Shown here one piece after another: positions 1-41,230 of a DNA stretch of 41,230 bases (within the stretch, counting starts at the first letter, position 1; each line of letters starts with the position of its first letter). The stretch is from a virus. Under the pieces are notes generated by a model. That model worked only from the letters and a program-made list of their open reading frames with translations, was not told where the DNA came from and made no database searches. The DNA lies in the IMG/VR virus record IMGVR_UViG_3300009786_000003, positions 1-41,230 of that record; one strand, given 5' to 3'. Both the position numbers and the translations under genes were made by a program.

Positions 1-123
1 AACACGGGTTATCGGCGGTTACCTTTTCAACATCACAGCATGTGATGCGCTCGGTGAAGTAGTGACCTTATTGCGAATGTGATCAAGACGCAACAACTTT
101 TTACAGATTAAACTTACTGCGCC
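1..123. repeat. Terminal direct repeat, left copy (circular overlap)
   Basis: These 123 bases are identical to the last 123 bases of the window. The repeat sits between the 72-aa gene after the scaffold and the capsid gene, which is not where a T7-like phage would have physical ends. I therefore read it as the overlap of a circular assembly. Confidence 0.95.
31..47. repeat. Short perfect inverted repeat upstream of capsid gene
   Basis: CATCACA-gca-TGTGATG forms a 7-bp stem with a 3-nt loop. No T-run follows on either strand, so it is not a standard terminator. Its right arm runs into TGATGCGC (43-50), the same 8-mer that is clustered in the putative origin near 10.4 kb. It lies in the gene-free leader before the capsid gene. 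Confidence 0.6.
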
Positions 124-319
124 CCCTGCGACGCTTCGGGGATTGAACCGATTCTCCCCCTGTGGGGAGATCAACCACCTTCGCCACTGTGGGGAGATCA
201 ACCACCTTCGCCCCGTTCTCGATGAACTGGGCGAACTTCTCAGCGGTCTCCAAGATTTCATCCACCGGCTTATCGGCCAGATACGCCAGCTTCAACGCCT
301 CAAGTCTGGTCTGCTTCAT
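101..319 (-). CDS. Small hypothetical protein after scaffold (72 aa)
   Basis: I do not recognise the family. The first half is predicted helical and mildly acidic. The middle carries a direct 9-residue duplication (KVVDLPT repeated), and the C-terminus is basic with a KRRRGR stretch. The start overlaps the scaffold stop in an ATGA arrangement, which implies translational coupling and supports this being a real gene. It is the last gene before a gene-free segment of about 190 bases leading to the capsid gene, so a head-assembly or scaffold-accessory role is possible but unproven. Confidence 0.65.
   Translation of the reverse strand: MKQTRLEALKLAYLADKPVDEILETAEKFAQFIENGAKVVDLPTVAKVVDLPTGGESVQSPKRRRGRSKFNL
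161..214. repeat. 27-bp tandem duplication inside the 72-aa gene
   Basis: Two adjacent 27-bp units match at 26 of 27 positions. The length is a multiple of three, so the reading frame is kept and nine residues are duplicated. The near-identity suggests a recent slippage event. Confidence 0.9.
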
Positions 320-1200
320 ATCGCCACCGGCAACTCACCCGCGATCAAACGGGACAATTCCGACTTCTTGGAAACCACGTTCTTGTGGTTAGGGTGCATC
401 TTATCGAGCCAAGCCTTGTTGAACTCCTCACTCCCCATAAGTTCATCAAGCGTTGCCTTCGCCTGTGCCGGCGTCATAACACCAGTTGCGCGGTTCTCAC
501 CGCCCTCGAATGTGTCATCGCCGATCTTCATGCCAAGGCTGTGTACGAGCAACATCGCATCTTTCGGCCCCATGGCTGTACGGAGACCAACAAGTTGGTC
601 GCCAGTCATACCAAGTGCCGCCGCCGTTCGCTCAATACCGGCAACATTCTGATCATACGCCGCTCCCCACTCCTTCTTGAGATCGGCCACGGCGTTTGTT
701 GCGTTGATCTCAGACTGATCACTGGCCGACTTAATATGTCCACCGCTGAACTCAGCCCACGCTTCAGCAATCTCACCCGCCTGGGCGGTGGACAGTCCTG
801 CCTTATGAAACGCCGCACCAGCCCACTCGGCGAACTGAGTGTCTTCACCTTCAGCCGGCTTGAGACCATAACCCGTCGCATCTCCAGGCCGTCCCAACTT
901 GGTAAAGAACTCGCCACGCTGTTCCGGTGTGGCGTCATCGGTGGGTAAGGTGATTGTATGACCGGCCTTGTCGGCGCCGAACAGCTTCTCTAGGTTGTGG
1001 TAACTATTGAGAACATTCTCAGTCGTACCGTTCTGGAACCCCTTGGTCTCAGCCCACCCACGCAAATCCTCATTCTGGATGGTGGCGAGGTCAAGGTTAG
1101 TTGGTGTCGGTGCTACCGCCGCAACTGATTCAACTGGTGCCGCTGGTGCCGCTGGTGCTTCTGGGTTGCCCGTATCTACGGACCCTTGTGCGTCAGCCAT
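316..1200 (-). CDS. Scaffolding-protein candidate
   Basis: A 294-aa acidic, Ala/Gly/Glu-rich, largely helical protein with a proline/alanine-rich low-complexity N-terminus (about residues 10-35). Position identifies it best: it follows the portal block and precedes the major capsid gene, where T7-like phages encode the scaffold (T7 gp9 position). Scaffolds drive procapsid assembly and leave before or during DNA packaging. The region around residues 75-145, with TKLGRPGDATGYGLKP, resembles the DATGY-type motif of scaffold-like proteins of podoviruses. GGAG lies upstream of the ATG at a normal distance. Function rests on synteny and composition, not on catalytic residues. Confidence 0.8.
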   Translation of the reverse strand: MADAQGSVDTGNPEAPAAPAAPVESVAAVAPTPTNLDLATIQNEDLRGWAETKGFQNGTTENVLNSYHNLEKLFGADKAGHTITLPTDDATPEQRGEFFTKLGRPGDATGYGLKPAEGEDTQFAEWAGAAFHKAGLSTAQAGEIAEAWAEFSGGHIKSASDQSEINATNAVADLKKEWGAAYDQNVAGIERTAAALGMTGDQLVGLRTAMGPKDAMLLVHSLGMKIGDDTFEGGENRATGVMTPAQAKATLDELMGSEEFNKAWLDKMHPNHKNVVSKKSELSRLIAGELPVAI

Positions 1201-1212
1201 GTTTTCAATCTC

Positions 1213-1317
1213 CTATTTCTGTTTACGAGTGATCTTCACCGCGCTTTTCGCGCTCGACTTCTTCACGTTGGAAACCTTCGCCGGCTTCTTGTAACCGGCT
1301 GGATTATTGGCTGGCAT
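1213..1317 (-). CDS. 34-aa lysine-rich miniprotein
   Basis: A very short gene found by eye: start ATG at 1317, stop TAG at 1213-1215. The product is strongly basic (about ten Lys plus Arg in 34 residues) with an Asn/Pro-rich N-terminus and no cysteines. It overlaps the end of the preceding 87-aa gene by 14 bases and has a G-rich Shine-Dalgarno (GGGGGTAAAG) directly upstream. Without it there would be a gap of about 100 bases in an otherwise tightly packed operon. It could bind DNA or an acidic partner such as the neighbouring scaffold, which is inference from charge only. Confidence 0.6.
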   Translation of the reverse strand: MPANNPAGYKKPAKVSNVKKSSAKSAVKITRKQK

Positions 1318-1567
1318 CTTTACCCCCAGGGTTAAAGTGTGACCACAGTTCCTCATCCGTCATGTTCAGGTGCCGTGTAATCCTTAACCAAACTTCCCGG
1401 CGTCCCTGCATAATGCCCTCGACGCGAGGATCGGTGTGGAAGGTGGTCTCATGCGCCCGGCAGAACTTCGCAAGATCATCAAGCACTCTCTCGCCGTGGA
1501 TACCATCGAACGAGAACCGATACGCCTGGATGCGGGTTCGCAAGAACCCCCTGATGTGGTCAATCAC
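1304..1567 (-). CDS. Bbp19-like phage protein
   Basis: An 87-aa protein resembling the Bbp19 family named after Bordetella phage BPP-1. Recognisable features are LDDLAKFCRAHETTFH around residues 29-44, then DPRVEGIMQGRREVWLRI (46-63) and a C-terminal HLNMTDEEL segment. The family is small, alpha-helical and regularly found between portal and scaffold genes in podoviruses, as here. The start overlaps the portal stop by four bases. Its molecular role is not established; a head-completion or scaffold-associated role is inferred from location. Confidence 0.8.
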   Translation of the reverse strand: MIDHIRGFLRTRIQAYRFSFDGIHGERVLDDLAKFCRAHETTFHTDPRVEGIMQGRREVWLRITRHLNMTDEELWSHFNPGGKDASQ

Positions 1568-3183
1568 CCCAACGCCTTCACCATGCCAGCAGCGGCGGGC
1601 GCCGCGTCAAGCATTTGCTGTTGTTGCTGTTGCTGCGCCCTGCCCTCGCGAATTGCCATTACCGCATCTTCACCACGGGTCCATGACGCCGGCATGGCGT
1701 TAATCTCACCAAGAGCCGGGTAGATGACATCAGTGTCGAAATGATCGAGAACCGAAACGTCCTGTGTGGTGTTCGCATACGCGATAGCCGCTTCAAGCGT
1801 CCGTAACCAACCCGCCGCTTCTTCTGACCGCTGTGACCGGGACAATGGACTGTCATACTCAATGTCGAACTCGCCATCCGCCTCGATCAACGCATCTGGC
1901 AAGGGCGGCAGCAAACCCTGTTGACTGAGCAAGTCAATCTCGCGTTCAATCATCGGGCCAAGCATTTCCGACTGTTGCCGGCCCATGGTTGGCGAGAGCA
2001 ACGCCCCCTTCTCACGGGCGCGTTCCAACACTTCGGTCGCAGTCATAGCTGGACTATCAACTAAGATTTGAAATAAACTAACTAGGAACGCATCGTTTAT
2101 TACAGCCTTCTCCATGTCCATGAGTTCCTGACCGGCAGAGAGGTTGCCGACAGGGAGAGCATGAACCAACGCCCGTCCTTCGGCACTGACACCGCCAGGG
2201 TTTATCGCACCCGGCTTCAGGCTAACCGCATCAAGAACGCCGTCATCGTGGCTGAGAAGCACAGGACGCACCGTCCGATGGCCCTGTTCGAGCATGGTTT
2301 TCTTCTGCTCGTTCAATACCTTAATCGCCGGCAGGGCCAGCATCGCCGGTGATCTGCCATATATCTCACCCGGCCCGGTGACGTACCGGCTAATGGGGTA
2401 CGGGAACGTGTTGAAACCACCTTCCGATAGAACACTGCGCCCGTCCACCGAAACGTAGAGCGATGCGAATTTCTTACCCCTGAAGTCAGCGCGTCCACTC
2501 TCGACCTCAAGGCGTGGTCGAACACAATGGATAACCTCGAACGTCTTGTCAGGATCATTCTTCAGCGTCGATGTGACCTGATCCGGTAACTCCCACCCAC
2601 GGCTCTCTGACCGCTGTTGCATCTGCCGCCCGGTCATTGTGAACTTACGATAGGACGTATCCACAACGCCCTGATGGCTCATGTCGAAAAGGATTTCACG
2701 GAGATCAATCGCGGCGTACCGCAACCCACCTTCATCATTGTGATCGATGTGGATCGATGACGTACCGAACGCGCCCAGGCCAATGTAGACCTCATGTTGC
2801 TGGCTGGCGTGATTGGCGCGTGGTGAATTACGATGTTTGAAGAGGGTGTTCGTGACTTGCTCGAAGAACAGCTTGGTGTCGCGGTCCTTATTCAGTTCAG
2901 GGTTAGTGGTCAGGACGCGGTGCCACCGGCTATTACGCGGCGTCAACATGCTCTCCATCGCCGCCGCGAACCGCTCAAGACCCAACGCCGCCGTCGCATC
3001 GAACATCTTCTCCGTGCGCTTCTCACCACGGATTATGGTCGATGTCGGACGGTTGAAGGTGTGGTTGTAGCGCGGCAGTACCCGTTCAGCTATCTCACGC
3101 CAGTGGGCGTCCCATGTGCCACGTTCCCCCTCAAGTTTGTCGTATCGCTTGACGACTTCTTCGGCAGCGGGTTCACTAGCCAT
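1564..3183 (-). CDS. Portal (head-tail connector) protein, T7 type
   Basis: A 539-aa protein of the T7-like head-tail connector family. The N-terminus (VVKRYDKLEGERGTWDAHW, then EIAERVLPR) is typical, as are the ESMLTPRNSRWH segment near residue 80 and the GPGEIYGRSPAML segment around residues 265-280. It would form the dodecameric ring at one capsid vertex through which DNA is pumped by the terminase and to which the tail attaches. Length matches the family (about 500-560 aa). The C-terminus has a run of seven glutamines followed by Ala/Pro-rich sequence, an easily slipped CAG/CAA tract. It sits between the Bbp19-like gene and the Gly-rich 290-aa gene. Confidence 0.95.
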   Translation of the reverse strand: MASEPAAEEVVKRYDKLEGERGTWDAHWREIAERVLPRYNHTFNRPTSTIIRGEKRTEKMFDATAALGLERFAAAMESMLTPRNSRWHRVLTTNPELNKDRDTKLFFEQVTNTLFKHRNSPRANHASQQHEVYIGLGAFGTSSIHIDHNDEGGLRYAAIDLREILFDMSHQGVVDTSYRKFTMTGRQMQQRSESRGWELPDQVTSTLKNDPDKTFEVIHCVRPRLEVESGRADFRGKKFASLYVSVDGRSVLSEGGFNTFPYPISRYVTGPGEIYGRSPAMLALPAIKVLNEQKKTMLEQGHRTVRPVLLSHDDGVLDAVSLKPGAINPGGVSAEGRALVHALPVGNLSAGQELMDMEKAVINDAFLVSLFQILVDSPAMTATEVLERAREKGALLSPTMGRQQSEMLGPMIEREIDLLSQQGLLPPLPDALIEADGEFDIEYDSPLSRSQRSEEAAGWLRTLEAAIAYANTTQDVSVLDHFDTDVIYPALGEINAMPASWTRGEDAVMAIREGRAQQQQQQQMLDAAPAAAGMVKALG

Positions 3184-3186
3184 GCC

Positions 3187-4059
3187 CTATGCCCCCATTA
3201 GAGTTTCAAATGATGTTGCCCGCCGCGCCCGTGCGCGTGTCCTTTTGTTCCGCTCCGCTTTCGCCACGGCGTCCGACACGGTGGCCGGTGAGGTGACACC
3301 CGTGTCCTCTTTCGGCGGCGTCGATGGCGGTCCTTCTTCGGCGGCGCTGACCGGTAAAGTATCGCTGCCGCCGTCACCATCGAAACCATCGGGACCAGTA
3401 GCGACACCCGGTCTGCTTGCTACGTCCTCATTATAGGCGTCCTGAATGGGTGTTCCCGGTTCAGAGCCAATCACAGAGGGAAGATCACGAACATCCACAG
3501 TCGGCCTACTCGCCTCTCCCGGTTTTGCGGTACTTAAATCAGACGTGGAATATGTAGGGTCCGCGAGGCTTATTGTCTGAACCGCTGTTCGTTCACTAAC
3601 CGGCTGGTCTGCCGGCTTCTCGGTGTCAGGCAAAACGTCGCCCACCTCGATCACGTTCTCATCGCCTCTAAACCAACCGAGAAGATCACCAGCAGCACCA
3701 AGGCCGAAAGATACCGGGTTGGATGCTTTAAGCGCCGTCGCCACGCCCCCCAATGCCGAGCCAATAAGACCAGGGGCCGTCTTGCCGACGCTTCTCACCC
3801 CACTGCCGGCGCGAGACAACATCGCATCAACTTCTCGCGAGGTCGCCACCTTCGGACCTGACCCAGTCGCCGGTTTGTCCTTGCCAGAACTCCCAGTTAC
3901 ATCGCCACCAGAACCGCCGCCACCAGAACCACCGCCACCAGAACCACCGATGAACGCCTCAAGTGCTTCAGGATTAGTGACCTGACCCAACGCTATCGCA
4001 CTACTTTTGCCTTTAGTCTTGCCGTTGCCGCCACCACTCGCCGCCGCGTCAGCAGTCAT
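3187..4059 (-). CDS. Gly/Ala-rich hypothetical virion-region protein
   Basis: A 290-aa protein with no recognised family. Residues about 38-52 form a natural glycine-serine linker (GGSGGGGSGGGGSGG). The centre (about 78-130) is a hydrophobic Gly/Ala segment, followed by an acidic disordered stretch and a basic C-terminus rich in Arg/Lys. It is the second gene after the terL terminator and lies directly before the portal gene. Overlap with the 72-aa gene on one side and 3 bases from the portal on the other show one transcription unit. It could be a structural or head-tail accessory protein; that is inference from location. Confidence 0.75.
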   Translation of the reverse strand: MTADAAASGGGNGKTKGKSSAIALGQVTNPEALEAFIGGSGGGGSGGGGSGGDVTGSSGKDKPATGSGPKVATSREVDAMLSRAGSGVRSVGKTAPGLIGSALGGVATALKASNPVSFGLGAAGDLLGWFRGDENVIEVGDVLPDTEKPADQPVSERTAVQTISLADPTYSTSDLSTAKPGEASRPTVDVRDLPSVIGSEPGTPIQDAYNEDVASRPGVATGPDGFDGDGGSDTLPVSAAEEGPPSTPPKEDTGVTSPATVSDAVAKAERNKRTRARARRATSFETLMGA

Positions 4060-4277
4060 TACGCCGCTCCCAGCAACTTCTTGGGCGTACTCTCGATCTC
4101 ATCGGTGACGCCCTGACCACTGGTCAGAATGGTCGATGCCCGGCCTTGAGCCGATGCGCGTTGCTGTCGTACCCGCAACGCAGCGGCTTGGACATCCGCG
4201 TCTGACCGGGTGGGCGGTGGCGGTGGCGCGGGAGCAACGAGAGGGGTCGCAGGTTGTGAACTAAACAGACCACCCAT
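4059..4277 (-). CDS. Proline-rich small protein upstream of portal (72 aa)
   Basis: The N-terminus MGGLFSS is followed by a proline-rich stretch (residues about 12-23), a helical Ala/Arg/Gln region and a GRASTILT motif near residues 45-53, ending in KKLLGAA. Small proteins with a Pro-rich N-terminus and a RASTILT-like motif are common next to portal genes of podoviruses, and I recall no assigned function. GGAGA lies about 7 bases before the ATG. It is the first gene after the terminator that follows terL, so a promoter is expected in the 50 bases upstream, although I see no convincing -35/-10 pair. Confidence 0.75.
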   Translation of the reverse strand: MGGLFSSQPATPLVAPAPPPPPTRSDADVQAAALRVRQQRASAQGRASTILTSGQGVTDEIESTPKKLLGAA

Positions 4278-4323
4278 GTGCGTGTCTCCATGATATCACA
4301 ACGACATTCCAGTCACCCTAATG

Positions 4324-4355
4324 AAAAAGAGACGGCCATGCAAGCATGGCCGTCT
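4324..4355 (-). terminator. Rho-independent terminator after terL
   Basis: On the minus strand a perfect 12-bp stem (AGACGGCCATGC and its complement, tiny loop) is followed by CTCTTTTTC. It lies just past the terL stop and so separates the terminase unit from the head-gene operon that begins at 4277. Confidence 0.9.
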
Positions 4356-4370
4356 GAGTCAGGGAGGATA

Positions 4371-5906
4371 CTAGCCGAATATATCATACTCCATGTCTCG
4401 CGCAACCATTGTCTTACTACGCGGCCCCCGCGTCGTTCGCATGTCGCGCCGGCCAACAGTGCGTGAAAACGTCACCGCCAGCGCATCAGCGTAGTCAGGC
4501 GATGCGTGACCACGCCTCTTCATCTTATCCTTCGGCTCCAGCTTCAACTGCCCCTTGAGGTTATACTCATAGATCGGAGCGCACATATCATCAACCAGTT
4601 CCCCCCTGTCCGGTAACATGCCGGTGGCAACCCAATCGCGCATCCGCCCCCACAGTTCCGTGCGATGGTTCGCATACATATCCTTATCTTGCGCCCCACC
4701 GCCAACTGAAACCTCAATGATCTTGTAGCGGCTGGCCTTGAGTATATCGGCCAACCCGCCGCCGACACCATCACCCTCAATAAAGACCGCGTCCGGTTTG
4801 TACTTGTCAATCGCCCTGGCGCAGTGTTCGGCCAAGTCCACAATGGAACATTTCGCATACGCCTCGAACCGCACCGTCTTCGCGTCGTTGCCCTGGCGAA
4901 ACGCGATAACAGCCTTGTCATTCCCATATCGGGCCGGGTCAACCCCCATGACAAACGGCGCACCTGTGTCGATAACCGCATCGCGGCCAACCGCGTCATC
5001 CACATCGCCGCGCCCGATAAACTGATAGTCCCCCTGTCGCGGGAACTGACCATAGACCTCTACCCTCGCCTGATCACTATCCTCACCATACTGGCGTATG
5101 ATATCTGCATACAGCGTCTGATCGTTCTCACCCACCGTCCGCGCATCGATGGTCTCATTGTCCCATTGGTCTCGATTGCTGTGGAAACACTCGAAGAACT
5201 CACCGGACGGATTACGGGGGTTAGAGATGCAGAACCAGAACCGATGTATCGTCTTGTCAGTGAAATACCCCTGCGCCACCGGCCAGATACAACTAGCGAT
5301 GCCACTCGCCTCATCGAAGAGAACCGCCATTCCCGTCTGCGAGTGAACGCCGGCATAAGCGTCAGGCGCCTCTTCGGACCACAGCCGCGCCTGGATGTAC
5401 CAGTAGGCGTCATCATAATCGGTGGTGCGCTTCATGGTCTCGACCAGCCACTCTTCAGGCTGAAGGCTCATCGCGTTGTGCTTGAACCACCGCGAGTGGA
5501 TGCTCATCGTCGCCCACTTCCTGATCTCAGGAAAGGTGGTGCTTTTCAACTGTTGTTCCGTGTTCGCTGATACGACCACAGTACTCGACGGGACACAGGA
5601 GAAGAGCCATAGCGCAACCCACGCAAGGAACGCCGACTTCCCGATACCACGCCCTGATGCCCTCGCAAGTTTCATTAGTTCGGGATCGGCACCAGAACGG
5701 ACCTTGCCTCGATTCGCAGCTATGTGCGCCTTCATCTGGCGTAAAGCACTCAGTTGCCATTCCCGTGGTCCATCGTGCCCCTCAAGCGGCGAGTTCGGTT
5801 TACCCCACGGGAAAGCGTACATCACAAATGCTTCGGGATCATCCGCGAAACTCAACATCTTCAGGATGAGTTGTTGTTCGTCTGGGTGCGGCTGCTGTTT
5901 AGGCAC
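4371..5906 (-). CDS. terL: Terminase large subunit
   Basis: A 511-aa packaging motor that docks on the portal, pumps DNA with ATP hydrolysis and cuts concatemers. ATPase motifs are visible: Walker A SGRGIGKS at residues 84-91, Walker B MAVLFDEAS at 193-201 with D198/E199, and a coupling-type SNP at 228-230. The RNase H-like nuclease domain starts at GVDPARYGND (D323), continues with FIEGDGVGGG (E377, D379) and ends with SPDYADAL (D471, D474). All key acidic residues are present and length is normal. The start overlaps the end of the HNH gene by eight bases. Confidence 0.97.
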   Translation of the reverse strand: MPKQQPHPDEQQLILKMLSFADDPEAFVMYAFPWGKPNSPLEGHDGPREWQLSALRQMKAHIAANRGKVRSGADPELMKLARASGRGIGKSAFLAWVALWLFSCVPSSTVVVSANTEQQLKSTTFPEIRKWATMSIHSRWFKHNAMSLQPEEWLVETMKRTTDYDDAYWYIQARLWSEEAPDAYAGVHSQTGMAVLFDEASGIASCIWPVAQGYFTDKTIHRFWFCISNPRNPSGEFFECFHSNRDQWDNETIDARTVGENDQTLYADIIRQYGEDSDQARVEVYGQFPRQGDYQFIGRGDVDDAVGRDAVIDTGAPFVMGVDPARYGNDKAVIAFRQGNDAKTVRFEAYAKCSIVDLAEHCARAIDKYKPDAVFIEGDGVGGGLADILKASRYKIIEVSVGGGAQDKDMYANHRTELWGRMRDWVATGMLPDRGELVDDMCAPIYEYNLKGQLKLEPKDKMKRRGHASPDYADALAVTFSRTVGRRDMRTTRGPRSKTMVARDMEYDIFG

Positions 5907-6384
5907 TGTGGATATGCCCCCATGCTACCTTACGTTTGATATCGGATACGACGGTCTTATGTATGCCAAACATTTCGGCTATTTCATAACCCCACATAAG
6001 TCCAGAATGTGCCAAATTGAATATGCTCATTGCGTTTCTGTCAGTGAGTTTGGCGAAAGGGTGGTTCTCGCCAGACAGTTTCGCCAACCTTCCCTTCGCC
6101 GCACAGTCATCCATGTTGTCCTGGTTTGTCCCCGTAAACAAATGATCTGGGTTTACACACGGCGGGGTGTCGCAGTGATGAAGAACACACATTTTAGAGA
6201 GACCATCGTCGGCAGGGATATCACCAACGTGGATCATATATGAAGCACGGTGCGCGAGGATCGTCTTGCGCTCGTGGTTTATAACCCCGTACCCGTTCTG
6301 GTTAAGGTACGCAGTCCAGAGCCAACACCCAGTGTCGGGACAAACTTCATATTTAGTGTCGAACCGTTCTTCCAGCGTCTTCAT
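5899..6384 (-). CDS. HNH endonuclease (free-standing, homing type)
   Basis: A 161-aa HNH_3-type endonuclease. The core runs from about residue 15 to 95: paired cysteines (C15, C20), GYGVI near 31-35, AHR near 44-46, then LHHCDTPPCVNPDHL with H69/H70, N78 and H81, followed by GTNQDNMDD. The C-terminal part (SGENHPFAKLT, then EIAEMFGIHKTVVSDIK) looks like a NUMOD/HTH DNA-binding module. The gene lies between the small and large terminase genes, a frequent landing place for such elements. It has a strong AGGGGAGG Shine-Dalgarno and looks more AT-rich than its neighbours. It probably acts as a selfish mobile gene, though some HNH proteins next to terminases assist packaging. Confidence 0.9.
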   Translation of the reverse strand: MKTLEERFDTKYEVCPDTGCWLWTAYLNQNGYGVINHERKTILAHRASYMIHVGDIPADDGLSKMCVLHHCDTPPCVNPDHLFTGTNQDNMDDCAAKGRLAKLSGENHPFAKLTDRNAMSIFNLAHSGLMWGYEIAEMFGIHKTVVSDIKRKVAWGHIHSA

Positions 6385-6395
6385 GTCAGCACCTC

Positions 6396-6412
6396 CCCTC
6401 TGGTTGGTGTCT
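6396..6412 (-). repeat. Leader-type repeat, minus-strand copy
   Basis: On the minus strand this reads AGACACCAACCAGAGGG, immediately before the HNH gene's start. It matches 15 of 17 positions of a plus-strand segment at 6941-6957. The two copies form an inverted pair flanking the small-terminase gene and the G/C tract. Confidence 0.7.
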
Positions 6413-6481
6413 TCCTTTCTTACAATGTTATGAAATATATTTCAAATGAAAAATAAGAAGCGTGTAGGTCCACAGTATACA

Positions 6482-6526
6482 GCCGGCGCCGGCGATCCGG
6501 GGGTACCCCCACCCCACCCCCCCCTT
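6482..6526. other. G/C-tract with adjacent perfect palindromes between terS and HNH
   Basis: Two 12-bp perfect palindromes, GCCGGCGCCGGC (6482-6493) and GGGGGTACCCCC (6499-6510), are followed by C-runs. On the minus strand the C-runs read as G8-T-G4-T-G5, a potential G-quadruplex. The tract is in the roughly 225-base gene-free segment between the small-terminase candidate and the HNH gene. I see no plausible gene here. A packaging-recognition or recombination site is possible. Confidence 0.7.
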
Positions 6527-6609
6527 GGTGATTTCGCGCCGGGTGGCCTACATTAGATAATGCTAATAATCCATAATACATATTATCACACAATGGAAAC
6601 CTAATGATA

Positions 6610-6915
6610 TCAACCACTTAGGTCATCGACGGTCGCAATCTCTACCAAGTCAGGCGTGATATCGATCATTTGTTTCTGTTCCGTTCTCTTTTGTGCCTCA
6701 ATCATGGCGGCGCCCAGGTCGATCAAGTTGTGGTTAATCTGGGCAGACACCTCAACAGGGATAAGCTTGCCTAGCAGGCTGGCGAAGACCGACGGGTGCT
6801 GAAACATGAGGTTCAAGAGATACTTTTCAGAACCGCCTTTATAAAATGCCCGGATTAGCGCCTCTTTTACGTCAACCGTTAGGTTAACATTCCGTTTGAT
6901 TCTTGGCATGTTCAT
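6610..6915 (-). CDS. Terminase small subunit candidate
   Basis: A 101-aa basic-then-acidic helical protein. The N-terminus PRIKRNVNLTVDVKEAL and the central YLLNLMFQHPSVFASLLGKL followed by IPVEV (about residues 40-62) match a phage pattern (AFxxLLGKxxPxEV) often encoded just before terL and annotated as small terminase or maturase. Small terminases recognise phage DNA and regulate the large subunit. An alternative ATG two codons downstream has better Shine-Dalgarno spacing. It is the first minus-strand gene at the divergent promoter region. Identification rests on position and pattern, so it is moderate. Confidence 0.65.
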   Translation of the reverse strand: MNMPRIKRNVNLTVDVKEALIRAFYKGGSEKYLLNLMFQHPSVFASLLGKLIPVEVSAQINHNLIDLGAAMIEAQKRTEQKQMIDITPDLVEIATVDDLSG

Positions 6916-6940
6916 TCGTTCCGAAAACCGTTATATCGCA

Positions 6941-6957
6941 AGACACTAACCAGGGGG
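6941..6957 (+). repeat. Leader-type repeat, plus-strand copy without a following gene
   Basis: It reads AGACACTAACCAGGGGG and ends in a Shine-Dalgarno-like G-run. No gene begins downstream at a usable distance; the next plus-strand gene has its own leader about 70 bases on. Confidence 0.6.
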
Positions 6958-6980
6958 GAAAAGAAAGTCAATTTTCCCTA

Positions 6981-7013
6981 TTGACAACGTGTCAATGTGG
7001 CACTAAGTATAAT
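6981..7013 (+). promoter_or_regulatory. Early promoter/operator region
   Basis: TTGACA at 6981-6986 is half of a perfect dyad TTGACA-acg-TGTCAA, and TATAAT lies at 7008-7013. The 21-base spacer is longer than the usual 16-18, so the exact promoter is uncertain. The dyad also presents TTGACA on the minus strand toward the small terminase gene. A TGACA-N3-TGTCA dyad occurs again at 10563-10575. A regulator binding here could switch early and late transcription. Confidence 0.6.
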
Positions 7014-7043
7014 GGCACAAGCAACCAACCAGGGAGATTTATC

Positions 7044-7310
7044 ATGGCGACCACGTTAAACACTGAAAACCGCGAAGACGGCCTTCACCTGACAGACAAA
7101 GATGACGTACTGCAGTACGTCATTATCTACGATGGACGCGATCAATGGTTCGTGGTGACCGCCAACGTATATTATAGGCGCCGGCTTGGGAATAAGGCCG
7201 GCCGTGCGTTCCCATTGATCGGCGAAAACACATGGCGTTCGCTTGAGGCTGCAGAGTTCTATGCGTTGGCAATGTACGCGGACCAAGTCGCCATCGCTAA
7301 ATACCAATAG
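7044..7310 (+). CDS. Hypothetical early protein (88 aa)
   Basis: The first gene of the early plus-strand block. I chose the ATG preceded by AACCAACCAGGGAGA because it supplies the Shine-Dalgarno; an upstream in-frame start would run through the promoter. The product is a small soluble protein with aromatic-rich segments (QYVIIYDGRDQWFVVTANVYY, given here only in part as QWFVVTANVYY, about residues 35-45), followed by an Ala-rich C-terminal helix. No family is recognised. First early genes of phages often modify the host, but nothing in the sequence shows that here. Confidence 0.75.
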   Translation: MATTLNTENREDGLHLTDKDDVLQYVIIYDGRDQWFVVTANVYYRRRLGNKAGRAFPLIGENTWRSLEAAEFYALAMYADQVAIAKYQ

Positions 7311-7320
7311 TGACAACCAG

Positions 7321-7359
7321 GAAGCCATACCTGGCGAACAGGATGGTTTCTTGATTTTC
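7321..7359 (+). terminator. Terminator-like hairpin between early genes
   Basis: GAAGCCAT-a-CCTG, loop GCGAA, CAGG-ATGGTTTC forms a 12-bp stem with one bulged A and one G-U pair. It is followed by the T-rich TTGATTTTC. It begins about ten bases after the previous stop codon and may attenuate expression of downstream early genes or protect the 3' end of the first. Confidence 0.6.
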
Positions 7360-7379
7360 ACCAACCAAGGGGATGAAGC

Positions 7380-7700
7380 ATGATTATCGGGACAGTGCGA
7401 CCAGAGGAAGCAAGAGTTTATGATGACAAAGAGGGATTCCATCAATTCCACGCCGACGAAACTCAAGAAACCCATGGCTCGTTTGAAGTGTTTTGGCATG
7501 GCGGCGGGCATTTAATCGAACAAGACGTTATAGAAGACGATGACATGGCGCTTGATGAATGGCGAGACGCCGAAGCGCCGGGATGGTATTGGCGGGCGTG
7601 CTTTCCGGGCTGCCTTCCCGAAGGTGGGCCTAGTGGGCCGTTCGCCAAATCCTCACAAGCCCATAAAGACGCCGACGAATGGGCACCGGATTACGACTAA
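7380..7700 (+). CDS. Hypothetical protein with PGWYW-CFPGCLP motif (106 aa)
   Basis: An acidic 106-aa protein. Its C-terminal half carries APGWYWRACFPGCLPEG then GPSGPF and ends DADEWAPDYD. This PGWYW...CFPGCLP...GPF pattern recurs in small proteins of many phages and plasmids that have no assigned function. Its leader is CACCAACCAAGGGGATGAAGC, with AGGGGA as Shine-Dalgarno. Two cysteines four residues apart near residues 74-78 might bind metal; this is a guess. It is accessory, with no structural neighbours. Confidence 0.75.
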   Translation: MIIGTVRPEEARVYDDKEGFHQFHADETQETHGSFEVFWHGGGHLIEQDVIEDDDMALDEWRDAEAPGWYWRACFPGCLPEGGPSGPFAKSSQAHKDADEWAPDYD

Positions 7701-7704
7701 ACGC

Positions 7705-7738
7705 AACCAACCAACCAACCAACCAACCAACCAACCAA
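7705..7738 (+). repeat. (AACC)8 tetranucleotide tract in a gene leader
   Basis: Eight perfect AACC units plus AA lie between a stop codon and the AAGGGAGA Shine-Dalgarno of the next gene. The A/C-only composition keeps the leader unstructured. The tract is prone to slippage, so its length may vary within a phage population. Shorter AACC runs precede most other early genes. Confidence 0.95.
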
Positions 7739-7755
7739 GCAAGGGAGATATGAAC

Positions 7756-8001
7756 ATGACCGACTATAATGGATGGACAAATTATGAGACGTGGAACGTC
7801 GCGCTCTGGATTGGCAACGATGAGGGCTTGTACGAAATGGCGAAGGAATACCGCCGCCAAGGCTATAAAGCGTTCGCCGAAAGTATGCGCGAACTGGAAA
7901 TGGAAGGCTCCACAATCAGCGTAGAGACGCCAGACGGGATCGCGTGGAATGATAGCGGCCTGGACCATGCCGAACTGGACGCCATGATGGTGGAGCTCTG
8001 A
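7756..8001 (+). CDS. DUF7249-like protein (NYETWNVALWI family)
   Basis: An 81-aa protein beginning MTDYNGWTNYETWNVALWI and followed by DNDEGLY-like sequence (here GNDEGLYEMAKEY). This opening is the hallmark of a small family found in phages and plasmids across proteobacteria, function unknown. I chose the second ATG because it lies 8 bases from GGGAG, whereas the first is only 2 bases away. The C-terminus is acidic (LDHAELDAMMVEL). A strong hairpin begins just after its stop codon. Confidence 0.85.
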   Translation: MTDYNGWTNYETWNVALWIGNDEGLYEMAKEYRRQGYKAFAESMRELEMEGSTISVETPDGIAWNDSGLDHAELDAMMVEL

Positions 8002-8008
8002 ACGCATA

Positions 8009-8053
8009 GTTTCAAACCGGCGCCCATGACAACCATGGGCGCCGTGTTGAGAC
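8009..8053 (+). repeat. Intercistronic hairpin, full copy 1
   Basis: The inner stem CGGCGCCCATG, loop ACAAC, CATGGGCGCCG is extended, after a 2x2 internal loop, by GTTTCAA paired with TTGAGAC. No T-run follows. It is nearly the same element as at 9038-9085. The downstream part GGCGCCGTGTTGAGACCA is followed by AACCAACC and a Shine-Dalgarno. Likely roles are 3'-end protection or RNA processing between genes. Confidence 0.85.
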
Positions 8054-8084
8054 CAAGCCAACCAACCAAAAGGAAGGAGATACT

Positions 8085-9038
8085 ATGAGCAAGCAAAAAA
8101 TGAGGGAAAGATATTCCGCACTCAAAAAGACCGGCCAGCTCGCCGGCACAATAAAAGACGCAACCGCCAAACGGGAGAAACGCGACGCGATTGAAGGTCC
8201 AGGACTTAGGTTCCCGCATCCACTGCCAACCCTGGCGCGAACGCGACACAACGGACAACTGCACGTCATCCCACTGGGGCTGGACGATAGCGCCCGCGTT
8301 GGAACATGGGCGAGGCGAAAACGTCCGCGCCTCACGAATTGGGACGGCGCAACGGCTAGTTCAACATGGTCAATGACCGAACAATTTCAAGGCGCCATGT
8401 GGATCGATGAAGTTGACAACGGTCAATATTCAGGCCGTTGCAAGTACACACATTGGACGTACGAACCGCGAATGATCTCAGGGGGAATGGTGACGGCGAG
8501 ACGGCTAGTCGCCAAGATTGGCGTCACCATGTGCGAAATGGACGCGCCACGCGGCTGGCGATTCGGGACCGATCACCTTGGCCTATATATCGTGCGACTG
8601 CGCGAGACTCGCGCAATATTCCGCTATCACTTTGATTCGGACGATGTGCGCGCCGGGAAGGCGGCCATTCGAGCGGCGGCCATGGCTCATGAGCGAGGCC
8701 GTCGCAACGCGGGCGAAGACAACCGTGCGGCAAGCGTATGTGAGACCGGACGGTTCGCCTGGGGCCGAAAAAAGACAGAGGTGAAAGTGATCGTAACTCG
8801 CGACGATTCGATAAGCGCCGGCAACTGCCGCGCCGGCACAATCGCTTTCGCCCGCCAGCATGGCTTAAATAGAGCGGCCTATCCTGCCGAAACGATCCTC
8901 GAAAAAACCTCGCGAAACGGCGGGCGCGACGGCAGGCTAGTCAGGCAAGCGATCAGGATCGCATATGATCGCACGATTCGAGACTTGCGAAAAGGATGGG
9001 ATGGGACCGAATCCGCCAAAATCGCGGAAATGGCATAG
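8085..9038 (+). CDS. Large basic hypothetical early protein (317 aa)
   Basis: The largest gene of the accessory early cluster, no family recognised with confidence. The N-terminal 35 residues are highly basic. The centre is aromatic and Arg-rich (for example GRCKYTHWTYEPRM near residues 116-129). The C-terminal third has a patterned segment DDSISAGNCRAGTIAFARQH around residues 240-259 followed by a helical VRQAIRIAYDR, which suggests a small folded domain. The basic charge fits nucleic-acid binding, though this is inference. GGAAGGAGA lies before the ATG. Full hairpin-leader elements stand on both sides, so it behaves as a discrete cassette. Confidence 0.8.
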   Translation: MSKQKMRERYSALKKTGQLAGTIKDATAKREKRDAIEGPGLRFPHPLPTLARTRHNGQLHVIPLGLDDSARVGTWARRKRPRLTNWDGATASSTWSMTEQFQGAMWIDEVDNGQYSGRCKYTHWTYEPRMISGGMVTARRLVAKIGVTMCEMDAPRGWRFGTDHLGLYIVRLRETRAIFRYHFDSDDVRAGKAAIRAAAMAHERGRRNAGEDNRAASVCETGRFAWGRKKTEVKVIVTRDDSISAGNCRAGTIAFARQHGLNRAAYPAETILEKTSRNGGRDGRLVRQAIRIAYDRTIRDLRKGWDGTESAKIAEMA

Positions 9039-9085
9039 TCTCAAACCGGCGCCCATGGCATTGACCATGGGCGCCGTGTTGAGAC
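9038..9085 (+). repeat. Intercistronic hairpin, full copy 2
   Basis: The element starts at the last base of the preceding TAG stop. GTCTCAA pairs with TTGAGAC; after a 2x2 internal loop CGGCGCCCATGG pairs with CCATGGGCGCCG around a 6-nt loop. The outer and inner arms match copy 1 almost exactly while the loop differs, so pairing rather than loop sequence is conserved. Confidence 0.85.
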
Positions 9086-9119
9086 CAAGCCGTGACCAAC
9101 CAAGGAAGGAACCCAAGCG

Positions 9120-9311
9120 ATGACATTACCAAAAAATGAGAAGTTCACATATCGTCGAATTAAGTCAGGGCGGATCAAGCTTTCCCAAGGGATGAGCGGC
9201 ATCCGAATAAGAAACGAAGCGGGCAAGCTTGTCGATAGTTTTCTACACCTGAAAAACGCCCGAAAAATCTACCCTGGGATAAAAGAATACAAACCCGACA
9301 ACCACACCTAG
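9120..9311 (+). CDS. Small basic hypothetical protein (63 aa)
   Basis: A 63-aa strongly basic protein (many Lys/Arg, one central Asp/Glu pair) with alternating beta-like segments (KFTYRRIKSGRIKLS, GIRIRNEAGKLVDSFLHL). It has no cysteines and no membrane segment. No family is recognised. AAGGAAGGAA precedes the ATG after an ACCAACCAA leader. Charge and size would suit a nucleic-acid-binding or inhibitor protein, but nothing specific is visible. It shares its MTLP opening with the 125-aa gene downstream, which may be chance. Confidence 0.65.
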   Translation: MTLPKNEKFTYRRIKSGRIKLSQGMSGIRIRNEAGKLVDSFLHLKNARKIYPGIKEYKPDNHT

Positions 9312-9315
9312 CCCA

Positions 9316-9333
9316 GGCGCCGTGTTGAGACCA
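9316..9333 (+). repeat. Truncated copy of the hairpin-leader element
   Basis: Only the 3' half survives: GGCGCCGTGTTGAGACCA, identical to the same part of the two full copies. It again follows a stop codon directly and is followed by (AACC) repeats and AGGAAGGA. Lacking the 5' arm it cannot form the long stem. A still shorter remnant (CCCAGGCGCCG) follows the next gene near 9752. Confidence 0.75.
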
Positions 9334-9371
9334 CGCAACCAACCAAGCCAACCAACCAGGAAGGAAATACC

Positions 9372-9749
9372 ATGACCCTACCAAACCATCTATTTGCAAG
9401 CGATGACGGCGCCTTATTCGACGTTCGCTTGCCGGCATGGTCTAGCAATCCACCACTGCGCCCAGTGTATCGTCGCACCTACGCCAAGATAGAGACCGTC
9501 GCAGAACTGAAAGCAACCCTTCGCGCCGGCCAATTCGCTTGGCCGGGTGGATATCAAATGTTCTTCGTAACAAGCGACGGCGCCGCACTATCGTTCGAGA
9601 CCGTCCAAGCCGAACTATCATCGGTCATGTGGTCAATTGCGAATGACGTGGACGATGGCTGGCGCGTTGACGGTTGCGGAATCAATTATGAGGATACGGA
9701 ACTGCGCTGTTGTCATTCCGACAACATCATTCCAGCCGCCTACGGTTGA
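9372..9749 (+). CDS. Hypothetical protein with GGYQMFFVTSDGAAL motif (125 aa)
   Basis: A 125-aa protein whose second half (GGYQMFFVTSDGAALSF near residues 58-74, then NDVDDGWRVDGCGINYEDT and CCHSDNIIPAAYG at the end) resembles a small family seen in plasmids and phages of alphaproteobacteria, function unknown. In relatives I recall the C-terminal region as a possible metal-binding CxxC; here it is CC followed by HSDN, so the site looks altered. The leader has two AACCAACC runs and GGAAGGAA. The gene is the last of the hairpin-leader cluster. Confidence 0.75.
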   Translation: MTLPNHLFASDDGALFDVRLPAWSSNPPLRPVYRRTYAKIETVAELKATLRAGQFAWPGGYQMFFVTSDGAALSFETVQAELSSVMWSIANDVDDGWRVDGCGINYEDTELRCCHSDNIIPAAYG

Positions 9750-9770
9750 CCCAGGCGCCGCCTTGTGGTC

Positions 9771-9795
9771 GCCGGGTAGGGTCAACCTACCCGGC
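9771..9795 (+). other. Perfect hairpin in early intergenic region
   Basis: GCCGGGTAGG, loop GTCAA, CCTACCCGGC gives a 10-bp perfect stem. It stands in a 200-base gap between two small genes. No T-run follows, so termination without Rho is unlikely; processing or 3'-end protection is more plausible. The rest of the gap holds no convincing gene. Confidence 0.75.
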
Positions 9796-9949
9796 AACCC
9801 TTCGCGCCAGTCCTGGGGCATCCTACACGCCGCCATCGGTCCATCGGCTACGGATCGATGAAACCAAAACGACGTGGCGCCGATTTCAAAACAGCGTGGC
9901 GCCAAATCCAAGACGTATCGCAAACCAACTAGCAAAAGGATACAGATCG

Positions 9950-10117
9950 ATGAAAATCAAGGTCAAGATAGAGTTCACAATTACAGTGGACGCCGAAGCC
10001 TGGATGCTGAACTACGGCACAGAACCGCAAGACGTTCGAGCCGATATAAAAAGCTACGCCGAAGACATAGTCCGTCATCAGATCGACTACGTCACGGGAG
10101 AAGGTTCATGCGAATGA
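9950..10117 (+). CDS. Small phage protein, MKIKVxxxVTVDxEAW type (55 aa)
   Basis: A 55-aa protein starting MKIKVKIEFTITVDAEAWML, continuing with YGTEPQDVRADIKSYAEDIV. Short proteins opening with a beta strand, then VDxEAWxxxYG and an acidic helix, are frequent in phage early regions; no function is known to me. AAAAGGA lies about 10 bases before the ATG. Its stop is overlapped by the following HTH gene, so the two are probably co-translated and possibly functionally linked. Confidence 0.75.
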   Translation: MKIKVKIEFTITVDAEAWMLNYGTEPQDVRADIKSYAEDIVRHQIDYVTGEGSCE

Positions 10118-10290
10118 AAACCATGGCGCCCGAAACATTCAAGGCCCACCGTCTTGCCATGGGCCTCACACAATCAGCCATGGCGAAGTTGCTTGGCCTA
10201 TCCATGCGCCAAGTGATCCGATACGAAATGGGTCACTCTGTAATCCCAAATCCAGTCGGGATATTATTAGAGTTTTTAGACCTCAATTAA
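10108..10290 (+). CDS. XRE/Cro-type HTH regulator (60 aa)
   Basis: A compact helix-turn-helix protein. FKAHRLAMGLTQSAMAKLLG (residues about 10-29) followed by LSMRQVIRYEMG is a classical Cro/CI-type HTH with the LTQ-x-A helix 2 and a recognition helix around SMRQVIRYE. At 60 aa it has only the DNA-binding domain. The first ATG is best placed 7 bases after GGGAG; the ATG two codons later overlaps the previous stop. It sits beside the iteron region and near two copies of a TGACA-N3-TGTCA dyad, so those are natural candidate operators. Confidence 0.9.
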   Translation: MRMKTMAPETFKAHRLAMGLTQSAMAKLLGLSMRQVIRYEMGHSVIPNPVGILLEFLDLN

Positions 10291-10305
10291 CGCCGGTAAC
10301 GCTCA

Positions 10306-10331
10306 CCCCCCCTCTATATAGAGAGGGGGGG
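10306..10331. other. GC-rich hairpin at edge of putative origin
   Basis: CCCCCCCTCT, loop ATATAG, AGAGGGGGGG forms a 10-bp perfect stem of unusual GC strength. No T-run follows on either strand. It begins 16 bases after the HTH gene's stop and directly adjoins the first iteron. Confidence 0.85.
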
Positions 10332-10332
10332 A

Positions 10333-10561
10333 TGATGCGCTTTGCCGCAAGCATGAAGCGCATCACTGGATGATGCGCCTTGTACCCCCAGTGTTTCTGC
10401 CATTTTCAAGACGTTTTCCAGGCAAGCGCATCACAAGCGCATCACCCATGATGCGCATCATGGGCGCATCATCCTTGATGCGCTTACTTAAACCGGATAA
10501 ACCGTTGATATTGCTAGAGATTTTCGAGATAAAGATTTAGCGTCATTTTACGATGATGCGC
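10333..10561. other. Iteron array, candidate origin of replication
   Basis: The 8-mer TGATGCGC occurs ten times in about 230 bases: forward at 10333, 10371, 10449, 10476 and 10554, and as GCGCATCA at 10358, 10426, 10437, 10453 and 10464. At 10445-10464 two copies merge into a perfect 20-bp palindrome, CCCATGATGCGCATCATGGG. A/T-rich stretches flank it (before 10290 and from about 10500 to 10550). No gene is present. It lies next to the primase-polymerase gene. Iterons, an AT-rich zone and a nearby replication gene are the usual layout of a theta-type origin. Confidence 0.7.
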
Positions 10562-10576
10562 CTGACAATGTGTCAG
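10562..10576. promoter_or_regulatory. Operator-like dyad next to the iterons
   Basis: CTGACA-atg-TGTCAG is a perfect inverted repeat with the same TGACA-N3-TGTCA core as the dyad in the early promoter region at 6981. It overlaps the stop codon of the primase-polymerase gene. It may be a second binding site for one regulator, perhaps the HTH protein encoded 300 bases away. Confidence 0.5.
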
Positions 10577-12468
10577 AAATCTATCCTGTTATATGACAAT
10601 ATGGCGCCATCGTCGGCGACATCCCCTAACCTCACCAAGCGAGAAAGAGTCATCCTGAACGATTTCAATCCGACATCATACGCCTCGCAGAATAATGCGC
10701 TTAGTTCATCACGCGAGGTCGCGCCATGCACCACTAAGTGTCCCACAATAAATTCCGATTGGGATGGCAAGACCGACAATGTCGATGGTACGACCACTGG
10801 CACGGACCGATCCGACGACCCAACGCCGCCTTGCATTTCAACCTGAAATTGAAAAGTCTTGCCGTCCTCGCCGTCCTTCATCTTCTCTACATGGAGCGTG
10901 ACGCTGTTATCCTTGCGCCTGACCATTCCAACCGCATCGACGTTCGCTACCTTGGCGTAGGCGCCACGGATACCGCGCTTGGCGTCCTTGCCCACATGGT
11001 CAATCAGGACAACCAGCCCGCCCCATCGATCCGCGATGCGGTAGGCGTTCCCGATGGCTCTCGCCATGTCCTGCGTGGAGTTATCATCGGCCCCAATCGT
11101 AGCCTTGGAAAAGGTGTCGATTACGACCACACCCGGCGCCAGATCGGCGCCATCGACAAGCGCGAAGAACTCCTCAATGGATTCGTCACGCATCAAATCA
11201 ACGGTGTTTTCCATTCCTATGAATTTGCCAGCCACGTCGTCGCGATCCATCTGGTTGAGGGATAGCCACGCTTGACATCGCTCACCAAACCCGTTCTGGC
11301 CCTCGTTCAGCGTAAAAAGCACCTTCTTTTCAATGGTTTCGAGGTCACCGACACGCTTGCCGGTGACCACTGCCATGGCTAACGACAGCGCCGTGAATGT
11401 CTTCATATGCCGGGTCTCGCCGCCCAGGAACGCGACACCTTTCTCAGGCCATATGTGGCGTACTATCTGGCGCGGCGGCGGTCTGTCCATCATGTCCCCG
11501 ATGGATAAAAGCGGACCCAGCGACCTACTCGGTTGTTGTGGCTGGTGCGCCACTAGACTGCCGTGCATCATTTGCCTCGCGACGTGATCCGGTAAGGCGA
11601 GGTCACCACCGAACTGCGCCTCACCCGATGCGCTGCCGACTGCCGATTCGCGATACTTCCTGGCGTTGGCTACCTTGACCCGGAGTTCGTCCCCGTCCCA
11701 CGGCGGGTCACATCGATCATTCCAATGCGACAGCATGAGGTCTACGCACCCCTGGGCCGATACGCCAAAATCCATGACCCGGCAAGCGACGGCGAAGGTA
11801 GTCGCATCGCCGCCATCCCCCTCAGTCGCCGCCGGTGCGTCTCCTAGGTATGCAGTGGCGCGTTCTATGGCGGCTGGTGTGTCTAGATCGATATAGTCCG
11901 CCTCTTGCGCCGGTGCGGTTGGCTTCGCCGCCGCTCTCTTCAGTTTCTCACCGAACCATTGTGGCAGTTCGGCCAACTCCGTCAGCTTGGCCTTGTAAGG
12001 CCCGCCGACGAACGATCCTGGCCCGACAACGTACCCGGCCTTGGCGATGCCCGAACGGATGTCCAGCCCATCGCCCAGCTTGCTACTGCTATTGCGGTAC
12101 TCATCGTCAGTCTGGAAAAACAAGTGCAAGCCGCCGGTGGGCGTGTGCGTTGTCATCGTGGCCGGCAGCTTGTCGGTGGTTTGCAAGGCGACAAGGCTCT
12201 CCATCCCTCTCTTGCCCTCTTTGACATCCACGTCGAGGACCACCATCTTGCGGTCTCCGAACTTGCCGCCGTGGATACCGATGTTGTACTTGCCGGTGGC
12301 GAACCACTCTCTTATCTGTCTGGTGTCACGGGTTGCCCGGTTCGGCCATTCGGTGACAGCCGCGATCTTGGTATCGTATCTAACAGGGAATATCCAGAAT
12401 CCATGGGCGGCAAGCGCCAGTGCGCGACGGAGTAATAAAGTGTTGTCAACTGCTGGCAGTTGTGGCAT
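10573..12468 (-). CDS. Primase-polymerase/helicase replication protein
   Basis: A 631-aa protein. The N-terminal domain is a bifunctional primase-polymerase: FPVRYDTK near residue 27, GKYNIGIHGG at 59-68, the catalytic LDVDV with D79 and D81, then HTPTGGLHLFF with H108/H115. A helical linker (about 195-275) follows. The C-terminal half is a RecA-like AAA_25 helicase domain with Walker A GGETRHMKT (349-357; the usual Gly before Lys is Met) and Walker B VVVIDT (447-452). It should prime and unwind at the origin. TAGGAGA stands 8 bases upstream of the chosen ATG; an upstream start would consume the promoter. It is the only minus-strand gene inside the early block and is adjacent to the iterons. 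Confidence 0.92.
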   Translation of the reverse strand: MPQLPAVDNTLLLRRALALAAHGFWIFPVRYDTKIAAVTEWPNRATRDTRQIREWFATGKYNIGIHGGKFGDRKMVVLDVDVKEGKRGMESLVALQTTDKLPATMTTHTPTGGLHLFFQTDDEYRNSSSKLGDGLDIRSGIAKAGYVVGPGSFVGGPYKAKLTELAELPQWFGEKLKRAAAKPTAPAQEADYIDLDTPAAIERATAYLGDAPAATEGDGGDATTFAVACRVMDFGVSAQGCVDLMLSHWNDRCDPPWDGDELRVKVANARKYRESAVGSASGEAQFGGDLALPDHVARQMMHGSLVAHQPQQPSRSLGPLLSIGDMMDRPPPRQIVRHIWPEKGVAFLGGETRHMKTFTALSLAMAVVTGKRVGDLETIEKKVLFTLNEGQNGFGERCQAWLSLNQMDRDDVAGKFIGMENTVDLMRDESIEEFFALVDGADLAPGVVVIDTFSKATIGADDNSTQDMARAIGNAYRIADRWGGLVVLIDHVGKDAKRGIRGAYAKVANVDAVGMVRRKDNSVTLHVEKMKDGEDGKTFQFQVEMQGGVGSSDRSVPVVVPSTLSVLPSQSEFIVGHLVVHGATSRDELSALFCEAYDVGLKSFRMTLSRLVRLGDVADDGAILSYNRIDF

Positions 12469-12512
12469 GTTCAAATCTCCTACGCGCACGTTCCTTGGTT
12501 GGGTAGACGATC

Positions 12513-12549
12513 CCGCCGCTGGCTTCCCGGCCAGCGGCGGTTTCTTTTT
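12513..12549 (+). terminator. Rho-independent terminator, plus strand
   Basis: CCGCCGCTGGC, loop TTCCCG, GCCAGCGGCGG and then TTTCTTTTT is a textbook terminator. On the plus strand nothing upstream codes for 2.2 kb except the antisense of the primase-polymerase gene. It would therefore stop early transcripts running antisense through that gene and insulate the next operon. On the minus strand the hairpin lies in the primase-polymerase 5' leader. Confidence 0.9.
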
Positions 12550-12559
12550 GACAGGTCCA

Positions 12560-12588
12560 CCAATAGGCGGCATGAAAAAGATTGTCAA
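12560..12588 (-). promoter_or_regulatory. Candidate promoter of the primase-polymerase gene
   Basis: On the minus strand TTGACA (12588-12583) is followed after 17 bases by TATTGG (12565-12560). Further TTGACA copies stand on the plus strand at 12548 and 12604; TGTCAAG (12583-12589) and CTTGACA (12603-12609) form an inverted repeat. The region separates divergent genes and may be controlled by the HTH-like product encoded directly downstream. No good plus-strand -10 was found. Confidence 0.5.
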
Positions 12589-12637
12589 GAGCGAAGAAAG
12601 TGCTTGACACCCCCGGCATTGCCGATTAGGAAAGGGC

Positions 12638-12850
12638 ATGGTCGAGATTCCAACCACCCGAGAGTTCCTTGCGGACATCGAAGGTTTTCTGAGGCGTCAC
12701 GATGTGGCGCCGACGACCTTCGGCGCGACGGTGATGAGCAACCCGGCGTTCGTGAATCACCTACGCAATGGTCGATCCGTGACACTGATCACGGCCCGGA
12801 AGGTCTACGAGTACATGGCTGGATTCGACGCGATGAAGGCGCTTCAATGA
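12638..12850 (+). CDS. HTH-like small regulator (70 aa)
   Basis: A 70-aa helical protein: FLADIEGFLRRHDVAPTTFG (about residues 10-29), then NPAFVNHLRNGRSVTLITARKV. Small phage proteins of alphaproteobacteria with the pattern FLxxIExFLxxxxxSPTxFGxxxxxxPxFVxxLRxGR resemble single-domain HTH regulators, with the FVNHLRNGR segment as recognition helix. It opens the second early operon and faces the divergent promoter region with its TTGACA half-sites, so auto-regulation and control of the primase-polymerase gene are plausible. AGGAAAGGG is the Shine-Dalgarno. Confidence 0.8.
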   Translation: MVEIPTTREFLADIEGFLRRHDVAPTTFGATVMSNPAFVNHLRNGRSVTLITARKVYEYMAGFDAMKALQ

Positions 12851-12851
12851 A

Positions 12852-13055
12852 ATGATGGAGATGATGGATATGAAGAATCAATATACGGACTTCGATTGGG
12901 GATACATCGCAACGCCTGACGACATGTGCGGTACAATGACCCCATTCAAGCCCACATGGTGGGCGCAGTATCTCGGCGACGGCACTCAAGACTGGTTCGA
13001 CACAAAGAGTGAGTGCATCGCCTGGATGACAAGCTGGGGAGAGATCGATCAATGA
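12852..13055 (+). CDS. Small Trp-rich hypothetical protein (67 aa)
   Basis: The product is acidic and unusually rich in tryptophan (five in 67 residues) and aromatic residues. The N-terminus is Met-rich because of an ATGATGGAGATGATGGATATG string, so the true start among several ATGs is uncertain. No family is recognised. The C-terminal WFDTKSECIAWMTSWGEI resembles short domains of other phage early proteins. It begins right after the regulator's stop and its stop is overlapped (ATGA) by the next small gene. Confidence 0.65.
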   Translation: MMEMMDMKNQYTDFDWGYIATPDDMCGTMTPFKPTWWAQYLGDGTQDWFDTKSECIAWMTSWGEIDQ

Positions 13056-13186
13056 AAGAGAGTGACATGATCACAGCATGGACATCCGATGGCAAGTCAA
13101 CGACCAAGATCGAGAGGCCGACGAAGCCTGGGCGGCTGGCTGAAGAGGTCATCGAGAAGGCACCATGCTCATTAGCCTCAAAATGA
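13052..13186 (+). CDS. 44-aa hypothetical protein bridging to resolvase gene
   Basis: A small gene found by eye. ATG overlaps the previous stop as ATGA, and its own TGA is overlapped in the same way by the resolvase start, so it fills the gap exactly within a chain of coupled genes. The product has a polar N-terminus, a basic Lys/Thr/Arg centre and a short amphipathic helix (GRLAEEVIEKA). No family is recognised. The perfect fit into the coupling pattern is the main support; codon evidence is limited at this length. Confidence 0.55.
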   Translation: MKESDMITAWTSDGKSTTKIERPTKPGRLAEEVIEKAPCSLASK

Positions 13187-13695
13187 CCACTCTTGCTCTT
13201 GATCTAGGTACGACAACCGGCTGGGCTGTTGTCCGCACCGGTGGCGGCTTTATCATGGGTGGCACGATCTCGTTCAAGGCCAAGAGGTTCGAGGGCGGCG
13301 GGATGCGTTACCTTCGCTTCTCTCGCTTCCTCGACGAACAATACAAGAGCGGCGTTAGTGAGATCGTGTTCGAGGAAGTGGCGAGACATGCCGGCACTGC
13401 CGCCGCTCACGCCTACGGCGGCTTCCTCGCCACTCTGACGGCGTGGTGTGAAGAGCATGATATTCCCTACCAGGGTGTGCCTGTCGGTACGATCAAGAAA
13501 TTCTGGACCGGGAAAGGCAATGCGAACAAAGAGAAAATGATGGCAGAGGCGGTCAGTCGCGGGTTCTCCCCGGCTGACGACAATGAGGCTGATGCACTGG
13601 CGCTGATCCACTGGTGGATAGCGCAAAATGAAGGAGAGAATGACGATGATGGAACTGTATCCGTATCAGACAGTCGGCAAGGTCTTTCTTCGTGA
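13183..13695 (+). CDS. RuvC-like Holliday junction resolvase
   Basis: A 170-aa RNase H-fold nuclease of the phage RuvC-like type. The acidic residues expected are visible: ALDLGTTTGWAV with D7, SEIVFEEV with E64/E65, and NEADALAL with D137. It would cleave four-way DNA junctions formed during phage replication, freeing concatemers for packaging. The ATG chosen overlaps the stop of the 44-aa gene (ATGA); an in-frame ATG six codons earlier is less likely. The C-terminal tail is disordered and acidic, and the gene overlaps the SNF2 gene by about 50 bases. Confidence 0.9.
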   Translation: MTTLALDLGTTTGWAVVRTGGGFIMGGTISFKAKRFEGGGMRYLRFSRFLDEQYKSGVSEIVFEEVARHAGTAAAHAYGGFLATLTAWCEEHDIPYQGVPVGTIKKFWTGKGNANKEKMMAEAVSRGFSPADDNEADALALIHWWIAQNEGENDDDGTVSVSDSRQGLSS

Positions 13696-14920
13696 CCGGC
13701 GTGTCGCGTGTTTGTGGGACGAACCCGGTCTAGGCAAGACCGTCCAGGCGATCACCGCATGGCGCGAGATACCCGGCGTCGAGAACGTGCTGGTCGTTTG
13801 CCCCGCATCGGTCATCCCAGTCTGGCACAGCGAGATCGAGAAAGCCGATGGTTGCCACAGTGTAGATGGACACCAAATAAAGTCCGGCGCCCTCTCCTAC
13901 GACATGGCGGCGAAACACCATGACGACTTGAGCGCCATGGGTTTCGATTTGATCGTCCTTGATGAGGCGCACTACATCAAGAACCGGAACGCCAAAAGAA
14001 CGAAGGCGATCCTCGCCACCGGCAAGATAGCCGACAGTTGCGAACGTGTGTGGCTACTGACCGGCACACCGATGCCGAACAACCCATCTGAACTCTGGCC
14101 TATGCTTCACGCTCTTTTCCCCGACGCCATCGCCGGCAAGAACGGCAAGCCGATGTCGTACTGGAGTTTCGTGAGCCGCTATTGCACTACGAGGAACAAC
14201 GGTTTCGGGCAAGTGATCACGGGCGGTAAGAATTTGAAACATTTGCGTGAGCATCTGCGTGAACGGTGTTTGCGGCGCAAGGGCAAGGATGTCCTGACTG
14301 ATCTGCCGCCTGTTCGCCATCATATGCTGCCGGTGACGGGTCAGTTGTCGATAGTGGCGGAGACCACCGAAATGGTCACCGCCGCCAACCTGATCAAGGT
14401 GGCTTTGAGTAGTGACGATCCGATGGGTGAGTTGAAGAAACTTGCCGGTCACGTTGCCACGCTTCGTCGGTTGTTGGGCATCGCCAAGGTTGACGGTGTG
14501 GTGAGTTGGCTCAAGGACAACTTTGACAGCCACGGCCCCATGGTGGTGTTCGCGCACCACAAGGATGTCATCGACATGCTGCATCGGCAGTTGCCGAACA
14601 GCGTGACGTTGACCGGTTCATCTACGCCAGAGGCGCGAGAATGGGCGGTTAAGGATTTTCAGGATGGCAAAGCCGACTACTTCATCGGCAACATCGTGGC
14701 GGCTGGCGTCGGCATCACGCTCACCAAGGCGAGGGTATGCGTGATTGTCGAGCCGTCCTGGGTGCCGGCTGAGAACCAACAGGCGGCGAAGAGGATACAC
14801 CGGATCGGACAGGAACATAGCTGTCTGGTCTACTACGCTGCGACAGCCGGCTCTCTCGATGAGGACATCATCAAGGCCGTGCGCCGCAAGACTGCAACAA
14901 TCAAGGAGTTAGGACTATGA
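13646..14920 (+). CDS. SNF2-family DNA helicase/translocase
   Basis: A 424-aa superfamily 2 ATPase of the SNF2/DEAD-like type. Motifs in order: Q-type LYPYQTVG at the start, Walker A DEPGLGKT (25-32), Walker B DEAH (106-109), motif III LLTGTPMPNN (from 138), and motif VI QQAAKRIHRIGQ (378-389), the SNF2 signature. The short length (bacterial SNF2 proteins are often over 900 aa) is normal for phage versions. It probably remodels replication or recombination intermediates together with the neighbouring resolvase and DUF2800 nuclease. Among several ATGs, the one about 9 bases after GGAG was chosen. Confidence 0.93.
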   Translation: MMELYPYQTVGKVFLRDRRVACLWDEPGLGKTVQAITAWREIPGVENVLVVCPASVIPVWHSEIEKADGCHSVDGHQIKSGALSYDMAAKHHDDLSAMGFDLIVLDEAHYIKNRNAKRTKAILATGKIADSCERVWLLTGTPMPNNPSELWPMLHALFPDAIAGKNGKPMSYWSFVSRYCTTRNNGFGQVITGGKNLKHLREHLRERCLRRKGKDVLTDLPPVRHHMLPVTGQLSIVAETTEMVTAANLIKVALSSDDPMGELKKLAGHVATLRRLLGIAKVDGVVSWLKDNFDSHGPMVVFAHHKDVIDMLHRQLPNSVTLTGSSTPEAREWAVKDFQDGKADYFIGNIVAAGVGITLTKARVCVIVEPSWVPAENQQAAKRIHRIGQEHSCLVYYAATAGSLDEDIIKAVRRKTATIKELGL

Positions 14921-15381
14921 TTTCGATCACCATCACCGGCGAGACGGCGCTGGATGTGCTGCGAGACATGAGTGCTTTTCGCCATCATCACCGAGCCTTG
15001 GAGCAAGCACCGGTTGAGGTTGAGGTTGAGCCTACGGTCGCACCGGTTGAGGTTGAGCCGCCCAGCGCACCAGCCGTGGATCAAACGCCGGCGAAACCAA
15101 AGCGGCGGCGTCGCACCAAGGCAGAGATCGAGGCCGAGAACCTTCGCGCAGAGGCCAAGGCCGAGCCGAGCGGTCACGATCAGGTTCGTGCGCTTCTCAA
15201 GGAGATCGAGAAGAAGCACGGCGCCAAGGGCATCGCCAATGCGACAGTAGCGATGAGGGAGACCCTGGATAGGCAGGGCGAACCATTCGACAGAGTGAAG
15301 GTGTCTCTGGTCAAGGAGCCACTTGTGTGGTCGCTGGTCAACGACATGAGGGACGTTCTTGAGGCAGACGCCGATGAGTGA
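14917..15381 (+). CDS. Hypothetical protein with basic AT-hook-like centre (154 aa)
   Basis: The gene overlaps the SNF2 stop as ATGA. The N-terminal 30 residues form a short helical region. Then comes a Val-Glu-Pro repeat linker (residues about 33-55), a strongly basic KPKRRRRTKAEIEAE segment near 60-75, and a C-terminal helical domain with a KHGAKGIANATVAM core. The basic stretch resembles a DNA-contacting linker. No catalytic motif is seen and no family is recognised. It could be an accessory of the adjacent helicase or nuclease, which is inference from coupling. Confidence 0.75.
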   Translation: MISITITGETALDVLRDMSAFRHHHRALEQAPVEVEVEPTVAPVEVEPPSAPAVDQTPAKPKRRRRTKAEIEAENLRAEAKAEPSGHDQVRALLKEIEKKHGAKGIANATVAMRETLDRQGEPFDRVKVSLVKEPLVWSLVNDMRDVLEADADE

Positions 15382-15574
15382 GCACTCTCTGAACGGACCA
15401 TCCAGCTTCGCACGGCGTATTGCCTGTCCCGGCAGTGCGAACGCCGAACGTGGCATCCATGAGGAAACCAGCGTCTACGCCGCTGAAGGCACCGCCGCGC
15501 ACAAGCTGTGTGAGGAGTGCTTGAAGGATGGCATTGACCCCCAGGACATGATCGGCAAGGTCATCGATGTTTAA
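15374..15574 (+). CDS. DUF2800 nuclease, N-terminal part (split gene)
   Basis: A 66-aa fragment with the typical opening of DUF2800 (Cas4/RecB-like) proteins: SLNGPSSFARRIACPGSANAE up to residue 24 (quoted in part: SFARRIACPGSA), then SVYAAEGTAAHKLCEECL near 36-53. Cys18 corresponds to the first ligand expected of a Cas4-type iron-sulfur cluster. Translation stops at TAA after KVIDV, exactly where family members continue. The rest follows in the +1 frame in the next gene, with an 8-base overlap. Either a deletion has split the gene or a +1 frameshift at GTT TAA A joins the parts. Confidence 0.85.
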   Translation: MSEHSLNGPSSFARRIACPGSANAERGIHEETSVYAAEGTAAHKLCEECLKDGIDPQDMIGKVIDV

Positions 15575-16505
15575 AGTGGATCAAGAGATGGCTGACGCCG
15601 CTGAGATGTACGTCAACTATTGCCGTGACCTGATCCAAGACGCCACGGTCTACGGTGTCGAGGAGCGGTTGCCGTTGCCGTTCATCGGCAAGACCGAGAA
15701 GGGTACATCGGATTTTGTTGCGGTGACCAAGGACAAGAAACTCTACGCCGTTGACTTCAAGTACGGCAAAGGCGTTGCGGTTGACGCCGTCGATAATGTT
15801 CAAGGTCTCTGCTACGGACTGGGTGCGGCGCGGAAATATCACAATCACGCCTGGGATAGTCTGACAGTGGTGATCATCCAACCCCGTGCGTCGCACCCTG
15901 ATGGTCCCATCCGCGAGTGGTCAATCAGCCGCGAGGACGCCGAAGATTATGTTCTAGAGTTCGCCACGGCGGCGGAAGCTACTAGACCGGACGATGCGCC
16001 ACGCCGCGCTGGCGGGCATTGTAAGTTTTGCAAAGCGAAGCCGACATGCCCTGCCGCCGAAGCTAACGCATCTGCCATCGCCGAAAGTCAATTTGGGTCC
16101 GTAGAGGACATCGAAGGTGAGCGACTATCCGAACTGGTGCTTGACCGCATCCCGGTGATCCTCGACTGGTGCAAGAGCGTTCAGGACTACGCCCAGAAGC
16201 AAGCCGAAGCCGGCAACGCACCGCCAGGGACCAAGCTGGTGCCGACAAGGGCCACTCGTAAATGGGTGGATGAGAACGACGCGGAAACAGTCATCGTTTC
16301 CGAGACGGGACTGGCAACTGGTGACATCTACACCAGCAAAATGAAATCGCCGGCTCAGATTGAGAAACTAGTCGGCAAGAAGAACATGGGACCACTCCGA
16401 GATCACATCGAAAGCAAGTCAACCGGTGTGACGCTGGTCCCATCAAGTGACCCTCGCGAAGCCGCGAAGGTAAGCGCAACTGGTCAATTCGGACCAGCCG
16501 CATAA
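15567..16505 (+). CDS. DUF2800 nuclease, catalytic part (split gene)
   Basis: A 312-aa main portion of a DUF2800 protein, a PD-(D/E)XK nuclease relative of Cas4 and AddB. Core residues are visible: KGTSDFVAV with D49, and YAVDFKYGKG with D63 and K65. The C-terminal cluster C152-xx-C155-xxxxx-C161 supplies three cysteines for an iron-sulfur cluster whose fourth ligand (Cys18) lies in the preceding fragment. It begins with ATG inside ATGTTTAA, so re-initiation after the upstream stop is possible. It probably processes DNA ends in phage recombination with the SNF2 and SSB neighbours. The C-terminus ends in a QFGPAA tail. Confidence 0.88.
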   Translation: MFKVDQEMADAAEMYVNYCRDLIQDATVYGVEERLPLPFIGKTEKGTSDFVAVTKDKKLYAVDFKYGKGVAVDAVDNVQGLCYGLGAARKYHNHAWDSLTVVIIQPRASHPDGPIREWSISREDAEDYVLEFATAAEATRPDDAPRRAGGHCKFCKAKPTCPAAEANASAIAESQFGSVEDIEGERLSELVLDRIPVILDWCKSVQDYAQKQAEAGNAPPGTKLVPTRATRKWVDENDAETVIVSETGLATGDIYTSKMKSPAQIEKLVGKKNMGPLRDHIESKSTGVTLVPSSDPREAAKVSATGQFGPAA

Positions 16506-16529
16506 AGCTATGAAGAGGATTATATAATC

Positions 16530-17171
16530 ATGGCTATCGATCTGTCGAAGACCATCGACCTTGGTGAAGGTAATTTCGTGACGCCTCAAGGTCGGCTTTC
16601 CTACGCCAACTTCTGCGTAGATGGCAGCGAGAACGACTCCGGTCAAGTCCGGTTTCAATGCTCGTTGCTGATCCCGGCTGATGCCGATCTCAAGCCGCTC
16701 AAGAAGGCGATGCTGCCCATCGCGATGAAGGAGTTGGACAACGACAAGGATGCGGCACTGAAGGCCGTGAACCAGCGGTTTCTGGACCCGTGTAACCCAC
16801 CGGCTGGCGGCAAGGGCGCCGGTGAAGAGTTCGCCGGTTGGACGATGTTGCGTATGTCCAGCAAGTATCGGCCCACGTTCGTGCATCCCAACGGGCTTGA
16901 GATGTCCGTCGATGAGGCGCGGAATGAGGTCTACAGCGGTAGGTGGGCGCGTGTCTCATGCTCCCCCTACTGGTTCAAAGTCAAGGCGAACAGGGGAGTG
17001 ACCTTGGGGCTCCAGAACGTTCAGGTTCTGGGTCACGATGACAACATCGGCGGCGGCAAGCCTAGGGCCGATGGTCAGTTCGGCAAGGTGTCGGACGAAG
17101 GCGGTTCGGCGGCACCGGCGGCACCGGCGGCACCGGCGGCGTCGGATAACGTAGACGACCTGTTCGAGTAG
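16530..17171 (+). CDS. DUF2815 single-stranded DNA-binding protein
   Basis: A 213-aa protein of the DUF2815 family, which includes the ssDNA-binding protein of phage Enc34 and is related in role to T7 gp2.5. An OB-fold region spans about residues 12-170: LSYANFCV near 23-30, RFQCSLLIP, then GWTMLRMSSKYRP and VYSGRWARVSCSPYWFKV around 133-150. The tail is an (Ala-Ala-Pro) repeat linker ending in the acidic DNVDDLFE, the partner-binding tip typical of phage SSBs. It follows the DUF2800 nuclease, the usual order in such cassettes, and is followed by a strong hairpin. Confidence 0.92.
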   Translation: MAIDLSKTIDLGEGNFVTPQGRLSYANFCVDGSENDSGQVRFQCSLLIPADADLKPLKKAMLPIAMKELDNDKDAALKAVNQRFLDPCNPPAGGKGAGEEFAGWTMLRMSSKYRPTFVHPNGLEMSVDEARNEVYSGRWARVSCSPYWFKVKANRGVTLGLQNVQVLGHDDNIGGGKPRADGQFGKVSDEGGSAAPAAPAAPAASDNVDDLFE

Positions 17172-17180
17172 GCTCAATCA

Positions 17181-17214
17181 GGGGTGGCAACCTTCCGTGG
17201 AAAGTTGCCACCCC
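17181..17214 (+). other. Strong hairpin after the SSB gene
   Basis: GGGGTGGCAAC pairs perfectly with GTTGCCACCCC around a 12-nt loop. It starts about ten bases after the SSB stop, but the next bases are AAACC rather than a T-run. It may be a partial (Rho-assisted) terminator or a 3'-protecting structure. It marks the boundary to the AT-richer Mom-like gene. Confidence 0.8.
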
Positions 17215-17242
17215 AAACCTAAACACATGAGGATTTAACAGC

Positions 17243-17806
17243 GTGATATCTAAGACGGAAATGATGAGAGTAATATGTGATCGGCATTACACTCATTCTG
17301 TGCCGTCAGGTAAAAGCATATACTTTAACTATAACGATGCGGTTGTTGTGTTTGCAATACCGGCCAATCATAACATTAGTAAGTTCTTGGTAGGGGAACC
17401 AAATAAAGTATGGGAACTAGCTAGATTGTACGCACCAGACAGGCACCAGCATAACCTTTTAACACAAGCCCTTGCTTCGACTATAAGGATGTTTCGTGAA
17501 CAAGAACCTACTGTCACCGCCCTTGTTTCATACGCTGATCCGAATGTTGGTCACTTAGGCGGCATTTATCGTTCTGCTTCTTGGGTGTATCTTGGTCAAA
17601 GCGAGGAAAGTCGAAACTATCGATCCAACGATGGAACGATAGTTTCGCGGCGCAAGTTTCACTCTGGCCGGCGTGGGCTTAAAAAGGCAGAAATCGAAGC
17701 AATGGGATATCAGCAATTAAATCTACCAGGGAAGCATCGTTTTGCGAAAGGATTAAATAAGAAAACGCGACGACTTATATCAACACTGAAATGTTCAATA
17801 ACCTAA
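17243..17806 (+). CDS. Mom-like DNA modification protein
   Basis: A 187-aa GNAT-fold protein resembling the Mu Mom family, which attaches a methylcarbamoyl group to adenine and shields phage DNA from restriction. Visible family features: HYTHSVPSGK near 15-24, WELARLYAPD (57-66), LVSYADPNVGHLGGIYRSAS (94-113) and a C-terminal LPGKHRFAKGL. The start is GTG, with GAGGA upstream. The gene is visibly more AT-rich and uses different codons from the flanking replication genes. It follows a hairpin, so it looks like a later acquisition. Substrate and chemistry cannot be told from sequence. Confidence 0.8.
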   Translation: MISKTEMMRVICDRHYTHSVPSGKSIYFNYNDAVVVFAIPANHNISKFLVGEPNKVWELARLYAPDRHQHNLLTQALASTIRMFREQEPTVTALVSYADPNVGHLGGIYRSASWVYLGQSEESRNYRSNDGTIVSRRKFHSGRRGLKKAEIEAMGYQQLNLPGKHRFAKGLNKKTRRLISTLKCSIT

Positions 17807-17821
17807 CCAAGGAGAACGACA

Positions 17822-18094
17822 ATGACCGAAGAACTAGGACACAACTCGATCACGCCGGAAATCGCTGACCAGCTTAACAAGGTGGTCGAGCGAGTTGAGA
17901 CCCTGGCCGAAGAGAGGGCGAACCTTGGCGAGGACATCAAGGAAGTCTACGGTGTCGCCCGGTCAAAGGGACTTAACACCACCGTCATTCGTCAGGTGAT
18001 AGCGCGGCGGAAGAAAGGCCGCGAGAAGGTAGATGAGACTGACGGTCTGATTGAGATTTACGAGAGCGCACTCGCGAGGGAGTTGGCGTCATGA
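17822..18094 (+). CDS. DUF2312 / GapR-like DNA-binding protein
   Basis: A 90-aa helical protein of the DUF2312 family, whose studied member is Caulobacter GapR, a protein that grips overtwisted DNA and supports replication-fork progress. Key stretch: VERVETLAEERANLGEDIKE (about 22-41) then VYGVARSKGLN and IRQVIARRKKGRE, closely matching the family's EDIKEVYxEAKxxGxDxxxxRxVIxxRK pattern. Family occurrence points to an alphaproteobacterial host. AAGGAGAA is the Shine-Dalgarno, again preceded by AACC. Placed directly upstream of the DNA polymerase, it may aid phage fork progress or compete with host GapR. Confidence 0.92.
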   Translation: MTEELGHNSITPEIADQLNKVVERVETLAEERANLGEDIKEVYGVARSKGLNTTVIRQVIARRKKGREKVDETDGLIEIYESALARELAS

Positions 18095-18273
18095 GCGAAG
18101 ACTTCGACATCCAAGGCGATAAACTCTTTTTCAACGGTGACCTCATCGGCCACCTCACCATCTGGGAAGGCACGTTAAGAGAACGAGCGGTCCATGCGTT
18201 GCTGACTCATGTCTCCATTGAGGATCATGAGAACGGGCTGGACTCTGACGACAACTATCCCGCAGATGACTGA
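18091..18273 (+). CDS. Small acidic hypothetical protein (60 aa)
   Basis: An acidic 60-aa protein coupled on both sides: its ATG overlaps the GapR-like gene's stop and its end overlaps the DNA polymerase start by eight bases. The sequence has a beta-like opening (FDIQGDKLFFNGDLIGHL), a helix (EGTLRERAVHALLTH) and an acidic Asp-rich tail. No family is recognised. Its tight coupling to the polymerase suggests a role in replication, possibly as an accessory subunit; that is inference only. Confidence 0.75.
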   Translation: MSEDFDIQGDKLFFNGDLIGHLTIWEGTLRERAVHALLTHVSIEDHENGLDSDDNYPADD

Positions 18274-20272
18274 CATCATCTACGACATCGAGAGTTACCC
18301 GAACGTCTTCACGCTCACCGCCATCAACGCTGAGAGCGGCAAGGTGAAGACGTTCGAGTGTTCCCCCTGGCGAGACGACTATGCCGCGTTGAAGGTCTTC
18401 CTGGGCGCCCTGAAGCGGGGTGGTCATCGCATGGTTGGCTTCAATAACCTGGGCTACGACTGGCCGGTGGTTCATCAGGTGATGATCAGTGAGGGACTTG
18501 ACGCCGCCGCCGTCGCCTACGCGAAGACCTGTGACATCATCGACGGTGACCACGATGATAGGTTCAAGCACATTCTCTGGAAGCCGGCCATCGGCCAAGT
18601 TGATCTATTTAAGATTCATCATTTTGATAATAGGGCTAGGGCAACCAGCCTCAAGGTGGTGGAGTTCAACATGCGTTCGGCCAGCGTCCAAGACCTACCG
18701 TTTCCACCCGGCACGGTGTTGACCGAAGAGCAGACTAAGGTTCTGGTCGAGTACAACATCCACGATGTCAACGAGACCCATAAGTTCTACGACATCAGCC
18801 GCAACAAGATTGCGTTTCGCGAGGAACTATCAAGAAAGTATGAGCAGAACTTCATCAACGCCAACGACACCAAGATCGGCAAGGACTACTTCATCATGGA
18901 GTTGGAGAAGGCCGACGTTAAGTGTTATCAGACACGATGGTTAAGAGGTCCGGGTAGACCCGATGTCAATTTGAGAACTTGGAATAGACCGTCTGCGCAG
19001 GAGAGCATTGTCTCAGGTGGGCGCGTACCCATCCAGACCGAGCGCCGGCAGATTTACCTCGAAGATGTGATCTTCCCGTTCATCAAGTTCGAGAGACCAG
19101 AGTTCACTGCGGTGCTTGACTGGCTCAAGCGGCAGACCATCCGCGAAACCAAGGGTGTCTTCACCCGCATAGACCCCGATGGTCTGGGGAGCCTGGAACA
19201 GTACGCCAACCTCAAGAAGGAAGTAGGACGCATCAAGAACCTCAACTGCATCGTTGACGGTTTCCAATTCAACTTCGGCACCGGCGGCATTCATGGTTCT
19301 GTTGATTCGACTATTGTCGAGGTTGATGACGACCATGTTATTCTTGACATCGACGTTACCAGCTACTACCCGGCGATTGCCATCAGCCACGGGATATACC
19401 CAGAACACCTTGGAGAGAAGTTCGTAGAGATTTACCGTCGTATTCGTGATGAGCGTATCGGCTACGCGAAGGGAACACCGGAAAACGCGATGCTGAAGCT
19501 GGCGCTTAACGGTGTTTACGGCGACACCAACAATCCCTACTCGCCGTTCTATGATCCTCAGTACACCATGTCGGTCACCATCAACGGTCAACTGATGCTG
19601 TGCATGTTGGCTGAGAAGTTGATGGGTATCGGGTGTGAACTGATCCAGATTAACACTGATGGCCTGACCATCCGGGCGCCGACTGAGTGCAAAGATGTTA
19701 TCGGGAGAGAATGTAAATCCTGGGAACGAGACACCAAGATGGTGTTGGAAACCGTTGAGTATCAACGCATGTTCGTCAGGGATGTGAACAGCTACATCGC
19801 GGTTGGCGTTGACGGCAAGGTCAAACGCAAAGGCGCGTTCGAGTATGAGCGCGGCTGGCACCAGAATCAGAGCGCACTGGTGGTGCAGAAGGCGGTTGAG
19901 GCGTACCTAGTCCACGGCAAAAACATCAGTTCGTTCATTCGGTCACACCAAGATGATTTCGATTTCATGCTACGGACCAAGGTGCGGCGCAACAGCCGGC
20001 TTCAAATCGAATACGGTCCACATAGTGTTAGCGATCTTCAGAACGTCACTCGATATTACATCGGTCACCACGGTGGCAAGTTGATCAAGATCATGCCACC
20101 GGCGCCTGGGGGGACCGAAGAACGGCGCATTGGTATAGACAAGGATTGGCTGGCGGTGCCGATGAACACGATGAGTGAGGTTCGCGACATCAATTACGAC
20201 TACTACATTGAAGAGGCAAACAAGTTGGTGGACCCATTGGTTCACGGTGTTACGGAAGGATTATCGGGATGA
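18266..20272 (+). CDS. Family B DNA polymerase with 3'-5' exonuclease
   Basis: A 668-aa replicative polymerase. Exonuclease motifs: YDIES (D7, E9), FNNLGYDWPV (N60/D65) and YNIHD (163-167). Polymerase motifs: A DVTSYYP (363-369), B KLALNGVYG (411-419) and C INTDGLT (462-468), where the usual DTDS is TDG. The motif order and the SYYP and NGVYG signatures place it in family B, not the family A enzyme of T7. The ATG chosen immediately precedes the exonuclease domain and overlaps the previous gene. Some internal stretches, such as around 18600-18660 and 18920-18990, look more AT-rich than the rest, which may reflect patchy recombination. Confidence 0.94.
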   Translation: MTDIIYDIESYPNVFTLTAINAESGKVKTFECSPWRDDYAALKVFLGALKRGGHRMVGFNNLGYDWPVVHQVMISEGLDAAAVAYAKTCDIIDGDHDDRFKHILWKPAIGQVDLFKIHHFDNRARATSLKVVEFNMRSASVQDLPFPPGTVLTEEQTKVLVEYNIHDVNETHKFYDISRNKIAFREELSRKYEQNFINANDTKIGKDYFIMELEKADVKCYQTRWLRGPGRPDVNLRTWNRPSAQESIVSGGRVPIQTERRQIYLEDVIFPFIKFERPEFTAVLDWLKRQTIRETKGVFTRIDPDGLGSLEQYANLKKEVGRIKNLNCIVDGFQFNFGTGGIHGSVDSTIVEVDDDHVILDIDVTSYYPAIAISHGIYPEHLGEKFVEIYRRIRDERIGYAKGTPENAMLKLALNGVYGDTNNPYSPFYDPQYTMSVTINGQLMLCMLAEKLMGIGCELIQINTDGLTIRAPTECKDVIGRECKSWERDTKMVLETVEYQRMFVRDVNSYIAVGVDGKVKRKGAFEYERGWHQNQSALVVQKAVEAYLVHGKNISSFIRSHQDDFDFMLRTKVRRNSRLQIEYGPHSVSDLQNVTRYYIGHHGGKLIKIMPPAPGGTEERRIGIDKDWLAVPMNTMSEVRDINYDYYIEEANKLVDPLVHGVTEGLSG

Positions 20273-20547
20273 CCGCTGAAGTCAGAATTGTTGAGATGCT
20301 AGATGAGTGTAAAGACCTGATTGAGGAGCGTGGTAAAACCCACGGGCCTATTGACGACAGCTACCGCATCATTGCGGCACTGTGGTCCGTCCGGGCCGGC
20401 GTAGAGATTAAGCCATCCGATGTTTGCGACATGCTTGCGGACATGAAATACGTCAGGTCGAAGGCGAACCCAGGCCACCATGACAACTGTGTCGACGGCG
20501 TAAATTACACCGCGTTCGCCTACGCATTGAGGGAGAATGGGACATGA
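20269..20547 (+). CDS. DUF6378-like phage protein (92 aa)
   Basis: A 92-aa protein with the pattern RGKTHG (near 21-26), a central IIAALWSVRAGVEIKPSDV, MLADMKYVRSK, and a C-terminal HHDNCVDGVNYTAFA. This His/Asp-rich layout fits DUF6378, a small family frequent in tailed phages. Relatives are often compared with MazG-like nucleotide-handling proteins, but no activity is established to my knowledge. It overlaps the polymerase stop as ATGA and so belongs to the same transcription unit. Confidence 0.8.
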   Translation: MTAEVRIVEMLDECKDLIEERGKTHGPIDDSYRIIAALWSVRAGVEIKPSDVCDMLADMKYVRSKANPGHHDNCVDGVNYTAFAYALRENGT

Positions 20548-20600
20548 TTGTAACTTTCTTCGCGGCTATTCTTACAGAAATAATCAAGTGGGTGTTGTGA
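20544..20600 (+). CDS. 18-aa hydrophobic micropeptide
   Basis: The product MIVTFFAAILTEIIKWVL is almost wholly hydrophobic with one Glu and one Lys, the size of a single membrane-embedded helix. ATG overlaps the previous stop (ATGA), and its TGA is overlapped by the next ATG (TGATG), so it exactly bridges two coupled genes. AGGGAGAA stands about 10 bases upstream. An alternative is that the next gene starts earlier in another frame and this ORF is chance, but the coupling on both sides argues for it. A toxin-like or membrane-anchoring role is possible. Confidence 0.5.
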   Translation: MIVTFFAAILTEIIKWVL

Positions 20601-20797
20601 TGCCATCGGGTACGGAAGCATGTGTGAGGCGGTTGAATATCCTACGGGTTGCGACCGCGAGGCGGCGGGCCGAGATGCACGGATGGCCTCAGATTCCTGA
20701 CCCGGATAAACGTGAGGACTTCTTCAAGCGCAAAATGAAGAAGCGGCGGTATGACGATCAAGGCCAGATTGTCAAACTCAAGGGAGACCGGCAATGA
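20600..20797 (+). CDS. Small basic hypothetical protein (65 aa)
   Basis: A 65-aa protein rich in Arg/Lys, with a helical VRRLNILRVATARRRAEMHG segment and then a conserved-looking WPQIPDPDKREDFFKRKMK stretch. No family is recognised; the basic character fits RNA or DNA binding. The start is the ATG overlapping the micropeptide's stop, which removes 21 residues of a longer possible frame that would overlap the DUF6378 gene. Its end overlaps the next gene as ATGA. Confidence 0.65.
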   Translation: MPSGTEACVRRLNILRVATARRRAEMHGWPQIPDPDKREDFFKRKMKKRRYDDQGQIVKLKGDRQ

Positions 20798-21126
20798 ACA
20801 TCTTCAAACGATTATCCCAGAGGCTGTTCTGTAGGCCACGCACCTTGGCCGAAGTGCGCGATCAGCAGCCGGGTTGGAGCGGGATCATGTTGATCACAGA
20901 TAAAGACGGGGACGGACAGCCAATGAAGACACTCATAATCATAGCTCTGTTTGCCGCCCTTTGCGCCGTCGCGGCTGGTAGCCTGACGCAGACTGCGTTC
21001 CACACACTGATAGACTCAAGCTGCGACGACGCGCTGGCGGAGTACCGCGTCGAACACATGGAAACACTCCGCGAACTCAAGAGGCTTGAGAAATTCGTCG
21101 GTGGATGGGGTTTGCCTAAGCCTTAG
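20794..21126 (+). CDS. Predicted membrane protein, last early gene (110 aa)
   Basis: The N-terminal 43 residues are polar. A clear membrane helix follows (TLIIIALFAALCAVAAGSL, about residues 46-64), then a helical, charged C-terminus (EYRVEHMETLRELKRLEKFV). An internal ATG directly before the membrane helix could give a shorter 67-aa form with a signal-anchor. No family is recognised. It ends the plus-strand block and overlaps the tail end of the convergent zinc-ribbon gene by about eleven bases, leaving no room for a terminator between the blocks. Confidence 0.7.
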   Translation: MNIFKRLSQRLFCRPRTLAEVRDQQPGWSGIMLITDKDGDGQPMKTLIIIALFAALCAVAAGSLTQTAFHTLIDSSCDDALAEYRVEHMETLRELKRLEKFVGGWGLPKP

Positions 21127-21307
21127 CCGGGTGCCGACCGTCTTCGCCGATGGGGTGGCCTCTGGCCGTTGTCTTGCGACATCCACCACAGATGCGATTC
21201 CCGACTCCTTTTGAGGCGAAGGATTCGCCACAGCCCAAGCATACCCTCTGCGCCAGAGACTGATGTTGCGCGGGCGGCTTGCCAATATTGATGCGGCGCT
21301 TTCTCAT
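21116..21307 (-). CDS. Zinc-ribbon miniprotein (63 aa)
   Basis: A small basic protein with two CxxC knuckles, CLGC at 23-26 and CGGC at 40-43, separated by ESFASKGVGNRI. The pattern CLxCGxxFxSxGxGxRxCxxCR recurs in small proteins of alphaproteobacteria and their phages. A single zinc ion is expected between the four cysteines. It could bind DNA or RNA or modulate host transcription. It starts by ATGA overlap with another, even smaller zinc-ribbon gene. It is the last gene of the late block and overlaps the convergent early gene. Confidence 0.75.
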   Translation of the reverse strand: MRKRRINIGKPPAQHQSLAQRVCLGCGESFASKGVGNRICGGCRKTTARGHPIGEDGRHPAKA

Positions 21308-21432
21308 TTGTCTGTCTCTGTCTCTGGCTCCGACTGCTCATCCGTAAGCGCCCTCGAACAGCTACCACACTGAAGGTGCCCCTGAACCTGGGCGACCCAT
21401 GTGACTGCGCCACACCAGGGACATACGACCAT
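21304..21432 (-). CDS. Second zinc-ribbon miniprotein (42 aa)
   Basis: A gene found by eye, too short for usual gene finders. CPWC (residues 4-7) and CGSC (22-25) form two knuckles with a WVAQVQGHLQ beta-hairpin between them, and a short acidic tail ends in ETETDK. This is a compact zinc-ribbon. Its ATG follows the lipoprotein stop by one base and its stop is overlapped by the next zinc-ribbon start. Two consecutive, sequence-distinct zinc-ribbons in one coupled unit is unusual and suggests that they act together. Confidence 0.65.
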   Translation of the reverse strand: MVVCPWCGAVTWVAQVQGHLQCGSCSRALTDEQSEPETETDK

Positions 21433-21433
21433 G

Positions 21434-21700
21434 TCAGCCACGGCAGGGTTTGCCAGTGACCACTGGAGCAACCGTGGTGCCGTCGAGGCTCACTTGTTTG
21501 AAATAGAACTTCGCCCCCACAGCTAAATCCCCTCGGGGCTCAATCGCATAAGAGCCTTTGTGTGGTGTTGCCGTAACTGTATGGCAGCCCACAAAAACGT
21601 ACTCACCAACCCCGTTCTTGTTGCCTGCTATCTGCCCTGGAGAGCAAGCGCCCAACAGCAGCAGCAAGAGAGTAACTAGAAGACCAGAGTATATTGTCAT
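21434..21700 (-). CDS. Small lipoprotein, possible outer-membrane lysis or exclusion factor
   Basis: An 88-aa protein with a signal peptide (hydrophobic residues about 6-17) and a lipobox LLGAC, so lipid attachment at Cys19. The mature part is short, with two further cysteines and a beta-like composition (YVFVGCHTV, AKFYFKQVSL). Placed directly after the endolysin it could be an outer-membrane spanin subunit, though it lacks the proline-rich look of Rz1. It could instead be a lipoprotein that blocks superinfection. GGGAG lies 8 bases before the ATG. Confidence 0.7.
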   Translation of the reverse strand: MTIYSGLLVTLLLLLLGACSPGQIAGNKNGVGEYVFVGCHTVTATPHKGSYAIEPRGDLAVGAKFYFKQVSLDGTTVAPVVTGKPCRG

Positions 21701-21713
21701 CGACTAAACTCCC

Positions 21714-22181
21714 TTAAGCTCTAAACAAAGCGGCCTCTGCCGCTCTTCGGCGGACGAGCCCAGACAGTATCCTGCCACCGCCCCGACGCCATTGCCAAAA
21801 GTTCCCAGCCGCGCCATCGTAGTCGCCTCTATTTAGTTTCTGCCGCACCTGACTGCTCTGATAGTGCCCGCTACCAATATTGTATATCAAACTCACCAAC
21901 GCCGAAAACTGATTCTGCGAGAGAGCGACCTTGGTGAGCCGAGATACCCAACTCCCGGCGTGGTCACAATGCGCGGCAAGAAGAGCATCTGCCTCATCCT
22001 CTGAGATTCCCGTATCGCCCATGCACACCGGAGTGCCGTCACGATAACGAGTAGCCCCATAACCAATGGTAGGAATATTAGCAGGGCAGAGGTATGGGCT
22101 ATAGCCCGGTGAAGTGGGGTCGCCATCCACCAATCCTTCAAATTGCTTAACGATATCCAGGCCATCGGCGTTGATCCTCAT
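21714..22181 (-). CDS. Endolysin, GH24 lysozyme
   Basis: A 155-aa muramidase that cuts the peptidoglycan glycan chain at lysis. KQFEGL holds the catalytic Glu15; YLCPANIPTIGYG holds Cys32 and Thr38, giving the E-C-T triad found in a subgroup of phage lysozymes instead of E-D-T. Further GH24 features are ALVSLIYNIGSGHY-type sequence and a C-terminal GLVRRRAAEAALF. There is no signal or SAR segment, so release needs a holin. The start overlaps the holin gene's stop by four bases. Confidence 0.93.
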   Translation of the reverse strand: MRINADGLDIVKQFEGLVDGDPTSPGYSPYLCPANIPTIGYGATRYRDGTPVCMGDTGISEDEADALLAAHCDHAGSWVSRLTKVALSQNQFSALVSLIYNIGSGHYQSSQVRQKLNRGDYDGAAGNFWQWRRGGGRILSGLVRRRAAEAALFRA

Positions 22182-22624
22182 GTGTGACCTTTGCGATTGA
22201 AGCTACGGCTCCCAAACCAGAAGCAGACGACACCAGCCCAAACAGCTTGAATGTCGGTATTCCAAATCATCTGAAACTGTTCCTTTGTGATCCAGCCCCG
22301 GAACACAGCTAACGTGAGGAGCATAAATTCGAGGAAGAAGACATACGTTATGACTGGCCTAACCGACGCAGATAGATTTATGAAGAATGGTGACGCCTTG
22401 AGGGTGATGTCCCGATGCTCCTTGTGGATCACCTCGATCTCTCTTGTGTCACCCTCTAGCTTGGTGGCTTCCAGCTTCTGGACACCGAGCTTTAGCTGCG
22501 ATTCCAGTATCTTATCCTGAAGGGATAGCTCATGCTTTTTGTCCTGCTTGTCTTGGAAGTAATCCATGATTTTTGGCGCAAGACTGCTACCAAAGCCGAT
22601 TAGGGAACCTAAAATACTCAACAT
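22178..22624 (-). CDS. Holin candidate (3TM / GTA-holin type)
   Basis: A 148-aa membrane protein. There is a weak N-terminal hydrophobic stretch (LSILGSLIGFGSSLAPKI), then a charged coiled-coil region (about 25-75) and two strong membrane helices (VITYVFFLEFMLLTLAVF near 91-108 and IQAVWAGVVCFWFGSRSF near 124-141), ending in basic residues. The pattern and the RPVITY motif resemble the 3TM holins found with gene-transfer agents and alphaproteobacterial phages. It directly precedes and overlaps the endolysin, which supports a holin role in forming the membrane lesion. Confidence 0.8.
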   Translation of the reverse strand: MLSILGSLIGFGSSLAPKIMDYFQDKQDKKHELSLQDKILESQLKLGVQKLEATKLEGDTREIEVIHKEHRDITLKASPFFINLSASVRPVITYVFFLEFMLLTLAVFRGWITKEQFQMIWNTDIQAVWAGVVCFWFGSRSFNRKGHT

Positions 22625-22642
22625 TCTATAATCCTCATGGTT

Positions 22643-22732
22643 CTACGCTCTGCTCATCAAAATGACGAACAGGAAGAATATCCCGATGATCACCGCCCCG
22701 GCCACAACGGCGTCGCGGTCCTTCTGGCTCAC
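22643..22732 (-). CDS. 29-aa single-helix membrane peptide
   Basis: Found by eye. It starts with GTG overlapping the previous stop (GTGA) and ends at TAG. The product has a polar N-terminus (SQKDRDAVVAG) followed by one membrane helix (VIIGIFFLFVILM) and SRA. The size and position just before the holin suggest an antiholin-like or lysis-timing peptide, inferred only from context. Without it, a hole of about 100 bases would remain in a tightly packed cluster. Confidence 0.55.
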   Translation of the reverse strand: MSQKDRDAVVAGAVIIGIFFLFVILMSRA

Positions 22733-22953
22733 CTCACCCGGCCCCGCGCTGCTAGAAACCAAGCTAGGGCTCCAGAGATAGACAGCTTGATGGGCAGGAT
22801 GATCTCGTAGAGGGCGAAGAATAGCGCCTTGCGGGTCAACCGATACTCAACACGCGGCGCTAGGTCGAGAAGGTAGGACTGAACACGGAACATCACCCGC
22901 ACACACCAATGCAGAGCGACTGTAACAATATCGAGAGTCCAGAGTCGTATCAT
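22729..22953 (-). CDS. Small membrane protein in lysis cluster (74 aa)
   Basis: A 74-aa protein with amphipathic N-terminal segments (TLDIVTVALHWCVRVMF, then VQSYLLDL) and a C-terminal membrane helix (ISGALAWFLAA) flanked by arginines. It is rich in aromatic and basic residues and has no recognised family. Both ends overlap neighbours by four bases (ATGA, GTGA), showing coupled translation within the lysis cluster. A holin-accessory role is possible. Confidence 0.65.
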   Translation of the reverse strand: MIRLWTLDIVTVALHWCVRVMFRVQSYLLDLAPRVEYRLTRKALFFALYEIILPIKLSISGALAWFLAARGRVR

Positions 22954-23279
22954 TTGTGCGTCCCATTGTGTAAGGCTCTAAGCGCCTTGACCTCATCTTT
23001 CAGCGCATCAACCACGGCTATGACGGTGGCTATCTGCCGGTTCTGGATGGCTAGATTTGCCGGGGATAGGATAGATGCTAGTACTGACACCTTAGCCTCG
23101 ATGACAGACTGAGAGGCAGCTTCTCTGTCCGCTCTGTGGATAGCGTGTTGAAGCTCTGCCTTCAATTCCGCTATCTCGGCCAGACATTGTCCAAGCTTAG
23201 TTTTGACCACAGCCCAAGTGGATGCTAGGCCAGCTAACACAGTAGCAAATGTTAAGAGTTCTCTGGCTCCCAGTTCCAT
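22950..23279 (-). CDS. Membrane-anchored coiled-coil protein, possible i-spanin
   Basis: A 109-aa protein: N-terminal membrane helix (LLTFATVLAGLASTWAVV, about residues 8-25) followed by a long charged helical region (LGQCLAEIAELKAELQHAI and beyond) likely to form a coiled coil. That architecture fits Rz-like inner-membrane spanins, which fuse the two membranes at the end of lysis. The lipoprotein two genes after the endolysin could be the partner. The ATG chosen overlaps the preceding stop (TGATG); an upstream in-frame ATG would overlap by 45 bases more. Confidence 0.65.
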   Translation of the reverse strand: MELGARELLTFATVLAGLASTWAVVKTKLGQCLAEIAELKAELQHAIHRADREAASQSVIEAKVSVLASILSPANLAIQNRQIATVIAVVDALKDEVKALRALHNGTHK

Positions 23280-23779
23280 CAACAAGTCCCCTCGCGGCAG
23301 CGGAGTCCCCAGATAAACCACCCAATCAGGCCCAGGATGATGACGACAGCTAGTAGCGTGGCACCCTCTTTCAGTACCTTGAGGATCGTCGCACGGATTT
23401 CGTCTCGTCGCTCCTTCTCGATGCCTTGCCGTACCTTCTCGACTTTGAGCCGTTCATCCCGCGCTTTAACCCGCTCCTCGCGGGTTGCGACGATCTCATC
23501 CCAAGTGCCGCGACCAAACTTGTTATCTATTCTTATGCCGAGATTCTGGATTTTGCGATCTAAGGATTTGCGGTAAAGGACGGCCTTGGCTATCGCCTCT
23601 ACGGACAAGTCCTCTTCGTCGGCATCCCCCTCTTTTGACATGGCATCGCGGCCATGGAAGAGGGCGTCGATGCCTTTGTATAGGCCCGTTATGTCTTTGC
23701 TTGTCTCTAAGGCAGCAGAAATTCCTTCAATGGCCGATTTGACCATCATCACTGCGCTGATGGTTTCGACGACGACCAT
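23279..23779 (-). CDS. Coiled-coil protein with C-terminal membrane helix (166 aa)
   Basis: The N-terminal 50 residues are mildly hydrophobic and helical (AVMMVKSAIEGISAALETSK). A charged coiled-coil region with many Arg/Glu spans about 65-130. One strong membrane helix follows (LLAVVIILGLIGWFIWGL, about 143-160), ending with CREGTC. The family is unknown. The topology, with a tail anchor preceded by a coiled coil, and its place between the fibre modules and the lysis genes suggest a membrane-associated lysis or virion-release factor. Confidence 0.75.
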   Translation of the reverse strand: MVVVETISAVMMVKSAIEGISAALETSKDITGLYKGIDALFHGRDAMSKEGDADEEDLSVEAIAKAVLYRKSLDRKIQNLGIRIDNKFGRGTWDEIVATREERVKARDERLKVEKVRQGIEKERRDEIRATILKVLKEGATLLAVVIILGLIGWFIWGLRCREGTC

Positions 23780-23785
23780 CTTGTG

Positions 23786-23947
23786 CTACCTACCTAGCCA
23801 TCTCTGGATGGTTTGTAGTTCGTACAGCCTGAAGCATGTCCACACGATACTGAGCGCGGCAGCCGCAGGGGGGAGCCAACTAGCCAGCGTCGAGCCTACG
23901 ACAGCGAGTGAGGCGGCATCTACAACTGTCTTGGTAGTCTCGGTCAT
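23786..23947 (-). CDS. Small holin-like protein (53 aa)
   Basis: A gene found by eye. ATG overlaps the previous stop as ATGA, and it ends at TAG seven bases before the next start. The product begins MTETTKTVVDAASLAVVGST, continues with a Trp-Leu-Pro-Pro hinge (SWLPPAAAALSIVWTCF) and ends with polar helix YELQTIQRWLGR. Very similar short proteins (VDAASxxxVxGxLxxWLPPxAAxLSIVWxxxRxYE) occur at the holin position of T7-like phages after the tail fibre, as does T7 gp17.5. It may be the primary holin or act with the 148-aa candidate. Confidence 0.75.
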   Translation of the reverse strand: MTETTKTVVDAASLAVVGSTLASWLPPAAAALSIVWTCFRLYELQTIQRWLGR

Positions 23948-24210
23948 GGCTTGGCGTTATCCGACTTGACCTTTGCGATGTGGTCTTTCCACGTCGTAGT
24001 GCTATCGACCAGATCGTGGTACTGCATGTCTAGCTGGTCACCAATAGTACCGTAAGCTGTTTTGCGCTCTTCTTGGAACTTCAGCGCGTCCTTTTCGAGG
24101 CGGAGAGCGGGCCAAGCCGCTTCGATCTTGTCGTTCGCTGCCTTGTCTGCCTCAGAGAAAGCAAGCACCTCCGACTCGCCGGTTGCCGCGTTGATTGCCA
24201 ACTTGGTCAT
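23944..24210 (-). CDS. Fibre-module partner protein 3 (88 aa)
   Basis: A helical, charged protein starting LAINAATGESEVLAFSEADK, close in pattern to partner protein 1 (LLINCVTGEAVV...). Its position directly after fibre-tip paralogue 3, with ATGA overlap, and its small helical nature resemble tail-fibre assembly proteins, which help folding of the adjacent receptor-binding protein. Trp-rich C-terminus (TTTWKDHIAKVKSDN). No catalytic motif is visible. Confidence 0.7.
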   Translation of the reverse strand: MTKLAINAATGESEVLAFSEADKAANDKIEAAWPALRLEKDALKFQEERKTAYGTIGDQLDMQYHDLVDSTTTWKDHIAKVKSDNAKP

Positions 24211-24812
24211 GATCTGGCCCGCCTATATATTAGGATACTACCTTGGGCGACAAAATTGCCTGTAGACAGGATGAACTGACAGGCATCGATAGCCGCAGTG
24301 CCGCCTTTTGACCTGCCAGCCCCGCGCACACTCTCTAGTTGTGGAGTTGCCGACTCATCCGTGATCATCCCCTCATAAAGTATTTGATGGAAGAACCCCG
24401 TGCCTCCCGGATTGACCATCGTCACTGCCATGTAACTTGTGCTGCCAGCATCATTCGCGATGCCACGCCCGGTAGAGTTCATTTGAATTTGTGCAGCGCC
24501 GGTTGAACTGTTCCCGGTATTTGCTTGGTCGGTGAAATAGTCATAGTCCGCGGCGTCAGCCTCATAGTTTGATCCCCCATCGTCACTGATGCGGAAATAC
24601 AGATCACAACTATCGGTGGCAACGTCGAAGTTCTCCAGGATAATCTGATAGTCGTAGCCAGCAGCTAGACCCGTGATGTTGAGGTTGTTGGCCGCAGTGA
24701 TGCTTGTGATGCTGACAAACTGCCATCCAGTGAGCAGATCAGCACCATCCATTGCTCCACCAACAGCATCTGGGAATGTGATCCCGTTCGTCCCGCTTAA
24801 AATCAAACTCAT
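24207..24812 (-). CDS. Fibre-tip paralogue 3 (201 aa)
   Basis: Third of three related proteins. Shared features: WQFVSITSITAANNLNITGL near residues 31-50, AAGYDYQIILENF, a DYxxxxxxxNTGN-type middle, MVNPGGTGFF around 132-141, and a C-terminal FVAQGSILIYRRARS. The beta-rich composition, position after the tail fibre and paralogy point to a receptor-binding or fibre-tip protein. It is the most divergent copy: the C-terminal YRRARS replaces VWRRRRS of the other two, and its N-terminus is different. Confidence 0.75.
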   Translation of the reverse strand: MSLILSGTNGITFPDAVGGAMDGADLLTGWQFVSITSITAANNLNITGLAAGYDYQIILENFDVATDSCDLYFRISDDGGSNYEADAADYDYFTDQANTGNSSTGAAQIQMNSTGRGIANDAGSTSYMAVTMVNPGGTGFFHQILYEGMITDESATPQLESVRGAGRSKGGTAAIDACQFILSTGNFVAQGSILIYRRARS

Positions 24813-25060
24813 GGCTTCTGTCCTCGTAGTGTAATTTTGGCGGCGTAAGCGTCTGACGTGTACTTCGGCAACTTAGCCCTCTGCTCATCCGACATTGTGC
24901 CAATCACTTCCTCGGTGGAGCGTGGCATACTAACATCAGCGGCTTGCATCGCTGCCTTCCACACTTTCAGCTTGGTAGCTGGCAGAGCGTTCTTCGCAAC
25001 CACACGCGCCTCTTCTGCCTTTTTCTCACCAGCGGTGTAAGTTGTCTGGCTAATACTCAT
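24809..25060 (-). CDS. Fibre-module partner protein 2 (83 aa)
   Basis: A helical, Ala/Lys/Glu-rich protein (MSISQTTYTAGEKKAEEARV, later KVWKAAMQAADVSMPRSTEE). It lies between fibre-tip paralogues 2 and 3, overlapping both starts and stops by four bases. It does not show the LxINxxTGE opening of partners 1 and 3, so this slot may be unrelated in sequence although equivalent in position. A chaperone role is inferred from the alternating arrangement. Confidence 0.65.
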   Translation of the reverse strand: MSISQTTYTAGEKKAEEARVVAKNALPATKLKVWKAAMQAADVSMPRSTEEVIGTMSDEQRAKLPKYTSDAYAAKITLRGQKP

Positions 25061-25668
25061 GACCGTCTCCTACGCCAAACTGCTATGTCACCTTGGGCCT
25101 TAAAGGTGTCGGTGCCGTAGTTGGTTCCCCATCCGAATTGGATGGCTGTTACTGCGGTAGCCGCTCCTTGATAAACACCACCGAAGCTAACGTCATAGGG
25201 GTTCGTGTTCGCTCCACTGCCGCGGACGAGGCCCTCTCCGTAGCACGTCATTCTTTCTCCTGTCCCACCGGGATTGACGAATGTAATAGCCACCGTATTC
25301 GTCAGATTAGCGTCATTCCCGAACGTAACTGAGCCGGGCGTGACGGACATCTCGCTATCGGAAGTATCGAAGGTTTGTGTGCCGAGGCCAGTAACGGCCC
25401 AAGCGTAATCCGCCGCACCGGATATGTACGTCGGACCCGCCCCGGTCCCAACCCGAATGAACAGTGTGTTGGCGTCGGTAGTGGGCGCAATGCCCGATAG
25501 CTGTATCAGGTAGTCATACCCAACCGCCATCCCGGTGATACTTAGATTGCCTACGGCTGTGATCGCGGCAGTAGAAACAAACTGCCAGATGCCGATCTCC
25601 TTGGTCACATCAAGCGCAGTTATCGATCCTGCCGCATCATTGATCGCGTCTACATTCAGAGTGCCCAT
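25057..25668 (-). CDS. Fibre-tip paralogue 2 (203 aa)
   Basis: Middle copy of the triplicated family. It opens MGTLNVDAINDAAGSITALD, then IWQFVSTAAITAVGNLSITG (about 27-46), MAVGYDYLIQLSGIAPTTDA, FVNPGGTGERM and the C-terminus FKAQGDIAVWRRRRS. Compared with copy 1 the framework segments are conserved while the central 70-130 region differs, as expected for a variable receptor-facing part. The start follows the partner-1 stop by one base (TGAtATG). Confidence 0.78.
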   Translation of the reverse strand: MGTLNVDAINDAAGSITALDVTKEIGIWQFVSTAAITAVGNLSITGMAVGYDYLIQLSGIAPTTDANTLFIRVGTGAGPTYISGAADYAWAVTGLGTQTFDTSDSEMSVTPGSVTFGNDANLTNTVAITFVNPGGTGERMTCYGEGLVRGSGANTNPYDVSFGGVYQGAATAVTAIQFGWGTNYGTDTFKAQGDIAVWRRRRS

Positions 25669-25669
25669 A

Positions 25670-25948
25670 TCAACCCTCCACCACGGCTCGTGCCGCCTTC
25701 TTCTCTGCTAAGACAGTGGCATCGTATTCTGGGAGCGTCTCTGCCGCTACTAACGGGGCCACTGATGTCTCCCATGCTCGTGTATACCCTTTAGCGTCCC
25801 ATGATCTTAGAACCTCCATTGCTTCCCTATAAGGTTCCTTCTCGATATCAACAAGACGCTGGGCATCTAGCCGCGCTCGTTCTGCTGCTGAATGTTCTTT
25901 TACGACCGCCTCACCAGTAACGCAGTTTATAAGCAATCGTTCGCTCAT
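25670..25948 (-). CDS. Fibre-module partner protein 1 (92 aa)
   Basis: Opens MSERLLINCVTGEAVVKEHS and continues as a charged helical protein (AERARLDAQRLVDIEKEPYR) with a Trp-containing middle. The VTGE-containing opening resembles the phage pattern of small tail-assembly proteins that begin with xxINxxTGExxxxxxS. It overlaps fibre-tip paralogue 1 as ATGA. It shares its opening with partner 3 but not with partner 2. Confidence 0.7.
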   Translation of the reverse strand: MSERLLINCVTGEAVVKEHSAAERARLDAQRLVDIEKEPYREAMEVLRSWDAKGYTRAWETSVAPLVAAETLPEYDATVLAEKKAARAVVEG

Positions 25949-26562
25949 GACCTTCTCCTACGCCAAACTGTTATATCGCCCTGAGCCTTAAAGGTATGAG
26001 CGCCGTAGCTTGTAGACCAACCAAATTGGATATCCTCAACGGAACTCGTGTCGTGAGTAAAACTCGCGCCGCCGACCGTCTGGTTAAAATTCGCAGATGC
26101 ATTAAAGTATGCCATCTCCCACCGCAACTGAACATTCTCGCCTGTTTGGCCTGGGTTTATGATCGTAATCATTACGGTGCTTGCATTCCCAGCGTCATTG
26201 CCCATGGCTGGTGCGAATTCAATTTCCGAATCGCCACCGCCTGAGTTGGTCCAGTTACCACCCCATTCGTAATCAGACGCGCCCGATAAATAAGTCGGGA
26301 CATTATCATCCGCGAGGCGCGCCCAAAGAACCCCGGAGTCCGTAGTTGGCGCGAAGTTCTCTATCTGAATTAGGTAATCATATCCCGCCGCCATATCGTT
26401 GACTTCGATATTGGCGACGGCCGTGATCGAAGCCGTAGAGACAAACTCCAACGCGCCCCAATTAGGCCCAAGGGTAAAAGCTGAACCTCCTGTCGTGGGG
26501 AGAGTCGCTTTAGGGCCACCACCATCAGCGTCATTAATGCCGTCAACTAAAAGAGTACTCAT
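25945..26562 (-). CDS. Fibre-tip paralogue 1 (205 aa)
   Basis: First copy of the triplicated family, directly coupled to the tail fibre stop (TAATG overlap fixes the start). It opens MSTLLVDGINDADGGG, then LEFVSTASITAVANIEVNDM near 41-60, AAGYDYLIQIENFAPTTDSG, ITIINPGQTGENV and ends FKAQGDITVWRRRRS. Beta-rich with no signal or membrane segment. Placement after the fibre suggests a receptor-binding tip or capping protein attached to, or exchangeable on, the fibre. Confidence 0.78.
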   Translation of the reverse strand: MSTLLVDGINDADGGGPKATLPTTGGSAFTLGPNWGALEFVSTASITAVANIEVNDMAAGYDYLIQIENFAPTTDSGVLWARLADDNVPTYLSGASDYEWGGNWTNSGGGDSEIEFAPAMGNDAGNASTVMITIINPGQTGENVQLRWEMAYFNASANFNQTVGGASFTHDTSSVEDIQFGWSTSYGAHTFKAQGDITVWRRRRS

Positions 26563-28802
26563 TATATGATCACCCATCTACATCCAGATGCCACGGTTAC
26601 CGTGTAAGAGGAATTAATCGTTATCGGTCCAACACTCATACCATTTTCCAGTGTATCCCCAGCAACAAATGTGATGTTCTCACCAATGTCGTCCTTGTTG
26701 CACCTGATAACAGAGTCAGTCCCCAGAGACGGTCCACCACCCGCACCAGCAACTGTAGCGGTGCCGTCGTTCTTGAACGGGATAAACAAAAAGGTTGAGG
26801 TTGACAGCGCGTAAACCAACGCGAGGTCATTTGCAGCCGCCTGGAAATTGGTGTTCCCTGCCACCGTTATGGTCGCGCTATCAACGACTGATGCCGCCGC
26901 GTCGAAGATCACCCACATACTGTCGCCAGCTTGCTTTGGCGTCCCGAAATCGGTGATGGCATTAGTACCACTGATGTGGACTGTATTCCCGTCGAAGTTC
27001 GTCCAAATATTAGTATCGCCCGCTACCGACGCGATGGCCGCGCCTTGGCTATGGCTTATGAACTTATCGTTTGTATCTAGGAATCCACCTAGCTGAGGAG
27101 TTGTATCCTCAACAATGCTGTTTATAGAGCCGTTGTTCCCGCTGTAGGCGACTACCATCCCGGTGCTGTCGCCGTCGGCCAGGGTGCCAATCGTGGCGAC
27201 ATGCGTGACAGCAACCTTGCTATATGTAGACGCGCTGGTAACGGCCCCCGAGACCTGGAAGACCACACCAGCCGAGCCTGAGCCAGCCTCTGCGACGTAG
27301 ATCAGTGCCGAGTTCGCCGCTGTCGGATCGTCCAGGGTATCCACGAAGGCGTTGATACTGACGCCGGCGGCATCCACATCATCGATGTAAAGGACAGTGG
27401 CCGACGAAAGCGTGGCGTTGTTCGTCCATATCTTACCCGCGCCTTGATCAGTGTCCGTTGTCGCAGTTTCCCACGTCATCTGAATCCCAGGAGCCTTGAT
27501 CGCCGCATCGACGTAGGCCTTAACCGATTGTTGTGTGACGCCAGCGGCGTTATTATTCGAGCTCATGTCGTCTTCGTCGAGGAAGCCCGCCGTTAGCGTC
27601 GCACCAGCCGACATGGCTAAGGATGTTATGCCTGCCAGCGTACCGGAGGTGGCGGTGAGCTGCCCCATCGAGACGTTCGCAAATTGCGCGTTGGCGTAGG
27701 CAGCGAGGCTCAGGTTGCCGGTTGACGATCCAGTGCCTGTCGTCGTAGCTGCGACGAACTCATCCGCGCTCTCATCCCAACCGACGAAGATGTTGTTGCC
27801 GGTGGAACCGCGCTCCATGATGACGCCAAGGTCGTTGGCGTTCGAGGACGCGCCGTTATTGATCTCAATCAGAGGATCGGCGGTGACTTGATTAGTGACT
27901 TGCAGGCTGATTGTCGAACCGTTGACGGTTAGATCGCCGCTCAGAGTTAGATCGGTGCCGCTGATGTTACCGATAACATCAAGGTTTGTAGTGCCAGTCG
28001 CAATCTTGGCTACGATGGCGTCAGCGTCGTTCTTGATCGTGACATCGTTTGTCGACCCTTGTCCGGTCAGGACCAATCCTTCTGCCGCCGTATAGCCCAT
28101 GGCCGCGTTGTCGCCCGCTGATGTGTCCGCACCAGCCTCGACGGTACTGGCGAAGATGGTCTTGGCGGCTGCGTAATCGGCTATCTTCACACCGCCCAGA
28201 GACAGCCCGACGTTGTCGGCGCCAATCCTGTACCAACCAGTGTTTGGGTCAGAGGTGAAGGAATAGTATGGAAGGGAGACTGTTCCGTTTCCACCAAGAG
28301 TCTGACCGGCGGATGTCGAACTACTGGTCAACGCCGTACCGGCAGCGTCCCATTTGAGAAACGCATCGGCCACCGGTGCCGCCAGCGTAGTATTAGCGCC
28401 ACTGGTATCGCCGTCTGATAACTTGACTGTCCTACCAGCGGTGTCGCTTAATTGCTGAGACAACATTGTGAGGATGTCGAATTGCTTCTCAACCAGATCG
28501 GACGGGAATGGGTCATTCTCGACCAGATCGAGCCCTTGCGTGAATTGCTCTTCGCGGATGATAACCAGTGTCTCACCGGACGCCGGTGCTGAACCCATCG
28601 TCACAGTGCCACCAGCAGCGACACCAGCGCCGGCTACAGTGTAATGAGTGGAGATGGTCTTGACTGTCTCGACGCCGGTGCTGTCAACCACCAAGATGAC
28701 CTTGAGGTCAGCATCGGCGAAGAACAGATACGGGAAACTGAAAGCGGTAGTTGACCCGTTGCCGGCGGCTGATGCCCGGTTTGCCGTTGTACTAATTGTC
28801 AT
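26562..28802 (-). CDS. Tail fibre protein with T7-type N-terminus
   Basis: A 746-aa fibre. The first 150 residues match the virion-binding domain of T7 gp17-like fibres: GNGSTTAFSFPYLFFADADL (about 15-34), then TVTMGSAPASGETLVI and REEQFTQGLDLVENDPFPSD, a QFDILTMLSQQL helix, and RTVKLSDGD. Low-complexity beta-rich shaft sequence follows, with LSGDLTVNGSTISL-type elements common in marine podovirus fibres. The far C-terminus should contact the host or attach the tip paralogues that follow. GAGG precedes the ATG by about 8 bases. Confidence 0.93.
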   Translation of the reverse strand: MTISTTANRASAAGNGSTTAFSFPYLFFADADLKVILVVDSTGVETVKTISTHYTVAGAGVAAGGTVTMGSAPASGETLVIIREEQFTQGLDLVENDPFPSDLVEKQFDILTMLSQQLSDTAGRTVKLSDGDTSGANTTLAAPVADAFLKWDAAGTALTSSSTSAGQTLGGNGTVSLPYYSFTSDPNTGWYRIGADNVGLSLGGVKIADYAAAKTIFASTVEAGADTSAGDNAAMGYTAAEGLVLTGQGSTNDVTIKNDADAIVAKIATGTTNLDVIGNISGTDLTLSGDLTVNGSTISLQVTNQVTADPLIEINNGASSNANDLGVIMERGSTGNNIFVGWDESADEFVAATTTGTGSSTGNLSLAAYANAQFANVSMGQLTATSGTLAGITSLAMSAGATLTAGFLDEDDMSSNNNAAGVTQQSVKAYVDAAIKAPGIQMTWETATTDTDQGAGKIWTNNATLSSATVLYIDDVDAAGVSINAFVDTLDDPTAANSALIYVAEAGSGSAGVVFQVSGAVTSASTYSKVAVTHVATIGTLADGDSTGMVVAYSGNNGSINSIVEDTTPQLGGFLDTNDKFISHSQGAAIASVAGDTNIWTNFDGNTVHISGTNAITDFGTPKQAGDSMWVIFDAAASVVDSATITVAGNTNFQAAANDLALVYALSTSTFLFIPFKNDGTATVAGAGGGPSLGTDSVIRCNKDDIGENITFVAGDTLENGMSVGPITINSSYTVTVASGCRWVII

Positions 28803-28837
28803 TGTCTTACCTCACGGTTACCGACTATATCACTCAT

Positions 28838-31348
28838 TCACCTGATACCCAAAGCGGTACTTACATCAGGGGCGCGGACTTGATCAAGGTCGTAGATACC
28901 AACCCCGGCGGGCCACCAACTTGACCGCCCTTGGTTGCGGCGCATCTTCTGCTCTCTTCTGAGCATCTTGACCCGCGCTCTTGGGTCGGCTTCTAGCCGT
29001 ATCTGATCAACGATCAGCCGCTCTTTCAACAACCTCAAGTACCAAGTCCGTGTGCCGGGGGTCCAATCATTAAGGAACTCAAGTGCCTCTTGTGTGAAAT
29101 TGGTGTCCTCACCGTTCCATAGTTGGAGCGCGTTACCTATGGTCAAGTTTATGCCGCTACCCGCAAGACCGAAGAACGGTCCTGACAATGTGTCGGCTAT
29201 ACCACCCCCGTAGCGGTTTACGTTAGAGAACAGGAAATCACCCAAGATGCCAAGCCCACCACCTTTCAGCAAACCCGCGCCAATGGTCTTAGGGTCGCTC
29301 ATGTCGTAGAAGTCTTTACCTGACGCCAACGCTCCCAACTGTAAGGCTAACACCCCCGCGCCCCCTGTGCCAATGACATACGCGGGAAGATACCCGCCAA
29401 CCCCGCCCCATGTACTTTCCCGGTAATACGCTCTGAGGTGGATGTGGTAGATGGCGACAGGGAACGACTTGAGCAAGCCTAAGAACCCCGCTACTTCACC
29501 ACGCGCTGTTCCACGCTTGATAGCCTTGCCCAGCGCCACCGATGACAAGGTGGTGGCCTCGGGTACGCCTTCCAATATGATCTTGTTCATCATATCGCTG
29601 ACCAACCCGTGTAGCCGAATGCGCTCACCGTCTGACAGGTCCGTGCGTTTGAACAGGTCAGTCGGGCGCAGTTGGTTAAAACCGCTGGGATCGTGGATAG
29701 CGGTGGCGCGTATCACATCCCAATCCTCGGAGGTGATTCCGTGCCTCTCCATAGAGGCACGGAGATTCTTGTCCAAGCCCTTAAAGCTGGTCTTACTCGC
29801 ACGGGCTATCGACGACTGAAACTCCATCCCCAGGGCGAATTTCGCGCCTCTGGTGGATTGAGACAACCCGCTGATGCGGGTGGTGACATCAGATAGCACC
29901 CGCGTCCACCCTGGGGCCATACTGTCCCCTGTAAAACGCTTCGCGGCTGATGCCCTTGAGATCAAGGTTTCCTGCACCAAGCCAGAACTCATGCCCATCT
30001 TGCGATCCTTGGCACTGAACGGGTTAAGCTGCTTCACCAACCGCACAACGAGGGTGTGGCTACGCAACCCGTTGCGGTGTGCCGCCAGCGCAGAAGTAAC
30101 CATGTCGGAAGGAACGGACACCAGCGGGGTGGACCCTAGCAGCGACGATATCAGGCCATTGCGGAAACCGGCGGCAGTGCGCCCCAGGATGTTCTCCTCT
30201 GTCATGGCGTTTGCGCCTGACATTATCTCGAATGCGTCGTTTACGGTGGCCGCCCTGTCGTTCACCCTGTCCAGCAACGCCTTGCGTTTTACGACTCCAA
30301 GAACCTTCGTGGCGGCTTTGCCTGACGGTTGGGCCTTTTGCGCGGACTGCTTCGCGGTGTCCACTGCAAACTGCAACCCTGATTTAGGGTTCGGCCCTAG
30401 CTTCTGAACCAGCGCGATGTCGGTAGCGGCGGTTTCTATGTGCATACTTATCTGCTCGAACATATCCCCCTCACCATACCGGTCCATCATATCGCCCCAA
30501 GCCTTCGAGTTCTGATAGTGCAGCACTCGGGGGCGCTCCAGCCGGGTACTCAGTGAGGCATCGACCCGCGCACCGGGGGTGATGGAAGCCGCGCCGTCTG
30601 AGATGTTATTGTTGAATGCCTTGCGAAGGACTTCATCCTTCTTCGCATCACCGCGTATGGGTAGACCGTCGTTGTAGTCACGCATCCTGCCCCAGTCCAG
30701 AACGCCGGGGGCTTTGTGGTCGGCCACCCATTTATCTTCGGTGGCGTCTTTCATCTTAGCTTTACTCTGGTTCTGAGGGAGCCGCCAGTTGGGGTCATCC
30801 GCCACATTTAGCCCAGCTTCTCGCAACAACATGTTACGAAGATTGCTCATCTCACGAAGAGCTTTAGCCAGCATCTTATCTGTGGCCGTGCCACCTTCGT
30901 CAAAAAGCGCATCCAGCACACCTTTGAGATCGGCCCGGTTGCGTTTTATCCCCAGTCCTTTATACCCAAATCTCTGAAGGAACTCATTGATGGAGTCGTG
31001 TAGCAGCGCCCGGTTGCTATCTATCCGAGCGTCAATGTCGATGACGATGTCTTCCAATGCTCGGTCTGGCGCAGGGTTGCCTTCCCCATCAACGGTCTCG
31101 CGTATTTTATCCTCCAACTCAACCTGACGCTGGGCTGAACTGAGGCGACGGCGTTTGTCGGCGGCGGTCTTGCCCTCAATGTCCTTCAGCACATCACGCC
31201 CCGCCAGATCGTTGGCCTCGATGGGGGAGCGACCCTCTGCTATATGACCGCGCACAAGGTCGTCAAAGGTCTCTAAAACCTTCTCAGCTTTCTCTTTATT
31301 GGCGTGGCCCTCCTCCACTGCGCGGTTTAAACAATCTCGTAGACTCAT
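28838..31348 (-). CDS. Internal virion protein, gp16-like position (836 aa)
   Basis: A large helical protein in the place of T7 gp16, the last of the internal core proteins ejected to form the DNA channel across the cell envelope. N-terminal 330 residues are charged and coiled. The region about 560-720 contains hydrophobic stretches (VGGYLPAYVIGTGGAGVLAL and nearby), as expected of a membrane-crossing ejection protein. No lysozyme or transglycosylase motif is recognisable, unlike T7 gp16. It overlaps the preceding gene as ATGA. Confidence 0.82.
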   Translation of the reverse strand: MSLRDCLNRAVEEGHANKEKAEKVLETFDDLVRGHIAEGRSPIEANDLAGRDVLKDIEGKTAADKRRRLSSAQRQVELEDKIRETVDGEGNPAPDRALEDIVIDIDARIDSNRALLHDSINEFLQRFGYKGLGIKRNRADLKGVLDALFDEGGTATDKMLAKALREMSNLRNMLLREAGLNVADDPNWRLPQNQSKAKMKDATEDKWVADHKAPGVLDWGRMRDYNDGLPIRGDAKKDEVLRKAFNNNISDGAASITPGARVDASLSTRLERPRVLHYQNSKAWGDMMDRYGEGDMFEQISMHIETAATDIALVQKLGPNPKSGLQFAVDTAKQSAQKAQPSGKAATKVLGVVKRKALLDRVNDRAATVNDAFEIMSGANAMTEENILGRTAAGFRNGLISSLLGSTPLVSVPSDMVTSALAAHRNGLRSHTLVVRLVKQLNPFSAKDRKMGMSSGLVQETLISRASAAKRFTGDSMAPGWTRVLSDVTTRISGLSQSTRGAKFALGMEFQSSIARASKTSFKGLDKNLRASMERHGITSEDWDVIRATAIHDPSGFNQLRPTDLFKRTDLSDGERIRLHGLVSDMMNKIILEGVPEATTLSSVALGKAIKRGTARGEVAGFLGLLKSFPVAIYHIHLRAYYRESTWGGVGGYLPAYVIGTGGAGVLALQLGALASGKDFYDMSDPKTIGAGLLKGGGLGILGDFLFSNVNRYGGGIADTLSGPFFGLAGSGINLTIGNALQLWNGEDTNFTQEALEFLNDWTPGTRTWYLRLLKERLIVDQIRLEADPRARVKMLRREQKMRRNQGRSSWWPAGVGIYDLDQVRAPDVSTALGIR

Positions 31349-33303
31349 ATTGAACAGACCTTAACAGCTTCGACCAGTTTCTCGTTCTCTGCTATGTCAT
31401 CCAGATGGCCGCGCAGACTTCGGCTGGTTCCATCGTCAAGCCCCACCATCATCTCTCCCGACACACGGCGGGACGCGCCAATGTCATAAGTGCCATCAGC
31501 CTCATCCAAGGACCGATCAACCCGCGCCACCGCCTCATCCATTCGGCGGGCCAGTTCGGGGTCCGCCTCTCTGAGCCGCTCCATCGTCGTCCTGACATTC
31601 TCAGCCGGTGACAGACCGCCACGATTGCCGATGCCCGGTATCCTTGGGGCTTCCGCGTCTTCTAATCTCACACCTTCGGCGCGGGCTTTGTCCTCAGAAG
31701 GGGTCTTTATCTTCTTCGGTCTGGTGTCTATACCCTTCTGCGCCTTATCGCGAATCCGTCCGCGCCTACGCTCCAGCGCCCTGACCTCTTTACTCGCCTC
31801 GCGCAGTTTAATGTTCTGGTTCTCAACCGCCTTGTTCCCCTCGGCCACCGTCGCCTTACGATCAGCGGTGGCCTGTCTGCCCTCGGGGGAGTTGCGGATT
31901 TCCTGCTCCGCTTTAGCCAATCGCCCACGGCGGGCCTTACCCAACCCCGGCATCGCCTTCTTCTGCTCAATCTGAGCCAGTTCGTCGGCCCTCTCTGGGG
32001 ACACGTCGCGCAGGAAATCAGAGAAAGGGCGGGTCTCCGCTTCCCTTATACCCTCTTCCAGTTTCACCACATCGTCATTGATCTGTCCCACATCCTCGCT
32101 CTTCGCCGCCAACTCCGCGTCTACATCTCTGGACGCGATATCGAGAATCTCGTTAACCTCGTCCAGAGGGACGCCTCGGGCTTCCCCGACTCCGCGTAGG
32201 TTCATGCCGTCGAAGAGGCTGGTACGAGGCGGCTCAACCCCATTCATCTCGTCTTCTAGACCAGCGCGATACTCTTCATCGGCGACCCTGGCGAGTCTGT
32301 AATGTTCCGCAATACCCTCGGGGGTTCCCCCAAGAGCGTTATCGTCAATAAAACGCCGTTCCTGATCGAGTACTTGCTGGGCTGCTCTGGTTGTCGCACG
32401 TTTGGTTATCTTCTCTGGAGCCAACTCTATCGTCTTCTGCAAGAAGACCTCACTGCGAACCGGGACGCCGACATCTTCCAACGCCCGTAATAACTCACGG
32501 CCCGCCGCTCTGTTGGGTGCGACCTTTCGTTCAACAGCCCTAAACCCTACGGGTGCGACTTCAATCGTACCACGGAAAACACCCGCTCCACCGGCGGCGA
32601 AGAGTACTTGTTGAGCCGCTCTCCAAATGCTGTTGTCTAGTCCTAGAAGTTTTCTGTTCTCCGTGACCCCCAAGACTTGGTTGATGGTTTCTGCCAACCC
32701 GCCGACACCTACCTCTGTCGCTATCCGTGTCATAGCCGCCTTCCCCCACCCGCCTATCGCAAGTGAGGCGATATTAAGAGGATCGTTTTTGTTGAACGCA
32801 CCTACCATGCCCGACATGAAACCCACCACATCACCAAAGGTGTCGGCACGGCTCAGTACGTCGGCGGCGCGGCGCTCAATAGCCCCAGCTTGAGTTTTCA
32901 ACCTCGCATACATCTCCTCGAACGTCAGTATCTCGGGGTTCTTCTCTTTTAACTTCTTCAATTTCTCATTCACTTGATCAAGGTCAAGCGTGTAGTCACC
33001 TTGATCCTCAAGGCCCAATCCCTCACCCTCGTATAGACTTCTTGCAACGTCCTTAAAACGTAAGGTTTCAAAACCGGGGATGTTCTCCCCTACCAAGTCA
33101 AACGCCCGTTTGGAGTTCTCTTGATAGAGGTCCTGAAACTCCTGGTGCAGACCAAACATAGAGTTGTTCTTCTCGGCGTCATCAAACACCGCGTCAAATA
33201 TCTCACCAGACGTAGAGTATCCACCACCGGAGAACCCTCTAAGTGCGGCCATGCCTTTCGCGGGGGCTGGCTGGGTGGTGTCGGTGTGACCTAACAACCC
33301 CAT
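31345..33303 (-). CDS. Internal virion protein (652 aa)
   Basis: The N-terminus is polar (GMAALRGFSGGGYSTSGEIF). A helical region with a Gly/Ala-rich hydrophobic part near 160-270 (GDVVGFMSGMVGAF, VLFAAGGAGVF) follows, and the C-terminal 330 residues are very charged and coiled. Together with the 836-aa neighbour it probably fulfils the role that gp16 alone has in T7, being split over two coupled genes. It is also possible that only one of them crosses the membrane. The start overlaps the 777-aa gene's stop (TAATG). Confidence 0.78.
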   Translation of the reverse strand: MGLLGHTDTTQPAPAKGMAALRGFSGGGYSTSGEIFDAVFDDAEKNNSMFGLHQEFQDLYQENSKRAFDLVGENIPGFETLRFKDVARSLYEGEGLGLEDQGDYTLDLDQVNEKLKKLKEKNPEILTFEEMYARLKTQAGAIERRAADVLSRADTFGDVVGFMSGMVGAFNKNDPLNIASLAIGGWGKAAMTRIATEVGVGGLAETINQVLGVTENRKLLGLDNSIWRAAQQVLFAAGGAGVFRGTIEVAPVGFRAVERKVAPNRAAGRELLRALEDVGVPVRSEVFLQKTIELAPEKITKRATTRAAQQVLDQERRFIDDNALGGTPEGIAEHYRLARVADEEYRAGLEDEMNGVEPPRTSLFDGMNLRGVGEARGVPLDEVNEILDIASRDVDAELAAKSEDVGQINDDVVKLEEGIREAETRPFSDFLRDVSPERADELAQIEQKKAMPGLGKARRGRLAKAEQEIRNSPEGRQATADRKATVAEGNKAVENQNIKLREASKEVRALERRRGRIRDKAQKGIDTRPKKIKTPSEDKARAEGVRLEDAEAPRIPGIGNRGGLSPAENVRTTMERLREADPELARRMDEAVARVDRSLDEADGTYDIGASRRVSGEMMVGLDDGTSRSLRGHLDDIAENEKLVEAVKVCSI

Positions 33304-35636
33304 TACCGCGTGACCCCCAACTCTTTCAATTTGTCTTCTGTAATATGCAACGTATACAACGTACCAGGGGCGCCTTGTAGATACCCTTTGTCTGACTCCA
33401 TTCTCACATGGAACATATCAGGGCCAACGCGCTCTAACGTGCCATCATTCATTATCGCTTTGGCGCTAACCGCCGCGCCGTTTGCCGTGACAGGCGACGA
33501 ACCATCTACGGAAAGCCTAGTGAGGCTGTCAGGATTATTATCGAGCGCATCATCTATCATGCCCGATCTGACCCCAACGGGAGCCGCGAACGACCTACCG
33601 TTGAAAATCTGGATACCACCAAGCCCCTCGCTACCCCCTAGCACCATATTGATTGCATCCTTGGGGCTTCTGGTTGCTCCACTTGCGATAAGAGACAACG
33701 CCGCCGACTGGACAGCAGCCTTGTGATGGGGGGATAGATTCTCGTTATTAAGCGCGTCTTTAAGTACCAACCTCATGAGAGATTCGACATCAGATCTCGC
33801 GTAGGCGCTGTTTGACTTGATTAACCCATCGCCCTCATTCGTCAACTTCTGTTGCCCTCGCAGAATCATAGCACCTGTGACCATATAGGATGGGTCTGAC
33901 GCAATACCCGCGCCGACAAAAGCCACCTGGGGGCTATCCTCACCTAGTTCAGATAACGCAATCACCGCGCTCTCTCTGGTCATGTTCGCTGTGTACCCGC
34001 GAATGAACTCAAGCTGCTCATCGGATGGCATATCAGGGAGTCTCGCGCCGATGTCCGCAATCTCGGCAGTGGTGTGAAATTGCGGTGATTTACCGTACTT
34101 GGCCGCGCCATTCCACATGAGTTCTTGCCGCGCCCGCATGGACTCCCCGTCCCTCTGAACCAAAGGTGGGAACTCCCGATCCAAGGTGCGCTGCTGATAG
34201 TCCACATAGTTTTTATTAGTGGTCTTGACCATGTCGTCCAGGACTTTTTTCGCGGCATCCCGCGTCACCGTGTTCAAATCACTTAACGCAGCATTCTCCT
34301 CTGCATCTCGTACAACTTCCATCAACTCCGCAGTGGACAAATCGGCCAGCCCTTGGACGGTTTCGTTCATCGCAAATGCCTGACGAATATGTTCCTGGAG
34401 ACGCGGGCTGGCGTGGCTCAGACTAGCCAGGACCGTCAGGGCGTCAGCGTCCTGTCTAAGATCAACCCCGGCCTTGAGTCGTTCAGTAATCCTGCCAAAG
34501 GCGTCCCGCACCAATGTGTCAGTAGCCACTTGTTCGCTGCGCTCACCTGTCAACGTCTTAGACAAGACACTCCGTGCGGCGGCGAGTTTGTCACTTTCAA
34601 GTTGGGTGGCCCCGCCGTCTCCAACGTCCTGTTCTAACTCGGCAACAACTCCCTCTAAATCACCGCTGGGAAGTCTCATCCATCCGTTGATAGCTTTACC
34701 AACGGTGGTCACATTAAACAGCATCTCGCTAGTCAGGGGGTCGTTCACTTGCCCGACAAGTCGTTCGGTGTGTCTCATGCTATCGGAATCAGGGATTTCC
34801 CCACGTTTCAACCTTTCTACCAACCCCCGGATAGACGCCTGGGCGTTCACTATCTCCCCTCGGCGCTCCGCCTTCTTCAAACGAGCATCGGTTTTGAAAC
34901 GGCTTAGTTTAGCTTTCCCGGCTTTGCCTAACTGCGTAAATCCATCCGCGCTCATTTCGCCTTCAGGGCGGTCATCCAGAATGTCGGCCACTTGTTTCGG
35001 GGTTACAGCCGCCTCAAGCTGCCCCGCGTACTGACTAAACCGTAGGGTTCTAACCTCATCCCTAATAAGTTCCTCCTTAACGCGGGCAGACAATGAGGTC
35101 ATGTTGTTAACCTCGCGTGTACGAGCATCCAGGGTGAGATCGTACTGGTCGTCAGTGGGCGTCTCAAACAACACATTCCGTAGCCCGTGCCCATTGCCGA
35201 CGAAGACCTTCACCTCATTCTTGCTACGGGTCATGCTCTCGAACACATTCGCCTTCTCGACCAGCGCGTTGCGTGTGCGGGTGAAGTCAATCTTCATCTC
35301 GCTCCGCACCCGGTCATTAGGCGCACTTGCCAATTTGGTTTCCATGTTTAAGTCGTAATCGGCCAGTACACCAGTGGTGAAGTTCGTAGCATTGGCGTCA
35401 GTGTTCCCTTTAGCCGTCCTAAATAGTGTGGAGCCAAAGCCCTGGTTGTCGACGTTGGCCTGATTGATGGCAGCGTTCTCTTTCTTGAATTGGTTCTTCT
35501 TGATCGTGTCGCCAATAGCCATAACAGCCGCGCCCGCTTTGACAAACCCATCGCCGCCGCCGAACATATCAGCCGTTGCGCGTCGCGAACTGACCGGCCC
35601 TGCCGTCCTGCTCGATGCATCAAAGAACTTCGGCAT
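33303..35636 (-). CDS. Internal virion protein, gp15-like position (777 aa)
   Basis: A long, mostly helical and soluble protein with no membrane segment, the size and place of T7 gp15 (747 aa). The N-terminus (MPKFFDASSRTAGPVSSRRA) is followed by continuous helical sequence with repeated charged heptads. It would form part of the internal core stacked on the portal and be ejected into the periplasm. The C-terminal DMFHVRMESDKGYLQG and the following beta-like stretch differ from the helical body. It overlaps the gp14-like gene. Confidence 0.82.
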   Translation of the reverse strand: MPKFFDASSRTAGPVSSRRATADMFGGGDGFVKAGAAVMAIGDTIKKNQFKKENAAINQANVDNQGFGSTLFRTAKGNTDANATNFTTGVLADYDLNMETKLASAPNDRVRSEMKIDFTRTRNALVEKANVFESMTRSKNEVKVFVGNGHGLRNVLFETPTDDQYDLTLDARTREVNNMTSLSARVKEELIRDEVRTLRFSQYAGQLEAAVTPKQVADILDDRPEGEMSADGFTQLGKAGKAKLSRFKTDARLKKAERRGEIVNAQASIRGLVERLKRGEIPDSDSMRHTERLVGQVNDPLTSEMLFNVTTVGKAINGWMRLPSGDLEGVVAELEQDVGDGGATQLESDKLAAARSVLSKTLTGERSEQVATDTLVRDAFGRITERLKAGVDLRQDADALTVLASLSHASPRLQEHIRQAFAMNETVQGLADLSTAELMEVVRDAEENAALSDLNTVTRDAAKKVLDDMVKTTNKNYVDYQQRTLDREFPPLVQRDGESMRARQELMWNGAAKYGKSPQFHTTAEIADIGARLPDMPSDEQLEFIRGYTANMTRESAVIALSELGEDSPQVAFVGAGIASDPSYMVTGAMILRGQQKLTNEGDGLIKSNSAYARSDVESLMRLVLKDALNNENLSPHHKAAVQSAALSLIASGATRSPKDAINMVLGGSEGLGGIQIFNGRSFAAPVGVRSGMIDDALDNNPDSLTRLSVDGSSPVTANGAAVSAKAIMNDGTLERVGPDMFHVRMESDKGYLQGAPGTLYTLHITEDKLKELGVTR

Positions 35637-36091
35637 CAGGGTTCCCTCTTTAACAGATTGGAGCCAGCGGTCGTTTCAGCGATTTGCGCACCGCCCAGTA
35701 ACGCAGTAGCCATCGCGCCTGTGCGTCCTTTCCGCCGCGCTGCTACCCCCTCTTGCTGATCAAGCGCCCCCGTTGCTGTAAACCCAATCGCTTGTATCTC
35801 CCCAGCGTGGAGAATCGTCAACGCTTCAAGTTCCTCTTCCATGGCGCTATCCTCAAGCAAGTCCAAGGACGCACCGCTGACAATCCGTTCGCCCTCTTGC
35901 TTCCGCGCCATCCGAGCGAACCGCCTAGCGTCTTCTTTTGCACTGGCGCGAGAGGCAACAGCGTTGTTCGACGCCACCTGGGCATTGAACTCACCAGCCC
36001 GTTGAGCAGCATTACCTTGCTTTATCTGTCCAATAGCACTGGCACCCGTACCAACGGCCATCAAAGCGAGTGCAATTACCTCGCCCGTCAT
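35636..36091 (-). CDS. Internal virion protein, gp14-like (151 aa)
   Basis: The N-terminal membrane-type segment (VIALALMAVGTGASAIGQI) is followed by a helical Ala/Arg-rich body (AGEFNAQVASNNAVASRASA) and a C-terminal Gly/Ala region (ATALLGGAQIAETTAGSNLL). Length and layout fit T7 gp14, the ejection protein that forms a pore in the outer membrane. It stands between the gp13- and gp15-like genes with overlaps on both sides. Confidence 0.85.
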   Translation of the reverse strand: MTGEVIALALMAVGTGASAIGQIKQGNAAQRAGEFNAQVASNNAVASRASAKEDARRFARMARKQEGERIVSGASLDLLEDSAMEEELEALTILHAGEIQAIGFTATGALDQQEGVAARRKGRTGAMATALLGGAQIAETTAGSNLLKREP

Positions 36092-36513
36092 TTCAACACC
36101 CGCGCATAGAGCGCACAGTCGCGCCCGTCCAGCGAATATGCCTTCATCCGCTCCGCTTCCATCGTGAAGCCCAACATCTCAGCCCACCGGTGCGCCTCTG
36201 GGAAATCACAATCAACAGTCATCTCGACCCGTTGAACATAGCACCCGTCTAGGAAGCCCTTCACGGCCCTGTGGACGCCGATGAACTGACCGGCACCCAT
36301 ACTAGACAGGAACGCCCAAGCTATGGCCCTACCGTGCCACTGTGGGAGAATACCGGCGGCGGCTACTGGCTCATTGCCCACCAATGCAGTGTACGAAGGC
36401 GAATCCTCAAGCACCTTACCACTTTCGTTAGACACCCACTCGCTGAGATATGCTTGTGCACTCTGAAGCGGCAACTTGGTCAAATGACCAGCCTGGAAGG
36501 GTACGACTAACAT
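36088..36513 (-). CDS. T7 gp13-like protein with GNAT-type fold (141 aa)
   Basis: A protein of the same size (T7 gp13 is 138 aa) and the same map position between the tail tubular B and gp14-like genes. Sequence features resemble the acetyltransferase fold: YTALVGNEPVAAAGILPQWH (about 42-61), AWAFLSSMGAGQFIGVHRAV and VEMTVDCDFPEAHRWAEMLG with FTMEAERMKAY. T7 gp13 is needed for correct morphogenesis though absent from the finished particle; whether this protein has any acetyltransferase activity is unclear. Confidence 0.8.
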   Translation of the reverse strand: MLVVPFQAGHLTKLPLQSAQAYLSEWVSNESGKVLEDSPSYTALVGNEPVAAAGILPQWHGRAIAWAFLSSMGAGQFIGVHRAVKGFLDGCYVQRVEMTVDCDFPEAHRWAEMLGFTMEAERMKAYSLDGRDCALYARVLK

Positions 36514-39023
36514 CAGCGGTCCTGTGTATTCATCTGTGACATGAACGCCTGTATCGTTGTCGGCAACGGTTTATCCTGCCGATAGAAGACATGGTTATCC
36601 GAACTATACCCACCATCCCACTCAACTTCAACGTCGCCAGTGTAGAGGGGGACCGCCGTGTCCATGGCGTCACCGCCCTCACGGAAGACGATGTTATCGA
36701 GGTTATCGACATCTGGGCCAACCGCTCCCCCAAGCGACTGGAACAACCGCACGATGACCCGGTGTATCCGACTCAGTTTGCCCTGTGCCGTGCCGTCCTT
36801 GGCACCATCATCGGGCCTCAGAGTCTCAATGTCGGAGTTGTAGGCGAGACCGACTTGCGCCCGCGTGGTGGAGCGATCCAGCGTTATGGCGCCCGATGCC
36901 ACAGTCTTGACGGGATGAGTGGCGCCTTCCGATAGGATTGAAACAACCTGTCCCTCAAGATGAGTTAGACCCGAAATGGTCGAGACTTCCTTTCGTACCT
37001 CACCGGCGCTGTTGTAAGCAGTGAAGGCACTGGCATCGATGGCGGGGTGAATATCACCGCCCGATGTGTAGGTGGTGAACCCGGTGCCATTAACGCCCGA
37101 TAGCTGAAATGTGTTATCCGCCTTATTAGCCACCGTGTAACCCAACCCGTTCAGTTCGGTCATGCCACCAGCGTTGAAGATGGCGATCTCATCACCATTC
37201 GCCAGACCGTGTGCGACAGCGGTGATCACCACCGGGTTCGCCGCTGTCGCAGCGGTAACTTGAGGGGCGATCTTGATCTTGCTGAACAACTCGAAGTCGT
37301 TCGTCTGTTTGTTGGCGATCTTGTAATTATTGTCGTTGACCTGGGTCATCCCGACAACCTCAAGAATACGAACATCGTCATCGTTACTGAAACCGTGCGA
37401 TGTCGCCGTCACAACTGGCGGCTTGGCGGCAGTGATACCAGTAATGGTAACGGGGTTATCCAGCGTCAGACCACTATCAACGAAGAACGCATCCTCTTGG
37501 TCGCGGCCTTCCGTCCAGAACGGCTTGAGATATTCGATATACCGTTTCGTGCCGCCATTTATGTATCGGTTGACAACAATGAAGACCTCATCGGCATCAC
37601 CAGCCGTGTTCGGTATCACCGCCACACTCTCAACCTTGGCCTGAGTAACACCCGCGCTATCGCTGACGCCGCCAACAATATGTTTATGCCAACCCACTAC
37701 GGACTGATTACGGTCATAGGTCAACGCGATCAATGTACCATCCGTCAAGACGCACCAGACAATAGACTGAGGCTCCGACTGATACGCCATCTCAACAATG
37801 CCGGTACGAGTAATATGTTCGGCGACTAATGTCAGATCGGGTGCCTTGAACCCGTCATCCTCAAACAGATAAGCGAGTTCCCTGACCTTCAACTTAGACC
37901 GCTGAACAAACAGCAACGCCCTGCCCGCTCGAACAGGCGCGATGTCTGCACTGCCATAAGCGGTTGACCTCTTCGACTGAATGTTCTCTGGCGTCACCAA
38001 CGTACCAGCATCAGACGCACGAACGAGCCATTCGCCGCCTACCGTGCCAACAAGCAACCCCTTCTCATCGTCATTCATCCAGATGATATTATTAACCTGA
38101 TCAGCGGATAGTGTATTTGTCATGGCGTGGTCAGCGGCAACCGTTGCGTCTGGAGTGGTGGGTGCCATGTTCTCAAAGTCACCTGTGCGACTAATATCCA
38201 CCCGCTGTGGTGTATCAACCCCACCGCCAAAGGCGAGACGGTTCTGGTGGAACGTGGAAGCGGCAGGAAACCCCGTGGTGGTTGACCACACTCCCAGGCG
38301 CCAATTAATTGTTGCCGTCGTTGCCGATGCGTTAGGGCCGTCAATGGTAGCAGTAACATGCGTGGTGTCGGCACGGGCCGTAATCGTCAACCATGTCCAG
38401 TTCGCCGCTGCGTCTTTCCACCGGATCAACCGCCCAATGTCAGTGGCTAGAAACCCATCGCCGCCGTTGATGCCCGCTACCGCCGATGCCGTGACGGTCA
38501 CTGACCCCGAAGTCGCCGACAACCCAAGCGTAGTTGCCGTGACATTGGTGTTGAGGTACGGGCCATCAAGGAACGTCAGATCAGTGATTGTCCACGCGGT
38601 GTCCGATGTTCTGGTGATCTTCCGGGGCTTATATGAGGGGTGCGTGACATACAGCGTATCGGCGCTCTGAGTGAACTTCAATTGAAACAGATGGGCTGTC
38701 AGGTAAGTGGTTGTCAACTCAGTGACCGAGCCAACCTGTGCGTTGTCCTTGATGAACCGGCAGTAGGTATTGCCGAACTGAATAATGTACGCCTGGGTGG
38801 TAGAGAACTCGAACCGGACAATCCTAGTCGATAAGGAACTGGTCTTGACCTCAGTGATGTGGACCGTACCGGGGCGCCGCTCAATCGGACCTTGGATCAA
38901 CGGGACGAAGTTCTTACAGACCTTCAGCCCGGTCTTGTACTTGTCAAGGTCGGGCCGGCCATAGAGCAACGGAGAAATCTCGCCCCCATTGAAATTCGAC
39001 TGAATGGCTGAGACTTTTGCCAC
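36513..39023 (-). CDS. Tail tubular protein B (nozzle), gp12-like
   Basis: An 836-aa protein forming the distal tail nozzle. The opening is characteristic: IQSNFNGGEISPLLYGRPDL (residues about 7-26) then KNFVPLIQGPIERRPGT. Near residues 525-640 two repeats with the pattern VTATSHGFSNDDDVRI and VITAVAHGLANGDEIAIFNA, each followed by a KIANKQ or TVANKAD segment, resemble FCCH-type domains often inserted in phage tail proteins. It starts five bases after the tubular A stop and overlaps the gp13-like gene at its end. Confidence 0.93.
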   Translation of the reverse strand: MAKVSAIQSNFNGGEISPLLYGRPDLDKYKTGLKVCKNFVPLIQGPIERRPGTVHITEVKTSSLSTRIVRFEFSTTQAYIIQFGNTYCRFIKDNAQVGSVTELTTTYLTAHLFQLKFTQSADTLYVTHPSYKPRKITRTSDTAWTITDLTFLDGPYLNTNVTATTLGLSATSGSVTVTASAVAGINGGDGFLATDIGRLIRWKDAAANWTWLTITARADTTHVTATIDGPNASATTATINWRLGVWSTTTGFPAASTFHQNRLAFGGGVDTPQRVDISRTGDFENMAPTTPDATVAADHAMTNTLSADQVNNIIWMNDDEKGLLVGTVGGEWLVRASDAGTLVTPENIQSKRSTAYGSADIAPVRAGRALLFVQRSKLKVRELAYLFEDDGFKAPDLTLVAEHITRTGIVEMAYQSEPQSIVWCVLTDGTLIALTYDRNQSVVGWHKHIVGGVSDSAGVTQAKVESVAVIPNTAGDADEVFIVVNRYINGGTKRYIEYLKPFWTEGRDQEDAFFVDSGLTLDNPVTITGITAAKPPVVTATSHGFSNDDDVRILEVVGMTQVNDNNYKIANKQTNDFELFSKIKIAPQVTAATAANPVVITAVAHGLANGDEIAIFNAGGMTELNGLGYTVANKADNTFQLSGVNGTGFTTYTSGGDIHPAIDASAFTAYNSAGEVRKEVSTISGLTHLEGQVVSILSEGATHPVKTVASGAITLDRSTTRAQVGLAYNSDIETLRPDDGAKDGTAQGKLSRIHRVIVRLFQSLGGAVGPDVDNLDNIVFREGGDAMDTAVPLYTGDVEVEWDGGYSSDNHVFYRQDKPLPTTIQAFMSQMNTQDR

Positions 39024-39026
39024 GGG

Positions 39027-39623
39027 TCAAAGTCTCGCCAGAACCCAGGTGTCTTCCGGTGCCTCTTGAGGTGGGCGCTCAAAGGCATTCGCCTTCTTCG
39101 CTTCATCTTTTGCGACCTTATACCGCCCTTCCGCGTTGGCTTTCTTGGTGTTTGATTGTGTGATCTTCTCTGCCACATCCATTGCGATCCGCGAAACTAA
39201 CAGATCAACAAAGAGAGTATCAAAGTCATTTGGATCAGTGACGGTCTTGAGGTAGACAATATCAAGCCGGGACTTGTCATTCGTAAGGATTTTACGCCCT
39301 TCAATTTGCCAATCGATGCTGGCGTCGATACCACCTAACGTAACGGAAGTGTTAGCGACACTCCGTGCCGGTAACAACCGAACATAGTCGGATGGTAACG
39401 AGAAGGCGTTAGCGAACCCAAATGAGGGCGCGGTGCTATCGGCGGCGATCTGCGCTCTCGTTCGAGCAAAACTCCAGGGGTGTGAACGGAGTTCGCTATC
39501 CCTAGCGTGGTTGTAGACCCGGTTGCACTCTCGACCAGCGGTGCTGTCTTCGGCTAGTGACGTAATCGATTTCGCACCTAACCGCTGAAGAGCGAGATTG
39601 CAGATACCAACTGCGTCAGTCAT
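39027..39623 (-). CDS. Tail tubular protein A (gatekeeper), gp11-like
   Basis: A 198-aa protein of the T7 gp11 family, which forms the adaptor ring between portal and nozzle. Recognisable sequence: CNLALQRLGAKSITSLAEDS (about 8-27), RECNRVYNHARDSELRSHPW and SFARTRA, FSLPSDYVRLLPA near 73-85. The C-terminus is Lys/Ala/Glu-rich and helical. Length is normal. It is separated from the decoration-type gene by a strong hairpin. Confidence 0.92.
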   Translation of the reverse strand: MTDAVGICNLALQRLGAKSITSLAEDSTAGRECNRVYNHARDSELRSHPWSFARTRAQIAADSTAPSFGFANAFSLPSDYVRLLPARSVANTSVTLGGIDASIDWQIEGRKILTNDKSRLDIVYLKTVTDPNDFDTLFVDLLVSRIAMDVAEKITQSNTKKANAEGRYKVAKDEAKKANAFERPPQEAPEDTWVLARL

Positions 39624-39645
39624 CTAACGCCCCGCTCTCAGGATG

Positions 39646-39675
39646 TTGGGCGGGAAGTTATGACTTCCCGCCCAA
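39646..39675 (-). terminator. Strong hairpin between decoration and tubular A genes
   Basis: TTGGGCGGGAAGT pairs perfectly with ACTTCCCGCCCAA around a 4-nt loop. No T-run follows, so efficient Rho-independent termination is unlikely. T7-like phages commonly place a leaky terminator after the capsid gene so that capsid is made in excess of tail proteins, and this hairpin may serve that end. Confidence 0.7.
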
Positions 39676-39680
39676 TCAAG

Positions 39681-40145
39681 TTAGTCAAGAACCCATTTCA
39701 TCGTGAGTTCGATTGTACCGGTGCCAGCGGCGCCGGCAATAACCACGGTTATAGGGATGCCATCTCCGTTAGCATCAACAATCGTGTTCCTGCCTAGAGC
39801 AGAGGTCGCTGCGATGCCAACCGAAGTGATCGAAGTCGAAGCCGCCGCTGCCTTCCACTCGTCAACATCGAGAGCCACCACGGTCCCGGCACTATTGGTA
39901 TAGGCCGCGTGACCAACCGACAAGGTCGTACTGCCCCCAAGAGCGTCATGTACAAGTTCCCCCGAAAGAACACGAGCGTCATTCGGAAGGTTGAACATCT
40001 CGATCACAGAGTCAGCGGCCAGGGAAGCAGCTTCGTAAAGAGCATACGAGACACGGACGCGCCCCGCATGTTCCGATGGGATAATCTTCGTCTTGGGTGA
40101 ATCTTGATCCCATTTAGTCTTTTGAACGCTATATACGGTTGCCAT
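39681..40145 (-). CDS. Capsid-associated protein, decoration or stabiliser candidate (154 aa)
   Basis: A beta-rich, Ala/Thr/Val-rich protein following the major capsid gene by three bases. Sequence such as ARVLSGELVHDALGGSTTLS and VGHAAYTNSAGTVVALDVDE suggests a compact beta-sandwich; there is no signal, membrane or catalytic motif. Genes in this place in related podoviruses encode head decoration or small head proteins. Assignment is by position and composition. Confidence 0.75.
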   Translation of the reverse strand: MATVYSVQKTKWDQDSPKTKIIPSEHAGRVRVSYALYEAASLAADSVIEMFNLPNDARVLSGELVHDALGGSTTLSVGHAAYTNSAGTVVALDVDEWKAAAASTSITSVGIAATSALGRNTIVDANGDGIPITVVIAGAAGTGTIELTMKWVLD

Positions 40146-40148
40146 GAC

Positions 40149-41015
40149 TTATGCCTCCGAACAGGTGATGGCGACAACCTTCTTTTCCTCAACCCGTGTC
40201 GCGCCGAAAGTTCCTTTGACGTAGACCTGAGTAGAGTAAGACTTGTCGTCACGCTCAGTGATCCTGGCGTTAATGTCGTTCCAGACGCCAAGATGTAAGC
40301 CCGACTTCGCCCAGCAAATCGCGGTACGGTCAGTACCCGAAAGCGCAAGACGCTGACTGTCGATAAAGTTGAAGCCCATGAACGACTTGATTCGGCCATC
40401 AACAAGAACCGGCTTGTTGGTGTAGTCCAGACTGATTGCCTGAGTCTGACCAAGCAGATCGTCATGTTGTTGGGCGCCGATGGCGCAGTACAAAGACTCG
40501 CTGTCCACATCGACTTCTGCCGCGATGAGCAACTGCATGGCCTCGCGTAGTTTGACAACAGTCAGGCCACCGGCTGTAGTACCCGCCGTCTGACCGGCAG
40601 GGAAGGCTGTTGAGGTTGTACCGTTCTCACCGGTCAGGGATGTACCTGTCGCGGCGGCAACGATGAGATCGTCCATTGCCCGGCCCAGGCTCATGGCGCC
40701 GTTAATGGCGTATGGGCTGGTAGGATCGGCAATAACACGAAGTTTGTCTTGATCGTCAATCAAATCCGCCCACTCATAATCCGTGGGGAATACCCACCGG
40801 CGGTCATGAGGGGTCTCAATGAGTGGCGTATCGGCATGACGGGTGGTGCGTTCTTGTGCGGTCACCGCGCCAATCTGATTTACGGCAGCACCCGACTTGC
40901 CATGATAGCTGTCTTCCATAACAGCACTACGAAACTTCGATCCGCGCTGTTGGAGCAACAACTCAACCGTGGACTTATAGTCAATTACTGACCAGTCTAG
41001 GATTTCGTTGGACAT
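40149..41015 (-). CDS. Major capsid protein
   Basis: A 288-aa protein with the features of the podovirus capsid family (Phage_capsid_2-like). An N-arm with YKSTVELLLQQRGSKFRSAV (about 13-32) is followed by DRRWVFPTDYEWADLIDDQD (about 71-90), SPYAINGAMSLGRAMDDLIV, a variable loop TGENGTTSTAFPAGQ near 125-139, and a C-terminal FGATRVEEKKVVAI. It should adopt the HK97 fold and make up the icosahedral shell. A GAGCGAGG Shine-Dalgarno lies upstream within an inverted-repeat leader. Confidence 0.93.
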   Translation of the reverse strand: MSNEILDWSVIDYKSTVELLLQQRGSKFRSAVMEDSYHGKSGAAVNQIGAVTAQERTTRHADTPLIETPHDRRWVFPTDYEWADLIDDQDKLRVIADPTSPYAINGAMSLGRAMDDLIVAAATGTSLTGENGTTSTAFPAGQTAGTTAGGLTVVKLREAMQLLIAAEVDVDSESLYCAIGAQQHDDLLGQTQAISLDYTNKPVLVDGRIKSFMGFNFIDSQRLALSGTDRTAICWAKSGLHLGVWNDINARITERDDKSYSTQVYVKGTFGATRVEEKKVVAITCSEA

Positions 41016-41017
41016 AA

Positions 41018-41066
41018 GGATAAGCCTCGCTCTTGTCCGTTAAAACAATAAGCTACTGGCTTATCC
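41018..41066. promoter_or_regulatory. Capsid gene leader with inverted repeat
   Basis: GGATAAGCC (41018-41026) and GGCTTATCC (41058-41066) can pair around a 31-nt loop. The first arm lies directly between the Shine-Dalgarno and the ATG of the capsid gene, so pairing could influence capsid translation. The gene-free region from here round the circle to position 100 is about 190 bases. It should contain a promoter, but I could not assign one with confidence. Confidence 0.5.
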
Positions 41067-41107
41067 GCAAAGGAGCGGGACCATTACTCAGGTTTTATAG
41101 CCGGCCC

Positions 41108-41230
41108 AACACGGGTTATCGGCGGTTACCTTTTCAACATCACAGCATGTGATGCGCTCGGTGAAGTAGTGACCTTATTGCGAATGTGATCAAGACGCAA
41201 CAACTTTTTACAGATTAAACTTACTGCGCC
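41108..41230. repeat. Terminal direct repeat, right copy (circular overlap)
   Basis: Exact copy of the first 123 bases. Removing it gives a closed circle of 41,107 bases in which the late operon runs uninterrupted from scaffold to capsid. Confidence 0.95.

Follow-up and report, generated by a model that had tools for sequence, protein, structure and literature searches.

The gap between two converging genes of this phage is most probably its cis-acting replication-initiation site, either an origin or an initiator-loading array, and the comparison of sequences suggests that this site is read by the product of one of the two genes, a fusion of a Prim-Pol domain with a RepA-type helicase. The window, as we call the whole 41,230-nucleotide stretch of viral DNA that was analysed, carries in this gap ten copies of the octamer TGATGCGC within 229 bp, five on each strand. 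The gap adjoins the 3' end of the helicase gene, and arrays of short words, mostly different ones, are found at the same place in 23 of 50 non-redundant relatives of the enzyme. Moreover, in close pairs of one group of relatives the repeat changes together with the C-terminal domain of the helicase.

The octamer array and its surroundings

The ten octamers in about 230 bp that the initial annotation had described were counted again and stand, and the comparison with a shuffled control that it had proposed points the same way, as the expectation for the whole window is 2.4 copies and the maximum among 100 shuffles was 6. TGATGCGC is also the most clustered 8-mer of the whole window. The sites extend to the consensus RTGATGCGCNT, with T as the second base after the octamer in nine of the ten copies, and within 10426-10483 the distance from one site centre to the next is 11-12 bp, or 4 bp in the palindrome. 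The 20-bp palindrome, the 10-bp hairpin with seven consecutive G-C pairs and the A/T-rich sequence that had been pointed out are all present, the last with an A+T content of about 70% across 10500-10559 (Table 1). The rest of the window has four unique sites (43, 4481, 23003 and 33545), which is near chance; the copy near 43-50, previously taken for the only further one, is thus one of four. A match at 41150 is site 43 repeated, because positions 1-123 and 41108-41230 form a 123-bp direct terminal repeat. Contig L155 spans the junction of this repeat, and the record is therefore circular or terminally redundant. A switch in GC skew had been proposed as a further check, and no switch attributable to an origin was seen in the window; skew follows the gene strand and was therefore rejected as origin evidence. 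As a separate observation, AACCAACC-type words occur at about 7020-7720, seven of them within 250 bp, ahead of the rightward early genes.

Table 1 Features in and around the octamer array (positions in the window)
Feature	Position	Strand	Remarks
Small HTH_3 protein	9874..10290	+	Gene converges on the array; alternative candidate for reading the repeats
Hairpin CCCCCCCTCT-loop-AGAGGGGGGG	10306..10331	.	Distal edge of the array; 10-bp stem, seven G-C pairs in a row
TGATGCGC array	10333..10561	.	10333+, 10358-, 10371+, 10426-, 10437-, 10449+, 10453-, 10464-, 10476+, 10554+; proposed initiator-binding sites
Tail-to-tail pair GCGCATCA-N5-TGATGCGC	10358..10378	.	From sequence
Tail-to-tail pair GCGCATCA-N4-TGATGCGC	10437..10456	.	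From sequence
Perfect 20-bp palindrome CCCATGATGCGCATCATGGG	10445..10464	.	Two overlapping sites
Tail-to-tail pair GCGCATCA-N4-TGATGCGC	10464..10483	.	From sequence
A+T-rich segment	10484..10553	.	Main cluster to gene-proximal copy; proposed unwinding element
Prim-Pol / AAA_25 (RSF1010 RepA-type) helicase fusion, 701 aa	10573..12678	-	Proposed initiator
C-terminal domain, about aa 632-701	10576..10785	-	Proposed repeat-reading domain, judged from relatives

The 701-aa protein encoded beside the array matches PF09250 (E=8e-30) and PF13481 (E=3e-23), its Prim-Pol part matches ORF904 of pRN1 in a search of PDB sequences (E = 3e-4), and the best fold match for the predicted structure of its helicase domain is RSF1010 RepA (1nlf, 1g8y). 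The C-terminal 70 residues are predicted to form a helix pair, with low confidence in two predictions, one of them with their own alignment; they gave no Pfam family at cut-off and no convincing match to a solved structure. The remaining replication module comprises a family A polymerase, a DUF2800 exonuclease, an Enc34-type SSB, a SNF2 helicase and a RuvC-like resolvase, and neither a phage RNA polymerase nor a gp4-type match was found among the 20 window proteins scanned. The genes for portal, tail and head resemble those of T7-like podoviruses, so that the particle looks T7-like and the replication module does not. Nucleotide relatives of the window were looked for in the phage collection and none was found.

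Arrays at the 3' ends of related helicase genes

A distant relative (L225) has a different octamer, TGTCCGCG, in eight to nine copies that span the 3' end of its Prim-Pol gene, and we therefore surveyed the relatives of the helicase. The set consisted of 50 relatives with a mutual identity below 60%, in which the commonest 7-mer between 150 bp upstream and 400 bp downstream of the stop codon was compared with 200 shuffles; this stretch includes coding sequence, and some of the arrays lie partly within it. A significant short-repeat array was present at the 3' end in 23 of the 50 relatives, at the 5' end in 0 of 46 and in the middle of the gene in 0 of 50, and the 3' arrays were mostly built of different words. 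When the four loci that had prompted the survey (L001, which is the window's own copy, L225, L074 and L237) were set aside, 19 of 46 loci had a significant 3' array. All 15 both-strand arrays in the 536 kb of surveyed loci stood at the 3' end. In four of five close pairs, the noncoding array stretch was more conserved than the 4-fold sites of the adjacent gene, and in the fifth pair it was not significantly more conserved.

About half of the non-redundant relatives, including the full-length Prim-Pol/RepA proteins of L240, L244 and L247, had no detectable 3' array, and in the L005-type group the array lies several kb from the helicase gene. There, both-strand arrays of TGCAGCAT or TGCAGCAC were observed several kb upstream of that gene (L005-L008, L012, L015, L017, L019, L024, L027, L029, L035, L036 and L040); the array of L012, at 3525-3779, has a terminase gene nearby. 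The initial annotation had made the origin depend on the repeats being kept in close relatives with the primase-polymerase, and this expectation holds for the place of the array but not for its word, and several such relatives are without an array. It had also called a site of this kind unusual in a T7-type virion. The virion is indeed T7-like, but since 23 of the 50 relatives of the enzyme have such arrays, an array is not odd for a phage with a Prim-Pol/RepA enzyme.

Significant 3' arrays were also found in cultured phages, namely the Roseobacter phages CRP-811 and CRP-823 (11x CTACAAA) and CRP-831 (10x GTATAAA), Idiomarinaceae phage 1N2-2 (8x) and Rhizobium phage RHph_N65 (12x), as well as in the uncultured ct3Oc712, while phi673 has a weak one of four copies. 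No significant 3' array was found in GB2A, RDJL3, Minerva, UncleHowie, Mahdia, Agente005, IME279, sortregn, Shagrat, 13VV501A, ctLpZ231 and ctyzp037. RHph_N65 and GB2A were already known before this test of named phages.

In two DNA-only scans of viral contigs, the sole other cluster of at least ten TGATGCGC copies was that of L153, where 12 copies stand 3' of another AAA_25 helicase gene; despite the common octamer, no C-terminal similarity between this protein and that of the window was detectable. The L153 array (2165-2352) belongs to an otherwise unrelated phage and has a DNA methylase gene on its far side. The identical octamer in unrelated contigs was considered as proof of homology and rejected, as the matches are mostly of three copies and many are inside open reading frames. 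Palindromes of TGATGCGCATCA were noticed at two places of one 129.5-kb contig (L147, 8695-8752; L149, 2780-2833).

The structural relatives of the window, with portal proteins 69-74% identical, have other primase-helicases at the equivalent part of the genome, which are DUF5906 proteins in L160, L170, L174 and L178 and Toprim/AAA_25 proteins in L175 and L186. These genes have 3' arrays of their own made of other words, TAGAGGA in L174, CACCCTA in L175 and L186, and more weakly AGGTACAT in L178; the 3' arrays of L160 and L170 were not significant. GTCGATCAGGATG-like repeats near gene starts in L174, L175 and L186 are perhaps a common leader or translation motif.

Co-variation of the repeat with the C-terminal domain

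With the CRP-831 protein as query, a scan returned 76 relatives, which we refer to as the CRP-type family, and a word present at least five times accompanied 47 of the 55 distinct C-termini; the words include CTACAAA, GTATAAA, TCCTAAA, TAGGACA, ATGTGAA and CGTACCA. Pairs with the same and with different repeats were compared at equal helicase identity, the pairs not being independent of each other. Where the helicases were at least 95% identical, C-terminal identity was 0.84-0.99 in pairs with the same repeat (n = 27) and 0.69-0.86 in pairs with different repeats (n = 16). L382 and L385 have three differences in the primase, two in the helicase and as many as 14 in the C-terminal domain; their repeats, in nine and ten copies, are TGTTACG and TGGTACG, respectively, which are one base apart. 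CRP-821 and CRP-823 are 69% identical in the C-terminal domain and have GTATAAA and CTACAAA, respectively; CRP-831 and CRP-823 differ likewise, with a sharp boundary where the C-terminal domain starts. Across the whole family, the partial correlation with the repeat after removal of helicase identity was weak for the C-terminal domain (0.14) and no stronger than that of the helicase (0.19), and the case is therefore limited to close pairs. Because the repeat changes with the C-terminal domain in these pairs, the C-terminal domain of the helicase probably reads the repeat in the CRP-type family.

For the window protein, the argument is made from position and family, because its C-terminal domain gave no significant single-sequence match to the CRP-type family; by this analogy, its own C-terminal domain would be the most likely reader of TGATGCGC. 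A profile match between the two C-terminal alignments was discarded as partly circular, since they have three sequences in common.

Proposed mechanism and rival explanations

We suggest that the Prim-Pol/RepA-type helicase recognises the TGATGCGC octamers, most likely via its C-terminal domain, and that several initiator subunits would assemble on the array of mixed orientation. The A+T-rich segment at about 10484-10553 may then open, after which a RepA-like ring would load and the Prim-Pol domain would prime, presumably in this order, and the phage's own family A polymerase could extend the primers.

A different reader was considered in the initial annotation, which had named the neighbouring HTH protein as an alternative binder. 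The octamers would then be operators to which this HTH_3 protein binds as a repressor or regulator of copy number, and the array would act on transcription or act on replication indirectly. The tail-to-tail dyads would suit a dimeric HTH protein, the gene adjoins the array, and a repressor is known from the replication operon of pRN1 (PMC4234260). However, both neighbouring genes have their 3' ends at the array, where a promoter-like site was looked for and none was found, and in the CRP-type family a changed repeat goes with a changed C-terminal domain of the helicase itself. The HTH protein is also a poor candidate because its homologues stand beside the other enzyme in L160, L170 and L174, that is, next to primase-helicases with other words (L174) or with no significant array (L160 and L170). 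We thus regard it as the less likely reader and the operator explanation as improbable.

Two further explanations appear even more remote. The convergent genes, the strength of the hairpin and the single-strand fold of the region (z = -6.6) would fit a bidirectional terminator or structured RNA between the genes, of which the repeats would be by-products as stem-forming sequence; but the hairpin has no T run on either side and no terminator was called there, for which reason a canonical terminator was rejected and such a role for this hairpin is unlikely. This explanation is also at odds with one octamer repeated ten times in mixed orientation, and with related arrays that lie between co-directional genes (CRP phages) or over coding sequence (L225), so that we consider it very unlikely. 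We would give equally little credit to a partition (parS-like), packaging or host-protein decoy array in place of an origin. Repeat arrays are also used in partitioning, and in phages Miko and Rachaly a parS array follows immediately after repA (PMC7157519); yet no ParA/ParB-type gene was found among the 20 window proteins scanned, in phages unrelated to each other arrays are tied to the end of the helicase gene, and a change in the C-terminal domain of the initiator is accompanied by a change of repeat.

Comparison with known systems

The initial annotation had described an iteron-type origin next to the primase-polymerase gene. The comparative evidence gives good support to an origin served by this enzyme, but the term iteron-type fits less well, as the layout is nearer to P4 crr and the SaPI ori, and with five sites on each strand the array does not have the single-orientation direct repeats of classical plasmid iterons. 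On both strands immediately behind the alpha gene, at its 3' end, P4 crr carries ten 8-bp sites that are annotated as type I (TGTTCACC-like), a layout like that of the window, and a putative terminator hairpin lies near crr as a hairpin adjoins the window array. However, the P4 octamer differs from TGATGCGC, P4 alpha has a Toprim primase and a D5/DUF5906-type helicase domain and, unlike the window protein, no Prim-Pol or RepA fold, and in P4 a further region, ori, contains repeats of types 1 and 2, whereas no second array was seen in the window. The winged helix domain of alpha reportedly binds the P4 repeats (PMC4234260). In SaPI and SCCmec (Cch2), a short-iteron origin directly downstream of the initiator helicase gene is read by the C-terminal domain (PMC7581432), repeats likewise lie downstream of the initiator gene in PICI (PMC6092414), where two iteron sets flank an A+T-rich stretch, and the origin of SGI1, which has iterons, is also located downstream of rep (PMC7433901). 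The helicases of SaPI, PICI and SCCmec belong to other families (DUF927, D5-like), and these elements are islands and satellites, whereas the window is from a free phage. Short repeats directly downstream of an initiator gene and an adjacent primase/helicase gene are found in the window as in P4/SaPI-type systems, whereas a D5/SF3, DUF5906 or DUF927 helicase is not; because of the AAA_25 / RSF1010 RepA fold in its place, the window would resemble these systems in its working but is not classed as a member.

In pRN1, the origin lies 3' of ORF904 and is described as a large iteron-free stem-loop, and a C-terminal winged helix has been reported (PMC4234260). Like the window, pRN1 and Bordetella phage BIP-1 have a Prim-Pol domain, and their origin lies directly 3' of the gene, where that of the window is proposed, but they have an SF3 helicase and an iteron-less stem-loop origin in place of an octamer array. 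The best fold match of the window helicase, RepA, is from RSF1010 (IncQ), which uses three proteins where the window has one polypeptide. RepB' and RepC of RSF1010 supply primase and DNA-reading functions, comparable to the window fusion, and the RSF1010 origin has longer direct-repeat iterons.

Researchers have suggested that the C-terminal winged helices of primase-helicase fusions in mobile elements recognise origins (PMC5862659). As far as open-licence papers show, neither the Prim-Pol/RepA type nor the co-variation seems to have been described before, and a survey of this breadth also seems to be new. It is an evenly balanced question whether one may go further and regard the Prim-Pol/RepA fusions as one-polypeptide versions of RSF1010, in which the C-terminal domain of the phage protein and the 3' array form a swappable specificity cassette with a readable domain-octamer code. 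Recombination or mutation would then alter domain and array together, with primase and helicase left nearly identical. Candidate recognition sites are now indicated for a large set of primase-helicase fusions, and a simple rule for phage origins would be to inspect the sequence immediately beyond the primase-helicase gene, at its 3' end. Cultured phages with arrays can be named, and near-identical pairs (CRP-821/CRP-823 and L382/L385) differ in repeat and C-terminal domain together. Should this reading be borne out, the enzymes and their arrays would make up a family of orthogonal initiator-origin pairs.

Hairpins beside the arrays

Hairpins of the C-first type, similar to the one at the distal edge of the window array, numbered 12 in the 3' regions of the 50 surveyed loci, where their density in other places would predict 1.4, and their loop is often TTTA or TATA. 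They were present in 9 of the 23 loci with an array and in 3 of the 27 without (p = 0.04), an association that was tallied by hand and serves as no more than a lead. A CCCTTTAGGG-like hairpin is present in 17 of 47 CRP-type arrays, and between CRP-823 and CRP-831 the C-first hairpin is unchanged while the surrounding repeats differ. The recurrent C-first hairpin CCCTTTAGGG was also seen in or beside arrays in CRP-type 3' regions and others (for example L321 and L322), where it is kept as the repeats change.
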